This document shows positions 1 through 64,000 of a stretch of 64,000 nt of DNA, piece after piece (position 1 is the first letter of the stretch; each line of letters starts with the position of its first letter). The notes below the pieces were generated by a model, which worked only from the letters and a program-made list of their open reading frames with translations, searched no databases and was not told where the DNA came from. The DNA lies in assembly GCA_958296105.1 (NCBI GenBank), contig OY282441.1, positions 1,027,800 to 1,091,799 of the forward strand, written 5' to 3'. The position numbers and the translations under genes are program-made. The stretch is from an uncultured Dehalococcoidia bacterium. GTDB taxonomy: Bacteria > Chloroflexota > Dehalococcoidia > Lucifugimonadales > UBA1123.

Positions 1-611
1 ACGAAATCGGACTGTTCGAGGCGATCTACTCGCAGCGCGCGATGAGGTACTTCAAGCCCGACCCGGTGCCGGACGAGCTGATCCGCAAGCTGATAGAGGC
101 GGGGACGAAAGCTCCGAGCGGCGGAAACCGGCAGGGCTGGAAGTTCTTGGTCATCACCGACAAGGCTACGAAAGACAGGATCGCAGGGTACTACGAGCAG
201 GGCTGGGAACATGCCTACGGCTCGCTCAATCCAAACCAGACGGACTTGCAGGCGCGCGTGCGACGCTCTGCGGATCATCTGGCGCGGACTATGGCGGAGG
301 TGCCGGTTCTGCTGATGGCGTGCATCGAACACGACGGGGGGCCCTCCACGATGGGGCGCGGAAGCTCGATCTTCCCGTCCGTGCAGAACATTCTGCTCGC
401 GGCGCGCGGGCTAGGACTCGGAAGCTGTCTGACCAGTCTGCACAAGCGATACGAAGACGAGATCAAGGAGCTGCTCGGTATACCGGAGAACGTGGAGACC
501 GCCGCGCTCCTGCCGGTGGGCTTTCCATCGGACGCCAACAGGTATGGGCCAACGCGCCGCGCTCCTGTGGAGGAGGTGGCTTACAGGGAGAGATGGGGCG
601 AGGGCTGGTGA
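1..611 (+). CDS. Nitroreductase family protein, 5' end cut by window edge
   Basis: FMN-dependent nitroreductase-fold oxidoreductase, probably cytosolic and NAD(P)H-dependent; the substrate cannot be told. The frame is open to the left edge, and residues before the first internal ATG (position 42) read EIGLFEAIYSQRAMRYFKPD, the usual nitroreductase opening with its conserved Arg pair and F-x-P-D. Translation should therefore begin upstream of the window and the ATG at 42 is internal. Further family marks are APSGGNRQGWKF (FMN phosphate contact), a central helix region, and GLGSCLTSLHKRYEDEIKELLGIP near the C-terminus, where family members read GLG-x-C-W. About 203 codons are visible, near full length for the family. 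The family call is firm; function within it is open. Confidence 0.88.
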   Translation, partial: EIGLFEAIYSQRAMRYFKPDPVPDELIRKLIEAGTKAPSGGNRQGWKFLVITDKATKDRIAGYYEQGWEHAYGSLNPNQTDLQARVRRSADHLARTMAEVPVLLMACIEHDGGPSTMGRGSSIFPSVQNILLAARGLGLGSCLTSLHKRYEDEIKELLGIPENVETAALLPVGFPSDANRYGPTRRAPVEEVAYRERWGEGW

Positions 612-726
612 GGTTCGGAGGTGCGAGAGCCGCCGCCTAGTCTTCTCCTCTATTATCTGTTCTGTATTTCCGAGATGCAAGATTGGGGGCTGGCTGTCGG
701 CGGGGGTGTCGAGCGGCCGCCTCTGC

Positions 727-732
727 TATACT
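727..732 (+). promoter_or_regulatory. Possible -10 box (TATACT) for the crotonase gene
   Basis: TATACT lies 38 bases before the ATG at 771. No good -35 is visible 16-18 bases upstream. A GAGGAGA ribosome-binding site follows at about 758-764, which supports a short leader. Confidence 0.35.
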
Positions 733-770
733 CTTGGGGTTGGAATCATCCATATGCGAGGAGACGACGC

Positions 771-1568
771 ATGTCTTACGAGTTCATCACATATGAACAG
801 AAGGGCCGAATCGCCTACGTGACGATCGACCGCCCTGAGCGCCTGAACGCGCTTCACCCGCCGGCGAACGCGGAGCTTCACGATGCGTTCACGCGGTTCA
901 ACGAGGACGCGGGCGCCTGGGTCGCCATACTCACGGGGACGGGCGAGCGAGCGTTCAGCGCGGGCAACGACTTGCGCTACACTGCCGAGCGCGATCAGAG
1001 CGGCGGACAGGAGGACGCGAACGCGCGCTACGCGCGCGCGCCGTTCGGGGGCATAACCGCCAACTTCGAGTGCTGGAAGCCGATGATAGCGGCGGTCAAC
1101 GGCTACGCGCTCGGCGGCGGGCTGGAGACTGCCATGGCGTGCGACATCATCATCGCCGCCGACCACGCCGAGCTTGGGCTGCCGGAGCCGCGAGTGGGGC
1201 TGTACGCGGGCGCGGGCGGCGTGTTCAGGCTGCCGCGACACGTACCCACGAAAGTGGCCATGGGCATGATGCTCACGGCGCGGCGCATCAGCGCGCAGGA
1301 GGCCTACCGCATCGGGCTAGTCAACGAGGTGGTGGCGCTGGCGGAGCTAATGCCCACCGCCGAAAGGTGGGCGAACGAGATTCTGGAGTGCGCGCCGCTC
1401 TCCGTGAGGGCGAGCAAGCAGATGGGATACCAAGGGCTGGACTGGCCGCTGGAAGTCGCCATGTCCAGAAACTACAGCGAGGCGCAGAAGCACAACGCAT
1501 CGGCAGACAGGATAGAGGGCCCGCGCGCATTCTCCGAAAAGCGCGCGCCGAACTGGACGGCCTCCTGA
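771..1568 (+). CDS. Enoyl-CoA hydratase/isomerase (crotonase) family protein
   Basis: Crotonase-fold enzyme of 265 residues acting on acyl-CoA thioesters, most likely hydrating a 2-enoyl-CoA. The oxyanion-hole region AFSAGNDL (about residues 61-68) and GYALGGGLE (111-119) are present. Glu119 and Glu139 (in LPEPRVG) match the two catalytic glutamates of classical enoyl-CoA hydratase, so hydratase chemistry is plausible. The frame is open 150 bases further upstream, but ATG 771 is chosen because GAGGAGA precedes it and the protein then begins with the usual MSYEFITYEQKGRIAYVTID strand. It is followed 48 bases later by the aminopeptidase gene on the same strand. No beta-oxidation partner lies beside it, so the acyl substrate is unknown. 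Confidence 0.9.
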   Translation: MSYEFITYEQKGRIAYVTIDRPERLNALHPPANAELHDAFTRFNEDAGAWVAILTGTGERAFSAGNDLRYTAERDQSGGQEDANARYARAPFGGITANFECWKPMIAAVNGYALGGGLETAMACDIIIAADHAELGLPEPRVGLYAGAGGVFRLPRHVPTKVAMGMMLTARRISAQEAYRIGLVNEVVALAELMPTAERWANEILECAPLSVRASKQMGYQGLDWPLEVAMSRNYSEAQKHNASADRIEGPRAFSEKRAPNWTAS

Positions 1569-1616
1569 AAATGGCTTGCGGCTAGGTTTCGAAGCCATCG
1601 AATACAAGGAAGCGAA

Positions 1617-4226
1617 ATGACTTCATCATCCAGCGAGTGGACTTTGCCTGCCAATGCGCGCCCAACGAGGTACGCGCTGATTCTGGAGCCGGACCTCGAT
1701 TCGTTCACGTTTTCAGGCTCCGAGACAGTGGGAATCGAGGTGGCGGAGCGGACGAACGAGATCACGCTCAACAGCGCGGAGATCGAGATACAGTCCGCCG
1801 CGCTGACGCTCGCCAGCGGAGCGTCTCACCGCGCATCGGCAATCTCGTATGACGAGGAGCGGGAGACTGCCACGATCTCGTTTCCCTTCCCCATACCGTC
1901 TGGGAGCGCGGAGCTGAGGCTGGAGTTCAACGGAGAGCTGAACGACAAGCTGCGCGGCTTCTACCGCTCCTCGTACACGGACGCTGAGGGCGGTCAGCGC
2001 TGGATGGCGACGACTCAGTTCGAGTCCACAGACGCGCGCCGCGCCTTCCCGTGCTGGGACGAGCCGGCGGTCAAAGCCACGTTCGAGGTCACGCTGATCG
2101 TGCCGGAGGAGCTGGAATCCATCTCCAACACCGAGCCTGTATCGACGACTGTGGGCGCGGCGGGCAAGAAGTCCGTGCGCTTCGCGGAGACGCCGGTTAT
2201 GTCCACCTACCTGCTGGCGTTCATCGTGGGCGACCTCGCCTGTGTGGAAGACCGAACGCGGGACGGCGTGCTGATGCGCGTGTGGGCGACTCGCGGGAAC
2301 GAGGACAAGGGGCGGTTCGCGCTGGAAACGTCCATGGCGCTGCTCGACTACTTCCACGACTACTTCGGGGTTCCATACCCGCTCTCGAAGCTCGACCACA
2401 TAGCCATTCCGGACTTCGCGGCGGGCGCGATGGAGAACTGGGGGGCGATAACCTACCGCGAAGTGGCGCTGCTGGTGGATCCGGACAACAGCTCGGCGGG
2501 AACGCGCGAGGTGGTGGCGGCGATCATCTCCCACGAGATGGCGCACCAGTGGTTCGGCGATCTGGTGACGATGGAGTGGTGGGACGACCTGTGGCTGAAC
2601 GAGAGCTTCGCCTCGTGGATGGGCGACAAGGCGGTGGACTATCTGCACCCGGAATGGGATATGTGGACGCAGTTCCTGACGCACGACACCAGCTCGGCGC
2701 TGAATCTGGACGGGCTTCGCAACTCGCACCCAATCGAGCAGGAGGTGGGCAATCCGGCGGAGATCGGGCAGCTGTTCGACGCCATAAGCTACTCGAAGGG
2801 CGGCTCGATTCTCAGGATGCTCGAACACTACCTGGGCGAGGACGCCTTCCGCGCCGGTCTGCGAATCTACATCGAGCGCCACCAGTACGCCAACGCGCGA
2901 ACGCGCGACCTGTGGAACGCGCTTGGGGAGGCGTCCGGTCAGCCGGTTGCCGAGATCATGGACAGCTGGACTTCGCAGACAGGCTACCCCGCTCTGGACG
3001 TCTCCGTGGAGCGCGGGGGGGAGTCGATAGAAGTCGGCTTGGCGCAGTCGCGCTTCCTGTATGACGACGCGGGGGGGAGTCAGGACGGCGAGGACGGCAC
3101 GCTGTGGAAGGTGCCGCTGACTGCCAGAACCGCGTCCGACGCCGAACCCGCGCGCGCTCTCATGGAGTCGGCCGAGACGTCGCTCAGTCTCATGCCCGCC
3201 TCGTTCGGCTCAGCGGACGAGTGGATCAAGATCAATCCGGGACAGTCGGGGTTCTACCGCGTCAACTACCCGCAGGACGAGCTGGAGCGGCTGAAGGTTC
3301 CGATCAGGAGCCTCACTCTGCCCGCGCAGGACAGGCTTGGCTTGCAGTCGGACGCCTACGCGCTCGCCAAGTCGGGGCGCATCTCTGCCACGACTTTCCT
3401 AGATCTGGCGGAAGCGTACTCCAACGAGACGGATCCATCGGTGGCTGGGGATCTGGCGGCGTGCCTGAACGCGCTGGACAACCTGCTGGCGGACGAGGCG
3501 TTCCACCCCGCCTACCAAGCGTTCGGTCGCGGCATCTTCAAGCCCATCGGCGAGCGAGTCGGCTGGGACGTGAAGCCCGGAGAGGGACACAGGGACGCGC
3601 TGCTGAGGTCCACTGCGCTGGGGCAGCTGGGCCACTTCGCGGACGCGGACACTCTGGCAGAGGCGCGAAGGCGGTTCGAGGGCTACGCCAGCGACCCGTC
3701 TTCGCTGCCAGCAGACCTTCGCGCGGTGACGTTCTCGATGGCGGCGCGGCAAGGCGACCGCGCGCTGTACGATTCGATCTGGGAGATGGAGAAGGCGGAG
3801 ACGCTTCAAGAAGAGAAGATGCGCCTTCTGAACGCGCTGTGCAGCTTCGAGGATCGGGCGCTGCTCACCGAGACGCTGGAAAGGTCTCTCGACGACGCCC
3901 ACGTTCGCAGCCAAGATACGATCCGCGTCTTGGCGTCGGTGGCATCGAACCACAGCGGGCGCGAGCTGGCGTGGCGCTTCCTGAAGGACAACTGGGACGA
4001 GCTGGATCGGCGCTACGGCGAGGGCGGGTTCGCGCTGATGCGTCTGGTGAGCATCGGCTCGCTGTTCAGCACGGAGGAGAAGCGTCAGGAGGTCGAGGAG
4101 TTCTTCGAGACGCACCCGGCGCCCGCCGCCGAGCGCACGATACGGCAGGGTCTGGAGCGAATGGACATCAACATAGCGTGGCTCGGCAAGAACCGCGCCG
4201 AGCTTGCGGCGTGGCTGGTGGGCTGA
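1617..4226 (+). CDS. M1 family zinc aminopeptidase with ERAP1-like C-terminal domain
   Basis: Zinc metallopeptidase of 869 residues that removes N-terminal amino acids from peptides. The N-terminal beta-sandwich is followed by the GAMEN exopeptidase motif (residues 270-274) and HEMAH (306-310) with the third zinc ligand Glu329 in WLNESFASW, the complete M1 set. The C-terminal 350 residues are alpha-helical and resemble the ERAP1_C domain that closes over the active site. There is no signal peptide, so it probably acts in the cytosol on imported peptides, which fits the oligopeptide-type ABC importers in this window. Length and motif spacing are typical of PepN/Tricorn-factor-like enzymes. The start ATG follows ACAAGGAAGCGAA, a reasonable ribosome-binding site. 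Confidence 0.95.
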   Translation: MTSSSSEWTLPANARPTRYALILEPDLDSFTFSGSETVGIEVAERTNEITLNSAEIEIQSAALTLASGASHRASAISYDEERETATISFPFPIPSGSAELRLEFNGELNDKLRGFYRSSYTDAEGGQRWMATTQFESTDARRAFPCWDEPAVKATFEVTLIVPEELESISNTEPVSTTVGAAGKKSVRFAETPVMSTYLLAFIVGDLACVEDRTRDGVLMRVWATRGNEDKGRFALETSMALLDYFHDYFGVPYPLSKLDHIAIPDFAAGAMENWGAITYREVALLVDPDNSSAGTREVVAAIISHEMAHQWFGDLVTMEWWDDLWLNESFASWMGDKAVDYLHPEWDMWTQFLTHDTSSALNLDGLRNSHPIEQEVGNPAEIGQLFDAISYSKGGSILRMLEHYLGEDAFRAGLRIYIERHQYANARTRDLWNALGEASGQPVAEIMDSWTSQTGYPALDVSVERGGESIEVGLAQSRFLYDDAGGSQDGEDGTLWKVPLTARTASDAEPARALMESAETSLSLMPASFGSADEWIKINPGQSGFYRVNYPQDELERLKVPIRSLTLPAQDRLGLQSDAYALAKSGRISATTFLDLAEAYSNETDPSVAGDLAACLNALDNLLADEAFHPAYQAFGRGIFKPIGERVGWDVKPGEGHRDALLRSTALGQLGHFADADTLAEARRRFEGYASDPSSLPADLRAVTFSMAARQGDRALYDSIWEMEKAETLQEEKMRLLNALCSFEDRALLTETLERSLDDAHVRSQDTIRVLASVASNHSGRELAWRFLKDNWDELDRRYGEGGFALMRLVSIGSLFSTEEKRQEVEEFFETHPAPAAERTIRQGLERMDINIAWLGKNRAELAAWLVG

Positions 4227-4362
4227 GGGGGCTAGGCTAGGTGCGCGGTGTCCCAAGTGCGCCACCTATATATGATATGGAACGGGGGCGAACCGCAAGG
4301 CGGACGCTGATGAGAAAAAGCGCGCGAAGAGTCGCGGAAGAGAGCGTTTTCGGACTTCCCGG

Positions 4363-5406
4363 TTAGGGGGCGTCCTCATCCTCTATCAGCACGATTACAT
4401 CGTCTGAATCGGCTCTGGCTCGGTCTTCGTCTCGAATTCGGTAGCCTATGGCGACGGCGATGGCGTCATCGTCGAATACGGACCTCAGCGCGGCGGCAGA
4501 CTCGGATGCGCGGGCGATGTCTCTCTGAGCGATGGAGCCTGATGCCTCGACTGCAATCCAAACTCCGGACCCATCGAGCTTACGGCGTGAGTGAACTATG
4601 AGGTCCGTCTGCTTGATCCGATCTTCCTGATCGTCTGTGATCCTGCCAGCGTCCGCTGCGTCTTCCACTCGGGATATGAATTCGCTTTCAGAGCCGGGCA
4701 TCAAGTTTGGGTGATACGTGATGCGCGTGCGCCTGAGACCAAGCATCTGGGTGAGGCGCGGGGGAAGTATGGTCGCAATTCTTCGCTCCAGCCTGTCGCC
4801 AATGAGTATTCCAACCTTGTCTTCGAGACGCGCAATCGCTCTAGTGTGTTCAGCCTGTATCTCCGCCATCTTTTGCACTACGGCGGTCAGATCATCCATA
4901 CGGACAGTCAAATCGTCCACACGGGCGGTTAGAACATCCACACGAGCGGTCAAAATATCCAACCGAACAGTCAGATCGTCCACACGAGCGGTCAAAGCAT
5001 CCACGCGGGCGGTTAGAGCATCCACGCGGACAGTCAGATCATCCACACGAGCGGTCAAAGTATCCACGCGGGCCGTCAGGGCATCCATACTGACAGTCAG
5101 ATCATCCACACGGGCGGTCAGAGTATCCACGCGAGCGGTTAGATCATTCAAACGAGCAGTCAGAATGGCTATCTGCTCTGTGTTGCTCTGAACTATCGCA
5201 GTAAGATCATCGAACCGACTGGTCAGAGCTGCTATCTGCTCCGTGTTGCTCTGAACTATCAGAGTAAGATCATCGAACCGACTGGTAAATTCGGCAAATC
5301 TCTGCGGCAGCGCCAAGAGTTCGTCGGTCAAGATGGCGCGACGAACCTGCTCTCTCACTTCGGGCCTCTCCTGTATGGCCCTGATGATGTCTTCGACTGT
5401 GGTCAT
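4363..5406 (-). CDS. Repeat-rich coiled-coil protein with PD-(D/E)XK-like C-terminal domain
   Basis: Three parts are visible. An N-terminal helical segment (TTVEDIIRAIQERPEVREQV) is followed by a long coiled coil of near-identical seven-residue units of the LTARVDD type (roughly residues 50-185). The C-terminal domain begins near PPRLTQMLGLRR and contains TDLIVHSRRK followed by IAVEAS. That order (Asp, then a strand with Glu) recalls the PD-(D/E)XK nuclease fold, but the usual Lys after Glu-x is missing, so activity is doubtful. The gene at 13274-14212 has the same three-part plan and is a paralog. An upstream ATG exists at 5433, but TATAAT (5425-5430) lies inside that extension, so the ATG at 5406 is preferred. 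Function is unknown. Confidence 0.75.
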   Translation of the reverse strand: MTTVEDIIRAIQERPEVREQVRRAILTDELLALPQRFAEFTSRFDDLTLIVQSNTEQIAALTSRFDDLTAIVQSNTEQIAILTARLNDLTARVDTLTARVDDLTVSMDALTARVDTLTARVDDLTVRVDALTARVDALTARVDDLTVRLDILTARVDVLTARVDDLTVRMDDLTAVVQKMAEIQAEHTRAIARLEDKVGILIGDRLERRIATILPPRLTQMLGLRRTRITYHPNLMPGSESEFISRVEDAADAGRITDDQEDRIKQTDLIVHSRRKLDGSGVWIAVEASGSIAQRDIARASESAAALRSVFDDDAIAVAIGYRIRDEDRARADSDDVIVLIEDEDAP

Positions 5407-5424
5407 AGCGGTACTCACTTGGTC

Positions 5425-5430
5425 ATTATA
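5425..5430 (-). promoter_or_regulatory. -10 box TATAAT of the coiled-coil gene
   Basis: Perfect TATAAT on the minus strand, 18 bases before ATG 5406. The paralogous gene at 13274-14212 has TATAAT at nearly the same distance (20 bases), so both transcripts should have very short leaders. Confidence 0.5.
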
Positions 5431-5596
5431 CATGATACACCCGCGCGCATCGCGTTAGAAGTCACCCTTTCATGTCATGCCTGTGAATGACACTGTCTGC
5501 CTTTCCCCCCGATAGTCCATGTAGATGCACCCCTACGCGGCGGGTATGCGATGGAACGGGGCGTTTGGCTTCACGGTATGGTACATTCTAATCGGC

Positions 5597-6349
5597 ATGA
5601 GGGCAGACGACGGGGACGCATCGAGAAGATGGAAGGCTGGCGCGGTGAAGCGGTGGCTCGAAGGCGCTTGGCTCGCGGGGCTGGATATCGCGTTTCCGAT
5701 TCGGTGCTTGGGGTGCGGGGCGCATGGTCGCTTCGTATGCGCGGGGTGCGCGGAGGCGATGCCGAAGCTCGATATGCCGTTCTGCGACAGGTGCGCGAGT
5801 CCGGGCGTGAGCGGGGTCTGCTCGTGGTGTCTCCGGCACAGTCTGGCCACAGACTCGATTCGCTCTCCGTATCTGTACGTGCCTGAGAGTCCGATCTATC
5901 GCGCTATCACCGCGCTCAAGTATCGGGGTATGCGGGCAGCGGCGGCCGAGATGGCGGATATGCTGGCGGCGTTCCTGTCGGAGGGGGGCGCGCCGAGGTT
6001 CGACGTGGTGGCTGCGGTTCCGAGCCATCGTTATCGGGTGAGGCGGCGGGGGTACGCGCAGGCGGCGCTGATCGCGTCCGCGCTGGCGGCGCGTCTCGAA
6101 GCTCCGCTCGACCTGCGCGGGCTGGAGCGCGTGACCAGCGCGCCGTCGCAGCTGGAGACAGAGTCGCGCGAGGAGCGCTGGGGAAACGTGCAGGGCGGGT
6201 TCGAGGCGCAGTCGAGCTTCGAGGGGCTGTCCGTCCTGCTTGTGGACGATCTGGTGACGACCGGAGCTACGGCGTCGGCGTGCGCGGAGGCGCTCAAACA
6301 GGCGGGGGCCGCGAGGGTCGAGGGGCTGTGCGTGGCGAGAGCGCCGTAG
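5597..6349 (+). CDS. ComF family phosphoribosyltransferase-like protein
   Basis: Member of the ComF/GntX family, related to type I phosphoribosyltransferases and tied in naturally competent bacteria to DNA uptake. Two zinc-finger-like cysteine groups open the protein (CLGC/CAGC at 37-51 and CDRC/CSWC at 63-78, counted from ATG 5597). The family motif AVPSHRYRVRRRGYAQAALIA follows, then the PRPP-binding loop VLLVDDLVTTGATA near residue 225. The frame is open back to 5525, but starting at 5597 gives 250 residues, close to the usual length; a start at 5525 cannot be excluded. The gene stands alone with no other competence gene nearby. The family call is secure; a role in DNA uptake here is only inferred. 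Confidence 0.88.
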   Translation: MRADDGDASRRWKAGAVKRWLEGAWLAGLDIAFPIRCLGCGAHGRFVCAGCAEAMPKLDMPFCDRCASPGVSGVCSWCLRHSLATDSIRSPYLYVPESPIYRAITALKYRGMRAAAAEMADMLAAFLSEGGAPRFDVVAAVPSHRYRVRRRGYAQAALIASALAARLEAPLDLRGLERVTSAPSQLETESREERWGNVQGGFEAQSSFEGLSVLLVDDLVTTGATASACAEALKQAGAARVEGLCVARAP

Positions 6350-6356
6350 AGTCGGC

Positions 6357-6478
6357 GTCTTTCTCACACTCGCGCCAGCCATCTCCCATCGTAGGGGAGC
6401 GGGATACTCGATTGCGCGCTTTTCTCACCCTCACTCAAACCATCTCCCATCGTAGGGGGAGCGGGATACTCGATTGCG
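6357..6478. repeat. Two tandem copies of a ~61-bp intergenic repeat
   Basis: Copies at about 6357-6416 and 6419-6478 share a nearly identical core (ccatctcccatcgtagg, then gagcgggatactcgattgcg). The repeat lies between two convergent genes and has no coding potential. It differs from the repeat family at 28.7, 38.4 and 48.4 kb. Confidence 0.8.
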
Positions 6479-6515
6479 GTCTGAGATCTCGCTGAGTGGG
6501 CGGGCTTCGTGTTCG

Positions 6516-7322
6516 TCAAGCCAGATACGGCGCGCATCTGGCGACGCTCTCTCTGGTATCGAGCCTGATGATTGGGCGGACGTGGGAGAAGTAGGGGGTG
6601 GCTATCAGTGTTCCGCTATCGGAAGTCTCGAAATGAAAGCTGTCGTGGCTCAGGCTGTACTCGCCGCCGTCTATGGCCACGCCCAGCGTCCCAAGCTCGT
6701 TCTGGGCTAACAGATCCACGTTTCGGACTCCTGCGGGCGCGGCGGCGGCGTTTATGGTGACAACGCTGAGGACAGAGGCAGGCAGGCTGTTCGCATCCAG
6801 TACGGGGGACAATATAGTGAGAATCGTCGGCTCCAGCTTCTCCACCAGCTCGGAGAGCCTGTCGCTTCCCCTGTCGGTGACGAGGTGCGCGGGGACTCCC
6901 TCCCTGACGAACGCTCCGCATATCTCCGCGCCGAAGTATCTGCTCTCGGAAGTAGTCGCCACCAGCGCGGTCGGATAGTCCACGCCTTTCGGGACGGCAT
7001 GGGAGAGCGCCCTGCCCATCAGCTCCATCCTGATCCGCGCCTCGTCCGCGCCCTCGACAGTCGGCGGGCGACGCGGCGATTGGCCGAGCAGGGGGCCTGC
7101 GATCCAGCTTATCTCGCCGGGAGCGGCGATCAGGGAGTCCAGACGCTGCCGCCGATACTCGGCTACGGTCGTGACGGGCAGCTGTTCGAAGTCTGCGAGG
7201 GAGCGTATGGCAGGGCTGCCCAGCTTGCGTCGCCATACGCTCGCTCGGCCGGCCGACTCCACCACCGAAGCCAGAAGCTCGATGTGATTGCGCGGTCGTC
7301 GAACCGCTCTCGGTCGGCTCAT
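6516..7322 (-). CDS. Shortened adenylate-forming-enzyme (PaaK-like) relative, probably non-catalytic as a ligase
   Basis: A 268-residue protein whose sequence order recalls phenylacetate-CoA ligase-like members of the ANL superfamily. SLADFEQLPVTTVAEYR resembles the N-terminal LP-x-TTK helix of PaaK enzymes. RYFGAEICGAFVREGVPAHL and EPTILTILSP fit the middle Rossmann-like part. The end, SGTLIATPYFSHVRPIIRLD, resembles the conserved T-x-L...PLIRY-x-TGD segment. Missing are the Ser/Gly-rich P-loop (SSGTTGKP), the TGD aspartate region and the whole C-terminal domain; the family usually has 400 or more residues. The gene overlaps the stop of the upstream gene by ATGA, so the two products should be made together. 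The assignment is by eye; a folded scaffold or a new activity are both possible. Confidence 0.55.
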   Translation of the reverse strand: MSRPRAVRRPRNHIELLASVVESAGRASVWRRKLGSPAIRSLADFEQLPVTTVAEYRRQRLDSLIAAPGEISWIAGPLLGQSPRRPPTVEGADEARIRMELMGRALSHAVPKGVDYPTALVATTSESRYFGAEICGAFVREGVPAHLVTDRGSDRLSELVEKLEPTILTILSPVLDANSLPASVLSVVTINAAAAPAGVRNVDLLAQNELGTLGVAIDGGEYSLSHDSFHFETSDSGTLIATPYFSHVRPIIRLDTRESVARCAPYLA

Positions 7323-8719
7323 CTCAGCTGCACCACCGCAATCCCCATCTGGCAGCCCGCGCCTTCGAAATGCTCGTATCTGCTAAGTAGATGGTCATGT
7401 GAATCCAGAATCGAGCGCGACGCGGCAGGCTCTCGGCGCTGAAACGTCTCGCCCAGAGGGCCGTCGAGATGCCAGTCGGGATTGGCGTCGAAGTCGAGAT
7501 CGCGCGATTCGGTCAGATGCCGATACAGGTCGACGAGCGCTTCGAACTCCTCCTCCGTCCTGTGCGGAAGCGGGGAGACGAGGAAGTCCTCGGTTATCGC
7601 CAGTCCAAGCTCGTTGTCGAAAACCTGCACCAGATCTATCTCCGGGACGAAGTTTTCCATCATGTAGAAGAGCGACATGGCGAGATCGTCGGGCGCGCGG
7701 TGGTAGTAGAAGTCCTCCGTATATGTCCCCATCCGAACGCGGACGGGCTTGGGGCTGTCGCCGTCCAAGACATCGGCGCTGGGCATGAACAGGAATGGGA
7801 TGTTGCCGTTGGTCGCGTCAACCAAGATGCGCTTGCCGCAGATCACGTACTCCAGCGCGGTGTGCTGCCAGTAGCGCATGGCGGAGTGCGCGCCCCTGAA
7901 GTCCAGGCTTTCGATAATCTGGCGAAGGCGGTCTTCGGGCATGGGGCCAATGGCGTCCGGCCCGGCGAATACGCAGCGCGACTCGAAGCCGTACTCGTCT
8001 GTTAGGAACTTGAGCGCCTGCACCTTCTCGGAGCAGATAGCCCCTCCGCCGCCGATCATGTTCAGGATCGACTCGTCGCCCGTCTTGTACGCCAGCTTCT
8101 GTCCGGTGAAGCGGGAGTAGTTCTCGAACGGGCTGTCCCAAACGGCCTTCGCCACGCGACGCAGGAATTCGACTCCCTCTTCCGACGCATCGGGGGATGG
8201 CTGCGCGCCGCGCGCCGCGTCTCGAACGAATCCCTCCAGCGCGCTTCGGTTTCTCTCCCAGCGGCGGCGGTGGAAGCCTGTCCAGCTCCGCGTGTACTCT
8301 GCCTCGCTGCGATCTATGGAGACGTCGATCAGGCTCACGGCGCAGCCATTCAGGTCTGCCGCCACCTTGCGCGGAATCTGGTCGGGTGAAATCTCGCGGA
8401 CACCGCATCGGTAGATCGCGCCGGGGACGGCACCGCCGAGAGCGCCGCCGTCTGACAGCGTCAGGGCCAGATCCTGAACGGATTGAAGCTCCGAAACCGA
8501 GTCGGGCAGAATCAGGCGCGCCGACACGAGCGGCCGGATATCCTCCACCGCTAGATACTTCGCAATGAGCGCGGCGAGGGTGGCATCCGCATCGGCGCGC
8601 GCCACCCTCAGCGTGCAGGATCGCCTCGTCAGGTAGTCCGTCCACCTGAGAAAGCACGGGGGGGCGCTCCTGTCGGTCCTCAATCCTATTTCCTCTCTGG
8701 CAACATGGTCTATAATCAT
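7319..8719 (-). CDS. Transglutaminase/arylamine N-acetyltransferase-fold protein
   Basis: A protein of about 466 residues with a likely Cys-His-Asp triad. Counting from ATG 8719, Cys229 lies in GGGAICSEKVQALKFL, His286 in YWQHTALEYV and Asp301 in ILVDATNG. The Cys sits at the start of a helix, and the 15-residue His-Asp spacing equals that of arylamine N-acetyltransferases; transglutaminase-like cysteine enzymes share this fold. The N-terminal ~200 residues match nothing I recognise. The C-terminal part (DLAMSLFYMMENFVPEID) is also unassigned. The start is uncertain: ATG 8719 and 8731 lie within the divergent promoter region, and a TTG at 8683 has a good GAGAGGA site. Translation of the downstream adenylation-like gene is coupled through ATGA. 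An acyl or peptide transfer role is inferred from the fold only. Confidence 0.6.
   Translation of the reverse strand: MIIDHVAREEIGLRTDRSAPPCFLRWTDYLTRRSCTLRVARADADATLAALIAKYLAVEDIRPLVSARLILPDSVSELQSVQDLALTLSDGGALGGAVPGAIYRCGVREISPDQIPRKVAADLNGCAVSLIDVSIDRSEAEYTRSWTGFHRRRWERNRSALEGFVRDAARGAQPSPDASEEGVEFLRRVAKAVWDSPFENYSRFTGQKLAYKTGDESILNMIGGGGAICSEKVQALKFLTDEYGFESRCVFAGPDAIGPMPEDRLRQIIESLDFRGAHSAMRYWQHTALEYVICGKRILVDATNGNIPFLFMPSADVLDGDSPKPVRVRMGTYTEDFYYHRAPDDLAMSLFYMMENFVPEIDLVQVFDNELGLAITEDFLVSPLPHRTEEEFEALVDLYRHLTESRDLDFDANPDWHLDGPLGETFQRREPAASRSILDSHDHLLSRYEHFEGAGCQMGIAVVQLR
8711..8716 (+). promoter_or_regulatory. -10 box TATAAT placing the transcript start at the ATG
   Basis: TATAAT ends 6 bases before ATG 8723. 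A start site 6-8 bases downstream of the -10 would coincide with the start codon, predicting a leaderless mRNA; there is also no ribosome-binding site in front of the ATG. The same short interval must serve the divergent gene ending at 7319. Confidence 0.55.
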
Positions 8720-8722
8720 ACA

Positions 8723-9439
8723 ATGAAACATCTACGCATCGGCAGAGCAGGTTTGGCGCTGATCGCAGCGCTGGCGGTGATCGTCAGCCTATCGGTTGGC
8801 TGTGGGCGAGGTGAGCCGCCCGAAGGGGCCGGCGAGCGCGCTATGGTAAAGGACGAGGCGACTGCCACGCCAGTACCTGAACCGAGCGCGACGCCGATTC
8901 CAACTGCTACGCCAGTACCCGAACCGAGCGCGACGCCGATTCCAACCGCCACGTCTGCTCCCGAGCCGACGCCCGTTCCGACGGAAGCGCCGACTCCGAG
9001 GGTGATACGAAGGCCGTCGGAGGGCGCGCCCGAGGCGGCGCCTGGCTTCATGGTGGAGACGTTCGACGGCCAGACGCTGCGCCTGTCCGACCTCGAGGGC
9101 AAGGTGGTAGTCCTCAACTTCTGGGCGTCGTGGTGTCCGCCGTGCCGCTGGGAGATGCCGTCTTTCGAACGGATATGGCAGGAGTACCGCGAGCGCGACG
9201 TGGTATTCGTGGGGATCGCCATGTCGGACACGTTCGAGGATGCGAGCGAGTTCGCGGAGGCGTCGGGAGTGACCTACCCCTTGGCACTCGACACCACGCA
9301 CGACATAGCGCGGGAGTACGAGGTAGTTTCGCTGCCGACCACGTTCTTCATAGACAAGGCGGGCCACATCCAGCGGCGCTTTGGCGGCCCCGCCAACGAC
9401 GGCGTGCTGAAGATCTTTCTGAACGGCCAGCTGGAGTAG
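8723..9439 (+). CDS. TlpA/ResA-like thioredoxin-fold lipoprotein
   Basis: Membrane-anchored thiol-disulfide oxidoreductase of 238 residues. A signal peptide ends in a lipobox with Cys27 (LSVGC). A Pro-Ala-Thr-rich linker with repeated ATPVPEPSATPIPT units (about residues 45-90) spaces the domain from the membrane. A redoxin domain follows, with the active site WCPPC (Cys138, Cys141) in NFWASWCPPCRWEMPSF and the cis-proline loop VVSLPTTFFID. Proteins of this type reduce disulfides outside the cytoplasmic membrane, for example in cytochrome c maturation, but no such genes are near. ATG 8723 is chosen over the earlier in-frame codon because the -10 box lies between them. Confidence 0.9.
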   Translation: MKHLRIGRAGLALIAALAVIVSLSVGCGRGEPPEGAGERAMVKDEATATPVPEPSATPIPTATPVPEPSATPIPTATSAPEPTPVPTEAPTPRVIRRPSEGAPEAAPGFMVETFDGQTLRLSDLEGKVVVLNFWASWCPPCRWEMPSFERIWQEYRERDVVFVGIAMSDTFEDASEFAEASGVTYPLALDTTHDIAREYEVVSLPTTFFIDKAGHIQRRFGGPANDGVLKIFLNGQLE

Positions 9440-9673
9440 AGTATCTCACCCTCTCCCCAGCCTTCTACCGTCTAGGCCGTCTAGGAAAGATGGACTGCTC
9501 ACCCTCAGACTAAAACCTCTCGTATCCACAGGGAGGGGAGAGTTGGGCGCGCCATCTGCCCAAACTGCGGGAAACGCAAAGACACACAGGCTGAATCTAG
9601 GGGAAGAGCGAGTCTGTGTGTCTAAACGTTGGTTGGGGGAGCCGGTCTCAGGGGTGAGGGGCTAGTGACCGGG

Positions 9674-9877
9674 CTAGGATGCGGTCTTCCACTCCAACAG
9701 TCTGGCGACTTCGTCTGTGTGGACCTCGGGGTAGGTCACGTGTCCACAGGCGAGGCAGGCGATGTAGAAGCCTTCGAAGTCGCGGCGGATCTGGCGATCC
9801 CCGCTACAGCGGACGCAGGACTTGAAAAGCACAGAGTGCTCGCGCAGAGCACTCTGCGCTGTAACTATCTCTCTCAT
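9674..9877 (-). CDS. Small zinc-ribbon protein, function unknown
   Basis: A 67-residue ORF with two CxxC knuckles (Cys21/Cys24 and Cys41/Cys44), spaced as in rubredoxin-like or transposase-type zinc ribbons. AAAGGAG lies upstream of the ATG, and an AT-rich stretch of about 100 bases (9890-9990) that could carry its promoter lies before it. No neighbour points to a role. The 5' coding part contains a 9-bp inverted repeat (9832-9840 with 9848-9856) that could fold in the mRNA. It is probably a real gene because the cysteines and the ribosome-binding site coincide, but it is short enough that chance cannot be ruled out. Confidence 0.6.
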   Translation of the reverse strand: MREIVTAQSALREHSVLFKSCVRCSGDRQIRRDFEGFYIACLACGHVTYPEVHTDEVARLLEWKTAS

Positions 9878-10121
9878 TTGGTCACGTACTCCTTTTGTGA
9901 AATCCTGACCACTTTAACCCAATATGCTCAACAGCATGTTATCGGACTATTAACAGTAGGTTAACAACCTATCGGAAAACATAATGAGAAGTATCGTAAT
10001 AGGCGAAATCCCCACCAGTCCAGTTTCGCCCACTCATGCAAGCCTGCCAAGCAAGAGAGGGGGGATGAGGCGTCCGGCGGAGGGACGCCTCGTTGCAAAC
10101 AAGACCTGTCTGGCGCCGGGG

Positions 10122-10838
10122 CTACGGCTTGGGGCTTTCCATGAATACGGTGACGCCCATCTCCCTGTAGTAGTCGCGCAGCTTGTAGTCGTAGCTGCGG
10201 AAGCTGATTCTGACATTCGTGCCTTCGAGCTGCTTCAGCGCGTGGCGCACACAGTCATCGACCGACTGCAACGGGTGATGGGGGTGCGCCTCTATGTCGT
10301 AGGTCAGGTCGGCGGGACCCCAAGTCAGGCAGGTGATGCCGGGCTTCGCAAGCTGGCGCGCGTTGGTAACGGCGCGCAGTGTCTCCATCTGGATGCACAG
10401 GATGCCGTTGGCGTTCCACCACTCGGCATATTCGAGGCGGTCTTCGCGCCCCTCGATGCCGTATCTGGCTGCGCCGCCCCAGCTTCGCCTAGCGACCTGC
10501 GGGTAGTAGAACCAGTCGATCGCCTCATCGACCGTAGCCTCGTCTTCCACGAGGGGCACCTCGATTCCGAGCGGGCCCAGGTCGAGGATGTTGCCCACCA
10601 AATAGGCGTGGCGCGGGTGCTTGATCCTGAACTGGACGGGGATTCCGACTTCCTTGGCGGTCTCACAGTACTGGACGAGGCGCTCCTCGCTGTATGGGCC
10701 GTGCTGAGAGTCGGTGTTGATGAAGTCGTAATCATCCTTGCTGAGGATGTCTTCCATCTGGCTTTTGGTTGCGGTGATCGGCACAGAGACGCTAAGCACG
10801 GTGTCTCCGCGCACGATCTTTTCCTTGAGTGACGTCAT
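10122..10838 (-). CDS. HpcH/HpaI aldolase/citrate lyase family protein
   Basis: Class II metal-dependent aldolase family member, 238 residues, expected to cleave or form a carbon-carbon bond of a 2-oxo acid; members include 4-hydroxy-2-oxoheptanedioate and 2-keto-3-deoxy-L-rhamnonate aldolases. DFINTDSQHGPY matches the family D-x-EHG region, although Gln replaces Glu. CIQMETLRAVTNARQL gives the metal-binding Glu, and LTWGPADLTYDI is the G-x-DL segment with the second metal ligand. ATG 10838 is chosen over 10877 because AAAAAGGAGAACCGC directly precedes it. A Nudix gene, an alcohol dehydrogenase and a cupin lie upstream. The substrate cannot be told from sequence. Confidence 0.85.
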   Translation of the reverse strand: MTSLKEKIVRGDTVLSVSVPITATKSQMEDILSKDDYDFINTDSQHGPYSEERLVQYCETAKEVGIPVQFRIKHPRHAYLVGNILDLGPLGIEVPLVEDEATVDEAIDWFYYPQVARRSWGGAARYGIEGREDRLEYAEWWNANGILCIQMETLRAVTNARQLAKPGITCLTWGPADLTYDIEAHPHHPLQSVDDCVRHALKQLEGTNVRISFRSYDYKLRDYYREMGVTVFMESPKP

Positions 10839-10893
10839 GCGGTTCTCCTTTTTGGTGTACGAGTTTCCCACATCCATTCGGGCGTTCAGGCGC

Positions 10894-11661
10894 TCAGACG
10901 GGCATGAAGAACTCGAATCGGGACGCGTCGTCGTAGCCCGACATTGGGGCTGGGGCTATGCCCGGGCTGTCGAGCGCCGCCCTGACGATGCTCTTGTTGA
11001 AGGTGTGGATACCCGAATCTTCTGACAGGAACTCGGCCAGCGGCATCCACAGGCACTCGGCTATCTCCTCTTCCTGCATGGTGATCTCGGTCGACAGCGC
11101 GGACAGGCGGCACACGAAGTAGATGTCGGACTTGCCGTAGCGGTATCCGTGCCAGTGGCGGAAGCAGGCGAGCGCCTCGAATTTGGCGCGGACGCCTGTC
11201 TCCTCCAGCACCTCTCTGACCGCGCCGGCGGCGAGATGCTCGCCGGGGTGGAGCGCGCCGCCGGGGAGCTTGTAGCCGGGGCCTCGGCTGCTGCCCATGC
11301 GGTAGCGCTCGGACACCACCAGAATCTCATCGCGCTCGTTGATGACGACCGCGCCCGCTCCGATATAGTGGGTGGCGTATGGCGGTATGTAAGAGGCAGC
11401 CACCAAGCGGAGTGTCATGAGCGCGTAGCCCTCTTTGGCGTGGTGGTACTCGAAACCGGCGTTCGCCGCCACAGGCACGAGCGCGGCGTTCGCCAGAGGC
11501 ACTTCGAGCCAGACGACCTTGTATCCCTCGGATTTCCACGTGTCCAGCGAGGCGCGAAGCCGCCGCTCGAACTCGGCGGGGTCGTCTGGCAGCGCGTCAG
11601 GGGCGGTGACGACTCCGCCGAACTGATTCGGCGCGAATGCCAGTGTCTCCATCTTCACCAT
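10894..11661 (-). CDS. Nudix hydrolase with NUDT6-like N-terminal domain
   Basis: A 255-residue protein. The C-terminal Nudix domain carries a full Nudix box at residues 134-157, beginning GGALHPGE and ending REVLEETGV (G-x5-E-x7-REUxEExGU), so pyrophosphatase activity on a nucleoside diphosphate-X substrate is expected. The N-terminal ~90 residues (DDPAEFERRLRASLDTWK, VVWLEVPLANAALVPVAANA, GFEYHHAKEGYALMTLRL) match the pre-Nudix domain of eukaryotic NUDT6 and its bacterial relatives. The ribosome-binding site GAGGAGCTCACG supports ATG 11661. The gene ends 56 bases before the aldolase ATG on the same strand. The family call is strong; the substrate is unknown. Confidence 0.92.
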   Translation of the reverse strand: MVKMETLAFAPNQFGGVVTAPDALPDDPAEFERRLRASLDTWKSEGYKVVWLEVPLANAALVPVAANAGFEYHHAKEGYALMTLRLVAASYIPPYATHYIGAGAVVINERDEILVVSERYRMGSSRGPGYKLPGGALHPGEHLAAGAVREVLEETGVRAKFEALACFRHWHGYRYGKSDIYFVCRLSALSTEITMQEEEIAECLWMPLAEFLSEDSGIHTFNKSIVRAALDSPGIAPAPMSGYDDASRFEFFMPV

Positions 11662-11685
11662 CGTGAGCTCCTCGCTGCGGATTTC

Positions 11686-12711
11686 CTACCCGTGCCGCAC
11701 GACCATCTGAACCTGACTGGACGGGTTGCACAGCGCCTCGAACGCGCCCTGTATCTCGTCTAGCGGCAGATAGCTGGCTTCGGAGACCAACGGCTCCATA
11801 GTGACCCTGCCGGATCTGATGAGGTCGAGCGCGATTCGCCAGTCTTCCGGCTGCGAGCCGAAGGACGTCTTTAGGCTTACTTCACGAGCCATCCAGTCGG
11901 GCGGAAGCAGCGGGGTCTGCTCCCATACGATGGCGACCAAGACCACCTGTCCGTTGCGCCGCACCATGTTCAGCGCCTGATCGAGGGTGCCGCTGGCCGC
12001 GGCGCACTCGAAGACGACGTCTGGGCCAACGCCTCCGGTCAGCTCGACTACGCGCGCTTCGGCGTCTTCGGTGAGCGGGTCTATGACGGCGTCCGCGCCA
12101 AGCCGCCGCGCCGCCTCTGCTCTGGCGGGCGCGGGTTCGGATACGATCACCTTGCCGGCGCCCGCGGCGCGCGCCACCTGCATACACAGCAGCCCTATGG
12201 GGCCTGCGCCAAGCACCACGACGGAGTCTCCGAGTTTGAGCTGGGACAGGCGCGCGGCGTGGACTGTGACCGCGCACGGCTCGCACATGGCGGCTTCTTC
12301 GTCCGAGACGCCCTCGGGGATGGGGACTGGCTCCCAGTCTTCCAGCAGAACCTTTTCGGCGTATGCGCGCACGCGGCTGGTGGGCGCGGACGCGCTTTCG
12401 AGTCTGTAGTTGGCGCGCTCGCCTCTGGAGGGGTTCGCGGCTCTGCCCAGCGGCGGCTCGCCGCCGCCGCCAACCACGCGGTCGCCCACGCTCCACCGCG
12501 AGACTCCCTCTCCTACGGCGCTGACGACGCCGGAATACTCATGCCCCATCACCGTGCCGGGCGGCGCGATGTCGTACATGAAATGGTGGACGTCCGTTCC
12601 GCATATGGCGCAGTAGCTGACGTCGATCACCACTTGGCCTGGTCCCGGGGTCGGGTTGGGCATGTCTTCGATGGCGAACTGTCGATTGCCCTTGTAAACA
12701 GCGGCGCGCAT
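11686..12711 (-). CDS. Zinc-type medium-chain alcohol dehydrogenase lacking the structural zinc lobe
   Basis: NAD(P)-dependent dehydrogenase of 341 residues, probably acting on a polyol or sugar alcohol. Catalytic zinc ligands are Cys37 (CAICGTD) and His57-Glu58 (GHEYSGVV); the Rossmann motif is VVLGAGPIGLLCMQVARAAGA. The lobe that normally holds four cysteines for a structural zinc instead reads GGGGEPPLGRAANPSRGER and has none of them, so that site is lost. ATG 12711 is chosen over the longer frame because AGGAGG lies 7 bases before it. It runs divergently from a cupin gene and is followed 24 bases later by the Nudix gene, so it likely heads an ADH-Nudix-aldolase transcript. Confidence 0.9.
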   Translation of the reverse strand: MRAAVYKGNRQFAIEDMPNPTPGPGQVVIDVSYCAICGTDVHHFMYDIAPPGTVMGHEYSGVVSAVGEGVSRWSVGDRVVGGGGEPPLGRAANPSRGERANYRLESASAPTSRVRAYAEKVLLEDWEPVPIPEGVSDEEAAMCEPCAVTVHAARLSQLKLGDSVVVLGAGPIGLLCMQVARAAGAGKVIVSEPAPARAEAARRLGADAVIDPLTEDAEARVVELTGGVGPDVVFECAAASGTLDQALNMVRRNGQVVLVAIVWEQTPLLPPDWMAREVSLKTSFGSQPEDWRIALDLIRSGRVTMEPLVSEASYLPLDEIQGAFEALCNPSSQVQMVVRHG

Positions 12712-12857
12712 GGCTGGAACCTCCTGTGTGACTGCTGTCGCATAGGTTATCATGTTTGGGCGCTGGCTGTGGCGCAAGGCACATCCAAGAACTTGGGAGA
12801 TTCCGGCTGCCCCAGCGCCTGGGGGCAGCGCCCAAACTGATGGATCGAGGAGACCCT

Positions 12858-13217
12858 ATGCGCTTATTCGAACTCTCGGACCTCTTGGAACGGCGGCAGG
12901 ATTCAGGCAGTCTGTATCTGGAGTTCCTGAACGTCTCGTCGATGAGGCTGGGCATATACGAGCTTGCCGCCGGCTCGGTCGATCCACAGCAGCCGCACAC
13001 TGAGGACGAAGCGTACTGCGTGATCAGCGGGCGCGGCAGCATCCGCGTGGGAGACGAAGACAGGGCGGTCGAGCGCGGCTCGGTCGTATTCGTAGAAGCG
13101 GGGGTCGAGCATCGCTTCCACTCCATAACCGAAGACCTGACTCTGCTGGTGGTGTTCGCGCCGACTGGGGAATCGGAGTCGCAGCTCCGTTCGGGCAGTA
13201 CAGAATCATCGAGATAG
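12858..13217 (+). CDS. Small cupin-domain protein
   Basis: A 119-residue single-domain cupin. Motif 1 is around QQPHTEDEAYCVISGRGSI, with one His and two acidic positions for metal; the first His of the usual HxH is Gln. Motif 2 is GSVVFVEAGVEHRFHSI, with the second His. Such proteins bind a metal and act as small isomerases, dioxygenases or ligand sensors; no particular reaction can be assigned. ATG 12858 has GAGGAGA 5 bases upstream, which decides the start over an open frame running back to 12756. It is divergent to the zinc dehydrogenase gene, and the two probably share a regulatory region. Confidence 0.85.
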   Translation: MRLFELSDLLERRQDSGSLYLEFLNVSSMRLGIYELAAGSVDPQQPHTEDEAYCVISGRGSIRVGDEDRAVERGSVVFVEAGVEHRFHSITEDLTLLVVFAPTGESESQLRSGSTESSR

Positions 13218-13273
13218 AGGGTAAGGCATGAGCGGCGGCGGAGTGATGGGCTTGTGCGGGTTTCGGAAGGACG

Positions 13274-14212
13274 CTAGCGCTGCGGCCTCCTCAGGAATAC
13301 GTACACGCCTCTGTCCTGGGCGTAGGTCCTGTCCTGTTCGGACATCCTGGCCCCGTACACCGCCGGCAGAATCTCCGCATCCGAGTAGATCAGGGCAAGC
13401 GCTTGCGCGGACTGCACCACCCTGTCGACATCATCTCTGTCGATCTGGTTGGACACTTCCACCGGCGTGTACACGTCTCGACCCTCGGCACCTCTGCCCC
13501 GACGCGACTTGGCGATCAAGTCGGTGCTCATCAGCCGATTGTACTGCTCGTCTGTAATGTCGCCCATTTCGTCAGCGTCGTGGATGGCGTTGTCGAACGC
13601 GGGCAGCGACCCTCCGGGATAGAGCGCCCTGACTACTTGGACTCGGCGCACCCCCAGCCTCAAACTCAGCAGTCCGTGGATTCTGCCCTGGAGGCGCATC
13701 TCCATGTGGTCGCCTTTTATACTGTCGAGATCCAGCCGCATGACTCTAACGTTCTCATCCAGCCGAACATGCGCGGCAGCCAGCTCTGCCATGGCGCTCT
13801 CCAGCTTGTCGAAACGCGCGTTCGTCGTCTCCATGAACCGCGTCTGAGTCGTCTCCAAGGCGTCCAAGCGCGCGTTCGTGGACTCCATGAACCGCGCCAG
13901 CGTCGCCGACAGCTCGGCCATGGACTTCTCCAGCTTGTCGAAACGCGCGTTCGTCGTCTCCATGAACTGCGCCAGAGTCGCCGACAGCTCGGCCATGGAC
14001 TTCTCCAACTTGTCGAAGCGCGCGTTGGCAGACTCTGTGAACCGCGCCTGCGCGACCGCAAGCTGCTGGACGGTCTCGCTCAGCTCCGCAACTACCTGCG
14101 GCAGATCCAGCAGCTCGCGGGTCAGCAGCCGCGAGCGCGCCGCTTCCAGCCACTCCGGGTTTTCGTCCATGATTCGGATGAAGTCTTCGAAGGTGTTTAT
14201 GGTGGTGGTCAT
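13274..14212 (-). CDS. Second coiled-coil protein with degenerate nuclease-like tail
   Basis: A 312-residue paralog of the protein at 4363-5406. The N-terminal segment (NTFEDFIRIMDENPEWLEAARSRL, LDLPQVVAELSE) aligns with that protein's TTVEDIIRAIQERPEV...LALPQRFAEF. The coiled coil is made of about 25-residue units of the NARFDKLEKSMAELSATLA type. The C-terminal domain opens with LLSLRLGVRRVQVV and contains ITDEQYNRLMSTDLIAKSRR and VYTPVEVS, matching ITDDQEDRIKQTDLIVHSRR and IAVEAS. Both thus have a conserved Asp followed by Glu-x-Ser where PD-(D/E)XK enzymes have Glu-x-Lys. ATG 14212 is preferred because GGAG precedes it by 7 bases. The role is unknown. Confidence 0.72.
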   Translation of the reverse strand: MTTTINTFEDFIRIMDENPEWLEAARSRLLTRELLDLPQVVAELSETVQQLAVAQARFTESANARFDKLEKSMAELSATLAQFMETTNARFDKLEKSMAELSATLARFMESTNARLDALETTQTRFMETTNARFDKLESAMAELAAAHVRLDENVRVMRLDLDSIKGDHMEMRLQGRIHGLLSLRLGVRRVQVVRALYPGGSLPAFDNAIHDADEMGDITDEQYNRLMSTDLIAKSRRGRGAEGRDVYTPVEVSNQIDRDDVDRVVQSAQALALIYSDAEILPAVYGARMSEQDRTYAQDRGVYVFLRRPQR

Positions 14213-14232
14213 TCGCGTCTCCATTGGGTTGT

Positions 14233-14238
14233 ATTATA
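14233..14238 (-). promoter_or_regulatory. -10 box TATAAT of the second coiled-coil gene
   Basis: TATAAT on the minus strand, 20 bases before ATG 14212, in an otherwise GC-rich stretch. Its placement matches the box at 5425-5430 in front of the paralog. Confidence 0.5.
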
Positions 14239-14703
14239 TAAGATCAGGGGCAGGCGTTCCAGTGGAGCGCCCGCCTCTAAAGTCGCGCCTAGCGGAACGC
14301 GATGCCTCTTCCAAAAGCTAACGAAGCCCGAGTTTCTCATTCGGATATGGATAGGCTTTCCTCTCATCGCTCGCTTCTTTGCCGCCAAGCCAACCGCCGC
14401 GCCTACGCCCGCCCCGACGTTTGTACCGCCTGCCGCGCTCGATGGGAGTGTGAACTTGCTGCTTGCTCTTCTGCTGTTCGCAGTCAAAAACCGAACCAGT
14501 ATTGCGCAGTGGCCAAGCTCTAGCAGCTCGCTCAGGCAGCTTTGCAAGGCGACCCCGCCAAGAGGTCGGTGAGTGGGCGGGATTGACAGGCAGGCATGGG
14601 AGTGTTAGTTTCGCTTCGTTCTAGGCGCGCTGTCCGGCGCTCTAGTCGGGGTCGCCAGCTCAGAACAGTATCGGGTCACGCGAAGTGAGCAAGGAGAATG
14701 TCA
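14239..14703. other. Intergenic stretch without a convincing gene
   Basis: A minus-strand ORF of 112 codons (14209-14547) and short plus-strand ORFs exist but show no motif, no ribosome-binding site and no sensible composition. The right part must hold the promoter of the ABC operon that begins at 14704, but no clear -35/-10 pair was recognised. Confidence 0.5.
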
Positions 14704-16569
14704 ATGCGGACAGGCTTTGGAAGAATCCCAAAGTGGAAGTTTGTGGGGCTGATAGGTCTGTTCGCGGCGCTTGCCGCCGTCGTTCTATCCGCGTGCAGCT
14801 CCGCGGAGCCTCGGGTGGAGACAGAGGTGGTGGAGGTGATCAAAGAGGTGCCCATCGAAAAGGTGGTCACCAAGGAGGTGGTCAAGGAAGTTCCCGTCGA
14901 GAAGATCGTCACTGTGGAGAGGGTGGTGGAAAAGGAGGTGGTGAAAGAGGTGATGATCCAGCCGAAGGCTACACCCGAGCCGATCAGGATGGATCCGTCC
15001 AAGTTCGGGTACATGATGCGCGCCGTGGAGACCGAGATCGTGCGCGGAGGCGTGGTGAGGACCGCGGGGCCGGTCGAGATGGCGCACTGGGACCTGCACC
15101 AAGGCGCTCCGGCGTACACCGGCATCACCAACATGTACAACAACCTCACCTACCGGAACGTGGGCATGGGTCAGCGCGACATCGTTCCCGACCTCGCCAC
15201 TGGCTGGGAGGTGTCGAACGACGGGCTGACCTATACCTTCACGCTGCGCGAGGGCGCGAAGTGGCATGACGGCGTGGAGTTCACCGCGCTAGACGTCATC
15301 GGCACGTTCGAGCGCATTCTCAACCCGCCGGAGGGGGTGATCACAGGATCCATCAGGCAGAGCTTCGAGCCTGTGGAAGACGTGAGGCTGCTGGATACCT
15401 ACAAGGTGGCGTTCGATCTGGTGAGGCCAACGCCGTGGTTCGTCAACGTACTCGGCGCGGCCCCGCACTTCGGCTACCCCGTCATATATCCCAAGCACTT
15501 CCTGGACGCCAATGATCAGAATGTCCGCGAGAATCTGCCGCCCGGCACTGGCGCGTTCGTATTCAAGGAGCGCGTGCCGGGAGAGCATCTGGCGCTGGAT
15601 GCCAACCCCAACTACTGGAACCCGGAGCTCCCATACGTGGACGGCATCAAGGCTCTTCACATACCGGTATGGGCCAACAGGGGTGCGGCGGTGCTGACGA
15701 GCATAGTCGACTTCACATGGAACGGGAACCAAGAGACTTGGAAGCGCGCGATGGAGCAGCCGGATCTCTTCCACGGCAGCAACCCTCCGATCAACGGCAC
15801 TGCGCCCATGTGGACGAACAACTCGAAGGCGCCTCTGGACGATGTTCGCGTGCGCCGAGCCATTCATCTGGGTCTCGACAAGAAGTTCGATCTGGAGGTC
15901 GCCGGCGCGATTGCGCTGCCGAACTACAAGGCGCGCTGGATAACGAAGGCCGTTCCCGGGCACATGTCCGAAGAGGAGATACTGCAACTGCCGGGCTGGA
16001 GAGAAGACGAGGCAGGAAGGAAGGCGGACATAACGGAGGCGAAGCGTCTGATGGCAGAGGCCGGGTACCCGGACGGATTCCACATAAAGGCGGTGGGCAA
16101 CAATACGCCGGCCGGCGGAGAGGTGCGCGGCGTCTCGTGGCTTCAGCAGGCTGAGGACATTCTGGGCATCACCTCCGACTTGGAGATCATCGAAAGGGGC
16201 ATCGAGGGCGAGATACTCGTGGATGGCGAGTGGCACGTTGCCTTCGTCACGGGCACCGGCTCGGACGTTGCCGATCCGACCGCGCAGTGGAACGGCATCT
16301 TCAGATGCGGCGCGGACGGCAACTACTACAGATACTGCAACCCGGAGTTCGACAAGCTGCTGGACGAGCTTCTGGTGGAGTTCGACGCGGCGGAGCGGGT
16401 GAAGCTGCTTCACCGCGCCATGGATATGCTGGACGAGAACCCGCCCGGCTACATGGCAGGCGCAGGCAGCGGGCTGCCAATGGGCGGCGTACACGTGAGG
16501 GGAATTATGATCGAGGACCTCGGCGGATACCCCTGGGGACGCTATGAGACCGTCTGGCTGGACAGATAA
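14704..16569 (+). CDS. ABC transporter substrate-binding lipoprotein, family 5 (peptide/oligomer type)
   Basis: Extracytoplasmic binding protein of 621 residues for a dipeptide/oligopeptide-type importer. The signal peptide ends in a lipobox with Cys31 (VVLSAC). A Val-Lys-Glu-rich linker (about residues 39-83, repeating EVVKEVP-like units) then spaces the binding domain from the membrane. The SBP_bac_5 domain follows, with DLATGWEVSNDGLTYTFTLR (family motif), GTGAFVFKE and NPNYWNPELPYVD. AAGGAG ends one base before ATG 14698 but 7 bases before ATG 14704, so the latter is taken. Two permease genes follow. A paralogous set begins at 21686. The ligand is not predictable; peptides, sugars and other compounds are known for this family. 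Confidence 0.93.
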   Translation: MRTGFGRIPKWKFVGLIGLFAALAAVVLSACSSAEPRVETEVVEVIKEVPIEKVVTKEVVKEVPVEKIVTVERVVEKEVVKEVMIQPKATPEPIRMDPSKFGYMMRAVETEIVRGGVVRTAGPVEMAHWDLHQGAPAYTGITNMYNNLTYRNVGMGQRDIVPDLATGWEVSNDGLTYTFTLREGAKWHDGVEFTALDVIGTFERILNPPEGVITGSIRQSFEPVEDVRLLDTYKVAFDLVRPTPWFVNVLGAAPHFGYPVIYPKHFLDANDQNVRENLPPGTGAFVFKERVPGEHLALDANPNYWNPELPYVDGIKALHIPVWANRGAAVLTSIVDFTWNGNQETWKRAMEQPDLFHGSNPPINGTAPMWTNNSKAPLDDVRVRRAIHLGLDKKFDLEVAGAIALPNYKARWITKAVPGHMSEEEILQLPGWREDEAGRKADITEAKRLMAEAGYPDGFHIKAVGNNTPAGGEVRGVSWLQQAEDILGITSDLEIIERGIEGEILVDGEWHVAFVTGTGSDVADPTAQWNGIFRCGADGNYYRYCNPEFDKLLDELLVEFDAAERVKLLHRAMDMLDENPPGYMAGAGSGLPMGGVHVRGIMIEDLGGYPWGRYETVWLDR

Positions 16570-16603
16570 GCGTCTGGCTGCCGCGTGTCCGAAGCTGCGC
16601 AAC

Positions 16604-16669
16604 AGAGGGGAAGGGAGGGAGCGATCACGCGCCTTCCCCTCTCTCGGTTCACAGCGCGCAAACGCGCTG
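16604..16669 (+). terminator. Two hairpins between binding-protein and permease genes
   Basis: A perfect 11-bp stem (AGAGGGGAAGG 16604-16614 with CCTTCCCCTCT 16632-16642) is followed by a perfect 7-bp stem with a four-base CAAA loop (16652-16669). No T-run follows either, so partial termination or 3'-end protection of the binding-protein mRNA is more likely than full termination. Confidence 0.6.
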
Positions 16670-16686
16670 CATGACGTGACCGCCAC

Positions 16687-17646
16687 ATGCGACGTTACCT
16701 GATACGCAGGCTGCTGCTGGCGATTCCGACCGTGTTCGGAGTCACCGTATTGATATTCCTTGCCATGCGGGTGATCCCCGGCGACCCGCTGAGGTCGATA
16801 ATCGGCGAAGGCCAGATATACATACTCAGCGATGAGGAGCTGGCGGCGGTCAAGGCGTCTCTGGGATACGACAAGCCGCTGATCATCCAGTATCTGGCCT
16901 GGATGGGAGACGTGGCAAAGGGCGACTTGGGCTATTCGTTCTGGCAGAAGGACAAGTCCATAGCCGACATGGTGGTCAGGCGTGGGCCCATCACTCTTCA
17001 GATATCGCTGATGGCTCTGATCATCGCATGGGTTATCGGGCTGCCATCCGGGATCACAGCCGCCGTGTGGCGCAACACGTCCATCGACTACGGCGTTCGC
17101 GTGCTGGTCACGCTGCTGATGGCCATACCCAACTTCTGGCTCGGCCTCGCCATGATTCTGGCGACGATTCTCATATGGAACTGGCGTCCTCCGGTGGAGC
17201 TTGCCACTCTCTGGGAGTCGCCGTGGTCGAACCTTCAGATGACGGTCGGCCCAGCTATCGCGATGGGGCTGGGATTCGGGGCGATCATCGCCAGGATGGT
17301 CAGGTCTGGAATGCTGGAGGTGCTTACGGAGGACTACGTGAGGACGGCGCGCGCCAAGGGACTGGAAAGCTCCACCGTGGTGATAAGGCACGCGCTGCGA
17401 AATGCGCTGCTGCCTACGATAACGCTCACCGGCCTGTACCTAGGCGCGACGCTCGGCGGCGCGGTGGCAGTGGAGAGGGCGTTCTCGGTGCCGGGTCTGG
17501 GATTCAGCCTGATATATGCTGTCCAAGCGCGCGACTGGACAGTGATCCAGAGCCTAGTGCTTCTGTTTGCAGTGGCTTACGTGATAATCAACCTGATTGT
17601 GGATATAGTATATGGCGTGATCGATCCGCGGATCAGGTACGAGTAG
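16687..17646 (+). CDS. ABC transporter permease, DppB/OppB type
   Basis: Inner-membrane permease of 319 residues in the binding-protein-dependent transport family. It opens with the DppB signature RRYLIRRLLLAIPTVFGVTVLIF and RVIPGDP, has about six membrane helices, and shows the EAA loop EDYVRTARAKGLESSTVVIRHALRNALLP that contacts the ATPase. It ends in the usual VDIVYGVIDPRIRYE. It pairs with the DppC-type gene that starts 34 bases downstream. No ATPase gene is in this operon, so the ATP-binding subunits must come from elsewhere. The paralogous gene at 23545 matches it along its full length. Confidence 0.95.
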   Translation: MRRYLIRRLLLAIPTVFGVTVLIFLAMRVIPGDPLRSIIGEGQIYILSDEELAAVKASLGYDKPLIIQYLAWMGDVAKGDLGYSFWQKDKSIADMVVRRGPITLQISLMALIIAWVIGLPSGITAAVWRNTSIDYGVRVLVTLLMAIPNFWLGLAMILATILIWNWRPPVELATLWESPWSNLQMTVGPAIAMGLGFGAIIARMVRSGMLEVLTEDYVRTARAKGLESSTVVIRHALRNALLPTITLTGLYLGATLGGAVAVERAFSVPGLGFSLIYAVQARDWTVIQSLVLLFAVAYVIINLIVDIVYGVIDPRIRYE

Positions 17647-17680
17647 CTCGGAGCGGCGAAATGAGCGGGATGGTCGGACA

Positions 17681-18598
17681 GTGATGGCGCGGAACGGCGC
17701 GGGCTTGGCGCAGCGGGCGGCGACGGCAGCGGCGGCGGTTGCGCGCCAGCCGCCTTTCGACAGCTTCTTGGCATTCGCGCGATCTTCCGTGCTGGGGTCG
17801 ATCTCGATAGTCCTGCTGGCTGCGCTGGTGCTGGTGGGCCTATTCCCCCAGCTCGCCGCGCCGTATGACCCCGACCAGCTGTTCTACGTAGATCTGAAGA
17901 AGCCCCCCTCGATGGAACACTGGGCAGGCACGGACTTCATAGCCCGCGACAGCCTTACGCGAATCATCTACGGAGCGCGCATTACGCTGCTGGTGGCATT
18001 CATATCGGTATTCGTGGGCGATGCTCTGGGGTTCGCCTGGGGGGTGATGACCGGGTACATGAGCGGGAAGTTCGACCTCGTATCCCAGCGGATGCTGGAC
18101 ATGTTCATCGCCTTTCCCACGATCATACTGGCGCTGCTGCTGCTGGCGGCGCTGGGCTCGGGCTTGGTCACGATCATAATAGCCATAGCGGTAATCAGAG
18201 TTCCCGGAACCGCCAGGGTCATCAGGTCGGTGGCGCTCTCGATCAGGGCGGCGCAGTACGTGGAGGCGGCGGAGGCGGTGGGCGCGTCTCGGCTGCGGAT
18301 AATGAGCCGTCACGTGGCGCCGCAGTGCGTGGCGCCTCTGTTCGTGGTGGCGAGCGCCGGACTTGGCGCGGCAATCTTCACAGAGGCCGCCCTGAGCTTC
18401 CTGGGCATGGGCGTGCCGCCTCCGACGCCGACTTGGGGCAACATGCTGGGCGGCGTGCTAAACGAGCTGTTCCAGCCCCCCTGGTGGCTGGTGATATTCC
18501 CGGGGGTGGCAATCACAATTACCATCCTGGCGTTCAACCTCTTGGGAGACGCTCTGCGCGACTTTCTCGACCCCAGACTGCGAGGGAAGCTCGACTGA
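17681..18598 (+). CDS. ABC transporter permease, DppC/OppC type
   Basis: Second permease subunit, 305 residues. An N-terminal membrane helix and DppC-type extracellular loop (PYDPDQLFYVDLKKPPSMEHWAGTD...) lead into the permease domain. The EAA loop is EAAEAVGASRLRIMSRHVAPQ, and the C-terminus is LGDALRDFLDPRLRGKLD. GTG 17681 is directly followed by ATG 17684, and either may start translation. The stop codon lies inside the first copy of the 18-bp direct repeat that brackets the next gene. It is a paralog of the gene at 24526. Confidence 0.95.
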   Translation: MMARNGAGLAQRAATAAAAVARQPPFDSFLAFARSSVLGSISIVLLAALVLVGLFPQLAAPYDPDQLFYVDLKKPPSMEHWAGTDFIARDSLTRIIYGARITLLVAFISVFVGDALGFAWGVMTGYMSGKFDLVSQRMLDMFIAFPTIILALLLLAALGSGLVTIIIAIAVIRVPGTARVIRSVALSIRAAQYVEAAEAVGASRLRIMSRHVAPQCVAPLFVVASAGLGAAIFTEAALSFLGMGVPPPTPTWGNMLGGVLNELFQPPWWLVIFPGVAITITILAFNLLGDALRDFLDPRLRGKLD

Positions 18599-18612
18599 TC
18601 GACGCGGGGCGG
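18595..18612. repeat. Left copy of 18-bp direct repeat bracketing the helicase gene
   Basis: CTGATCGACGCGGGGCGG; the right copy at 21474-21491 reads CTGATCGACACGGGGCGG, one mismatch in 18. The pair encloses the helicase-nuclease gene with little else. The core ATCGACACGGGG also occurs once more, near 32776. Confidence 0.75.
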
Positions 18613-18650
18613 TCAGCGTCTGGGGAGATTCGAGAATATCTCTGCCCCGC
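18604..18650 (+). terminator. Hairpin after the first permease operon
   Basis: GCGGGGC (18604-18610) pairs with GCCCCGC (18644-18650), with an inner GAGAT/ATCTC stem. There is no T-run. It lies between the permease stop and the helicase gene and could end the operon transcript. Confidence 0.45.
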
Positions 18651-18707
18651 GCCATGCTCTGGTATGATCTATGCGCCGAATGGCGGACTGCTCGAAGGAA
18701 TGAGTGA

Positions 18708-21455
18708 ATGAACCTAACGCCGTCTCAGAAACATGCCATAGAGTACAGTGGGCGCAACCTGCAACTCATCGCGTGCGCAGGCTCGGGGAAAACGGAAGTC
18801 GTGGCGCAGCGCGTGGCCCATCTGCTGACGAAGCCCGGAGATGGCCGCCTAGAGCCGCGCAACATCGTGGCGTTCACATTCACGAACAAGGCCGCGGCGG
18901 AGCTTAAGGAGCGCATCATCCGCCGGACGAAAGAGGCGGCCGGCGGCGATGTCACTGGCATGGCAGAGATGTACGTTGGCACTATACACGGCTTCTGCCA
19001 AGAGCTTTTGCAAACCGAAGTCCCCGAGTTCTTGAAGTACGAAGCGCTGGACAGCGTCAGGCAAGCAATCTACATAGATCGCAAGAGCAAAAAGACAGGC
19101 TTGACGACATCGAGGAAGCTGAGTGGCGTCCAACTGAAGCGCTATACCGACACATATAGGTACATATCGGCATTGGCGATTCTGCGCGAAGACGATGTGA
19201 ATGATGGAAGACTCAAGGGCTGCTCGGTAGCTGACGGACTCGACTCATACCGCGCCCAGCTGACGGAGGATTCGTATTTCGACTTCTCCTCGATGCTCGA
19301 GAACGCTGTCAAAGAGCTGAGTGATAACGACGAACTCCGCTCCCGAATATCGGAGCGCGTGAAGTATGTCATCGTTGACGAATACCAAGACGTGAATCCC
19401 ATACAGGAGCGGCTGATAAGGATTCTGCACAATTTGGGCGCGGGCGTCTGCGTAGTAGGCGACGACGACCAGACTATCTATCAGTGGCGGGGAAGCTCGG
19501 TAGGGAACATCTTAAAATTTCAGCAACGCTACCCAGACGTCGAGCAGATTCGGCTCGAAGAAAATTTCCGCTCCAGCGAAGGCGTGATCGAAACGGCGCG
19601 CGGCTTCATAGAAAAGATCACGCCCCAGAACCGTCTGCCCAAGTCGATGAAGTCTGTGGACGCTCAGCCGTATGAAACGGGCGACGTGGCTGCCCTGTCC
19701 TTCGACTCGCCGGAGGAGGAAGCCAAGCATATCGCCGACGCCATCAAGTCACTGTATGGCGTCGCCTTCGACGACAGCGGCGAAGAGCGCGGCCTTTCGT
19801 GGTCGGATATGGCGATACTCCTGAGAAGCGTCAAAAACAATGGCACGGTCATCACCGAGGCGCTCAGGGAAGCCAACATCCCGTTTGTAGTAACCGGACT
19901 GGCTAACCTCTTCGAGACAGACGAGGCGAGCGCAGCCCGCGACCTCTTCTACTTCATTGCTTCCTACGACTCTGTAAGTAAACGGTCACTGCGACAGTCA
20001 TGGGAAAAAGCTCGGCTTGGTCTCGACAAGCGTAAGCTGAACCGAGCATTGCAATATGCGGTCCAGGTTCGCAACGGGCTACGCGACGGGAGCGGCAAAA
20101 ACTCGCCAACCGTCCAACATGCTTTCTTGAGATTCCTCGAACTGGTGGAATTGCGTGAGGGTAATATCCCGGGCGGACGCGGTGAAGTCGTCCTGTTCAA
20201 CCTGGGACGTTTCAGCGAAGTCATTACGGACTGGGAGTCGATCCATTTCAGATCGCGTCCCATAGACTCATTCCAAAGGTTTGCAGGCTTCCTGCGCTAC
20301 CAAGCCGATGGCAGCTATGGCGAAGGCGCGGAAGACGTGGATTACATGGCGCCGGACGCGGTGCAGGTGATGACCGTTCACCAAGCCAAAGGGCGAGAGT
20401 GGCCCGCCGTGTTTCTGCCTGCGCTGCTGAGAAATCGCTTCCCGGCTATCTCAAGAAAGGCCGATGCGTGGCAGCTGATTCCAGAAGAAATTGTCGAGGA
20501 CGCCAAACGGTATAATGGCTCGAATGAGGATGAAAAGCGGCTTTTCTACGTGGCAATGACGCGGAGCAAGAAATTTCTGCACATGACTTGGGCGCCTATA
20601 CCCGGGAAAAACAACCGGTATGCCAGAAAATCGGCTTTCTGGAACGACGTGATCGCCTCGAAATGGGTGAAGCGGAGAAAGCCAAACTACGCCAATCGGA
20701 ATCGACTGAATGCACAGCCGAAGGCGTCCGTCGCCAACGTGGAATTCTCGTTCTCGGACCTGAAGTATCTCTACGAGTGTGGATACCAGTTCAAGCTGCG
20801 GATTCTATACGGCTTCAACAGCCCCATCGTCCAACCGCTAGGGTATGGAAAATCGCTGCACGACGCATTAGCGGAAGTACACCAAGCCGCCATGCGCGGC
20901 AGGTTTATGACTGAAGCGGACGTGCCGAACTTAGTCAACCGCCACCTGCGCACGCCATACGCATCCGATCAAGTGCGGGAAAATCTCGAGGCGGCGGCTC
21001 ACCGTGACATAGCGCACTATATCCGGGACAACGCTGACAACTTCGAGTACATAGAATTTTCCGAACAGAACGTAGAGATAGACCTCGGCGACGGTATAAC
21101 TGTCAAGGGTAGAATCGACTTGGTTCGTCGCACCGACACGAACGAAGTAACCATCGTAGACCTGAAATCCAACGAACGAAGTCAGCAAGAGGAAGTCACC
21201 GAAAAGCAGCTGCACACATACGCGCTCGGCTACAGAGAACTCACCGGCCGCGATGCGGATATGGTCGAGACTTACGAGCTGGCAGAGCGTCGCCCAATCC
21301 TTCGCCCCGTAGATGAGGACTTCATCGAGGACGTGCGCAAAGATACTCGAAAAGCCGCAAGAGCGCTGCGCAAAATGCGACTTCCGCCAGACCCTGCCAG
21401 ATCGAGATGCAGACAGTGCGACTTCTCATCGCTTTGCAGCGCGAGTCTGGCTTAG
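18708..21455 (+). CDS. UvrD-like SF1 helicase fused to Fe-S PD-(D/E)XK nuclease
   Basis: A 915-residue helicase-nuclease likely to unwind and process DNA ends. Helicase motifs: Walker A ACAGSGKT (23-30), VIVDEYQDVNP (about 220), VVGDDDQTIYQWRG (about 250), VMTVHQAKGREWP (about 553) and LFYVAMTRSK (about 611). The C-terminal third is a RecB-family nuclease: Cys691 in LYECGYQFKL, GRIDLV and VDLKS carrying the Asp and Asp-x-Lys residues, then Cys901, Cys904 and Cys910, the four-cysteine Fe-S pattern of AddB/Cas4 nucleases. AdnAB and AddAB enzymes use this pairing in break repair; stand-alone relatives also occur in defence islands. Codon use looks more A/T-rich than that of the neighbours, and direct repeats bracket the gene, hinting at transfer. 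AAGGA precedes ATG 18708. Confidence 0.93.
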   Translation: MNLTPSQKHAIEYSGRNLQLIACAGSGKTEVVAQRVAHLLTKPGDGRLEPRNIVAFTFTNKAAAELKERIIRRTKEAAGGDVTGMAEMYVGTIHGFCQELLQTEVPEFLKYEALDSVRQAIYIDRKSKKTGLTTSRKLSGVQLKRYTDTYRYISALAILREDDVNDGRLKGCSVADGLDSYRAQLTEDSYFDFSSMLENAVKELSDNDELRSRISERVKYVIVDEYQDVNPIQERLIRILHNLGAGVCVVGDDDQTIYQWRGSSVGNILKFQQRYPDVEQIRLEENFRSSEGVIETARGFIEKITPQNRLPKSMKSVDAQPYETGDVAALSFDSPEEEAKHIADAIKSLYGVAFDDSGEERGLSWSDMAILLRSVKNNGTVITEALREANIPFVVTGLANLFETDEASAARDLFYFIASYDSVSKRSLRQSWEKARLGLDKRKLNRALQYAVQVRNGLRDGSGKNSPTVQHAFLRFLELVELREGNIPGGRGEVVLFNLGRFSEVITDWESIHFRSRPIDSFQRFAGFLRYQADGSYGEGAEDVDYMAPDAVQVMTVHQAKGREWPAVFLPALLRNRFPAISRKADAWQLIPEEIVEDAKRYNGSNEDEKRLFYVAMTRSKKFLHMTWAPIPGKNNRYARKSAFWNDVIASKWVKRRKPNYANRNRLNAQPKASVANVEFSFSDLKYLYECGYQFKLRILYGFNSPIVQPLGYGKSLHDALAEVHQAAMRGRFMTEADVPNLVNRHLRTPYASDQVRENLEAAAHRDIAHYIRDNADNFEYIEFSEQNVEIDLGDGITVKGRIDLVRRTDTNEVTIVDLKSNERSQQEEVTEKQLHTYALGYRELTGRDADMVETYELAERRPILRPVDEDFIEDVRKDTRKAARALRKMRLPPDPARSRCRQCDFSSLCSASLA

Positions 21456-21473
21456 GTCAGTGTACCCGAACGG

Positions 21474-21491
21474 CTGATCGACACGGGGCGG
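21474..21491. repeat. Right copy of 18-bp direct repeat bracketing the helicase gene
   Basis: CTGATCGACACGGGGCGG, 17 of 18 bases identical to 18595-18612 and in the same orientation, 19 bases after the helicase stop codon. Confidence 0.75.
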
Positions 21492-21522
21492 CTGATCGAA
21501 CGCGAATCGTCATCAGCAGATA

Positions 21523-21582
21523 GGTATTCTCGGCTCGTGAGTCTAATGAAAGTATGTAATACCAGCGCGAGTCGAGAATACC
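21523..21582 (+). promoter_or_regulatory. Long inverted repeat upstream of the second ABC operon
   Basis: GGTATTCTCGGCTCG (21523-21537) pairs with CGAGTCGAGAATACC (21568-21582), 14 of 15 bases, with a 30-base AT-richer loop. A smaller palindrome CCAG-N6-CTGG follows at 21581-21594. It lies between the helicase and the next binding-protein gene and could be a terminator, an operator or a trace of the insertion. Confidence 0.5.
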
Positions 21583-21685
21583 AGCAGATACTGGTGTTGC
21601 ACAATCTAGGGCATTGTCATATCTTTGTGGCGGATGTCGCGTGGAGTGGCGGCGAAGTTGGTTTACTCAGCAGGAGGCGCAAGTG

Positions 21686-23434
21686 ATGATGAAAAAGCTG
21701 TCTAAAGGGATGTGGGTCAGTTTGGCGGCGGCTGTCGCGCTGACACTCGCTGTGGTCGCGTGTTCGGCGGACGAGGAGCCTGCGGCTCCGGCGGCGCCAA
21801 CCGCGGCCCCGGCGGCTCCCGCCGCCGCGCCAGCCCCGGCGGCGCCGACCGCGTCCGCGATGGCAAATGCCGAGCCTGCAATGATGGAGTGCATGATCGG
21901 ATGTCTCACGTCTCCGGACCCGAACCCCAAGAGTGGCGGAACGGTCAAGACGGCTTGGGGCGCGACCACCAAGCACTTCGACATCCACCAAGGCGGGGCG
22001 GGGCATATTATGACCTCGTTCTACAACAAGCTCTTCGGACTGGACCCCACAGTCGGCCTGTCCAAGATAACGCCCGAGCTTGCCACCAGCTGGGACGTCG
22101 CATCGGACGGCATGAGCTTCACCTTCGAGCTGCGGGAGGGCGTGAAGTTCCACGACGGCTCGGACTTCAGCGCGGATGACGTGGTGACGACGTTCGACCG
22201 CATCATCTTCCCCGATAAGTACGAGGGCATGACGAGCGTCAGCCAGAGCCTGTTCGACGCGATCGGCTCCGTGGAGAAGCTCGATGAGTACACGGTGAAG
22301 TTCACGCTCAGCAAGCCGCGCGTGTGGCAGTTCGATCTGTTCAGCATGACCAGCGCGGTGATCTACCCCTCGGACGTGCTGGAGGCGAACGACTACGATC
22401 TTAGAACGCTCGTCGCTCCCGGCACAGGCCCGTTCAAGTTCGTGGAGAACAAGCCGGGCGAGCTGTGGGAGTTCGAGAAGAACGTGGAATACTGGAATCC
22501 CGAGCTGCCATACGTGGATACGGTCATCATGCAGCACGTCCCGGCGTGGACGGATCGCGGCACCGCGGTGCTGACGGGCAACGCCGACTTCTCCTGGAAC
22601 GTCTCACGGGACACGTGGGAGGAGGGCGAGAAGCGCGACGACGTGTTCGTGGCGCTGCTGGACAACTTCGGCGCGCTAGAGGTCAAGTGGAACAACGAGA
22701 AGGCTCCGTTCGACGACCCTCGCGTTCGCCGAGCCGTCCATCTGGCGATCAACCGCCATCAGGCGGTCGACGTGTACAGGGAGGAGACCAACATCGTCAG
22801 CCGCTGGATGTCGAAGGGCGGCGAGGGATCCACCCCTGACGACGTGCTGTTCCAGACTCCCGGATACAAGCGCGAGAACGCGGACGACATCGCGGAGGCC
22901 CAGCGGCTGCTCGCTGAAGCCGGCTATCCCAACGGCGAGGGTCTTCGCTCGTTCAAGCTGGTCTCTGCCTCAGTTCCGGGTCACGCGGAGGTGCTGGCGC
23001 CTTTCTTCGCAGAGCAGCTCAGCTCCAATCTGGGGATCGACGTAGACATCAGCGTGGTGGAGCGCGCGCTGGTCTCGGAGGAGTACAAGAAAGACTTCGA
23101 TCTGGTGCTTAGCACTATCTTCCACTCGCCTGTGAAGAACCACACCCCGCTGTGGCAGGTGGTCTGGACAACGGGGGCGTCGCAGAACTTCGGCAAGTAC
23201 TCCAACCCCGAGTTCGACGCGATAGTCGAGCAGCTCAACGGCGAGCTGGACCCCATGAAGCGCGCCGATCTGTTCCGCAAGGGCGAGGAGGCGCTGGACG
23301 CCAACCCGCCTCAGTACCACTTCGGATTCACCGCGCACATGCCCATGTGGCGCGACTACGTGAAGGGGCTTCAGCTCGAAAAGAGGGTGCAGACCGAGTG
23401 GGGCCGCTTCGAGACGGTCTGGCTGGACAGGTAA
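21686..23434 (+). CDS. ABC transporter substrate-binding lipoprotein, family 5, second operon
   Basis: Binding protein of 582 residues. The lipobox Cys is residue 26 (AVVAC), followed by a Pro-Ala-rich linker (about 32-55) in place of the Val-Lys-Glu linker of its paralog at 14704. The SBP_bac_5 domain shows ELATSWDVASDGMSFTFELR, GTGPFKFVEN and VEYWNPELPYVD, and ends WGRFETVWLDR, almost the same as the paralog's ending. AGGAGG lies 8 bases before ATG 21686, so the longer open frame from 21614 is not used. Two permease genes follow. The close relation to the first operon suggests a duplicated transporter whose ligand range has diverged. Confidence 0.93.
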   Translation: MMKKLSKGMWVSLAAAVALTLAVVACSADEEPAAPAAPTAAPAAPAAAPAPAAPTASAMANAEPAMMECMIGCLTSPDPNPKSGGTVKTAWGATTKHFDIHQGGAGHIMTSFYNKLFGLDPTVGLSKITPELATSWDVASDGMSFTFELREGVKFHDGSDFSADDVVTTFDRIIFPDKYEGMTSVSQSLFDAIGSVEKLDEYTVKFTLSKPRVWQFDLFSMTSAVIYPSDVLEANDYDLRTLVAPGTGPFKFVENKPGELWEFEKNVEYWNPELPYVDTVIMQHVPAWTDRGTAVLTGNADFSWNVSRDTWEEGEKRDDVFVALLDNFGALEVKWNNEKAPFDDPRVRRAVHLAINRHQAVDVYREETNIVSRWMSKGGEGSTPDDVLFQTPGYKRENADDIAEAQRLLAEAGYPNGEGLRSFKLVSASVPGHAEVLAPFFAEQLSSNLGIDVDISVVERALVSEEYKKDFDLVLSTIFHSPVKNHTPLWQVVWTTGASQNFGKYSNPEFDAIVEQLNGELDPMKRADLFRKGEEALDANPPQYHFGFTAHMPMWRDYVKGLQLEKRVQTEWGRFETVWLDR

Positions 23435-23465
23435 CGCGCGGCCAACGGTCAGCCAGCCTATCCTC

Positions 23466-23471
23466 TATAAT
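23466..23471 (+). promoter_or_regulatory. Possible internal -10 box before the second permease pair
   Basis: TATAAT (within ctctataatataaagg) lies 73 bases before the permease ATG, between the binding-protein stop and the hairpin. No -35 was recognised. Confidence 0.3.
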
Positions 23472-23487
23472 ATAAAGGCTGTGGAGC

Positions 23488-23522
23488 GCCTGCGCCGAGT
23501 CTGCAACTGGCTCGGCGCAGGC
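23488..23522 (+). terminator. Perfect 12-bp hairpin after the binding-protein gene
   Basis: GCCTGCGCCGAG (23488-23499) pairs perfectly with CTCGGCGCAGGC (23511-23522) around an 11-base loop. There is no T-run. It occupies the same place as the hairpins at 16604 and 53419. Confidence 0.65.
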
Positions 23523-23544
23523 CACCTCGAAGCGGTGACTGCCC

Positions 23545-24504
23545 ATGCAGACATATATCCTCAGACGCCTTGCGCTTGCCGTGCCAACGGTCATAGGCGT
23601 CACCATCCTGATCTTCGTAGCCATGCGTCTGCTGCCGGGGGATCCTCTGGAGCAGATATTCGGTGAGAACACGGGGATCTACGTTCTCAGCGAGGCGGAG
23701 CTGGAGGCGGCGCGCAAGAGTCTCGGTCTCGACAAGCCGCTGGTCATCCAGTATCTGACATGGATGGGCGACGTGCTTCGAGGCGACATGGGAAGCTCCT
23801 TCTGGACCGATCAGCCCATCAGCGCCACGATTCTGAGACGGGGGCCGCTCACCATGCAGATCGGCATTGCCGCAGTGCTGATATCGTGGATAGTGGGGCT
23901 TCCCATCGGCATTCTCGCGGCGGCGTGGCGAAACTCGCCGCTGGATTACGTGGCTAGGTTCTTCATCACGCTCTTCATGGCGATACCCAGCTTCTGGCTT
24001 GGGATGACGTTCATACTGGTCACGGTCATATTCTTCAGCTGGAAGCCTCCCATCACGGTGGTGAACATCTGGGACGACCCTTACAGGAATTTCCAGATAA
24101 TGATTGGCCCCTCGATCGCGCTGGGCGTGGGACTGGGCGCGTTCATCGCAAGGATGGCGCGTACTCAGTTCCTCGAAGTGTTCAGGGAAGACTACGTGCG
24201 CACGGCCAGGGCGAAGGGGCTGGACGAGCGCGTGGTCATGTGGCGTCACGTGGTCAGAAACGCGCTTCTTCCGGTGATAACGCTGTCCGGCCTCCAGTTC
24301 GCGTTCCTTCTCGGCGGCTCAGTGGCGGTCGAGCGCGCCTTCTCGGTTCCCGGTCTGGGCACCGCGCTCGTGGGCGGAATCGAGGAGAGAGACTGGATGA
24401 TCATTCAGAACCTCGTCCTCCTGTACGCGGTGGTCTTCGTGTTCATCAACCTGATCGTCGATCTCGCCTACGGCGTGATCGACCCTCGCATCAGATACCA
24501 GTAG
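23545..24504 (+). CDS. ABC transporter permease, DppB/OppB type, second operon
   Basis: Permease of 319 residues, the same length as the paralog at 16687 and matching it throughout (RRLALAVPTVIGVTILIFVAMR, RLLPGDP, EDYVRTARAKGLDERVVMWRHVVRNALLP, VDLAYGVIDPRIRYQ). The conserved EAA loop indicates that it docks an ABC ATPase, but none is encoded in this operon. About six membrane helices are visible, with the first at the extreme N-terminus. It is followed by the DppC-type gene 21 bases later, which starts with GTG. Confidence 0.95.
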   Translation: MQTYILRRLALAVPTVIGVTILIFVAMRLLPGDPLEQIFGENTGIYVLSEAELEAARKSLGLDKPLVIQYLTWMGDVLRGDMGSSFWTDQPISATILRRGPLTMQIGIAAVLISWIVGLPIGILAAAWRNSPLDYVARFFITLFMAIPSFWLGMTFILVTVIFFSWKPPITVVNIWDDPYRNFQIMIGPSIALGVGLGAFIARMARTQFLEVFREDYVRTARAKGLDERVVMWRHVVRNALLPVITLSGLQFAFLLGGSVAVERAFSVPGLGTALVGGIEERDWMIIQNLVLLYAVVFVFINLIVDLAYGVIDPRIRYQ

Positions 24505-24525
24505 CGAATACGGGGACGGGCGACA

Positions 24526-25437
24526 GTGAGCCAGAGCAGCGAACAACCATTGGCACAGCTGGGGGAGGCGAGGCCGAGCCGAGCGCTGGCGCTTCTCGAC
24601 AACGCCAAGCAGTTCGGCCGCTCGTCTCTGCTGGGCGCTTGCGCCGCTGTGTTCCTGGTGTTCATCTTGGCGATCGCGACGCTTGCGCCGTGGATCGCGC
24701 CCGAAGATCCGCTCAAAGCCAACTACGGCGCGCTGCTGGAGACGCCTTCCCTAGAGTTCCCGATGGGTACGGACGGGCTGGGCAGGGACACCCTCAGCCG
24801 CGTCATCGCCGGAACCCGTCTCAGCCTCATAGTCTCCATCACCGCGGTGGTGATCTCCAAGGTCATAGGCTTCTCGTGGGGCATCACCAGCGGATATCTC
24901 GGCGGCAGGTTCGACCTTCTGAGCCAGCGGCTGCTGGACGTTCTCATATCCTTTCCCAGCGTGATACTCGCGCTGCTGCTGCTCGTGGCGCTCGGCGCGG
25001 GCGTCAACACGGTGATCATAGCCATAGCCGCAACGGGCATCGCGGGGACTACGCGAATCATCAGATCGGTGTCGCTGCTCGTTCGGGAGTCGGAATACGT
25101 GCTTGCCGCCAAGATGATAGGGGCGTCTCCGCTGCGGATCATGGTTCGACACGTTGCGCCTCAGTGCGTTGCGCCGCTGCTGGTGGTCGCCAGCGCGAGT
25201 CTGGGCGGCGCGATATTCACGGAGGCGGCGCTGAGCTACCTCGGGCTGGGCGTTCCTCCTCCGGATCCGAGCTGGGGCAACATGCTGGGCGGCATACTGG
25301 TTGCGTCGTTCAAGCCGCCGTGGTGGCTGGTGGTCTTTCCAGGCTCCGCTATAACGCTTACGATTCTCGCGTTCAATCTCTTCGGAGACGCCCTGCGCGA
25401 CCACCTCGACCCGCGTCTGCGCGGACGCTTGGAGTAA
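24526..25437 (+). CDS. ABC transporter permease, DppC/OppC type, second operon
   Basis: Permease of 303 residues starting at GTG 24526. It has an N-terminal cytoplasmic tail, then a membrane helix and the loop APEDPLKANYGALLETPSLE, then the permease domain with FPMGTDGLGRDTLSRVIAGTR, EAA loop AAKMIGASPLRIMVRHVAPQCVAPL, and the end LFGDALRDHLDPRLRGRLE. It is a full-length paralog of the gene at 17681. It completes a binding-protein/permease/permease operon without ATPases. The operon ends convergently against the FAD oxidase gene 70 bases later; no terminator hairpin was noticed in that gap. Confidence 0.95.
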   Translation: MSQSSEQPLAQLGEARPSRALALLDNAKQFGRSSLLGACAAVFLVFILAIATLAPWIAPEDPLKANYGALLETPSLEFPMGTDGLGRDTLSRVIAGTRLSLIVSITAVVISKVIGFSWGITSGYLGGRFDLLSQRLLDVLISFPSVILALLLLVALGAGVNTVIIAIAATGIAGTTRIIRSVSLLVRESEYVLAAKMIGASPLRIMVRHVAPQCVAPLLVVASASLGGAIFTEAALSYLGLGVPPPDPSWGNMLGGILVASFKPPWWLVVFPGSAITLTILAFNLFGDALRDHLDPRLRGRLE

Positions 25438-25507
25438 AAGGCAAGGCTCGCGCCGCTGTCTGCTCTTCTCTTCGAGCGCGTCGCTGCCACGTAATGCGTC
25501 TGACGCT

Positions 25508-26914
25508 CTAACGCCGCTCCGCTCCCCTAGGCATGGTCTCCCTGACAGCGCGATACCAGTCGCTGTCGAACACGCCGCGCGGATCGTATCTGTCTTTGAG
25601 GGCGATGAAGTCTCGAATCTCCGGGTACGCTCGCTCCAGCTGCTGCGGCGCTGCCCAGCGGTGATACGTGAGATAGTAGCAGCCGTCCTCGTCCAGAGCG
25701 CGGTCTATCAGCGCGCGGAACTGCGCCTTCGCTCTGTCCATGCCGACGGGGGAGTGTTCCACCAGCAGGTTGAAGATTATGCAGGCGTAATCGCGCTTCG
25801 CCCAGCGCAGAACGGTCTCGTCCTCCGCCTCTATGAGCCTGACCGTGCCGTAAACCACGTTCGCCCCTGTTTCTATGAGCGCGTCCCGCGCCGCCGCCAT
25901 GAAGCTGTCGAACCTGTCGCGCGGCGTGTACAGCTCGGTTATCATCAGCGATCTGAAAGTCGTCCAGCCCAGCCTGCGCGCCAGCATGTCTCCGGCATGG
26001 GGCAGGTATGGGCTGAACTGATGCTCGTCCGACCAGTAGAGCTGTCCATCCGTCTGAAGATAGTGCTGGGCGTACTCCGCGTAAGCCGCAGCCTTGTCCG
26101 TGTGCGCCAAGAAGTACAGCCGCGACCAGTCATCTTCGGACAGCTCGATCTGCCCTGCGGGGATTTCCGAGATGGAGTCCGTCGGGGAGTAGGTGGACAC
26201 AATGCCCTTGCGCATGAAGTCTTCGGAAGTCTCGTCGGTCATGTACTGGAAGTCGCCGTAGGCTGCGCCGCGCGCGATCTGTTCGTCCAGCGCGGGCATC
26301 ACCTCGTCCACGGCGACCTCGCGCACGCGCCTGACCAGCTGAGATCTGGGTTCGAGCTTCAGCCGAATCGAGTCCACGAAGCCGAACATGCCATAGCCGC
26401 CTACAGCGGCGGCGAACAGGTCTGAGTTTCGCTCTCGGCTGCACAGCAGACGCTCTCCGTCCGCGTTCGTGATGTGGAACGCCTCTATGTCTGCGACGAT
26501 GGGCTTTCTGCGGAGAACGCGACCGTGTATGTTGGAGGACAACGCGCCGCCGATGGTCAGCTCGTCCGCGCCTGTCTGCTTCTGGATGATCGTGAGCGGC
26601 TGGCGCGCTCCGACCTGCTGGCGATGGAGCCACGCCACCAGCTTGGGCCACGTCGTCCCCGCCTGCGTCCAGACCGAGCGCGACTCGGTATCGAGCGGGC
26701 CGACTTCGGACAGCGCGGACGAGCCGAGCGAGACTCCGCCGGCGGCGAGCTGCTGTCCGCCCATGGAGTGGAGCGCGCCCGCAGGACACACCGCCAGCCC
26801 GCGCTCGGACGCATCCAGCACGGCGGCGCGAACCTCCTCCGGAGCAGCGGGGGCGAGTGCGCGCGCCATCTCGGTTCGGTTGAGTCTGGAATGGACGTCG
26901 TTCAGCGTGGGCAT
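25508..26914 (-). CDS. FAD-binding (PCMH-type) oxidase
   Basis: A 468-residue flavoprotein of the vanillyl-alcohol-oxidase/aldonolactone-oxidase class. The N-terminal FAD domain shows GLAVCPAGALHSMGGQQLAAGG and LTIGGALSSNIHGRVLRRKP, where FAD contacts lie; GGYGMFGFVDSIRLKL follows. The His in SNIHGR sits where such enzymes may attach FAD, but covalent linkage cannot be judged. The end KDRYDPRGVFDSDWYR is typical of sugar-lactone and D-lactate oxidases. It probably oxidises a sugar, lactone or hydroxy acid. It starts 19 bases after the stop of an MFS transporter on the same strand, so the transporter may supply its substrate. No signal peptide is seen. Confidence 0.88.
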   Translation of the reverse strand: MPTLNDVHSRLNRTEMARALAPAAPEEVRAAVLDASERGLAVCPAGALHSMGGQQLAAGGVSLGSSALSEVGPLDTESRSVWTQAGTTWPKLVAWLHRQQVGARQPLTIIQKQTGADELTIGGALSSNIHGRVLRRKPIVADIEAFHITNADGERLLCSRERNSDLFAAAVGGYGMFGFVDSIRLKLEPRSQLVRRVREVAVDEVMPALDEQIARGAAYGDFQYMTDETSEDFMRKGIVSTYSPTDSISEIPAGQIELSEDDWSRLYFLAHTDKAAAYAEYAQHYLQTDGQLYWSDEHQFSPYLPHAGDMLARRLGWTTFRSLMITELYTPRDRFDSFMAAARDALIETGANVVYGTVRLIEAEDETVLRWAKRDYACIIFNLLVEHSPVGMDRAKAQFRALIDRALDEDGCYYLTYHRWAAPQQLERAYPEIRDFIALKDRYDPRGVFDSDWYRAVRETMPRGAERR

Positions 26915-26933
26915 GACGATCCTCCCGAATGAA

Positions 26934-28649
26934 TCAGCCTGTGGCTCTCCGCTCCTCCTCTGCTGCCACGCGAGCGCCCTCAGCCACGTTCACCCATCTC
27001 AAGACGATAGTCCCCAAGACTATGAGCAGCAGGATGGAGGTGACGGCTACGCGGGTGTCGAACAGTGCGGTGGCGAACACGTACAGCATGGGGCCGAAGA
27101 CGGACGAGGCGCGCGTCATGAATCCGAAGAACGAGAAGAATTCGCCGCTTCGGGAGTCGGGCGTGATCTGGGAGAACAGGCTTCGGGCGAGCGCCTGGCT
27201 GCCGCCTATGACGAAGCCGACCAGCACGCCGAGAATCAGCCACTGGATGCCGGCGTCTATGCCGAACGGAGCCCACATCGCAGACCTGACCGCGCTGGGC
27301 CACCAGTCTATTGGGCCTGCGCCCAGCTGGGACGGGTGGCGCTGCCCTATGGCGGTCTCGCCGTCCATGTCTCCGCCCTGAATGGAGACGCTGTACGCGA
27401 AATCGTCCGAGCTGCGCGCCGCTTCCGGCAGGTCGCGCAGCGCTCTCGGCTTCAGCGCTTCGCCCTCGCGCAGAAGCCAAGACTCTCCCTCCCACATCAG
27501 CCCGTCGTCCGAGTCGGGGGCGCGGTCTATGATGTATGCGTCCTGATCGGCGGCGTAGCTCAGCTGGTAGTCGAAGTCTTCGTGATCGGCGGGAACGAGG
27601 GGCGCGACCGCCACGCCGAACAGGACTATCACTATCCAGCCGCCCAGAGATGCGACCAGCGCGCTCTTGGTGGACGTTCTGCGCGCGAGCCAGCCGAACG
27701 CCATCGAGCCCGGCGCGCCCACGAACTGGATTATCAGTATGGTAGCCATGATGTACAGGAGCGATATTCGCAGGGTGTCCGCCGCGAACGCGCCCGCTAT
27801 GGCGAGAATCGTCTGAAGTCCGTCGTTGAACAGCAGGTACGAGACGAGGTAGATGACGACGACTCTGAATCGTGAGAGGCCGCGGAACGTGCGCCCAAGC
27901 TCTGTGAATGCCATGGAGACGGCGGAGACGGCGCCAAGTCCGCGCTCGCGCCGTTCGATGGGCGGCTCAGGCACGACTCGGAGCGTCCACAGCGCCCATC
28001 CGAACCACCAGACGCCCACGGACGCGATGGCGCATCGGGTCACCAGATCGGCTATGTCCGAGCCGCTCGTCGTCTGTATCAACGCGAGGTGGATCAGCAG
28101 CAGCAGGCCGCCGCCGATATAGCCATACGCGAAGCCGCGACTGCTGACGTCATCGTGAAGCTCGCGGGGCGCGAGGTGGGGCAGGAAGGCGTTGTAGAAT
28201 ACGAGGCTGCCCGCGAAGCCCACGTTCGCCAGCATGAACATTCCGAACATCCACGCCCAAGGCTGTGCGGTGTATACGGAGAAGAACGCCAGCGCGGTGA
28301 ACAGCGAGCCGATGATGGTGTACGTCCACAGCAGCGTCTTCTTGATCGGCACGCGGTCGGCTATGATCCCAAGCACGGGGCTGGACAGCGCCACGACAGC
28401 GGTCGAGAGCGCGACGCCGAGGCTCCACGTGGAGCTTGCGGTGAAGGTCATGCCGAACAGCGATGCGCTGTCGCCGAGCGACTCTCTGAACAGGAATACG
28501 AAGTACACGGGGAATATCGCAGCCACGCCCGACGTGGCGAACGCGGAGTTTGCCCAGTCGTACATGCACCACGCGCGGATGACCCGGCGGCGGCTGGCTG
28601 GAAGATCGCCGATGCTGGCGATGATGGGGGCTTGGTCTCCTGTTCTCAT
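26934..28649 (-). CDS. UMF1/Atg22-like MFS transporter with a large extra loop
   Basis: Membrane transporter of 571 residues. The signature YDWANSAF (residues 30-37) marks the UMF1/Atg22 branch of the major facilitator superfamily, and some 12 hydrophobic segments are visible. Between two late helices an acidic, soluble stretch of about 105 residues (roughly 352-458) is inserted, containing ADQDAYIIDRAPDSDDGLMW; other UMF1 members known to me lack such an insert. The substrate is unknown; relatives export or import small metabolites such as amino acids. The gene is followed at 19 bases by the FAD oxidase, so joint transcription is likely. The start is taken as the first ATG; a later start is not excluded. 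Confidence 0.87.
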   Translation of the reverse strand: MRTGDQAPIIASIGDLPASRRRVIRAWCMYDWANSAFATSGVAAIFPVYFVFLFRESLGDSASLFGMTFTASSTWSLGVALSTAVVALSSPVLGIIADRVPIKKTLLWTYTIIGSLFTALAFFSVYTAQPWAWMFGMFMLANVGFAGSLVFYNAFLPHLAPRELHDDVSSRGFAYGYIGGGLLLLIHLALIQTTSGSDIADLVTRCAIASVGVWWFGWALWTLRVVPEPPIERRERGLGAVSAVSMAFTELGRTFRGLSRFRVVVIYLVSYLLFNDGLQTILAIAGAFAADTLRISLLYIMATILIIQFVGAPGSMAFGWLARRTSTKSALVASLGGWIVIVLFGVAVAPLVPADHEDFDYQLSYAADQDAYIIDRAPDSDDGLMWEGESWLLREGEALKPRALRDLPEAARSSDDFAYSVSIQGGDMDGETAIGQRHPSQLGAGPIDWWPSAVRSAMWAPFGIDAGIQWLILGVLVGFVIGGSQALARSLFSQITPDSRSGEFFSFFGFMTRASSVFGPMLYVFATALFDTRVAVTSILLLIVLGTIVLRWVNVAEGARVAAEEERRATG

Positions 28650-28716
28650 GGACGGTCACATGATAGCGTAAAAAGGCTGGCTGCGCGCGGGGAGGGGGGA
28701 GTAACCCTGGGGGATG

Positions 28717-29306
28717 TCACCCTCACCCTAGCCCTCTCCCTTCGAGGGAGAGGGGATTTTCGTGAGCAATCCTCTCACATCTAGGGAGAGGGGATTTCTG
28801 TTCGCGCTTGACTAGAGGGTATTATTCCTTCCCCCTTCGGGGGAAGGTTAGGATGGGGGCGAAGGGTGACTCACCCTCACCCTAGCCCTCTCCCTGAGGG
28901 TGAGGGGATTTCTGTTCGCGCTTGGTTTGAGGGTATTATTCCTTCCACCTTCGAGGGAAGGTTAGGATGGGGGCGAAGGGTGAATCACCCTCACTCTAAC
29001 CCTCTCACTTCAAGAGAGAGGGGATTTCCGTTTGCGGGTGGGTCTTCACCCTCACCCTAGCCCTCTCCCTGAGGGAGAGGGGATTTCGTAAGTAGCCCTC
29101 TACTTCGGGGAGAGGGGATTTCGGTTCGCGCTTGGTTTGGGGGTATTATTCCTTCCCCCTTCCGGGGAAGGTTAGGATGGGGGCGAAGGGTGACTCACCC
29201 TCACCCTAGCCCTCTCCCTGAGGGTGAGGGGATTTCTGTTCGCGCTTGGTTAAGGGTATTATTCCTTCCTCCTTCGGGGGAAGGTTTAAGATGAGAGCAA
29301 AGGGCG
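28717..29306. repeat. Array of palindromic intergenic repeats
   Basis: Five imperfect units, each starting caccctcaccctagccctctccc. Each unit has one hairpin of the CCCTCTCCCT...AGGGAGAGGG type, and most add a second hairpin ccttcccccttcgggggaagg followed by ttaggatggggg. Units differ by insertions and vary from about 60 to 155 bp. There are no spacers of constant length and no ORF. The region fills the gap between two divergent genes. The second hairpin and its flank recur inverted at 38449-38800 and 48328-48473. Confidence 0.85.
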
Positions 29307-29405
29307 GATTGGGTGTGTCGCCTATCTTATCAGCACTTTCGGCAATCTCAACGAGAAAGCGCGGGTGAATTGGCGACAAAGGTCGCGCAAGTTTCCCAAT
29401 GCCCT

Positions 29406-29411
29406 TATAAT
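29406..29411 (+). promoter_or_regulatory. -10 box TATAAT for histidine decarboxylase
   Basis: TATAAT in cccttataatttcag, 34 bases before the GTG start at 29446, just beyond the repeat array. No good -35 is visible. Confidence 0.4.
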
Positions 29412-29445
29412 TTCAGTACAGACTCAGCCGCTAGGGGTCAGAACA

Positions 29446-30588
29446 GTGAACATCGCAAAGCCGGACTACAAGGTCGACGGGAATACGCAGGCGCGTCTTG
29501 ACTCGCTGCTTGCGCGATTCGAGGAGCATGGGCCGCGCAACGTGGGCTATCCGTGCAACTCGATCTTCGACTACTCCGCGCTGCTGCCCTTCATGGGCTA
29601 CGTGATCAACAACGTGGGCGACCCGTTTCACGACAGCAACTTCCGCAGCAACACGCACGACATCGAGCGCGAGGTCATCGCACAGTTCGCAGATATGATG
29701 CACCTGTCGCAGGACGGGGCCTGGGGCTACGTCACCTCCGGAGGCACGGAGGGCAACATGTACGGTCTGTACATGGGGCGCGAGATGTTCCCGGACGGCG
29801 TGGTCTATTTCTCGCAGGACACCCACTACAGCGTGGTCAAGATTCTGCGTGTTCTCAAGGCGCGCAACATTATGATAAAGAGCCAAGACAGCGGGGAGAT
29901 AGACTACGAAGACCTGCGCGAGACTATACGGATCAACCGCGACTCGCCGGTCATCTTCATGGCGAACATAGGCACGACCATGAAGGGCGCGATAGATGAC
30001 GTGGGAAAGGTGCGCGACATACTGGACGACCTCGCGGTCACGGAGTCCTACATCCACGCGGACGCGGCGCTGAGCGGGATGATCCTGCCGTTCGTGGAGG
30101 AGCCTCAGCCATACGGGTTCGATTCGGGGTTCGACAGCGTTGCGGTCAGCGGACACAAGATGATCGGCTCTCCGCTGCCCTGCGGGGTGGCGCTGACGAG
30201 GCGCGAGTACGTGGCGCGAATCGCGCGCTCGATAGAGTACGTGGGCGTGCTGGACACCACGCTTTCCGGATCGCGCAGCGCGCTGGCGCCGCTCATACTG
30301 TGGTACGCTTTCGAGCGCTACGGCATGGACGGATTCAGGGAGATGGTGAGCCGGTGTCTGGACGTGGCAGAGTACGCGGTGGCGCGCTTCAACGACGTGG
30401 GCATTCCGGCGTGGCGGCACAAGAACTCTGTCACGGTGGTGTTCCCGAAGCCGTCGGAGTACGTCTTCCGCAAGTGGCAGATCGCGCCCTACGAGGACAT
30501 CGCCCACATCATCGCCATGCCGCACGTAACCCGCGAGACGATAGACGAGATCGTGGACGACTGTCTCAGGGAGGATACGGAAAGATGA
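29446..30588 (+). CDS. hdc: PLP-dependent histidine decarboxylase
   Basis: Pyridoxal-phosphate enzyme of 380 residues converting L-histidine to histamine and CO2. GYVTSGGTEGNMYGLYMGRE, FSQDTHYSVVKI, ANIGTTMKGAIDD and VSGHKMIGSPLPCG follow the bacterial PLP-type Hdc pattern; Lys238 in the last is the cofactor lysine. The upstream frame is longer, but GTG 29446 gives the usual family length of about 380 and lies just after AGGGGTCAGAACA, so it is taken as the start. A neighbouring small tandem-ACT gene overlaps the stop (ATGA). No histidine/histamine antiporter is adjacent. A closely related decarboxylase specificity cannot be excluded. Confidence 0.87.
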   Translation: MNIAKPDYKVDGNTQARLDSLLARFEEHGPRNVGYPCNSIFDYSALLPFMGYVINNVGDPFHDSNFRSNTHDIEREVIAQFADMMHLSQDGAWGYVTSGGTEGNMYGLYMGREMFPDGVVYFSQDTHYSVVKILRVLKARNIMIKSQDSGEIDYEDLRETIRINRDSPVIFMANIGTTMKGAIDDVGKVRDILDDLAVTESYIHADAALSGMILPFVEEPQPYGFDSGFDSVAVSGHKMIGSPLPCGVALTRREYVARIARSIEYVGVLDTTLSGSRSALAPLILWYAFERYGMDGFREMVSRCLDVAEYAVARFNDVGIPAWRHKNSVTVVFPKPSEYVFRKWQIAPYEDIAHIIAMPHVTRETIDEIVDDCLREDTER

Positions 30589-30995
30589 CGAGGAGTCCGG
30601 CGGTGGAGAGAATCATCGTCATGGTTCGCAACGAAGTCGGCGTAATCGCGGACATAACCGCCGCTATGGCCGAGGCGGATATAAACATTCTGACCATCAA
30701 TACGGAGGGCGTGGGCGAAACAGGCATCGTGATACTGACGAGCGAGGACAATGACGGCGCGCTGGACGCGCTGACGGCGGCCGGCTTCAAGGCAATCATA
30801 GACGACGCGCTGGTGATGAGGCTGCGAGACGAGCCGGGCGCGCTGGCGAAGGTGGCGGCGCGGTTCAAGGACGCGGGCGTCAACATCCAGAGTCTGCACA
30901 TACTCGACCGACATCACGGATACACGACCGTGGCTCTGTCCGCCGACGACCGCGCAAAGGCGGAGTCGCTGATGGATAAGGAGTCCATAGTTTAG
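30585..30995 (+). CDS. Tandem ACT-domain protein coupled to histidine decarboxylase
   Basis: A 136-residue protein made of two ACT domains, RIIVMVRNEVGVIADITAAM (first) and VMRLRDEPGALAKVAARFKD (second). Each has the loop (NEVGVIAD, DEPGALAK) where ACT domains bind an amino acid at a dimer interface. There is no catalytic domain. ATG 30585 overlaps the hdc stop by four bases, so translation should be coupled and the product stoichiometry linked. The natural reading is a ligand-sensing partner that regulates the decarboxylase or reports amino-acid levels; histidine as ligand is an inference from position. The longer in-frame ORF upstream lies inside hdc and is not used. Confidence 0.88.
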   Translation: MTRSPAVERIIVMVRNEVGVIADITAAMAEADINILTINTEGVGETGIVILTSEDNDGALDALTAAGFKAIIDDALVMRLRDEPGALAKVAARFKDAGVNIQSLHILDRHHGYTTVALSADDRAKAESLMDKESIV

Positions 30996-31011
30996 GAAAG
31001 AGCATACATAG

Positions 31012-32757
31012 ATGAAGATTCTCCCAATAGCCATCACAGCCCTCATAGGAGGCCTGATCTTGTTCGGATGTCGTGAATCCCCAACCCCCACTCCTTCCCT
31101 CGAATCGTATGCGGAGCGGGGAGAGTATGCGGTGGGTGTGAGGGCGATGTACTTCCACGATCCGAACAGGGCGTTCGACGGCTGGAACGCCAAGCACGCC
31201 TCCGATAACTACAAGAAGACTCTCGAAGAGATCAACGCCGCTGGCGACAATCAGATAGTCGCGGCGCACATGTGGTATCCGGCAAGCGCGTCTGACTCGG
31301 CTCGCAAAGCCACCTTCGATGACTTCTCCAACAGCCGCAGCGTGGCGTTCCGAACCGCCTACGAGTTCGGCTTGCAGTTCTACATGTCCAGCCTCACCAG
31401 CGGAGGGGGGGACGTTCTCTCGGACCCGGGCGCTATGCAGACAATATCAGCGGAAGTCAAGAGCCGAATCATCGACTCGCTCTACCAGCCGCCCATTGCG
31501 GACGGCAGCTTTCCGGTCATCGTAGCGGCGCACGGGCTGGGCGGAAGCTCTCTCGGCTGGGCGACGTTCGCGGAGTACCTCGCAAGTCACGGCTACGTGG
31601 TCGTCGCGCCCAGCTTCATCTCGGACAGCTCCACGCCGAACGCGCTGGACAGTCCCGACTCCAAGTACGCCAACAAGGCGGACGCCGCCGCGCTCGATGG
31701 CGCGTATCAAACCATACTGGGCGAGTTCAAAGTCATTCCCGGCTTCTATAAATACTTCTTCGGGTACGAAGGCATGGTGGGCTTCGAGGGGCCGCAGGGC
31801 CTGCCGGAGATGAGCGCCGTTCCGGGCGGCGGTCAGAAGGTCGGCGAGATGATGGGTGAGTTCTTCACCCAGCGAGTAGGCGACGTGGAAACCATCATCG
31901 ACGGGCTGCACAGCCTGAACGAGGGTGGGGAATCGTGCGCCGCCGAGTACTCGGCGCGCGGTCAGCCTGTACACGGCGGCGAAGTGTGCGGGCTGTTCTC
32001 AGGCTCGCTCGACGTGGAAAACATCGGCGTCATGGGACACTCTCTCGGCTCGATGACCGCTCAGTTCACCGTCGCAAAGAGCGACAAGGTCGCCGCCGCG
32101 GTGGGGTACAACAACGGGCCGCCTCGCTACTGGGAGCCTGAAGGGATATTCGGGGACGGCGCAGCCGAAGACGGTCAGCCGGCCGGAAGCCCGGGGCCTG
32201 TCATGCAGATTCACGGCTCGGAGGACGCATTCGTGCAGGGCGTGTTCCGAGGGCTCATGTGGAACGCGCTAACCGCAGCCGGCGGGAATCCGCAAGACAT
32301 CTGGCTGCTCGAACAGGAGAGGGCGCTGCCGACCGATGAGAACCCGCAGCCGATCGCCAGAAACGCATACAACCGCGCCACTGGCGACAAGGTGATCATC
32401 TCGGTCAAGGACGTGAACCACGGCTCTCTGGTGGACGACTTTCCCACAGTCGTATCACAGCGAGCGCCGCTCGTGGTGAACGGCAAAGAGTACTGGAGCG
32501 CCTCCGCGCCCGCTCAGAGAAAAGCCGTGGGGCAGGATGTCTTCGATCCAGCCTTCCAAGGTCAGCCGTATACGCCGCTGGGCTGGGACACGGTCGAAGG
32601 GTCGGAACTCTACATGCCCGCCTTCATCAGGAACTACTACACGAAGAACTGGTTCGACTTCTACCTCAAGGGGAACGAAGAAGCGGTTCGGTTCACCGAG
32701 AATCCGATAGAGGACAAGGGCATACTGGATATTCGCAGCTCTCTGAGCGGGCGATAG
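31012..32757 (+). CDS. Alpha/beta-hydrolase lipoprotein, PAF-acetylhydrolase/dienelactone-hydrolase-like
   Basis: A 581-residue secreted hydrolase anchored by a lipobox (Cys20 in LILFGC). The core shows FPVIVAAHGLGGSSLGWATFAEYLASHGYVVVAPS (oxyanion strand), the nucleophile elbow GHSLGS with Ser344, and KVAAAVGYNNG. A later HGS (GPVMQIHGSEDAFVQGVF) and NHGSLVDDFP could supply the acid and His. The arrangement resembles the predicted dienelactone hydrolase/PAF-acetylhydrolase group that cleaves esters. A long insert lies between strand and elbow (about 200-330). It follows the ACT gene by 16 bases, though its role with histidine decarboxylase is unclear. The substrate is unknown. Confidence 0.82.
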   Translation: MKILPIAITALIGGLILFGCRESPTPTPSLESYAERGEYAVGVRAMYFHDPNRAFDGWNAKHASDNYKKTLEEINAAGDNQIVAAHMWYPASASDSARKATFDDFSNSRSVAFRTAYEFGLQFYMSSLTSGGGDVLSDPGAMQTISAEVKSRIIDSLYQPPIADGSFPVIVAAHGLGGSSLGWATFAEYLASHGYVVVAPSFISDSSTPNALDSPDSKYANKADAAALDGAYQTILGEFKVIPGFYKYFFGYEGMVGFEGPQGLPEMSAVPGGGQKVGEMMGEFFTQRVGDVETIIDGLHSLNEGGESCAAEYSARGQPVHGGEVCGLFSGSLDVENIGVMGHSLGSMTAQFTVAKSDKVAAAVGYNNGPPRYWEPEGIFGDGAAEDGQPAGSPGPVMQIHGSEDAFVQGVFRGLMWNALTAAGGNPQDIWLLEQERALPTDENPQPIARNAYNRATGDKVIISVKDVNHGSLVDDFPTVVSQRAPLVVNGKEYWSASAPAQRKAVGQDVFDPAFQGQPYTPLGWDTVEGSELYMPAFIRNYYTKNWFDFYLKGNEEAVRFTENPIEDKGILDIRSSLSGR

Positions 32758-32811
32758 GCTGACACGAAACGAGCCATCGACACGGGGAGCGTAACAGGAG
32801 AGTCAGGGCCG

Positions 32812-33228
32812 ATGCCGTCAATAGAGCCGCACGTCGACGAGTTCCTGAGCCAGACCCTAGTCGGCGTCATCAGCACGGTGGACGCCGAAGGCCGCGCGCG
32901 ATCCGCGCCCATCTGGTACCAGTGGGAGGGTGGCGCCGCCTACATGTTCACGGGGCGGCGCACACTGAAATGGCGCAACATCGTTCGCAATCCGAGCGCG
33001 TCGCTGTGCGTGGACTGGCGAGAGCCTCCGTACAGGTCGGTGATACTCGACGGGAGCGTAGAGGAGGCGCGACGGCCTCTCTACGATCTCGTCTTGTCTA
33101 TGGCGATTCGATACTACGGCGATGAGGAGGGGCGCGCGTTCGCGGAGGGCTACCGTGAACAGCCGGAAGATATCGTCATCTTCAGACTCGTCCCAACCCG
33201 AATCGCGGACTACCTATCGGAAGGGTAA
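32812..33228 (+). CDS. Pyridoxamine 5'-phosphate oxidase-like split-barrel flavoprotein
   Basis: A 138-residue FMN- or F420-binding split-barrel protein. VGVISTVDAEGRARSAPIWYQWEGGAAYMFTGRRTLKWRNIVRNP shows the typical strand order and the R-x-x-K-x-x-N cofactor-binding stretch. Members of this length reduce F420/FMN substrates or bind haem; none can be singled out. The ribosome-binding site AACAGGAGAG is about 9 bases before the ATG. A second protein of the same superfamily, from another branch, is encoded at 35600. The gene is convergent with the CocE-type hydrolase at 33239. Confidence 0.85.
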   Translation: MPSIEPHVDEFLSQTLVGVISTVDAEGRARSAPIWYQWEGGAAYMFTGRRTLKWRNIVRNPSASLCVDWREPPYRSVILDGSVEEARRPLYDLVLSMAIRYYGDEEGRAFAEGYREQPEDIVIFRLVPTRIADYLSEG

Positions 33229-33238
33229 GGGTTCGCTT

Positions 33239-34999
33239 CTACCGTCTCACCACCGGCAGCCGGAGCGCCGACTGGCGCTCAGCATCGTGCAGAACGGTAT
33301 GCGTCGCCGGCGACATGTCCGCAGACAGATGATGAGGTCTTCCGGTGCAGCGGGCGTAGGCGGGGAAGTTGCTCGACGACACCTCGAGCCTGATGCGGTG
33401 CCCCTTGCGGAAGAGCATAGAGGTCGGACCCACGTCCACGTGGTATAGGTACGCCTCGCCGCGCTGTATCGGGGATGGGGACTCCAGCGACTCGCGGAAG
33501 CTCGCGCGCAGGATGCCGTCGCACACGTTAAGCGCGCGGCTGTCGGGATGGACGTCCACCAGCTTGGCTGTCCAGTCTGCTTCGGAAGCGGATGTCACCG
33601 CCCACAGGTCGAGCGCAACGTGGCCGGTGACCTCAGTGTCGCGCTCCAGCGGATCGGACGTATAGACCAAGACGTCTCCCCGCGCCTCTACTGCGCGCTG
33701 GTCCTGGACTCCCACCTCGAACACGGTCGGCGCTCCGCCGAGGTGCGCGCCTCCGTATGTGGGAACGGGGTTGGCGGGGTTGTACAGGAAGTGGTCGGGC
33801 GGCTCCCCCGCGCTGGGCGGATCGAGTGACAGGCAGCCGTCCCCGTTCAGGGTGTTCGCCCTGCCGCCGCTGCGCAGGAACATGGTCATCGTCTCCGCGT
33901 CCGGCGGCGGCCAGACCTCCTCCTTACGCCACTGGTTCGCGCCCATGACGAAGATGTAAGCGCTGGGGTCGGTATCGACGCCGTTGTCCTCGTCTCTCAG
34001 CCAGCGGTCGAACCATGCCAGCTGCATCCCGTGCCAGTCTATCGCGGCGCCGGAGGCGGAAGGGCCGAAGTAGCCGCTTCCGGCGGAAGGCTCGGGCAGG
34101 GGCTGGTGCAGCCACGGGCCGACTACCAGATGCTGCTGCGTTCTCGCCAGCTCGGTCGCGCCGCGCTCGCGCATTCCCTCGCAGCAGCGCAGCGTGGCTC
34201 GGATGAAGCCATCGTACCAGCCTCCCTGGTTGAGCGCGGGGACTGTGATCTTGTCGAACTTCTCGCGGGGCGAGACAGCTTTCCAGTAGTCATCGTAAGT
34301 CGGGTGATCGAGCCAGTCGTAATAGTATTCTGCGACCTGTCTGAACGCTGGCACGTCGCTCAGCGGCAGGTGATTGGCGATGGCGTGGGGGTCTCTGCGC
34401 CACTTTCGCAGCGTATCCAGAGCTTCGGGAAATGCGGACGCGCGCGCTCCGAAGTCGTCCAGGGCGAAGCTCGCGCTCCATCCGCCTATCCAGAAGAGCT
34501 GGAACACGCCGCCTAGGTACGTCCAGCTATCGTAGTAAGAGTCGGCGGTGACGCCGGGAACGATTGCCTTGAGCGCGGGGTGCGCCTCGGTCGCCGCCAG
34601 CCACTGGGTGGCTCCGTGGTACGAGATGCCGAACATGCCCACGCTGCCATCCGACCACGCCCGAGACGCCAGCCAGTCTATGGTGTCGTATCCGTCCCGA
34701 GCCTCGTTGACGTATGGATACCATTCGCCATCGGAGGCGTGGCGGCCGCGCACGTCCTGAATGACAACCGCGTAGCCGCGATCCAGCGCCCTCATCGGGT
34801 CGAGGTACATGCTGCGGTAGCGTGGCGAGTGCTTGCCGTATGGGATGCGCTGAAGCAGCGTCGGATGCCTTCCCGCGCCGGCCGGGCGGTACACGTCCGC
34901 GCGCAGTATCGTGCCGTCTCGCATGGGAACTGGCACGTTGGTCTGCGCGGATACGGACGTGGAGCGTAGATACTCGTCCTTGATCGGCTTGGGCAGCAT
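33239..34999 (-). CDS. CocE/NonD family hydrolase (S15-like)
   Basis: A 586-residue serine hydrolase related to cocaine esterase and X-Pro dipeptidyl-peptidase. VPMRDGTILRADVYRPAGAG is the family opening, GYAVVIQDVRGRHASDGEW follows, and the nucleophile is Ser126 in GMFGISYHG. The C-terminal jelly-roll domain has GHRIRLEVSSSNFPAYARC near the end. Likely substrates are esters or acylated peptides; no export signal is visible. ATG 34999 with AGAGGAG 7 bases upstream is preferred to the frame opening at 35083. The divergent neighbour is a GNAT acetyltransferase. Active-site His and Asp follow the family order by eye. Confidence 0.92.
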   Translation of the reverse strand: MLPKPIKDEYLRSTSVSAQTNVPVPMRDGTILRADVYRPAGAGRHPTLLQRIPYGKHSPRYRSMYLDPMRALDRGYAVVIQDVRGRHASDGEWYPYVNEARDGYDTIDWLASRAWSDGSVGMFGISYHGATQWLAATEAHPALKAIVPGVTADSYYDSWTYLGGVFQLFWIGGWSASFALDDFGARASAFPEALDTLRKWRRDPHAIANHLPLSDVPAFRQVAEYYYDWLDHPTYDDYWKAVSPREKFDKITVPALNQGGWYDGFIRATLRCCEGMRERGATELARTQQHLVVGPWLHQPLPEPSAGSGYFGPSASGAAIDWHGMQLAWFDRWLRDEDNGVDTDPSAYIFVMGANQWRKEEVWPPPDAETMTMFLRSGGRANTLNGDGCLSLDPPSAGEPPDHFLYNPANPVPTYGGAHLGGAPTVFEVGVQDQRAVEARGDVLVYTSDPLERDTEVTGHVALDLWAVTSASEADWTAKLVDVHPDSRALNVCDGILRASFRESLESPSPIQRGEAYLYHVDVGPTSMLFRKGHRIRLEVSSSNFPAYARCTGRPHHLSADMSPATHTVLHDAERQSALRLPVVRR

Positions 35000-35078
35000 G
35001 TTGGGACTCCTCTGACGTCGAGTATGAGGTTGTACGCAAAGTGTATCACTATCTCCAAATGGGCGCGCCCGGCTGTGA

Positions 35079-35084
35079 TACAAT
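35079..35084 (+). promoter_or_regulatory. -10 box TACAAT for the GNAT gene
   Basis: TACAAT followed by CAGCG, 32 bases before GTG 35117. The same TACAATCAGCG string stands before the FAH gene at 56198. Confidence 0.4.
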
Positions 35085-35116
35085 CAGCGCGCATTCCATA
35101 CCGTGCGGAGGAAATC

Positions 35117-35584
35117 GTGTCAGGATCCAAAGTCGCCGTCAGAGGCGCGACGCTCGATGACGCTATCCATATAGTGCGTTTTCAGCTGAGCATGGCTCTG
35201 GAGACCGAAGGCAAAGTCTTGGACGAGGCTCTGCTTGGCGCAGGGGTGCGCTCGGTGTTCGACTCGCCGGACAGGGGCTTCTACATCGTGGCGGAAGTCG
35301 ATGGGGGCGTGGTCGGCAGCCTGCTGATCACCTACGAGTGGAGTGACTGGCGAAACTCCACGTTCTGGTGGATTCAGAGCGTGTTCGTGGATGCCAGCCA
35401 TCGGCGGCAGGGAGTCTATACCGCCATGCACAGCCACGTTATCGAGCGGGCGCAGTCGAGGGGGGACGTCTGCGGCGTCAGGCTGTACGTCGAGCGGACG
35501 AATCTAATCGCTCAGCAGACGTACAGGAGGCTGGGCATGGACCAGTCTCACTACGACCTTTACGAGATAGATTTCGTTCTGTAA
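35117..35584 (+). CDS. GNAT family N-acetyltransferase
   Basis: A 155-residue acetyltransferase. FWWIQSVFVDASHRRQGVYTAM carries motif A with the acetyl-CoA-binding R/Q-x-x-G-x-x/A loop (RRQGVY). GVRLYVERTNLIAQQTYRRLGM is motif B with the Tyr used for proton donation. The start is GTG 35117, chosen because GGAGGA stands 5 bases before it; the frame is open upstream to 35024, but the -10 box lies within that stretch. The substrate cannot be predicted. It heads a run of four same-strand genes: split-barrel protein, sulfatase and DMT exporter follow. Confidence 0.9.
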   Translation: MSGSKVAVRGATLDDAIHIVRFQLSMALETEGKVLDEALLGAGVRSVFDSPDRGFYIVAEVDGGVVGSLLITYEWSDWRNSTFWWIQSVFVDASHRRQGVYTAMHSHVIERAQSRGDVCGVRLYVERTNLIAQQTYRRLGMDQSHYDLYEIDFVL

Positions 35585-35599
35585 CCGGGAGTGGGAACT

Positions 35600-36019
35600 A
35601 TGCTTCCAGAGAATGTCAGAGAGTTCGTATCCGAGAACCATCAGGCGGTGCTGTCCACGTTCCGCAGAAACGGTTCGGCGCAGATGAGCGTAGTCACGGT
35701 GGGGGCGTATGGCGAGGGCGCAGGGTTCACGACCACGGAGGAGCGGGCGAAGCTGCACAATCTCGCCAGAGATCCGCGCTGCTCGCTGCTGGTCTCGAAG
35801 GCCGACTGGTGGGGGTACGTGGTGCTGGAAGGGCGCGCGCGCGTACTCAGGCGCGGCGATGCGGACGAAGCGGAGCTGCGCGAGGCGCTGCGCGGCATAT
35901 ACAGGGCGGCGTCCGGACAGGAGCATCCGGACTGGGACGAGTACGACCGGGCGATGATCGCCGACCGCCGCGCCGCCGTCATCGTCGTCCCCGATCACAT
36001 ATACGGAAGCGCGCCGTGA
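35600..36019 (+). CDS. PPOX-class split-barrel flavoprotein (F420-type)
   Basis: A 139-residue protein of the pyridoxamine-phosphate-oxidase superfamily. MLPENVREFVSENHQAVLSTFRRNGSAQMSVVTVG is the strand-turn-strand that holds the flavin phosphate, and ERAKLHNLARDPRCSLLVSK follows. This variant resembles the F420-dependent short proteins common in actinobacteria and Chloroflexota. ATG 35600 is chosen with GGGAG 8 bases upstream; a GTG at 35591 is alternative. Its TGA overlaps the GTG of the sulfatase gene, so the two are translationally coupled. Whether F420 is made in this organism cannot be told here. Confidence 0.85.
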   Translation: MLPENVREFVSENHQAVLSTFRRNGSAQMSVVTVGAYGEGAGFTTTEERAKLHNLARDPRCSLLVSKADWWGYVVLEGRARVLRRGDADEAELREALRGIYRAASGQEHPDWDEYDRAMIADRRAAVIVVPDHIYGSAP

Positions 36020-37482
36020 CAGACCGCCCCAACTTCCTCGTAATCATGTCAGACGAACATGGGCCAATGTGGTCCAGCGCCTACGGACACCCATTCACGC
36101 GCACTCCGAACATGGAGCGCATGGCCGAGGCGGGCGCGACGTTCGACGCCGCCTACTGCAACTCGCCGCTGTGCGTGCCTTCGCGCCTGTCGTTTATGAC
36201 GGGGCGCTACGTATCGGGCTGCGAGGGCTGGGACAACGCCAAGCCCCTGCCCTCGGACGCTCCCACGTGGCCCTACCTGCTGAGGTCGGCGGGGTACGAC
36301 GCCGCGCTGTCGGGCAAGATGCACCTCATCGGGCCGGATCAGCTTCACGGCTTCGGCGAGCAGCTGTCCTACGATCCACATGGCGGCGGACACCAAGCGG
36401 ACGATGCCGCCCGCCGTCCGGATCTGTCCACAGGCGGCAGGCATCCGATCTACCTGTGGGAAGACGGCGTTCCAACGGCGGACGAGCCCTGGCCCAGTGT
36501 GAAGGAGGCGCGCGCCGGCACGGGGCCGATGATCGCGGCGGACGACGCCACGGAGGAAGCCGCGCTCGCGTACCTGCGAGATACGGCGCGGCGCGACAGT
36601 CCCTGGGCGCTGTGCGTCGGTTTCGTGGCGCCTCACTTCCCGTTCATCGTGCCAGAACCATACTTCTCGATGTACTATCCCGAACACGCCGACCTGCCCA
36701 ACAGTCCGCCCGGTCACCTGGACAGTCTCCCCGCCGCCGCTCGCCGACTGCGGCAGGCGTTCAACTTCAGCGGCTACGCAGAAGATGAAATCAGGCGCGC
36801 AAGGGCAGCCTACTACGGCCTCGTCACATATCTCGATGACAAGATAGGTCGGCTTCTGGACGCGCTGGAAGAAGGGGGGATGGCGGAGAACACCGTCATC
36901 GTCCACACGTCCGACCACGGGGAATCGCTCGGCGAGCATGGGCTCTGGCGCAAGATGAATTTCTACGAGCAGTCGGCGCGCGTTCCGCTTCAGATCGTCT
37001 GGCCCGGCGTCATAGATGGAGGGCAGCGCTTCTCGGGGGCGGTGTCGCTGGTGGATGCAACTGCCACGATTCTGGATGCCGCGGGTCTGGGGAAGGAAGA
37101 TGTCGGATTCACCAATCCGGACGGCGTCTCGCTCCTGCCCCAGATGATGGGCAGCGCCAGTGAGGAGCGAGACTTCGCCTTCGTGGAACATCTCGCGCAC
37201 GGCACGGACAGGCCTAGGGCGATGGCGAGGCAGGGTCGCTGGAAGTTTTCGTACAGTCACGACAGGAACGCGCCAGACCTAGAGCTGTACGACCTGAGAT
37301 CGGACCCGGGGGAGTTCCGAAATCTGGCGGACGATGGCGTCCACGAAGCCGTGCAGAAGCGGCTTGCCAGTCGTATCATGGAGGTTTGGGGCGACCCGGA
37401 TAAGCTCGACCGCCGCATCAGGGACAGCCAGCGCTCTCGCCTGCTGATCCGCGACGTGCTGGGCGGCGAAGCGTCCTTCTAG
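36016..37482 (+). CDS. Sulfatase (formylglycine-dependent, arylsulfatase/choline-sulfatase class)
   Basis: A 488-residue sulfatase removing sulfate from an organic ester. RPNFLVIMSDEH gives the first metal ligands, CVPSR (Cys53) is the site converted to formylglycine, and GRY follows as expected. GKMHLIGPDQLHGFG, VAPHFPFIVPEPY and HTSDHGESLGEHGLWRK supply further conserved metal and sulfate ligands. GTG 36016 overlaps the stop of the split-barrel gene. The long frame upstream of 36016 belongs to other genes in other frames. There is no signal peptide, so a cytosolic substrate is likely, as for choline sulfatases. No maturase gene is in the window. Confidence 0.94.
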   Translation: MTDRPNFLVIMSDEHGPMWSSAYGHPFTRTPNMERMAEAGATFDAAYCNSPLCVPSRLSFMTGRYVSGCEGWDNAKPLPSDAPTWPYLLRSAGYDAALSGKMHLIGPDQLHGFGEQLSYDPHGGGHQADDAARRPDLSTGGRHPIYLWEDGVPTADEPWPSVKEARAGTGPMIAADDATEEAALAYLRDTARRDSPWALCVGFVAPHFPFIVPEPYFSMYYPEHADLPNSPPGHLDSLPAAARRLRQAFNFSGYAEDEIRRARAAYYGLVTYLDDKIGRLLDALEEGGMAENTVIVHTSDHGESLGEHGLWRKMNFYEQSARVPLQIVWPGVIDGGQRFSGAVSLVDATATILDAAGLGKEDVGFTNPDGVSLLPQMMGSASEERDFAFVEHLAHGTDRPRAMARQGRWKFSYSHDRNAPDLELYDLRSDPGEFRNLADDGVHEAVQKRLASRIMEVWGDPDKLDRRIRDSQRSRLLIRDVLGGEASF

Positions 37483-37527
37483 GCTGGTAGACATGCTCGC
37501 CGTTCCCAGCTGCCGAATCACGATTCG

Positions 37528-38436
37528 ATGATCTGGCTGCTGTCTGCGTTCGGCAGCACGCTCGTGTTCACCGTCATATCGGCGATGGACAAGATACTGA
37601 TTCACCGCTCCGTTCCCAACTCGCGCACGTTCATCGTGATGGTGGGTCTCACTCAATTCCTGATAGCCGCTTCGGTGCTGTACTGGGTGTCTTGGGATGG
37701 CTACACTCTCACGGACGCTGCCATAGGGTACGTCTCCGGAATGGCGTCGGGCGCATATCTGACGCTCATGTTCTGGATAATGGGCAAGCAAGACGTATCT
37801 CGTGTCGTACCGGTTACGTCCACCTACCCGATATTCGTTGCGATACTGGCTCAGGCGTTCCTCGGTGAGGCGCTCGGCGCGCTGGCTTGGGTGGGGGTTC
37901 TGATGACGGTGGGCGGCGCGGTGCTGATGTCGCTGGGGCCGACCGCGAGGCGAGAAGACAGGGGAAGCGGGGAGGTCTTGGCTTTCGCCCTGCTGATGGT
38001 GGCGAGTTTGGGGTTCGGACTCAGTCAGTTCTTCAGCAAATTCGTCTCCGAAGAGATGGACGTGTGGACGCTGATGATGTGGAGGGCGCTCGGAAACGGC
38101 ATGGTGTGCGTAGCTCCGATAGTGGGGCGGAACGGTGTATCGGAGCTGATGAGCGCGCTGCGGCGGCCGTCTTCGGTCGGGCTGATCCTGCTCACGGAGG
38201 GCGTTCTGGTGTTCGCGGCTCTTCTGCTGCTGCTGGCGGCGATATACAGCGGCCCGGTCTCTCTCGTATCCACGGTCATGGCTACGAGACCGCTGTTCGT
38301 CTTCGGACTCGGCGTACTTCTGAGTCTGGGCATGTCGAACGTGCTGAACGAGCCGCTCGAAGGCAGGATACTCACGGTAAAGCTAATAGCCACAGCCATG
38401 ACCGTTGTCGGGGTGGTGATCGTCACACTGGCGTAG
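37528..38436 (+). CDS. EamA/DMT family transporter
   Basis: Ten-helix membrane transporter of 302 residues in the drug/metabolite superfamily. Two similar halves are visible: the first has VVPVTSTYPIFVAILAQAFLGE, the second VSLVSTVMATRPLFVFGLGVLL with a matching P-x-F segment. Such proteins export or exchange amino acids and small metabolites. It follows the sulfatase by 45 bases and may belong to its transcript, but no clear ribosome-binding site precedes ATG 37528. The substrate is unknown. Downstream lies a 360-bp repeat array, not another gene. Confidence 0.88.
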   Translation: MIWLLSAFGSTLVFTVISAMDKILIHRSVPNSRTFIVMVGLTQFLIAASVLYWVSWDGYTLTDAAIGYVSGMASGAYLTLMFWIMGKQDVSRVVPVTSTYPIFVAILAQAFLGEALGALAWVGVLMTVGGAVLMSLGPTARREDRGSGEVLAFALLMVASLGFGLSQFFSKFVSEEMDVWTLMMWRALGNGMVCVAPIVGRNGVSELMSALRRPSSVGLILLTEGVLVFAALLLLLAAIYSGPVSLVSTVMATRPLFVFGLGVLLSLGMSNVLNEPLEGRILTVKLIATAMTVVGVVIVTLA

Positions 38437-38448
38437 GCTGGGGATGGA

Positions 38449-38800
38449 AGCCCCCATCCTAGCCTTCCCTCAAAGGGGAAGGGACGTGATACGGGGTAGT
38501 CTTACATGCTCCCATCCTAGACTTCCTCTGAAGGGGGAAGGGATATGATACAGGGTAGTCTTGGCACGCCACCATCCTAGACTTCCTCCGAAGGGGGCTG
38601 AAATAGATGCAGCGATTGGTACTCTTGCATGGCTAAGACTCCCCCATCCTAACCTTCCCCCGAAGAGGAAGGGACATGACGCTAGGGCATTCCTAGCACG
38701 CCCCATCCTAACCTTCCCCCAAAGGGGAAGGGACGTGATACAGGGTAGTCTTAGCATCCCTCCATCCTAACCTTCCCTCAAAGGGGAAGGGACGTGATAC
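38449..38800. repeat. Tandem array of about six ~60-bp palindromic repeats
   Basis: Units begin ccatcctaaccttcccc and continue with aaaggggaagggacgtgatacagggtagtc; each can fold ccttccc/ggggaagg. Unit 3 is more diverged. The core matches the second hairpin of the 28.7-kb array read in the opposite direction and the 48.3-kb repeats. Divergence between units and the lack of unrelated spacers exclude CRISPR. Confidence 0.85.
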
Positions 38801-38806
38801 TTAGTG

Positions 38807-38835
38807 TTGACACTGCACTGTTATTAGCTTATCCT
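38807..38835 (+). promoter_or_regulatory. Strong promoter-like pair TTGACA-17-TATCCT
   Basis: Perfect -35 TTGACA (38807-38812), a 17-base spacer, and TATCCT (38830-38835), in a notably AT-rich stretch. The predicted start is near 38842, giving a leader of about 127 bases before the mini-ORF at 38969. Confidence 0.6.
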
Positions 38836-38920
38836 AATCTCTGAACTAAGTGTCTAGCAATGGCATGATTTAGCTTGTATTGATCCAGAAGATCACTCCG
38901 AGCTAAGCTCAGGTATAAGG

Positions 38921-38948
38921 CCTGCATGAACCGTCCGGTTCATGCAGG
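38921..38948 (+). ncRNA. Perfect 12-bp hairpin in a possibly structured leader RNA
   Basis: CCTGCATGAACC (38921-38932), loop GTCC, GGTTCATGCAGG (38937-38948): a perfect stem in the middle of the predicted leader. Just upstream GAGCTAAGCTC and GATC-N5-GATC can also pair. There is no T-run after the stem, so it is not a plain terminator. It could be a structured RNA, a regulatory leader or a recombination site. I recognise no known RNA family. Confidence 0.4.
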
Positions 38949-38968
38949 CGCACACAGGGAGTTTGGAC

Positions 38969-39196
38969 ATGCGAACCACTGTCGGCTCCGTACGCGGCGA
39001 CGCGTCTGTCTCGGTACACAGACGCGCGCACACCCGTTACAGGCTGCCGTGGGTGTTCGACTTGGCGGCATCCGACGCGTCTGTCTTGGTACATAGACGC
39101 GCGCGCGCCCGTTGCAGGCTGCCGTGGGTGTTCAACTTGGCGGCATCCGCCCTAGTTGCCGCCGTGATTGCGGCCGGTGTCTGGATCCAAGTCTGA
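38969..39196 (+). CDS. Small duplicated protein with C-terminal membrane helix, unknown
   Basis: A 75-codon ORF with AGGGAG 8 bases before the ATG. It contains two copies of a 25-residue unit ending HRRA-x-x-R-x-RLPWVF-x-LAAS and finishes with a hydrophobic helix ALVAAVIAAGVWI, as in tail-anchored small membrane proteins. The arginine-rich parts before the helix would stay in the cytosol. The DNA units themselves contain an inverted repeat, so the ORF may be a by-product of a structured element. I recognise no family. Its position directly downstream of a good promoter and ribosome-binding site is the main argument for a real gene. Confidence 0.4.
   Translation: MRTTVGSVRGDASVSVHRRAHTRYRLPWVFDLAASDASVLVHRRARARCRLPWVFNLAASALVAAVIAAGVWIQV
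38999..39148. repeat. Two 75-bp tandem repeats, each with an internal inverted repeat
   Basis: Copies at 38999-39073 and 39074-39148, in frame with the mini-ORF. Each begins gacgcgtctgtc and contains CGCGTCTGT paired with ACAGACGCG (copy 2: ATAGACGCG) around ctcggtac or cttggtac. Confidence 0.85.
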
Positions 39197-39211
39197 GTCT
39201 CGGAAGATGCC

Positions 39212-41224
39212 TCAGCTCGCTTCCAACGCTCGCTTCCCCGCTTCCAGTGTCTCGATGATCGCGTCCACGTCGAACACGCATCCGCCCCAGGTTCCGCCGG
39301 ATGCGTTCTGGAGGGCTGCCCAGAGTCTCGAATCGTCGGGCAGGTCCGGGTGCGGTTCGAGATCGTCGGGCGCGGGACGGCTGGACATCTCGGCGTCTCC
39401 CCAGTCTCTGCCGAGCGTCCGCCCATTCTGACCGACCAGATTGATCGTCCCCTCCAGCTCGCCGCGGTCTATGACGATCTCGATTACGTCCCCCTCCCGA
39501 ACCTTGCCGACAGGCCCGCCGTTCAGCGCCTCGGGTCCCACGTGTCCTATGCAGGCTCCGGTGGATACGCCCGAGAAGCGCGCGTCCGTGATTAGCGCGA
39601 TGTGCTTGCCGTAGGACAGGTGCTTGAGCGCGGCGGTGATCTGGTACACCTCCTCCATGCCCGTGCCGAGCGGCCCGCCACAGGTGAGTACCATAATGTC
39701 TCCGGCCTCTATCCGCTCGCCATCGACCCTGCTCTTGATGGCGGATATGGCGGCGCGCTCGGACCTGAACACCCGCGCCGTGCCTGTCTTGCGATATACT
39801 CCGTCATCATCCACTACGGTGGGGTCTATCGCGGTGCTCTTGATGACCGAACCTTCGGGCGCGAGATTGCCGGACGGGAAACAGACTGTGCTGGTCAGCC
39901 CGCGCTCGCTCGCTCTGTCCGGATCGAGGATTACATTGTCGGGGTCGACGCCCGTCTCCTCTCTCAAATAGCGTCTCACTTCGTGGCGGCGCTCGGAATC
40001 CTGCCACCAGTCTAGGTTTTCGCCCAGCGTCTGGCCGGTGACGGTCAGCGTAGAGGTGTCCAGCAGCCCCATTCGGCGCAGGTGCAGCATCACTTCCGGC
40101 ACGCCGCCGGCGGCGTAGAGTACGGAGGTCGGGTGTCCGATCGGCCCGTTGGGAAGCACGTCGACTATGCGGGGCGTCTGCTTGTTGACGCGGTTCCAAT
40201 CCTCTACTCCCATGCGGCGGCGGCCCGCGGCGTGCGCTATGGCGGGCGTGTGCAGAAGCAGGTTGGTCGAGCCGCCACAGGCGGCGTGGACGACCATCGC
40301 GTTCTCGAAAGCGGCATCGGTGAGGATATGCCGTGAGGTCACGTCGCGCTTCTCGGACATCACCAGCGCCCTAGCCGAGCGGCGCGCGATGTCCAGCCAC
40401 GCTCCCGTGCCGGAAGGCGAGAGCGCGCCGTGCGTGATTGCCAGTCCCAACGCCTCAGCCACGACCTGAGAGGTGCCCGCCGTCCCTAGGAACTGGCAGC
40501 CGCCGCCGGGGGAGGCGCAGGCGCGGCATCCCATCTCTTGGGCGTACTCCAGCGTCACCTCGCCCTGCGCGAAGCGCGCGCCTATGGATTGGATCATGCC
40601 CGTGTCCTCCCCATGCTCGGGAGCCAGCGTTACTCCGCCGGGTACTATGACTACGGGCTTGTGCGGCATTCCGGCGAGCGCCATCATCATGGCGGGCAGA
40701 CCCTTGTCGCACGATGCCACGCCCATGACGCCGCGAGACGTGGGGAGCGAGCGCGCCTGACGCCTGAAGACCTGGGCGGCGTCGTTTCGGTAGGGGAGCG
40801 AGTCGAGCATCCCCGTCGTGCCTTGTGTCCTGCCATCGCACGGATCGGAGCAGAACAGCGCGAACGGAATCGCCCTCTGCTGACGCAGCTCCAGCGCGGC
40901 GGCGTGGACGAGTGTCGAAAGCTCGAAGTGTCCGGTGTGCAAGCCGAGCGCCACGGGCGAGCCGTCCGCCTCCCTCAGTCCGCCCGCTGTGGAGAGGATC
41001 ACGAACTGCTTTCTCAGAAGCTCGATGGGGTTCCAGCCCATGCCGGCGTTCTGCGTCATTCCGAAGTGGTCACCGCTGGCGCCGTCTATCAGGAACTCCT
41101 CACTGAACGGAACGGCTCCGGCCGGGCCTCTGGCGTGTGTGAGAATCTGCGGCGCGGGACCGTCCAGAACGTCCTGCGTCGTCAGATCGCGCGTGTCGTT
41201 TTCGGGGGTGGTGAAAGTGGTCAT
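39212..41224 (-). CDS. yjhG: D-xylonate dehydratase (YjhG/YagF type)
   Basis: IlvD/Edd-superfamily dehydratase of 670 residues converting D-xylonate (or a similar aldonate) to 2-keto-3-deoxy-aldonate. It follows Escherichia coli YjhG/YagF nearly throughout: [95 protein letters not shown] and SGGTWGGC near the end. The cysteines in CDGR, SCDKG and GCRAC are the probable Fe-S ligands of the family. Downstream 2-keto-3-deoxy-aldonate steps could be served by the FAH-family or HpaI-type enzymes in the window, but none is adjacent. It is divergent to a GMC oxidoreductase and has its own TTGACC-17-TATACT promoter. Confidence 0.95.
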
Positions 41225-41259
41225 TGGTCGCGCCGTCCTCGTCTGTGTGGGGTGGTGCG

Positions 41260-41288
41260 AGTATATTTGCGAGGCAAGCGCAGGTCAA
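41260..41288 (-). promoter_or_regulatory. Promoter of the xylonate dehydratase gene (TTGACC-17-TATACT)
   Basis: On the minus strand -35 TTGACC (41288-41283), exact 17-base spacer, -10 TATACT (41265-41260), 35 bases before ATG 41224. Confidence 0.6.
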
Positions 41289-41331
41289 ACCAGCCCTCTC
41301 CAGAGTGGTCTCGTCACATACCGAAAACCCA

Positions 41332-41360
41332 TTGACTCGCCACGAGTTCGGATATAGGAT
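41332..41360 (+). promoter_or_regulatory. Promoter of the GMC oxidoreductase gene (TTGACT-17-TAGGAT)
   Basis: -35 TTGACT (41332-41337), 17 bases, -10 TAGGAT (41355-41360), 43 bases before ATG 41404. Forty-three bases separate its -35 from that of the divergent promoter, room for a shared regulator. Confidence 0.55.
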
Positions 41361-41403
41361 TCGCGGCAATCCACTTCATATCCGTTTCGAGGGGGGATTT
41401 CCA

Positions 41404-42951
41404 ATGAAGTATGACTACATTGTAGTGGGCGCAGGCTCGGCAGGCTCGATCTTGGCGACCAGACTGTCCGAAGACCCGAGCAAGTCGGTTCTGCTCATAG
41501 AGGCGGGGCCGGACTATCCGGACATAGACAGCCTCCCGGAAGAGGTCAGGCAGGGCTACGCCACAGGCATGGACGTGATGACGAGCGATCACAACTGGCA
41601 GTTCTGGGGACAGCCATCGCCCATCGCGGAGCCGATGATGGTGCCGAGGGGAAAGGTGACGGGCGGTTCGAGCGCGATCAACGGTCAGGTGTTCCTGAGA
41701 GGGATGCCAGAGGACTACGATGGCTGGGCGGCGCGCGGCAATGACGAATGGACCTACGAAAAGGTGCTGCCGTTCTTCCGCAAGCTGGAGACGGATACGG
41801 ACTTCGCGGGCGACTTCCACGGAACCGAGGGGCCGATCATCTGTCGGCGCTTCAAGGACAGCTCCGAGTGGCCGCCGATGCAGACTGCCTTCTACAACGC
41901 GGCGAAGGCCGCCGGCCACCCCGACGGGCCGGACCAGAATCACCCGGACGTTACCGGCATAGGGCCTACGCCGTTCAACAACCCGAACGGCATCCGCTGG
42001 AGTACCAACGTGGGCTACCTTTCGATGTCGAGGCACCGGCTGAACCTGACGATACGGGGAGAGTGTACGATCCATCGCGTGATCATCGGGGATGGACGCG
42101 CCACAGGTGTGGAGGTCGAGAGTGGGGGCGAGAAGTTCGTAGTCGAGGGAGACCAGATCATCCTGAGCGCCGGAGCCATCGCCTCTCCGCAGCTGCTGAT
42201 GCTGTCGGGGGTCGGGCCTGCGGCGCACCTGAGCGAAGTCGGCGTACCCGTGATCCACGACCTGCCCGGAGTCGGGCAGAATCTCCGCGATCATCCCGTG
42301 GTGTGGGCCACTTGGCGAACCAAGCCGGAGATAGAGCTGGACGGCTACGCGCCCAGAAGCCAGCTGATGCTGCGCTACACGGCGACAGGCTCCGACCTGC
42401 GCAACGACATGAAGATATCTATGGCGAACTTCGCCACCGAGCGAATCAACCGAGGGGGCGACCGTATGGAGCCTATTGGCGTGCGGATGTCGGTGATTCT
42501 CGATCTGGCGGTGGGTTCGGGCGAGCTGACTCTGGCTTCCTCGGACGTAAGCGTCCAGCCCAATCTGAACTACAACTACTTCGCGGAGGAGTTCGACCGC
42601 CAGCGCTCCCGCGAGGGGCTGCGGAAGTGCATCGAGCTGTCGCAGTACCGCGAATTCGAAGACATCTTCGCCGAGCGCATCGAGCCTCTGGACGAGATAC
42701 TCGAATCAGACGACCTGCTGGACGAGTGGATGATGAAAGAGGCGACCACAGGCCAGCACATCTCCGGCACCTGCAAGATGGGGCCTGCCAGCGATGCGAT
42801 GGCGGTTGTGGATCAGCATGGCCGCGTTCACGGCCTAGCCGGACTGCGGGTAGTGGACGCCTCAATCATGCCCGACTGTATCCGCGCCAACACCAACGTG
42901 ACCACGATGATGATAGGCGAGCGTATCTCCGACCTAATAGCGAGGGAGTAG
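41404..42951 (+). CDS. GMC family FAD-dependent oxidoreductase
   Basis: A 515-residue flavoenzyme of the choline dehydrogenase/glucose oxidase family, expected to oxidise an alcohol. The Rossmann motif GAGSAG (9-14) is followed by LLIEAGPDYPD. The FAD signature VPRGKVTGGSSAINGQVFLRG and the second signature GAIASPQLLMLSGVGP are present. The C-terminal catalytic segment shows GQHISGTCKMG (catalytic His) and RVVDASIMPDCIRANTN, where Asn takes the second active-site position. ATG 41404 is chosen with AGGGGGG upstream. Its divergent neighbour is xylonate dehydratase, so a sugar or aldose substrate is plausible but unproved. Confidence 0.94.
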   Translation: MKYDYIVVGAGSAGSILATRLSEDPSKSVLLIEAGPDYPDIDSLPEEVRQGYATGMDVMTSDHNWQFWGQPSPIAEPMMVPRGKVTGGSSAINGQVFLRGMPEDYDGWAARGNDEWTYEKVLPFFRKLETDTDFAGDFHGTEGPIICRRFKDSSEWPPMQTAFYNAAKAAGHPDGPDQNHPDVTGIGPTPFNNPNGIRWSTNVGYLSMSRHRLNLTIRGECTIHRVIIGDGRATGVEVESGGEKFVVEGDQIILSAGAIASPQLLMLSGVGPAAHLSEVGVPVIHDLPGVGQNLRDHPVVWATWRTKPEIELDGYAPRSQLMLRYTATGSDLRNDMKISMANFATERINRGGDRMEPIGVRMSVILDLAVGSGELTLASSDVSVQPNLNYNYFAEEFDRQRSREGLRKCIELSQYREFEDIFAERIEPLDEILESDDLLDEWMMKEATTGQHISGTCKMGPASDAMAVVDQHGRVHGLAGLRVVDASIMPDCIRANTNVTTMMIGERISDLIARE

Positions 42952-42960
42952 CTGTCGGAA

Positions 42961-43902
42961 TCAGCTAACGGAGAAGATGGCGATCAGCGTAGCTATGACT
43001 CCGGCGATGACCGTGCCTATCGTAGCCAGCATGAATCTCACCATCAGCGCCGTGGTTTCCCGCCTGTACAGGTCGATCCGCTCGCCCTGAGCTGTGAACT
43101 CTGCGCGCAGGTTCGTCTCCACTGCCATGATCTCTGCGCGCAGGTTGGTTTCCACTGCCATGATCTCCGCGCGCAGGTTGGTCTCCACCTTCTCGATCCG
43201 TTCGCCCTGAGCCATGATCTCTGCGCGCAGGTTGGTTTCCACTGCCATGATCTCTGCGCGCAGATTGGCCTCCACCTTCTCGATCCGTTCGCCCTGAGCC
43301 ATGATCTCCGCGCGCAGGTTGGCCTCCACCTGATCGATCCGCTCGCTCTGAGCCATGATCTCCGCGCGCAGGTTGGCCTCCACCCGCTCGATCCGCTCGC
43401 TCTGTGCCATGATCTCTGCGCGCAGGTTGGTCTCCACTGCCATGATCTCTGCGCGCAGGTTGGTCTCCACTGCCATGATCTCTGCGCGCAGGTTGGTCTC
43501 CACCTGCTCGATCCGTTCGCCCTGAGCCATGATCTCTGCGCGCAGGTTGGTTTCCACCCGCTCGATCCGTTCGCTCTGCGCCATGATCTCCGCGCGCAGG
43601 TTGGTCTCCACCCGCTTGATCCGCTCGCTCTGCGCCATGATCTCTGCGCGCAGGTTGGTCTCCACCCGCTCGATCCGCCGACCCTGCTCTGCGAACTGCG
43701 CCGTGATCTCTGCGCGCAGGTTGGTCTCCACTTGGTCGATCCGCCGACTCTGTGCGATGATCTCTGTGCGCAGGTTGGTCTCCACCCGCTCGATCCGTCC
43801 GCGAATATATGCCAAGTCGTCGTGCAAGACGTTCAGGCGCTCACTGACCTGATCGTATGTTCCCTCGAGCCTGCTGAGCCTGTCTTCGGTGACCATAGGC
43901 AT
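42961..43902 (-). CDS. Repeat-built coiled-coil protein with C-terminal membrane helix
   Basis: A 313-residue protein. After an N-terminal helix (VTEDRLSRLEGTYDQVSERL), about 15 near-identical copies of VETNLRAEIMA follow. Some are joined by QSERIER-type linkers to make 18-residue units; others are direct 11-residue units, so both 54- and 33-bp DNA repeats are seen. The C-terminus is a single hydrophobic helix (MLATIGTVIAGVIATLIAIFSV). A rod anchored at the membrane is implied. ATG 43902 has GGAGGA 6 bases upstream; the GTG at 43905 is too close to that site. The repeats look recently expanded. The role is unknown. Confidence 0.8.
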   Translation of the reverse strand: MPMVTEDRLSRLEGTYDQVSERLNVLHDDLAYIRGRIERVETNLRTEIIAQSRRIDQVETNLRAEITAQFAEQGRRIERVETNLRAEIMAQSERIKRVETNLRAEIMAQSERIERVETNLRAEIMAQGERIEQVETNLRAEIMAVETNLRAEIMAVETNLRAEIMAQSERIERVEANLRAEIMAQSERIDQVEANLRAEIMAQGERIEKVEANLRAEIMAVETNLRAEIMAQGERIEKVETNLRAEIMAVETNLRAEIMAVETNLRAEFTAQGERIDLYRRETTALMVRFMLATIGTVIAGVIATLIAIFSVS

Positions 43903-43976
43903 CACGTTTCCTCCGGTTGGCAGATCTCGTCTTTAGCAGAGTGCGCGGGCGGGGGCGGCTTGCGGGTCGCTCTCTG

Positions 43977-45638
43977 CTAGCTGGATTCTATCAGCTGCGC
44001 CTTCTGGTGAATGCCCGTCGCTCCGCTGGGGCGGGGCGGGTTGTACTCCTCGATCTGCGGCATGCCGTCCGCCTCTACGCAGCGCACCTCGAAGGCGTGG
44101 TTTCCAGCGTCGAAGGGCCAGTCGTATCTCCATATGACCCAAGTGGTCTCCGAGAGCGGCGAGCGCAGCTGCGCTTCCTGCCACGGCGAGTTATCCACCC
44201 GCACCTCGACCTTCGATATGCCGCGCGCTCCCGCGAAGGCGATTCCGCCGATTGGGAGGAGCTTCTGATCGCCGTTCTCGATCACCGAGTCGACGGCCAC
44301 CGTGTCCACAACGGAAGTGGCCCTGATGCGCGCGACCTTGTCCCATTGTCGCTGCACCCAGTAGCCATCGCGATACCCTTCTTCGCCAACGACCTCGATT
44401 CCGGTGATCCATTTGGGCTGCTTCATGCCGTACAGGTCAGGGAGCCAGATGCGGAGCGGGAAGCCGTGGTCGAAGGGAATGGGCCTGCCGTCCCAAGCGT
44501 AGGCGAGCATGACGCGGGGATCGGAGGCTATGAGATCCAGGGCGACGGTCTCGTGGAAGCCGTCTCCGCATGTTATGTCCAGATGCGTCGCTCCCGCCTG
44601 CGGGCGGACTTCGGCTAGGATGTGCTGAAGGCTGGCGCCCGTCCAGTAGGTGGTGCTGATCAGGTCGCCGCCCACGCGGTTGGAGATGCAGGTCAGCGTA
44701 ACGAACTGGCTTCTGGCTTCGTACCTCTCCATGATGTCCTGAAGCCTGAACGTCAGGGGGTTGTCCACCATCCCGGTGATCGGCAGCGTCCAGCCGGCTT
44801 CCTCTATCATCGTGGGCTGAGAGCGGATGAACACCTTGTAGTGGTCTCTGACTGCGGTGTACTCGGGGCGTGTGCCGAGCGCGGGCTTGAGCGGGTCGTT
44901 CTCGTTGGGAAGCTCGACCATCGGCTGGGAGTCGGGCATCTTCTCTCGCATCGCCTCCAGCTCGGCTTCGAACTGCTGCCGCTCGCTCGTGGCGAGAACG
45001 CGGCCGAGTCCGGCGCCGGCAACGGTGATCGTAGCGGTCGCAACGCCCATCCTGACGAGGAACTGCCGCCTGTCGACCACAGTCACCGAGCGCTCCTCGC
45101 CCTCGTCTTCGCCACTGACGCCCCACGGCGCGATGCCGAAGATCAGCTTGCGCGCCGACGCCACTGACGCGCCGCCCCATGTCAGAAACAGCAGAAGCGG
45201 CCACAGGAAGTTGAATGCCACGTTAACGGACGACTGGCCAATGTTCGCGGTGATTATGGCAATCGGTATGCCGACGACGGCGCCGACCAGCAGCCCCAAT
45301 CCATCCCCTCTGCTGGAGCGTCCGCGCGTTTCCACGATGGCGAAGACGACGGCAGTCAGGACGATGCCGCCTATCAGGAACATCATCAGTCCCATGATCT
45401 GCTCGGCTGTCTTGGCGGTGTCCGCCACGCTCGCGCCCACAAGCCCGATGCCGTCTATCATCAGGTCAATCCCGAACGTCACCACCGGGCCGGGCAGAAT
45501 CCGGGCGATCCAGTCGAACACGTCGAAGGGGGTGAAGGACAGATCCAGCCACTTGTCCGCGAAGTACATCAGCGCCATCATGGGGGCCGTCAACAGCGCG
45601 CCGACGAGCGCGCCGAATCGAACGTTTCGCAGCTTCAT
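43977..45638 (-). CDS. Membrane-fused sulfite-oxidase-type molybdopterin enzyme
   Basis: A 553-residue fusion. The first ~165 residues hold four or five membrane helices of no family I recognise. A short cytoplasmic link then leads to RRQFLVRMGVATATITVAGAG, which resembles a Tat signal with its twin Arg and hydrophobic stretch but lies inside the protein. The rest is a sulfite-oxidase/YedY molybdopterin domain with Mo-binding Cys317 in TLTCISNRVGGD, IRIWLPDLYGMKQPKWI and a C-terminal dimerisation domain (VRVDNSPWQEAQL). Expected chemistry is oxotransfer outside the membrane; the electron partner is not adjacent. Sulfite or methionine sulfoxide are candidate substrates only by family. Confidence 0.9.
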   Translation of the reverse strand: MKLRNVRFGALVGALLTAPMMALMYFADKWLDLSFTPFDVFDWIARILPGPVVTFGIDLMIDGIGLVGASVADTAKTAEQIMGLMMFLIGGIVLTAVVFAIVETRGRSSRGDGLGLLVGAVVGIPIAIITANIGQSSVNVAFNFLWPLLLFLTWGGASVASARKLIFGIAPWGVSGEDEGEERSVTVVDRRQFLVRMGVATATITVAGAGLGRVLATSERQQFEAELEAMREKMPDSQPMVELPNENDPLKPALGTRPEYTAVRDHYKVFIRSQPTMIEEAGWTLPITGMVDNPLTFRLQDIMERYEARSQFVTLTCISNRVGGDLISTTYWTGASLQHILAEVRPQAGATHLDITCGDGFHETVALDLIASDPRVMLAYAWDGRPIPFDHGFPLRIWLPDLYGMKQPKWITGIEVVGEEGYRDGYWVQRQWDKVARIRATSVVDTVAVDSVIENGDQKLLPIGGIAFAGARGISKVEVRVDNSPWQEAQLRSPLSETTWVIWRYDWPFDAGNHAFEVRCVEADGMPQIEEYNPPRPSGATGIHQKAQLIESS

Positions 45639-45693
45639 CGCATACCCTCCTCGATCTTGGTTCGGATCATGGTTTCAAGGTTTCCAAGTGGAC

Positions 45694-46821
45694 TCAATCC
45701 GCTGTCCAGCTGGCTAGGGCGCTCTCGTCGATCTCCAAGCCGAGTCCGGGGCGGTCGGAGAGCGTAATCGCGCCGCCGACGGGGATGATTGGGTCCACGA
45801 AAAGCTCCGCCACGCGCTCGGCCGGGCCGGTGAACTCCTCGGAGAACTCGTGCGGGCGTATCGCGTTCCCGACCGTGCTGTAAGCGTGCAGGCTCGCCAG
45901 CGAGTTTGCGCCGATGTTGGGGCTGTGGGGCATGATGACTTTGTTGCGCGCAACCGCCATCTCATAGACGCGCATGATCTCGGACACGCCGCCGACGTTG
46001 AGGATGTCGGGCTGGAGGATGTCCGGGTTGCCCAAGTCGAGCAGGTCTCTGAACTGCCACGCGGAGGTTGCCTGCTCGCCTGTGGAGACCTGGCAGTCGA
46101 GCGCGTCCACGACTTGGCGCAGGCCGGGGAAATCGTACTGCGGCAGCGGCTCTTCGAAGTGCGCCACGCCCATCTCCTCGAGTCTTCTGCCCTGAGTTAT
46201 GGCGGTGGATACGGAGTAGCCGCAGTTGGCGTCGAATCCGAGCGGCACATCGTCCGGCAGCCATTCGCGGCACGCTCTGAAGATGGCGAAGTCCTTGTCT
46301 GGGTCGGCGTCCTGTCTGTAGTCGCGCCAGTCCATGCGTATCTTGAAAGCGCGGAAGCCGCGCTCGTAGCCTTCCTGCACCTCTTCGAGCATCTCGCCGG
46401 GCGACTTGCGCCAGCCGTTGCCGCGACTCCAGTAGAGTGGGATCTCCGTGCGCGCCGCGCCGCCGAGCAGCTTGTGCAGCGGCATCCCCGCCGCCTTGCC
46501 CATGATGTCCCATATGGCGACGTCTATGGAGCCGACTATGGCAGAGGGCAGGCGGGTGGCGCGCTCCCCGTCGCCCAGAGCCAGAAGCTCCCATATGCGG
46601 CGAGGCTGGAGCGGGTCGATCCCGATGAGCAGCGGTTTGATCGTCTCTTCGAGATAGGCGCTGAACACGCCGTATCCGCGCGAGCCTTCGGCGATGCCGG
46701 TTATGCCCTCGTCCGTGAACACGCGAACCAGCAGTCTGCCCGGCCTGCCCACGAACGGAGTTCCACCCGTGGCGCTGTCGGGCGGCTTCAGCTGGGCTAC
46801 TTCGATATCCGTAATCTGCAT
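45694..46821 (-). CDS. Mandelate racemase/muconate lactonizing enzyme family protein
   Basis: Enolase-superfamily enzyme of 375 residues abstracting a proton alpha to a carboxylate. Lys160 in FKIRMD is the base region, and Asp197 (FDAN), Glu223 (FEEP) and Glu249 (TGEQ) are the metal ligands at the ends of successive strands. Asp272 and His299 (MPHSPN) form the likely Asp-His dyad, which points to the mandelate-racemase/acid-sugar dehydratase subgroup rather than the muconate branch. The likely reaction is dehydration or epimerisation of a sugar acid. It lies 52 bases downstream of an FAH-family gene on the same strand, a common partnership. Confidence 0.93.
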   Translation of the reverse strand: MQITDIEVAQLKPPDSATGGTPFVGRPGRLLVRVFTDEGITGIAEGSRGYGVFSAYLEETIKPLLIGIDPLQPRRIWELLALGDGERATRLPSAIVGSIDVAIWDIMGKAAGMPLHKLLGGAARTEIPLYWSRGNGWRKSPGEMLEEVQEGYERGFRAFKIRMDWRDYRQDADPDKDFAIFRACREWLPDDVPLGFDANCGYSVSTAITQGRRLEEMGVAHFEEPLPQYDFPGLRQVVDALDCQVSTGEQATSAWQFRDLLDLGNPDILQPDILNVGGVSEIMRVYEMAVARNKVIMPHSPNIGANSLASLHAYSTVGNAIRPHEFSEEFTGPAERVAELFVDPIIPVGGAITLSDRPGLGLEIDESALASWTAD

Positions 46822-46873
46822 GGGTGTACCTCTACTTGTCTTGCAGCTAAGCGGCCAGCGACATTATACACGC

Positions 46874-47635
46874 TCAGGCGTCCGCCACGACGGGGTTTCG
46901 CAGGATTCCAACGCCTTCGACCTCGACCTCCACCGTGTCGCCGACGGCAATCTCTCCGACGCCCGGGCAGCCGCTGGGGATGACGTCGCCGGGGTGCAGG
47001 GTCATCACCTCGGACATCCAGCTGACCAGCTCCGCCACTCCCCACAGCATATCGCCGCTGGAGCCGTGGACGACGGTTTCTCCGTTGAGACGGCACGCCA
47101 CGCCGAGACTGTCGCCGTCTATGCCTGTCGTGATCCAGGGGCCGATTGGGCAGAAGGTGTCGAAGTGCTTCACTCTCATGCTCGTGCCGCGCCCGGTGTC
47201 GCTCGTGGCGAGGACGCTCGCGCTGACGTCGTTGACGCAGGTGTAGCCAAAGACGTAATCCAGCGCGTTCGAGGCGCTGACGTGCTTGGCGCTCCTGCCG
47301 ATCACGATTCCAAGCTCTGCCTCGTGGATTACGGATCGCCCGATTCGGGGGTAGACGATAGGCTCGTTGTGTCCGATCACCGTGCCGGGCTGCTTGAGGA
47401 AGATGCCGGGGCCGTCGCGCTCGTCGCGCTCGCCGTAGTTGGCGGCGGCTGCCACGACCTTGTTGGCCCGCGTGTCGATTGGGGGCAGCAGCCTGACTGC
47501 GGACAGGTCGCACAGTGTACGTCCGGGTCTGGGTCTGGGGTTGCGGAAGACGCCGCCCCGCAGCGCCCTCACGTCGTCGCCTTCGACGACGCCCCAGCGA
47601 ACGCGGTCTCTCCATAGAAATCTTGCGATGTTCAT
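46874..47635 (-). CDS. FAH-family hydrolase/hydratase
   Basis: A 253-residue member of the fumarylacetoacetate hydrolase family, which cleaves or hydrates 2-oxo or acylpyruvate compounds. NKVVAAAANYGERDERDG, IFLKQPGTVIGHNEPI, EAELGIVIGRSAKHVSAS (metal-binding Glu), PIGPWITTGIDGDSLGV and HPGDVIPSGCPGVGEIAVGDTVEVEVEGVG follow the family order. It precedes the MR/MLE gene by 52 bases on the same strand, so together they may form a sugar-acid dehydratase and 2-keto-acid hydrolase/dehydratase pair. Two further FAH genes lie at 56198 and 57105. Confidence 0.92.
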   Translation of the reverse strand: MNIARFLWRDRVRWGVVEGDDVRALRGGVFRNPRPRPGRTLCDLSAVRLLPPIDTRANKVVAAAANYGERDERDGPGIFLKQPGTVIGHNEPIVYPRIGRSVIHEAELGIVIGRSAKHVSASNALDYVFGYTCVNDVSASVLATSDTGRGTSMRVKHFDTFCPIGPWITTGIDGDSLGVACRLNGETVVHGSSGDMLWGVAELVSWMSEVMTLHPGDVIPSGCPGVGEIAVGDTVEVEVEGVGILRNPVVADA

Positions 47636-47781
47636 TCGGCGCTCCTGAATGTTCGACGGCGGCAGTCAGCGAGGCTGTCCCGCCACTGCCAGTTGGACAT
47701 GCGGTTAGCGTCAACCATATCATACATGGGGGCTGCATCGAGCCTTGTTTCCCAAAGTTCTCGCGTGGAGGCTAAGACCCT

Positions 47782-48336
47782 ATGATAGGAGCGACCGGAG
47801 CGTCGGGTTCGGCGCGGGGCGACGCTGTGGAAGACGACGAAGCGCAACGGAAAAGTCCGCGCTGGATCACGCTGAACACTGTATCCACGCTGGTTCTGGC
47901 AATGATAATTGCCGTCGGAATCTTGCTGTCGGGCATCACCTTGAACCAGTTCCTCGTACAGAGGACGGCGGAGGTGATGGACGTGTCCAAGCTGAATGCG
48001 GACCGCATCAGCATCGAGATTCTGGAGTCGAAGCACGATGTGCTGACCTCGCTTGGGCTGTCGCCGGACGAAGCTGAGATCGAGCGCATACGCGAGTATC
48101 GAAGACACGCCGAAGAGATGAACGCCCGCATCGCGGAGGAGGGGGAGGGGGGCGAGGTCTCTCTGCGCGAACACGAGCTGTTCGCCGTCGGAGTCGCCCT
48201 GCTTTCCATCGCCATAACGATGAGCGCCGTATCCAACCTGCTAAAGGAGAAGAGGATATGGATGGCGGGGCTGGCGTTCGGCTTCGTCGGCAGCGGATTC
48301 GTCATCGCCGGAGTCTCGGAGATGCTGTTCGCTTAG
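47782..48336 (+). CDS. DUF4337-like membrane protein
   Basis: A 184-residue protein with a cytoplasmic acidic N-terminus, one membrane helix (TLVLAMIIAVGILLSGITLNQF), a charged soluble middle of about 80 residues (SKLNADRISIEILE to REHELFA) and two C-terminal helices. Order and length resemble DUF4337 proteins, which have no known function; this match is from memory of their layout. The ribosome-binding site GGAGG is about 10 bases before the ATG. Its stop codon lies inside the first copy of a 74-bp repeat, so the last residues are supplied by the repeat. Confidence 0.6.
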   Translation: MIGATGASGSARGDAVEDDEAQRKSPRWITLNTVSTLVLAMIIAVGILLSGITLNQFLVQRTAEVMDVSKLNADRISIEILESKHDVLTSLGLSPDEAEIERIREYRRHAEEMNARIAEEGEGGEVSLREHELFAVGVALLSIAITMSAVSNLLKEKRIWMAGLAFGFVGSGFVIAGVSEMLFA

Positions 48337-48473
48337 AGGGCGCGACGCGCGGCGAGGTCCGCTCACCCCCATCCTGACCTTCCCCCACAGGAGGAAGGGA
48401 GTTCGCCTAGAGGGCGCGACGCGCGGCGAAGTCCGCTCCCCCCATCCTAACCTTCCCCACAGGAGGAAGAGGG
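48328..48473. repeat. Two tandem ~74-bp repeats overlapping a gene's stop codon
   Basis: Copies at 48328-48401 and 48402-48473 (ttcgcttagagggcgcgacg, then tccgctcccccc and catcctaaccttccc). The first includes the stop codon of the DUF4337-like gene. The second half carries the atcctaaccttccc motif of the 28.7- and 38.4-kb arrays. Confidence 0.8.
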
Positions 48474-48478
48474 GATGG

Positions 48479-50542
48479 CTAACGCTGAATGGCTTCCAGC
48501 TCCTCTACGGGTATGTGGCAGTTGATGACGTGTCCATCGCCGTTCAAGCCCGTCTGCTGGGGCGGCGGGGTGTGGTCGCATATGTCGCCGAGCTTTCGCG
48601 GACACCTGCCGGCGAAGAAGCACCCCTCGAAAGCGGCGCGCAGCGTGGGAACCGAACCCTCCAGCCTTATGTGGGTCGGCTCGGCGTCCGGGTCGGGAAT
48701 GGGCGCGGCGGACAGCAGCGCCTCCGTGTATGGGTGGGACGGCGCGCTCAGCACGTCCGGCGAGGGTCCGTACTCTGCTACGTGTCCCGCGTACAGCACC
48801 AGTATGTCGTCCGAGACGTAGCGCACGACGCCCAGATCGTGGGTTATGAACACGTATGCGTTTCCGGTCTCTCGCTGGTGGTTTTCGAGCAGGTTCAACA
48901 CCTGCGCCTGCACGGAGACATCCAGCGCAGACACCGCTTCATCTGCGACGACGAGATCGGGGTTGGCTGCGAACGCGCTGGCGAGGGCGACGCGCTGCTG
49001 CTGTCCGCCGCTCAGCTCGGAAGGCTGCCTGTCTAGGAACGAGGGGTCGAGTCCGACGGACTCCAGCAGCTCTTCGGCTCGCTCGTTGCTTTCAGCGTGG
49101 CTCAGTCCGGCGAACTTTCTGAGCGCCCTCACGATCGCGTGGCGGATGGGCAGCTTGGGGTTGAGGGACGCGGTGGGGTTCTGGAACACCATTCGCATTG
49201 CCGAGCGCTGCTCTTCGGTGCGCTCGTGGACGTGGCTGTCCAGGCTCTCGCCGTGCAGCTCGAGGGAGCCGCCGTTTCTGGGTATGAGGCCGACTATCGC
49301 GCGCGCGGCGGTGCTCTTTCCGGAGCCGCTCTCGCCCACTATTCCGAGCGTGCGCCCCGATCCCACGCGCATATCCACGTCCACGAGGGCGCGGACGGGC
49401 TGGCGCACGGATGGGCCGAACAGTATCCACTTCTTGCGCCCGCCTCCGTAGAACTTCCTAAGCCCCTTCGCGTTGAGAACGGGGACGCCCCCATCTTGGT
49501 CCGGCTTCTGCTGGCGTTCCAGCAGGTCGCCCCATATGCCCGGCTTCACGTTCTCATGGTGGAGGCATTTCACCGCGTGGTCGTCTCCGGCATCCAGCAT
49601 GGGCGGGGAGACGGACGCGCAATCGTCCTGAGCCAGTGGGCAGCGGGGCGCGAACAGGCAGGATTCGGACTGTTCCACCTGGGCATCGAACACGGCGCCG
49701 GGGATGCTGCTGAGCTGGTGTTCCACGCCGTCGTCTCCCGGCGGCTGAGGCACGCATGACAGGAGGCCGGCGGTGTACGGATGGCGCGAGCCCTTGAACA
49801 GATCGCGCACTGCCGCCTGCTCGACGACCTCTCCGGCGTACATGACCGCGACGCGATCCGCCACTCTGGAGATCACGCCCAAGTTGTGGCTGACGAACAG
49901 TATGCCGGCGTTGACTCTGTCTTTCAGCTCGACTATCAAGTCGAGGATGGTGGCTTCGGTGGTGACGTCCAAGCCCGTGGTCGGCTCGTCCATGATGAGC
50001 AGATGCGGCTCGCAGGCGAGCGCCATGGCGATGACTACGCGCTGCTGCATCCCTCCGCTCAGCTGGTGCGGGTAGCGTCTGCCGATTCTTCCGGGGTCTG
50101 CCAGACCGACGCTCTCGAACAGATCCACTGCGCGATCTCGCGCCTGATCCGCCGTCATGTCGAGATGGTAGACGAGGGCTTCTTCGACCTGCCTTCCAAC
50201 GCGCATGGACGGGTTGAGCGATGTTACAGGGTCCTGATAGACCATAGCCATGTGGTTGCCGCGCATCTGTCGAAGCTCGGCGTCGGACATGGCGGTTATG
50301 TCCATGCCCTCGAAGCGCACGGCGCCTTCGACCTGCGCAGTGCCGGGCAGATAGCCCATCATGGCGAACGCTACGGTGGACTTTCCGCAGCCGGATTCGC
50401 CCACCAAGCCCAGCACTTCGCCTCTGGCTATCTCCAGCGAGGCTTGGCGCACGGCGCGAAACGCGCCTCGCGGGGTGTAGAAGGTCACGGCAAGGTCTTC
50501 GACCTGCATGAGCGGGGCTTCGGAATTTGGCGTCTGGGTCAT
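48479..50542 (-). CDS. Fused DppD-DppF ABC transporter ATPase
   Basis: A 687-residue protein holding both ATPases of a peptide-type importer in one chain. The first half has Walker A GLVGESGCGKST, signature LSGGMQQRV and Walker B HLLIMDEPT; the second GIVGESGSGKST, LSGGQQQRVALA and LVVADEAVSALD. After each is the oligopeptide-transporter C-terminal Cys segment (CLFAPRCPLAQDDC and CFFAGRCPRKLGDIC). ATG 50542 overlaps the stop of the DppC-type gene by four bases. The longer frame upstream belongs to the permease region and is not used. This is the only peptide-type ATPase in the window, so it could also serve the two ATPase-less operons at 14.7 and 21.7 kb. Confidence 0.95.
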   Translation of the reverse strand: MTQTPNSEAPLMQVEDLAVTFYTPRGAFRAVRQASLEIARGEVLGLVGESGCGKSTVAFAMMGYLPGTAQVEGAVRFEGMDITAMSDAELRQMRGNHMAMVYQDPVTSLNPSMRVGRQVEEALVYHLDMTADQARDRAVDLFESVGLADPGRIGRRYPHQLSGGMQQRVVIAMALACEPHLLIMDEPTTGLDVTTEATILDLIVELKDRVNAGILFVSHNLGVISRVADRVAVMYAGEVVEQAAVRDLFKGSRHPYTAGLLSCVPQPPGDDGVEHQLSSIPGAVFDAQVEQSESCLFAPRCPLAQDDCASVSPPMLDAGDDHAVKCLHHENVKPGIWGDLLERQQKPDQDGGVPVLNAKGLRKFYGGGRKKWILFGPSVRQPVRALVDVDMRVGSGRTLGIVGESGSGKSTAARAIVGLIPRNGGSLELHGESLDSHVHERTEEQRSAMRMVFQNPTASLNPKLPIRHAIVRALRKFAGLSHAESNERAEELLESVGLDPSFLDRQPSELSGGQQQRVALASAFAANPDLVVADEAVSALDVSVQAQVLNLLENHQRETGNAYVFITHDLGVVRYVSDDILVLYAGHVAEYGPSPDVLSAPSHPYTEALLSAAPIPDPDAEPTHIRLEGSVPTLRAAFEGCFFAGRCPRKLGDICDHTPPPQQTGLNGDGHVINCHIPVEELEAIQR

Positions 50543-51471
50543 CTGGAGTCTCCGGTTTCGGGGATGTTCTGCGCCTGTCGAATTCCGTCCGCCAGCAGGT
50601 TTATGCCGACGACCAGCGATGCCATAGCGAATCCGGGCGCGAGCGCGGACAAGGGGACTGTGCTCAGGTGCTTGGCGTTTTCGGCGACCATCAGCCCCCA
50701 ATCGGGCGTGGGCTCCTGCACTCCCAGCCCCAGGAAGCCCAGCCCTGCGGTGAGCAGCAGCGCGAAGCTGATCCGGATTGCGGCTTCGACCGCCACGACG
50801 GGCAGTACGTTGGGCAGTATCTCGCGGAACATTATGTACGGCGTCGGCTCGCCCCTGAGCCGCGCGCTCTCCACGAATTCGAGCGGCTTGACGGCAAGGG
50901 TGGCGCTTCTGATTACGCGGCTGTTGTTGGGCATGAACGAGATGCCGATGATGCCAATGATGATCCAAGAGTCGTCAACGCCGCTGAAGCGCTGAGTCGC
51001 CATGTTGATTACCAGTATCGCCAGCAGCAGCGAGGGAATGGCTAGGAGCCAGTCCACAATGCGCATGATGATCTGGTCGATCTTTCCTCCGGCGTATCCG
51101 CTGGTCACGCCGACTATGGTGCCGAGCGTGACGCCGAGTACGGTGCCGACGGTCGCAATCCATATTATCGAGCGCGCGCCAGCCAGCACGCGGCTCAGCA
51201 CGTCGCGCCCAAATTCGTCCGTGCCAAGCCAGTAGGCGGCGGTCGGCGCGCTGAAGCGGTCATCCAAGTGGAAATCGGTTGGGGTGTACGGAGTTATCCA
51301 TGGGCCGATGACGGCAAGGGTGAGGTGTACCATTACTATGGTGAATCCCACGCGCCCGGTGGTGGTGCGCAGGATGAGCGTCAGCGCGCTCCGAGCGGAG
51401 GATGCGAAGCGCAGGAGCGGGTTGGCGCTTGCCGATACGTCTCGGGCGGCGGTATGGTCTGCTGCTGCCAT
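50539..51471 (-). CDS. ABC transporter permease, DppC/OppC type, third operon
   Basis: Permease of 310 residues. It has an N-terminal tail, a membrane helix ending WITPYTPTDFHLDDR, then WLGTDEFGRDVLSRVLAGAR (DppC signature) and the EAA loop ESARLRGEPTPYIMFREILPNVLP. It is not closely similar to the paralogs in the first two operons and differs most at both ends. ATG 51471 overlaps the stop of the DppB-type gene by one base (TGATG), and its own stop overlaps the ATPase gene, so all three are translationally coupled. Confidence 0.95.
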   Translation of the reverse strand: MAAADHTAARDVSASANPLLRFASSARSALTLILRTTTGRVGFTIVMVHLTLAVIGPWITPYTPTDFHLDDRFSAPTAAYWLGTDEFGRDVLSRVLAGARSIIWIATVGTVLGVTLGTIVGVTSGYAGGKIDQIIMRIVDWLLAIPSLLLAILVINMATQRFSGVDDSWIIIGIIGISFMPNNSRVIRSATLAVKPLEFVESARLRGEPTPYIMFREILPNVLPVVAVEAAIRISFALLLTAGLGFLGLGVQEPTPDWGLMVAENAKHLSTVPLSALAPGFAMASLVVGINLLADGIRQAQNIPETGDSR

Positions 51472-52418
51472 CAGGACAACCTCACTCTTGGATTGAGCAA
51501 CCCGTATGTCAGATCGGCGGCGAGGTTGCTGAAGGCATAGACCGCCGCGATAACCATTGCGGTCGATTGCAGCATCGGTATGTCTTGCGTCTTGATGGAG
51601 TTAATCAGCTCCCCGCCCATTCCGGGATACGCGAACAGGTTTTCTATGATGATAAGTCCGCCGAACAGCCAGCCCACGTTGTTGGCTATGACGGTGATCG
51701 TGGGAAGCAGCGCGTTCGGCATGACGTGTCTGACCATCACCGTTCGCATGGGGAGTCCCTTGAGAACGGCGGTGCGAACGTAGTTGCTCTCCATTACCTC
51801 GATCACGTTGGCGCGCGCCATCCTGAATATGTAGGCGAACAGCGCGCCGGTGACGGTGAGGATGGGCATTATCAGCACCTGCGGATTGCCGATGATGGAT
51901 TCGCCCGGCATCATTATGCTGGACGAGGGCAGCCAGCCGAGCATGGTCGACAGCACCAGTATCATCACCACGCCGGTGACGAACTCCGGGAGCGATATGG
52001 TGACGAGTCCGCCCATCGAGAGGAAGCGGTCTATCTTCGTATCGGCTCTGGAGCCGACCCACACGCCCATCGCCAGCCCAAGCGGAACGGCTATGACGAA
52101 AGCGCTGACCGCCAGCAGCGCCGAGTTGCGGAGGCGCTCGCCAATGACGGACGAGATGGAGATGTCCGGCGATTTCGCGGATACACCCAGATCGCCTCGC
52201 AGCGCGCCGCCGATCCACTCCAGATAGCGGATGTGCGGCGGGCGGTCCAAGCCCATCTGCTCTTGCAGGTTCCTCAGACTATCGGGGGTGGATTGCTGAC
52301 CCAGCATCAAGGCGGCGGCGTCGCCCGGCAACAGCTCTATCAGCGAGAAGATGGCGATGGAGACGGCGAGAAGCGTCACCATTATCAGGGATATTCTAAC
52401 TATGAGGAATCTTGCCAT
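51471..52418 (-). CDS. ABC transporter permease, DppB/OppB type, third operon
   Basis: Permease of 315 residues starting MARFLIVRISLIMVTLLAVSIAIFSLIELLPGDAAALMLG. The typical RDL-like loop is shortened. The EAA loop is ESNYVRTAVLKGLPMRTVMVRHVMPNALLP, and the end is LAADLTYGLLNPRVRLS. About six membrane helices are visible. It precedes the DppC-type permease with a one-base overlap. An Uma2-type gene of unrelated function lies between this gene and the operon's binding-protein gene, an unusual interruption. Confidence 0.95.
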   Translation of the reverse strand: MARFLIVRISLIMVTLLAVSIAIFSLIELLPGDAAALMLGQQSTPDSLRNLQEQMGLDRPPHIRYLEWIGGALRGDLGVSAKSPDISISSVIGERLRNSALLAVSAFVIAVPLGLAMGVWVGSRADTKIDRFLSMGGLVTISLPEFVTGVVMILVLSTMLGWLPSSSIMMPGESIIGNPQVLIMPILTVTGALFAYIFRMARANVIEVMESNYVRTAVLKGLPMRTVMVRHVMPNALLPTITVIANNVGWLFGGLIIIENLFAYPGMGGELINSIKTQDIPMLQSTAMVIAAVYAFSNLAADLTYGLLNPRVRLS

Positions 52419-52528
52419 AATCGCCTAACTCGAACTCGTTCTTCTTCTCCGCAGAGCGGTCGAAATCGTTTCTGGTTTCTCTCATTCCCGCCGAAGCGGG
52501 AACGCGGCGGGCGCGGACACGCCCGGAC

Positions 52529-53323
52529 TCACTCGCGCTCGCCTCTCAGCGAGGAGCGTAATCTCTCTATCTCGGCTTCCGCCGCCATGCGCGCGTCTCT
52601 TTCGGCGGAGACCTGCGCTTCGGCTTCGAGCCGTCCGATGTAGTTTTCACCGGGGCTTAGAAGCCACTCGCGGCTGGCGGGGTCGTAGAACCGCAGGGCG
52701 GAGTCGCTGCGAACGCACACGTCCAGAGCGAGCGCGGAGCTGTACCCTCGCAGTATTCCCGCGCTGTCGGTGTACACGTCCAGCGGCTCGTACTCTCCAT
52801 CCACCAGCTCCTCGCCCACGAGAACCGGGTAGAACAGGTCTCCGATGGGGTCGAAGCGCCAGTATTCGCGCACGCCCATCCGCGCGTAGATCTCCCGTTT
52901 CGCGACGGCGTCACGCTCCCAGCTCTTGGGGGCCGCCACCTCCAGAACGAAAGCGGGGACGACTCCCCCTTCGTTCCATATGATCCAAGAGAGCCTCTTA
53001 TGGCTGCCCCTCGCGCCGAACGCGACGAACACGTCGGGCGCTACCCTCACATCGTTGCGTCCTCTGCGGTAATAGACGAACATGTCGCCCGCTATGTACA
53101 CGTCCGACCTGTTTACGTATCTGTCCCTCAGAGTCGCTGCGGTTTCCGTGATGGCGGTAAACTGAGGGTCGTTTTCGGACATGGGTTCTCCATCGCCGGA
53201 AGGATATACGACGCCGTCGATGATCTCGCCCGGCAGTGGGCGGTATGTCAGCTCGGCGTCCGCCTCGAACAGCTTGGTACTCACAGCGTTCCACTCTCTT
53301 CCAGATAGTCGCGCGCCGCTCAT
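52529..53323 (-). CDS. Uma2-family (DUF820) endonuclease-fold protein inside an ABC operon
   Basis: A 264-residue protein. The DUF820/Uma2 core shows DVRVAPDVFVAFG, then FVLEVAAPKSWERDAVAKREIYARMGVREYWRFDP, the signature of this PD-(D/E)XK-fold family. Where active members have Glu-Val-x-Ser/Lys this one has EVAAP, so catalysis is doubtful. A C-terminal charged helix (RLEAEAQVSAERDARMAAEAEIERLRSSL) forms a coiled coil. It sits between the binding protein and permease genes of the third ABC operon, all on the same strand. Start ATG 53323 is the first available; GTG 13 codons later is alternative. The function of the family is uncertain. Confidence 0.85.
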   Translation of the reverse strand: MSGARLSGREWNAVSTKLFEADAELTYRPLPGEIIDGVVYPSGDGEPMSENDPQFTAITETAATLRDRYVNRSDVYIAGDMFVYYRRGRNDVRVAPDVFVAFGARGSHKRLSWIIWNEGGVVPAFVLEVAAPKSWERDAVAKREIYARMGVREYWRFDPIGDLFYPVLVGEELVDGEYEPLDVYTDSAGILRGYSSALALDVCVRSDSALRFYDPASREWLLSPGENYIGRLEAEAQVSAERDARMAAEAEIERLRSSLRGERE

Positions 53324-53365
53324 CGGCTGGCGCGCGCGGCATATGAAGCGAACGATACCGTCAAA

Positions 53366-53391
53366 ATAGTGTACTTATATAGTGTACTTAT
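53366..53391. repeat. Exact 13-bp tandem repeat in an AT-rich promoter-like region
   Basis: Two copies of ATAAGTACACTAT (minus strand) at 53379-53391 and 53366-53378, followed by TTGACGG, just before the Uma2 gene. It could hold its promoter or an operator. Confidence 0.6.
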
Positions 53392-53418
53392 AATGATAGA
53401 ACCTGACCTGTGGCGTAT

Positions 53419-53452
53419 CCGGCGGGGAGCGTTGAAAATATCTCCCCGCCGG
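53419..53452 (-). terminator. Perfect 11-bp hairpin after the third binding-protein gene
   Basis: CCGGCGGGGAG (53419-53429) pairs with CTCCCCGCCGG (53442-53452) around a 12-base AT-rich loop. There is no T-run on the minus-strand side. Its position matches the hairpins at 16604 and 23488. Confidence 0.65.
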
Positions 53453-53491
53453 ACGGCTTGCCGCGCCTAGCTGCCTAAGAGCGGCGGCCGG

Positions 53492-55240
53492 CTAGTTGGC
53501 GACCCACCACTCCTCGAACAGCCAGTGGGCGAGGGCGGCGTGCGCCTGCACGTTCTTGATGTTGGCGCGGTGGGCGTAGATCATCGGGTTGTACGTGAGG
53601 TACAGCACGGGGACATCCTCGATGAGGATCTCCTGCATCTCGCGGAAGAGCTCCTTGCGCTTGGCGAAGTCGGCTTCGGCGGAGGCAAGATCCAGAAGCT
53701 CGTCCAAGCGCGGGTTGTTGTAGAACGATTCGTTCCACACGCCGCCGCCTCTGAGCTGCACGCTGATGGAGGCGTTGGCGGGACGGCTTCCCCAGTTGCT
53801 GCTTATGAACGGGCAGCACGGGTTCATCCACTGAGCCGTCCAGTACGTGGATTCGTCGTGGCTGACGACCTCTACGTTGATTCCGGCGTCAGCCACGGAC
53901 TCCTTGAACGCCAGCGCCACGTCCTGCATCTGGCTGAAGTCTGCCGTGTTCAGGACGACGTCGATGCCGTCAGGGTATCCGGCGTCTGCGAGGTACTGCT
54001 TGGCCTTGGCGATGTCCTGGCGGATGATGGGCTGCTCGTCCCAGTAGTACTGGTCGTTGATGCCCACGGGATGGTCGTTGGCTGGCGAGCCTCGCCCGAA
54101 GTAGGCGGCTTCGACCACGAAGTCGCGGTCGACCGCGTACTGCATCGCCTTTCGCAGGTTCTTGTTTGCGAACAGGGGCTCTTCCTCACCCTGGAAGGCG
54201 CCGAACGTCTCGGTGTCTCCCTGAAGGTGGTCGTAGCTGGTGTGCATGTCGATCACGCCGACGCCGGCGGTGGGTACTTCGGCGATTCGGATGTCAGGGT
54301 TGCCGGCGAACGAGCCGAGCGAGGAGAGGGGCGGGGCGATTATGACGTCTATGGCGCCGGTCTTCAGCGCCTCGACGCGAGTCACCGCCTCTGGCACGTA
54401 GAAGAAGACCATGCTGTCGGCGTAGGGCCTGTTCTCGCGCCAGTAGTCCGGGTAGCGCTCCATCACCGAGCGCTCGGTCGGGTTGTGCTCTTCGAGGGTG
54501 TAGGGGCCGGAGCCGTGTTCGGCGGTCGTCATCTCTTCGTTGGAGGTTCCGTCCGGCACTATGCGCACGTGGTAGTCGGTCATGTCGCCCATGACGAAGG
54601 CGTTGGAGTTGTCGCCCAGATCGAGAACGACCGTGCTGCTGTCCGGGGTGGTTATGGTGTCTATGTAGCCGATGTTGTCCCTGTGGGGGGACGCCGAGTC
54701 CTCGTCGCGGATGCGGTCGAGCGTGTACTTTATGTCGGCGGACGTGAGCGGGGATCCGTCATGGAAGTTGATCCCGTCCCGCACCTTGAAGGTGTACTCG
54801 GACAGGTCTTCGGTGGAGGACCAAGACTCGACCGCCCATGGGGTGACTTCGCCATCGTACCAGTACATGACGATGTTGTCGTAAGTCAGCTCGCCATATG
54901 GGGCTTCGCCCTGCGCGAGGCCGGCGAGCATGGGGTCGAGCGAGTTGAACGCGATCATGCCGAGGCGGATTGCGCCGCCGGGAGTGGGCGTGTCCATCAT
55001 CATGGCCGGCACAGGCGTGGCTACGACGACCTTCTCTACCTCCTTGACCACCTCGACTTCTTTGACTACCTCCTTCTCTACCTCCTTGACCACCTCGACT
55101 TCTTTGACTACCTCTACGGGTACCTCTTTGACCACCTCCACCTCTCTGGTGCAGGCGAGGACGAGCAGCGCGAGAACGACGGCTGCCGCTCCCGCAAGCG
55201 CCGGTCGTCTCAGGTCGACTATGCCTTCAATCAACTTCAT
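53492..55240 (-). CDS. ABC transporter substrate-binding lipoprotein, family 5, third operon
   Basis: A 582-residue binding protein. The lipobox Cys is residue 30 (LLVLAC), followed by a repetitive Val-Lys-Glu linker (about 31-73, EVVKEV units). The SBP_bac_5 domain has AVESWSSTEDLSEYTFKVR, GSGPYTLEEHNPTERSVMERYPDYW and LLDLASAEADFAKRKELFRE. ATG 55240 follows AGGAGG by 8 bases, so the longer frame from 55315 is not used. A TetR gene lies about 105 bases upstream on the same strand, a possible regulator. It heads the third operon, which continues with Uma2, permeases and the fused ATPase. Confidence 0.93.
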   Translation of the reverse strand: MKLIEGIVDLRRPALAGAAAVVLALLVLACTREVEVVKEVPVEVVKEVEVVKEVEKEVVKEVEVVKEVEKVVVATPVPAMMMDTPTPGGAIRLGMIAFNSLDPMLAGLAQGEAPYGELTYDNIVMYWYDGEVTPWAVESWSSTEDLSEYTFKVRDGINFHDGSPLTSADIKYTLDRIRDEDSASPHRDNIGYIDTITTPDSSTVVLDLGDNSNAFVMGDMTDYHVRIVPDGTSNEEMTTAEHGSGPYTLEEHNPTERSVMERYPDYWRENRPYADSMVFFYVPEAVTRVEALKTGAIDVIIAPPLSSLGSFAGNPDIRIAEVPTAGVGVIDMHTSYDHLQGDTETFGAFQGEEEPLFANKNLRKAMQYAVDRDFVVEAAYFGRGSPANDHPVGINDQYYWDEQPIIRQDIAKAKQYLADAGYPDGIDVVLNTADFSQMQDVALAFKESVADAGINVEVVSHDESTYWTAQWMNPCCPFISSNWGSRPANASISVQLRGGGVWNESFYNNPRLDELLDLASAEADFAKRKELFREMQEILIEDVPVLYLTYNPMIYAHRANIKNVQAHAALAHWLFEEWWVAN

Positions 55241-55344
55241 TATACGAACCTCCTGTGGTTTTCTGACTGCGGTCCAAGATCTTCCGGAATCCGCTTGGTA
55301 TGTTTCGCTTTCCATCCGAGCCGCTGCGCCTCAGCCCCCTCCCA

Positions 55345-56034
55345 TCAGGTGAGGGCGGGGCGTCGGCTGCGATCCACTCTGGGCTTCACAGGCTGCGCGC
55401 TCTGCGAGTCGGACGGCTCTGCAAGCGCGCGCTGATGCTGGGCGGTCGATACTCCTGTGTTGTACACGTGCCAGAGCATTCGGCTGTTTCCGACCAGCAG
55501 GTTTTCGTTTCCGAAGTGGTTCAGTGTATTGACGGCCTGAATCAGTCCGTAGAACTGTATAGCCGCCGCCTTCAGATCCACGTCAGCCCTCACCTGGCCC
55601 TTCTGTCTGCCGACGGTCAGGTGAGCCTCGATCATCTCCAGGTGCCTGTCTATTGCCGCCTGCATGAGTCTTCTCAGCTCTTCGTCTCCGCTCATCAGCA
55701 CTTCGGCGATCACCAAGTGCGAGACGGCGGTCATGGTGGAAGGGGCTACGTTTACCTTCAACACCTGTTCCAGCCTCATCATGCCCGATTCTGGATCGTC
55801 TTCGATCATGTCTATGCGCCGCGCCAGCTTCCTGTCTATGTCTCCGATCAGCCCGACGAGTATCTGCTTCTTGCCGCGAAAGTGGCGGTATATGGCGCCC
55901 TCGCTTACACCGACGGCGCGAGCCAGATTGCCGATGGTCAGCGCCTGCATACCGCGCTCGGTTATTAGCAGCCGGGCTGCCTCGATGATTTCGAGCCTCC
56001 TGACTCTTGCTGGGCGTCGTACCCGTATGACCAT
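55345..56034 (-). CDS. TetR/AcrR family transcriptional regulator
   Basis: A 229-residue repressor-type protein. The N-terminal helix-turn-helix (about residues 33-52) reads LTIGNLARAVGVSEGAIYRHF, the TetR hallmark. The C-terminal ligand domain is helical, with a low-complexity tail. A GTG at 56082 opens a longer frame, but the predicted -10 of its own promoter overlaps that codon, so ATG 56034 is preferred; no strong ribosome-binding site precedes it. It is divergent to the tandem FAH genes, with both promoters within about 80 bases, so it likely controls them and perhaps itself. Control of the ABC operon downstream is also possible. Confidence 0.88.
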   Translation of the reverse strand: MVIRVRRPARVRRLEIIEAARLLITERGMQALTIGNLARAVGVSEGAIYRHFRGKKQILVGLIGDIDRKLARRIDMIEDDPESGMMRLEQVLKVNVAPSTMTAVSHLVIAEVLMSGDEELRRLMQAAIDRHLEMIEAHLTVGRQKGQVRADVDLKAAAIQFYGLIQAVNTLNHFGNENLLVGNSRMLWHVYNTGVSTAQHQRALAEPSDSQSAQPVKPRVDRSRRPALT

Positions 56035-56080
56035 CTGAACTGCCCCGCGCAGACGATTTGTAAGTGAACGCTCGCATGGC

Positions 56081-56110
56081 ACTATACCCGAAATTGCCGA
56101 GTACGGTCAA
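56081..56110 (-). promoter_or_regulatory. Promoter of the TetR gene (TTGACC-18-TATAGT)
   Basis: On the minus strand -35 TTGACC (56110-56105), 18 bases, -10 TATAGT (56086-56081). The predicted start near 56074 gives a leader of about 40 bases to ATG 56034. Confidence 0.55.
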
Positions 56111-56131
56111 ATCTCCGCGCCGGTTTCACCC

Positions 56132-56160
56132 CTGTCACCTCGCTTCCAAGATGGTACAAT
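56132..56160 (+). promoter_or_regulatory. Promoter of the tandem FAH genes (CTGTCA-17-TACAAT)
   Basis: -35 CTGTCA (56132-56137), 17-base spacer, -10 TACAAT (56155-56160), 38 bases before ATG 56198. Twenty-one bases separate its -35 from that of tetR. Confidence 0.5.
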
Positions 56161-56197
56161 CAGCGTGAGACATCCCAAATTTCGGAGGTACGCGCCC

Positions 56198-57100
56198 ATG
56201 AAGCTGGTGTTCTTCGACGATTTCATACTCGGCGTTGTGGCAGGCGAGCGCGTCGTGGACATCTCGGACGCGGTGCGGGACATTCCTCACATCGCGCCGC
56301 ACCACCTGATCAACGGACTGATAGAGAGGTTCGACGAGTACAGGGAGCGCATATCGGAGGTGGCGCGGCGCTCCGAGGGCGTGCCGCTGGCGGAAGCGCG
56401 CCTGCGGCCTCCGCTTCCAAAGCCGGGCAAGATGGTTTGCATGGCGGTCAACTATATGGAGGACGGCACGCGCGCCGCGCCCGCGCCCATCAACGCATTC
56501 CTGAAGTCGCCCAAGGCGGTCGTGGGCAGCGGCGATACGGTCGTCCTCTCGAAGCAGCGGGCTGCCATCTTCGAGCATGAGGCGGAGCTCGGGCTGGTGA
56601 TAGGCAGGCGCGCCTCGCGGGTACGCGCCGACGAATGGGAGCGGTACGTCTTCGGCTATCTGAACTTCATAGACGTGTCTTCGAGGGGGCTGGGAGCGCC
56701 GCCGATGGACAGCTTCTTCCCCACGAAGTCGCCGCACACGTCCGCGCCTCTCGGGCCGTATCTGGCAACGGCGGACGAGGTGGCAGATCCGGGGAACCTC
56801 GCGGTCAGGCTCTCGGTAAACGGGGTCGCCAGACAGGTGTTCAACACGAGCGACATGGCGCACAAGATCCCGCGCGTCATCGAGTTCGCGTCGTCGATCA
56901 CCACGCTGGATCCGGGGGACGTGGTGGCGACCGGCACCAACCACAGGGGGCTGAGTCCGCTCATGGACGGGGACACGGTCGAGATGGAGATAGAGGGGCT
57001 GGGGGCGCTTCGTCTGAACGTGCGAGACGATCTGAAGCGAGAGTGGCGGCGCGAGACGAGGCTGGAGCGGGAGACGAGAGAAGCGGCTCAGGGGGTATGA
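56198..57100 (+). CDS. FAH-family protein, first of a tandem pair
   Basis: A 300-residue fumarylacetoacetate-hydrolase family enzyme. An N-terminal domain of about 80 residues (FFDDFILGVVAGERVVDISD) precedes the catalytic core: MVCMAVNYMEDGT, AFLKSPKAVVGSGDTV, FEHEAELGLVIGRRA (metal ligands) and LDPGDVVATGTNHRG. It probably hydrolyses or hydrates an acylpyruvate or 2-oxo acid. GGAGG lies 9 bases before ATG 56198; the GTG at 56165 is less suitable. Its sister gene starts four bases after the stop; a DRG-like GTPase gene follows. The TetR gene upstream is divergent. Confidence 0.92.
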   Translation: MKLVFFDDFILGVVAGERVVDISDAVRDIPHIAPHHLINGLIERFDEYRERISEVARRSEGVPLAEARLRPPLPKPGKMVCMAVNYMEDGTRAAPAPINAFLKSPKAVVGSGDTVVLSKQRAAIFEHEAELGLVIGRRASRVRADEWERYVFGYLNFIDVSSRGLGAPPMDSFFPTKSPHTSAPLGPYLATADEVADPGNLAVRLSVNGVARQVFNTSDMAHKIPRVIEFASSITTLDPGDVVATGTNHRGLSPLMDGDTVEMEIEGLGALRLNVRDDLKREWRRETRLERETREAAQGV

Positions 57101-57104
57101 CGAA

Positions 57105-58010
57105 ATGAAGCTGGCGCTCTTCGACGACTTCGTGCCGGGCGTTCTGAAAGGCGGCTCGGTGGTGGACATATCATCGGCGGTGGCGGGCGTGCCGCGCATG
57201 TCGCCGCAGGAGCTGATGGCGGGCATCATCGCCGACTTCGATTCTCTGCGAGCGGGCATAGAGGAGGTGGCAGCCGCTTCGAGCGGCGTATCGAGGTCGG
57301 ACGTTCGCCTACGCGCGCCGCTGCCCAAGCCCGTGAACATGGTGTGCATGGCGGCGAACTACATGGAGCATGGCTCGAGGTCCGCTCCGGCTGCGATCAA
57401 CGCCTTCCTCAAGTCTCCGAACTCGGTGATCGGAGACGGCGATACGATCGTTCTGCCAGACGCTCCCGCCAGCATCTTCCACCACGAGGCGGAGCTGGGC
57501 GTGGTCATCGGCAGGGAATCCGCCAACGTGGAGGCGAAGGACGCTCTGGACCACATCTTCGGCTATGTCAACTTCATAGACGGCTCAGCCAGAGGTCTGG
57601 GCGGAGGCAGCTTCTTCCAAGGGAAGTCTTGGGACACGTTCGGGCCAATGGGGCCGTGCATCGTCACTGCGGACGAGATAGCGGACGCGCAGAGTCTGCG
57701 CGCGCGGCTGTGGGTCAACGGGCGTCTGCGTCAGGACTTCTCCACGAGCGACATGGCTTACGACATCCGCAGGTGCATCGAGTGGGCAACGGACATCACC
57801 GCGCTGGAGGCGGGGGATCTGATCGCCACCGGCACCAACCACCAAGGGCTGGGGGCGATGCAGGACGGAGACGTGATCGAGATGCGCATAGAGGGGCTGG
57901 AGAAGCTGACCGTTCACGTGAGAGACGATCTGAAGCGCGAGTGGCCGCGTGAGATAGACCGCGCCACCGCCGACCGCGCAGCCGGACGGACGACGACAGG
58001 CGGATTCTGA
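57105..58010 (+). CDS. FAH-family protein, second of a tandem pair
   Basis: A 301-residue paralog of the gene just upstream, with the same layout (LFDDFVPGVLKGGSVVDISS, MVCMAANYMEHGS, AFLKSPNSVIGDGDTIV, FHHEAELGVVIGRES, EAGDLIATGTNHQG). The N-terminal halves are very similar. The core differs around residues 163-182, where this copy reads GLGGGSFFQGKSWDTFGPMG and the first reads GLGAPPMDSFFPTKSPHTSA; this loop lies near the active site in the family. The copies may form a heteromer or act on different substrates. The gap between them is four bases. The DRG-like gene begins 18 bases after the stop. Confidence 0.92.
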   Translation: MKLALFDDFVPGVLKGGSVVDISSAVAGVPRMSPQELMAGIIADFDSLRAGIEEVAAASSGVSRSDVRLRAPLPKPVNMVCMAANYMEHGSRSAPAAINAFLKSPNSVIGDGDTIVLPDAPASIFHHEAELGVVIGRESANVEAKDALDHIFGYVNFIDGSARGLGGGSFFQGKSWDTFGPMGPCIVTADEIADAQSLRARLWVNGRLRQDFSTSDMAYDIRRCIEWATDITALEAGDLIATGTNHQGLGAMQDGDVIEMRIEGLEKLTVHVRDDLKREWPREIDRATADRAAGRTTTGGF

Positions 58011-58028
58011 AGCAGGACGAAAAGGGAT

Positions 58029-59036
58029 ATGCCCACCAACGTACCGCCACAGTACAGAGAGGCCGAGGAGAGGTTCAGGGATGCAAGCAGCATCCAAGCC
58101 AAGATCGCCGCTCTTCAGGAAATGCTGGCGATCATGCCCAAGCACAAGGGCACCGACCATCTGAAGGCGCAGCTTCGCTCGCGGCTGTCGAGGCTGATGG
58201 CGGAGCTGGATCAGGGGTCTTCCAAAGGGCCAGCGAGCGGCAGGACGGAGCCGTTCTCCATGCCCAAGGAGGGGGGAGGGCGCGCCACGCTCATCGGCCC
58301 CACCAACGTGGGCAAGTCGCTGTTGCTCAACAAGTCCACAGGGGCGAGAAGCAGGGTCGGCGCATACGAGCTGAGCACTCAGGAGCCTGTGCCGGGCATG
58401 TTGAGCTATGAGGACGTTCGCATCCAGCTGGTGGACACGCCGCCCATCTCCAACCCCTCGACTCAGGGGCGGCTGTACGGGCTGCTGCGCAATACCGATG
58501 TGTTCGTGTTCGTAGTGGATCTGTCCATGGACGCCATAGCGCAAGCCGAAGGGGTGTTCTCAGCGCTGAGGGACTGGAACTTCGACCTGCTGGAAAGGGG
58601 GCGGACGCCGGACAACGGCAGTCCGTGGCTGAGCAAGCCTACGATCATCGCTGCCAACAAAGCGGACATCCCGGGCGCGCTCGATCAGTACGTGGAGATC
58701 GAAGACCGCATGGGCGACAGCTTCCCGGTCGTCATGGCAAGCGCGGAGGAGGAGGTCGGGTTCGACGATCTGGCTCAGGAGGTGTTCGATGCGCTGAAGG
58801 TCATCCGCGTCTATACCAAGTCGCCGCGCGTCAAGCTCGATGCCTACGAGCCGACGGAGCCGATAGTCCTGCCCATAGGCGCAACGGTGTTCGATGCCGC
58901 TACTCAGCTTCACAAGGATCTTGCCCAAGGGCTGAGGTATGCGGTGCTGTGGGGGGCGTCCGGAAAGTTCGACGGGCAGCACGTGGGGCGCAGCCACGAG
59001 CTTACGGACGGGGATATAATCGAGCTGCACGCCTAG
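58029..59036 (+). CDS. DRG-like TGS-domain GTPase
   Basis: A 335-residue GTPase of the Obg/DRG class. An N-terminal helical part (about 21-60; IQAKIAALQEMLAIMPKHKG) corresponds to the DRG opening with its MxKxKxT-x-H-like stretch. G1 is GPTNVGKS (90-97), G3 DTPP (136-139, with Pro instead of the usual Gly) and G4 NKAD (210-213). The C-terminal ~75 residues form a TGS domain (PTEPIVLPIGATVFDAATQLHKDL). Archaeal and eukaryotic DRG proteins act in ribosome-linked processes; in bacteria this type is sporadic. It follows the FAH pair by 18 bases, so co-transcription is likely, though no functional link is known. Confidence 0.87.
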   Translation: MPTNVPPQYREAEERFRDASSIQAKIAALQEMLAIMPKHKGTDHLKAQLRSRLSRLMAELDQGSSKGPASGRTEPFSMPKEGGGRATLIGPTNVGKSLLLNKSTGARSRVGAYELSTQEPVPGMLSYEDVRIQLVDTPPISNPSTQGRLYGLLRNTDVFVFVVDLSMDAIAQAEGVFSALRDWNFDLLERGRTPDNGSPWLSKPTIIAANKADIPGALDQYVEIEDRMGDSFPVVMASAEEEVGFDDLAQEVFDALKVIRVYTKSPRVKLDAYEPTEPIVLPIGATVFDAATQLHKDLAQGLRYAVLWGASGKFDGQHVGRSHELTDGDIIELHA

Positions 59037-59087
59037 AGGCACAGTACCAGTCTCGATGGCGCGCGTCGGAATTCGGCTGACGCGGCG

Positions 59088-59930
59088 CTAGGGCATTGTT
59101 CCCGCCACGCTTAGCCGAACGCTGTACAGGCTCGTCCTAGCGGTCACGAACAGGGTCTTGCGATCATCGCCTCCGAATGCGACGTTGGCGGGCAGCTCCG
59201 GGAAGGCTATGGTGCCGAGATGCTCGGCGCTCTCGCTGATCACCCACACGCCGCCCGCGCCGGTCACGTACAGGCTGCCGAGTGTATCCACCTTCATTCC
59301 GTCCGGGCTTCCCGGCTCGTCTGTATCCATGTCGATGAACACCCTGTCGTTGGAGATCGACAGGTCTTCGTTCACGTCGAAGGCACGGACGCTGCGCCGC
59401 TCGGTGTCGTCCACGTACAGCGTCGACTCGTCCGGCGAGAACGCGATTCCGTTGGGGCGTCCGAACTCGGATGCGAGCAGCGCGATCTCGCCGTCTGGGT
59501 CCACTCTGTACACGCCGTTGAATCCGATCTGCGCCTGCTCCGGCTCTATTCCGTAGGGCGGGTCGGTAAAGAAGACGCTCCCCGATGAGTGAACCGCCAG
59601 ATCGTTCGGGCTGTTCAGCTGCTTGCCGTTCCAGTGCGAGATGACGGTCTCCATCCGCCCGTCCGCGCCCTGTCTGGACACACGCCGCCCCGTATGCTCG
59701 CACGCCATCAGCCTGCCCTGTCGGTCGAGCGCAAGCCCGTTGGAGTTTCGACTCGGCTGGAGGTAGGTATCTAGGCTGCCGTCAGGCGAGTACCTGACTA
59801 TCCTGTTGGCGGGGATGTCGCTGAACAGCAGGTATCCGTCCGGATGCCACACGGGGCCTTCGGTGAACTGAAAGCCGCCTGCGAGCTTGCGCGGGCTGGG
59901 GTCTGGAACGAGATCGTGGAATGAAGCCAT
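59088..59930 (-). CDS. SMP-30/gluconolactonase-type lactonase
   Basis: A 280-residue six-bladed beta-propeller. LAGGFQFTEGPVWHPDGYLLFSDIPANRIVRYSPDG is the family opening with the metal-binding Glu in FTEGP. NSPNDLAVHSSGSVFFTDPPYG carries the conserved Asn and Asp of the metal site, and GRPNGIAFSPDESTLYVDDT follows. It probably opens an aldonolactone to the acid, which would feed the sugar-acid dehydratases in the window. ATG 59930 with AGAGGA upstream is preferred to 59954. The gene stands alone, convergent with the DRG-like gene. Confidence 0.92.
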   Translation of the reverse strand: MASFHDLVPDPSPRKLAGGFQFTEGPVWHPDGYLLFSDIPANRIVRYSPDGSLDTYLQPSRNSNGLALDRQGRLMACEHTGRRVSRQGADGRMETVISHWNGKQLNSPNDLAVHSSGSVFFTDPPYGIEPEQAQIGFNGVYRVDPDGEIALLASEFGRPNGIAFSPDESTLYVDDTERRSVRAFDVNEDLSISNDRVFIDMDTDEPGSPDGMKVDTLGSLYVTGAGGVWVISESAEHLGTIAFPELPANVAFGGDDRKTLFVTARTSLYSVRLSVAGTMP

Positions 59931-60094
59931 GCTGGGAGTCCTCTCTGTGTACATCTATATCTAGAAGTCAAGGCATTCTGCCCAAGATCGCGCGGGGCGG
60001 GGCTGCGGTCGAGACGGCTGGCGTGTTTTGCGATTGCGGGTGGTATCGGGCGCAGCGGGGATCCCAACGCGGGCTTCGCACAGCTAGCGGGGCG

Positions 60095-60724
60095 CTAGGC
60101 GCGTCTTTGGTCAGCCTGTCTCAGGTATGCCAGAGCGTTTTGCAGGTAGTCTTCGCCATTCTTGAATCGCCCCAGCCCGGTGTTGCAGCTGTCGCATAGA
60201 TAGCCGCGCGGGCTGCCTTCTCTGTGGTCGTGGTCTGTGACGATCTTCGCAGTGACTCCTACGATGCTCCATTTGCGACATATGGGGCATCGCCACAGCG
60301 TACCAGACGCGGGCATGTTTCGCCTCGCTTCTTCCTGCGCGCGCTTCGTCATATTTCTGCGATCTATGTCCAAGCGGCACTGCTTGCAGCTGGGTCTTCG
60401 GACGAGTCGGCGCGAGTTTCGCTGATTTACGCTGAAGTCCTGCGTGTCTTTCAGGACGAAGCAGACGTTGCATATCTTCTCAGGGTATTCATCGCCTGTC
60501 TCGTTTACGTCTATGGATCCAACGGAGTCCGAGGGGACGCTGTACGACTCGCCTCGACCGGGGAGGAATATTTGGGTGGAAGACCCAAGCTCGTCTTCGA
60601 CGACTCCGAGAGAGTTCGGGGGGAAGTGGCTCGCTATGGATTCGGGCTTGCCGTCCGAGATGACGTACCCGCTGCTCCCATGGCAAACAACCCAATCTGC
60701 GCTGCCGATTCTGCTGCTGGGCAT
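60095..60724 (-). CDS. Endonuclease VII-like HNH nuclease, partner of the DNA methylase
   Basis: A 209-residue protein. The C-terminal half is a recombination-endonuclease-VII-like HNH domain: CPICRKW, then KIVTDHDHREGSPRGYLCDSCNTGLGRFKNGEDYLQNALAYL, with paired cysteines holding zinc and DHDH as the catalytic core. Before it lies a second cysteine pair (CNVC and CKQC, about residues 85-115). The N-terminal ~80 residues match no family I know. ATG 60724 has GGAGG about 10 bases upstream, and the gene begins 91 bases inside the methylase gene in another frame. The overlap and order suggest a restriction-modification pair. Cleavage specificity is unknown. Confidence 0.82.
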   Translation of the reverse strand: MPSSRIGSADWVVCHGSSGYVISDGKPESIASHFPPNSLGVVEDELGSSTQIFLPGRGESYSVPSDSVGSIDVNETGDEYPEKICNVCFVLKDTQDFSVNQRNSRRLVRRPSCKQCRLDIDRRNMTKRAQEEARRNMPASGTLWRCPICRKWSIVGVTAKIVTDHDHREGSPRGYLCDSCNTGLGRFKNGEDYLQNALAYLRQADQRRA

Positions 60725-61572
60725 GAGTCTTTCACCTCCAAGCCGCGCGATGCAAAGCCATGAGCCGCAAGCCTTTCACGGGCGATCTCTATGTACTCTT
60801 CCGATATGTCGATTCCTACGAATCTGCGCCCGTGCTTGAGCGCCATCTTGCCAGTTGTGGCTGCCCCGCACATGGGATCCAGCACGAGGTCTCCGGGATC
60901 GCTCCACGATAGGATGTGGTCTTCTGCCAGCTTCTCGGGGAACATGGCGGGGTGGCGGAAAGCCATCTTGTCGCTCGTGGTTCCGTGCAGCCCCACGGCA
61001 TACGACCATATGTTGGCGCGCACCTTCTCTTTGTTCAGCGTACCTCTCTTCTTCTTGTTTACGCCGTCCGACAGCTTGTTGTGCGTGAGCATCTCCTCTC
61101 CGCTCCTGACCGTCGGGGTTTTCAGCGGGTTGAAGGTGGACGGCTTCCCCTTGGAGAGTACGAGCATGAACTCCCATGCGTTGGTGTATGCGTTGGAGCG
61201 CATGAACGGGGTGTTCTTCTTGCGGTATATCATCACGTCATGGACGTCGAAGCCGATGTCTTGAAACGAGATCGCCTGTCTGAAGCTGGTCATGGAGCGT
61301 CCGCCGTCGATGCGGTCTCCCACCACCCAGACTACCACGCCGCCCTCTTTCGTGACTCTGTACAGCTCCCGCGCTATGCGCTCGAACTCGAACTCGAACC
61401 CCTTGTAGTCGCGCATGTTGTCGTATGGGGGCGAAGTGACCGTCAAGTCGATCACCTCGTCGTCCCAATCGCGCATCACGTCTATGCAGTCGCCGGTTAT
61501 TAGTCCATCTCGCGCTCCATCTATTAGTCCATCTCGCAGTCCACCTAGAACCGCTTCAGAGTTCAGAGTCAT
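60634..61572 (-). CDS. DNA methyltransferase, N4-cytosine/N6-adenine beta class
   Basis: A 312-residue S-adenosylmethionine-dependent DNA methylase. Motif IV TSPPY (46-50) comes first and motif I LDPMCGAATTG (231-241) late, the order of the beta class; SPPY favours N4-cytosine, though adenine enzymes with it exist. GVVVWVVGDR and NAWEFMLVLSKG are further methylase strands. Start ATG 61572 has GGGAG 5 bases upstream; ATG 61587 is alternative. The N-terminal GLRDGLIDGARDGLI reflects a short DNA duplication. The downstream HNH nuclease gene overlaps by 91 bases, which supports a type II restriction-modification system. Confidence 0.92.
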   Translation of the reverse strand: MTLNSEAVLGGLRDGLIDGARDGLITGDCIDVMRDWDDEVIDLTVTSPPYDNMRDYKGFEFEFERIARELYRVTKEGGVVVWVVGDRIDGGRSMTSFRQAISFQDIGFDVHDVMIYRKKNTPFMRSNAYTNAWEFMLVLSKGKPSTFNPLKTPTVRSGEEMLTHNKLSDGVNKKKRGTLNKEKVRANIWSYAVGLHGTTSDKMAFRHPAMFPEKLAEDHILSWSDPGDLVLDPMCGAATTGKMALKHGRRFVGIDISEEYIEIARERLAAHGFASRGLEVKDSCPAAESAAQIGLFAMGAAGTSSRTASPNP

Positions 61573-61707
61573 CACGCTCCCTCTCATGCTCGATGCAGTC
61601 TATCGTATTATAGAACTTATGTTTTGTAAAGCTGCGCGCAGGCGCGGTTTTATAAGATGGCGTCTGCGAAATACGGGCGGGCTGGTCTATGTGCCTCGCT
61701 TCTCCGC

Positions 61708-61722
61708 TATACTCGCTATACT
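61708..61722 (+). promoter_or_regulatory. Two TATACT boxes upstream of the lactonase gene
   Basis: TATACT at 61708-61713 and again at 61717-61722, about 45-59 bases before ATG 61767. Neither has a clear -35. Confidence 0.35.
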
Positions 61723-61766
61723 GTCCAGCAGTCGGGATCCAGTACATCCAAGCGAGGCAATCGAAC

Positions 61767-62786
61767 ATGTCCAACTTCATCTACGTCAGCGCATCCGGCG
61801 ACGACAGGATCATCGTATTTCAGCAGGACCCCGAGACGGGCGCGCTCGACAGGCTGGACGAGGTGGAAGCTCCAGGGCGTCCGGCTCCGATGGCGACCGA
61901 CCCGGAGCGCAGGTTCCTGTACGTGGCTCGGCGAGACGCGAACGAGCTTTCGAGCTACCGCATAGACGCCGAGACTGGCGGGCTGTCGCTCATAGGCGTG
62001 GCGGCGCTGGAGTCAGACCCCAACTTCCTGTCCACCGACAGGACGGGGCGCTGGCTGCTCTCGGCGTACTACATCGCGGGCAGGTGCGCAGTCCACCCCA
62101 TAGACGAGGGCGGGGCGGTCCATGCGCCGCCGGTGGAGTGGCGCGCGACGGCGCGGGGCGCTCACTGTATGCAGACGGACCGCTCGAACCGCTTCGCCTT
62201 CGTGCCGCACATCAGCGGCGGAAACGGTCCGAACACGATATATCAGCTCCTGTTCGACGAGGGAACGGGGCGGCTGACACCGAACGATCCTCCGACAGTG
62301 CCGCAGGACGGCGAGCTGGGGCCAAGGCACTTCTGCTTCCACCCCACGCTGGACGTACTCTACTTCTCGAACGAGCAGGGATGCAGCGTGACTGCGTACA
62401 GATTGGACTCCGAGTCAGGTACGCTCTCAGCGTTCCAGGAGATATCCACACTGCCGCCGTTCTGGTCGGGGAGAAACTCGTGCGCCCAGATTCAGATAAA
62501 TCCGAAAGGCTCGATGCTGTTCGCTCCGAATCGAGGCCACGACAGTATAGCCTGCTTCTCGATAGACGCCGACACCGGGCGGATGGAGCGGACGGCGATA
62601 GTGCCGTCCGAGTCTGTGCCGCGCGCGCTGAGTCTGGATCAGGCGGGGGAGTTCATGTACGCGGCGGGGCTGGACTCGGGCAGACTAGCCGCGTACAAAG
62701 TCAACGAGGCGTGGGGAGGTCTCGACCGAATCGCCACTTACGAGGTGGGCAGAGAGCCTATGTGGGTCCTGCCCACAGCGGTATGA
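61767..62786 (+). CDS. Beta-propeller lactonase (6-phosphogluconolactonase/YbhE type)
   Basis: A 339-residue seven-bladed propeller, probably hydrolysing a sugar lactone. Each blade has the family pattern of Y-x-A/S-x...G-L/T...: FIYVSASGDDRIIVFQQDPETGALDRLDEV, FLYVARRDANELSSYRIDAETGGLSLIGV, GPRHFCFHPTLDVLYFSNEQGCSVTAYRLD and so on. GSMLFAPNRGHDSIACFSID near the end is highly conserved in YbhE. ATG 61767 has a weak GAGG site; the open frame runs to 61689 but crosses the TATACT boxes. It may work with the SMP-30-type lactonase at 59088 on different lactones. Confidence 0.9.
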   Translation: MSNFIYVSASGDDRIIVFQQDPETGALDRLDEVEAPGRPAPMATDPERRFLYVARRDANELSSYRIDAETGGLSLIGVAALESDPNFLSTDRTGRWLLSAYYIAGRCAVHPIDEGGAVHAPPVEWRATARGAHCMQTDRSNRFAFVPHISGGNGPNTIYQLLFDEGTGRLTPNDPPTVPQDGELGPRHFCFHPTLDVLYFSNEQGCSVTAYRLDSESGTLSAFQEISTLPPFWSGRNSCAQIQINPKGSMLFAPNRGHDSIACFSIDADTGRMERTAIVPSESVPRALSLDQAGEFMYAAGLDSGRLAAYKVNEAWGGLDRIATYEVGREPMWVLPTAV

Positions 62787-62889
62787 CGGGGTGAGAGCGA
62801 CTGCTATTGACACGCCTGATAGAATTATGGCGATTGGCATGATTCGGATAATAAGGAAGTGAGAATTGCGAAAGGATAGGGATGATAAA

Positions 62890-64000
62890 GTGAGAAAGTT
62901 GCGATTGATAACCACTATGGCTTCGCTCGCGCTCCTGTTCGTTCTGGGCGTCGCCTGTTCGAGCAGTGAGCCGGCAGCGCCGGCGGCGCCAGCCGGAGCC
63001 ACAGCCGAAGAGGTTCAGGCGGCGATGCAGCAGGCTGTTCAGCAGGCGATGCAGGCGCAGCCGAGCCTGACGGAGGCGGAGGTGTCCGAGGCGATCGCCG
63101 AGGCGCTTGCCGACAGGCCGGGCGTCACGCAGGCGGATATTCAGTCCGCAGTCGAGCAGGCGGTCGCCAAGGCGGTGCCCGCTCCGACGGAAGCGCCGGA
63201 CATGATGATGATGGGGCCAAGCGGCAAGGTCACGGGCGCGGTGATAAGTGTGGGAACCCCCAGCGGCTGGCCCACGGACTGTGTCTGGTGCGCCACGTTC
63301 CCCAACATCGGCGCGGGCGAAGTGCTGGTCACAGCCACCAGATCATCCACCGGCGCATTCATCGCGGAGCCCTGGGTGGCGGAGTCTTGGACTCTTGCGC
63401 CAGACCAGAGCTACATAGACTGGAAGGTGCGCGAGGGCATCCAGTACCACAAGGGGTGGGGCGAGCTTACGGCTGAGGACGTGGTCTATACGTACAACGC
63501 CGGAAACCCCGCCATAACCCCGGAGGCTGTCCACGACACGCTCCCAAGCCCCACGATCGGCAAGCTGGATCTGCTCAGCAAGTACGTTGCGCGGATGAAC
63601 CTCAACTCCTTCTCGGCGAACACGATCCTTTCCATATCCGATCTGGGAGAGGGCGTGCCGATCATGTCCAGCAAGGTGCAGGCTCAGCAAGGCACGGACT
63701 GGATGCGCCAGAACATAATCCTCTCGGGCCCGTTCGAGGTGCCGGAGTGGACGCAGCAGAAGGGCATCTACCTGGAGGCGCGCTCGGACGGCGAGCATTG
63801 GAAGGGCATGCCCTTCATAGAGCGCTTCGACATGATCGAGGTGCCTGAGTCCGCCACTAGGCGCGCCATGATCGAGAGCGGGCAGGCGGACATGGCGGAT
63901 GTCCCGATCAAGGACTGGGCGGCGCTGATCGACGACTCGGGCATGGCAACGGCGCAGGAAGGCATCAGCAGTGCGCGGGGCGTCCTGTTCCAGGGCCACT
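62890..64000 (+). CDS. ABC transporter substrate-binding lipoprotein with helical stalk, 3' end cut by window edge
   Basis: A fourth family-5-type binding protein, open to the right edge (370 codons visible). GTG 62890 starts a signal peptide with lipobox Cys23 (LGVAC). Instead of the Val-Lys-Glu linker it has an Ala/Gln/Glu-rich stretch of about 70 residues (AAMQQAVQQAMQAQPS, AEVSEAIAEALADRPG, IQSAVEQAVAKAVP) that should form long helices, a stalk or coiled coil. The binding domain then starts: FIAEPWVAESWTLAPDQ (family motif), KVREGIQYHKGWGELTAEDVVYTYN, ILSGPFEVPEW. Its permeases would lie beyond the window. AAAGGATAGGG precedes the GTG. Confidence 0.88.
   Translation, partial: MRKLRLITTMASLALLFVLGVACSSSEPAAPAAPAGATAEEVQAAMQQAVQQAMQAQPSLTEAEVSEAIAEALADRPGVTQADIQSAVEQAVAKAVPAPTEAPDMMMMGPSGKVTGAVISVGTPSGWPTDCVWCATFPNIGAGEVLVTATRSSTGAFIAEPWVAESWTLAPDQSYIDWKVREGIQYHKGWGELTAEDVVYTYNAGNPAITPEAVHDTLPSPTIGKLDLLSKYVARMNLNSFSANTILSISDLGEGVPIMSSKVQAQQGTDWMRQNIILSGPFEVPEWTQQKGIYLEARSDGEHWKGMPFIERFDMIEVPESATRRAMIESGQADMADVPIKDWAALIDDSGMATAQEGISSARGVLFQGH

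Follow-up and report, generated by a model that had tools for sequence, protein, structure and literature searches.

Genes A and B, an overlapping pair in the 64,000-nucleotide stretch of DNA analysed here (the window), are pieces of one lineage-specific gene cluster in a single Dehalococcoidia order, and in the window's genome they form its detached head. Genomes with gene A as a rule also hold a divergent SecA paralogue (SecA2) and a lipobox lipoprotein, usually at the same locus, and within the order gene B is confined to genomes that carry ANL4, a full-length ligase with intact motifs.

The gene pair in the window

The earlier note had described two minus-strand genes overlapping by ATGA, and both reading frames were found where it placed them, with the start of B lying over the stop of A (A ends at 7319 and B starts at 7322). 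The features are as follows.

7319..8731, minus strand: gene A, a predicted 470-aa NAT-like cysteine acyltransferase
Gene A, residues ~25-145: N-domain, tentatively ubiquitin-like/beta-grasp-like (AF2 model)
Gene A, residues ~150-467: NAT-like domain, carrying Cys233, His290 and Asp305
6516..7322, minus strand: gene B, a 268-aa PaaK-type adenylate-forming N-domain without P-loop and C-terminal domain

The true start of gene A is uncertain, as its relatives align from residue ~20-28. The surroundings of the pair hold a repeat 3' of B (6355-6478, two imperfect tandem copies at a spacing of ~61 bp) and, transcribed in the opposite direction from A, the gene for a thioredoxin-like lipoprotein that contains Pro/Thr repeats (8705-9439); three sister genomes likewise have a member of this family upstream of A. 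Further away, the proteins encoded at 4363-5433 and 13274-14224 are a similar-looking pair with heptad-like repeats and a C-terminal part that they seem to have in common.

Gene A and its predicted domains

Searches of Pfam, NCBIfam and PDB with the single sequence of gene A gave nothing usable. Profile-profile comparison with nine arylamine N-acetyltransferases (NATs) gave an E-value of 1e-5 with a score of 48.2, where the highest score of 20 column-shuffled controls was 21.9 and that of the reversed control 19.4, and the alignment pairs FEN, GGxCxE around the cysteine, and H-x14-D. The Cys-His-Asp triad that the earlier note had pointed out is present with its His-Asp spacing of 15 residues; the positions 229/286/301 given there were counted from Met5 and correspond to Cys233, His290 and Asp305 when numbering begins at the first ATG of the reading frame. 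All three residues are invariant across 37 non-redundant family members, and the triad is therefore not a product of chance.

An AF2 model of gene A was built from 16 homologues (pLDDT 77, falling below 50 at residues 228-232 in the active-site loop). Its best PDB fold matches are all NATs, at Z 9.6 to 8, and cover residues ~158-376 and up to 467; the top match, at Z 9.6, aligns 156 residues with an rmsd of 4.1, the active-site loop being poorly modelled. Transglutaminase folds scored lower than the NATs (TglA Z 6.7, FXIII Z 5.7), and the Pfam transglutaminase search gave no match for gene A. The gathering cut-off of PF00797 was missed, with a best E-value of 0.039 among 16 members, and a PF00797 search of 21 genomes returned no gene A match above cut-off. 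By profile and predicted fold gene A is a distant homologue of the NATs, and since it scores under the Pfam cut-off it is best regarded as a sister family and not as a Pfam-grade member. Of the two enzyme groups that the earlier note had named, NATs and transglutaminase-like enzymes, the NATs are the likelier relatives of A, and cysteine acyl transfer is its most plausible chemistry.

The N-terminal residues that had been left unassigned in the earlier note remain so at the sequence level, with ~150 residues having no match in Pfam, NCBIfam or PDB. Residues 25-145 of the model resemble ubiquitin-like folds (Z 5.5-7), with SAMP1 at Z 7.0 (rmsd 2.9, 82 residues aligned) and the other ubiquitin-like matches at 5.5-6.6; because all of these lie under the noise mark of Z 8, the assignment of a ubiquitin-like or beta-grasp fold is tentative. 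The N-domain of f11, a protein family of the wider cluster, was considered as a second copy of this domain and rejected, the match not being significant (E 0.23).

Gene B and the ligase ANL4

Gene B had been described as a PaaK/ANL-type ligase cut short, without P-loop, TGD motif or C-terminal domain, and most of this description stands. Its profile matches a PaaK-like PDB chain with an E-value of 2.8e-11, and its model (pLDDT 88) matches residues 12-318 of PaaK1 at Z 22 over 258 residues with an rmsd of 3.0. None of the 13 aligned members has a P-loop, a YYGxSE segment or a C-terminal domain; the loss of TGD does not extend to the whole family, as the position reads TRE in the window's gene B but TGD is retained in at least two relatives. 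Gene B is, on profile and model, a PaaK-type N-domain without catalytic motifs.

ANL4 is a full-length PaaK-like (PaaK/FlxY-like) ligase that keeps SSGTTG, YYGASE and RYxxGD. B and ANL4 occur in the identical 18 of 45 genomes, and the other genomes of this set gave only weak, generic matches of at most 133 bits. The homodimer interface of PaaK rebuilds its missing first subdomain, and dimerisation proceeds through the N-domain (PMC4432964). As this is the domain that B keeps, B is most likely, by analogy, a non-catalytic subunit or partner of ANL4, and the role of carrier or scaffold for A that the earlier note had proposed for it is less likely, given that its strict companion is ANL4. With so exact a correlation, the idea that a ligase may have a non-catalytic subunit of its own can be put to the test.

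Distribution and cluster architecture

Among 400 sampled Chloroflexota genomes, gene A was found in two, both from the window's own order; a scan of genome contigs with a single A sequence returned one close relative only, and no A was found in the plasmids searched. Within the order (250 genomes), A is present in 44 genomes and B in 18, always together with A. A survey of gene neighbourhoods had been proposed to see whether the pair is always adjacent: A and B do adjoin in 13 of the 18 genomes that have both, but 26 of the 44 A-genomes have no B. The pair is not adjacent in G016, G043, G639, G640 and G641, so that the genes stand apart in up to five genomes; in G639 and G641 A and B are on different contigs of draft assemblies. 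Beside B in G043 lies a tandem pair of ~525-aa paralogues (L044:10725-13903).

The possible two-protein system of the earlier note is not a closed one in this distribution, in which A tracks SecA2 and the lipoprotein, and B tracks ANL4. In 60 genomes, A and SecA2 were found together in 16, SecA2 alone in one that is 77% complete, A alone in none and neither in 43 (Fisher 1e-13, a P-value that ignores shared ancestry and is inflated by it). The lipoprotein is present in 15 of the 16 A-genomes. DUF3326 was found in 29 of the 35 A-genomes tested, being absent from six, and in none of 30 genomes without A.

In the relatives, A and B stand at the head of a same-strand gene cluster, the composition of which differs between families.

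Window's family: A, B, NspC-like decarboxylase, DUF3326, ANL4, divergent SecA and lipoprotein, with f11 in some genera
Several other families: A, B, K+ channel with RCK, ANL4, GNAT-like, Usp, SecA2, lipoprotein and f11, with some members missing
Family f41: A, sometimes the channel, SecA2, lipoprotein and f11; no B and no ANL4

Synteny of A, SecA2 and the lipoprotein was found in several families, and the extra modules are lineage-dependent, being either the NspC-like PLP decarboxylase and DUF3326 or the K+ channel, GNAT-like protein and Usp. SecA2 carries ATPase motifs and scores under every SecA and SecA2 cut-off of NCBIfam. The lipoprotein has a lipobox and a tail rich in Ser, Tyr and Gly; neither it nor f11 had a match in Pfam, and a PADLOC search for defence genes matched none of A, B, SecA2, the lipoprotein and f11. 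A SecA-like frame of 571 aa adjoins the presumed canonical SecA (a 949-aa frame) at G000:C1:344982-347905.

The gene order of the sister genomes is A-B-NspC-like-DUF3326-ANL4 with SecA2-lipoprotein nearby, and in the window's genome ~1.15 Mb separates A-B from the remaining genes, NspC-like to lipoprotein, which occupy C1:2181035-2188849. Because the sister genomes keep NspC-like, DUF3326 and ANL4 beside B and have the same gene upstream of A as the window's genome, the simplest reading is that a rearrangement between B and NspC has split the cluster there.

Proposed mechanism and alternatives

The model that we favour, with a probability of roughly 0.45, is drawn from sequence and holds that ANL4 and B would activate an acid and that A would acylate an amine, which may be a small molecule or part of the SecA2-linked lipoprotein. 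ANL4, dimerised with B as a non-catalytic partner, would convert a carboxylic acid to its adenylate or CoA thioester, the acyl group would pass to Cys233 of A, and A would transfer it to a small amine, for instance the one that the NspC-like decarboxylase would make; the acceptor may alternatively be an amine on the lipoprotein, a candidate from gene linkage, or on an associated protein. SecA2 would export the lipoprotein. Since most A-genomes are without ANL4 and B, these would not be needed for the core role of A, and in such lineages A would draw on general acyl-CoA pools. In the window's genome, 1.15 Mb lies between A-B and the remaining genes, which counts against the model and makes co-regulation there no more than a possibility. 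More tentatively, the genes may make up an accessory Sec system specific to this lineage: the NAT-fold transferase, with its putative ubiquitin-like domain, would covalently acylate or conjugate a dedicated SecA2-exported lipoprotein, and in some lineages the acyl donor would come from a ligase that has a dead PaaK as its dedicated subunit.

Gene A could instead be transglutaminase- or peptidase-like, catalysing amide transfer or hydrolysis on a protein, for example the placing of a polyamine onto the lipoprotein tail or the trimming of that tail, and an activated acyl donor would then be unnecessary, which suits the A-genomes without ANL4 and B. By analogy, the peptide-spermidine ligases YgiC and YjfC stand beside DUF1190 lipoproteins, and the recurring NspC-like polyamine-type decarboxylase, K+ channel with RCK and Ser/Gly-rich lipoprotein resemble polyamine/PSP operons (PMC11237479; E. 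coli loci). The TglA and FXIII fold matches point the same way, although they lie under those of the NATs; profile and fold both favour a NAT, and the lipoprotein has no detectable homology to Pfam families or to YgiB/YjfM, its match to these DUF1190 proteins not being significant (hhalign E 0.18-0.19 against single sequences). We regard this explanation as rather unlikely. A dedicated complex of A and B, with B as scaffold or carrier for A, would account for the translational-type overlap in the window, the frequent adjacency of the two genes and the presence of A in every B genome; it is improbable, given that B is missing from most A-genomes, that the two stand apart in up to five genomes and that B pairs one-to-one with ANL4. 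Equally improbable is that ANL4, B, the NspC-like decarboxylase, DUF3326 and A are simply an ordinary pathway to small-molecule amides, with SecA2 and the lipoprotein as mere genomic neighbours. Ligase, NAT-type transferase and decarboxylase would be a sensible amide-making set, and gene order is variable, but A stays with SecA2 and the lipoprotein in families without ANL4 and B (f41 and f36), the opposite of what such a pathway predicts.

Comparison with known systems

No description of this cluster or combination was found in the literature searched, most subscription journals being outside its scope; the cluster is apparently undescribed, and each part taken alone is a variant of something known. 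To our knowledge, no NAT-type acyltransferase is known to work with a private SecA and a surface lipoprotein, and here the set of A, SecA and lipoprotein is conserved across several families of one order. If A does modify the lipoprotein, this would be a case of a NAT-fold enzyme with a protein substrate in an export pathway.

Accessory SecA2 systems likewise have a second SecA with ATPase motifs that is linked to a surface protein gene, and in streptococci the SecA2 partners are glycosyltransferases and Asp proteins. The SecA of this cluster differs in scoring under the family cut-offs and in having partners of neither kind. Polyamine/PSP-type operons combine a K+ channel, a lipoprotein and a peptide-spermidine ligase (YgiBC, YjfIJKLMC) (PMC11237479); the present cluster recurrently has a lipoprotein, a K+ channel with RCK domain and a polyamine-type decarboxylase, but no ATP-grasp ligase, DUF350 or PspA was recognised among its annotated genes. 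With the PaaK-type phenylacetate-CoA ligases and ClxA, AjiA1 and NatL2, gene B has the N-domain topology in common, whereas its P-loop and C-terminal domain are missing, the YYGxSE segment is deleted and it tracks a full-length paralogue. The NATs of PF00797, which include amide synthases such as GdmF, resemble A in the Cys-His-Asp triad, FEN, GGxCxE, H-x14-D and, as far as the model goes, the fold; unlike them, A falls under the Pfam cut-off, was seen in a single order when 400 Chloroflexota genomes were sampled, carries a fused N-domain of ~145 residues and is linked to a SecA paralogue.
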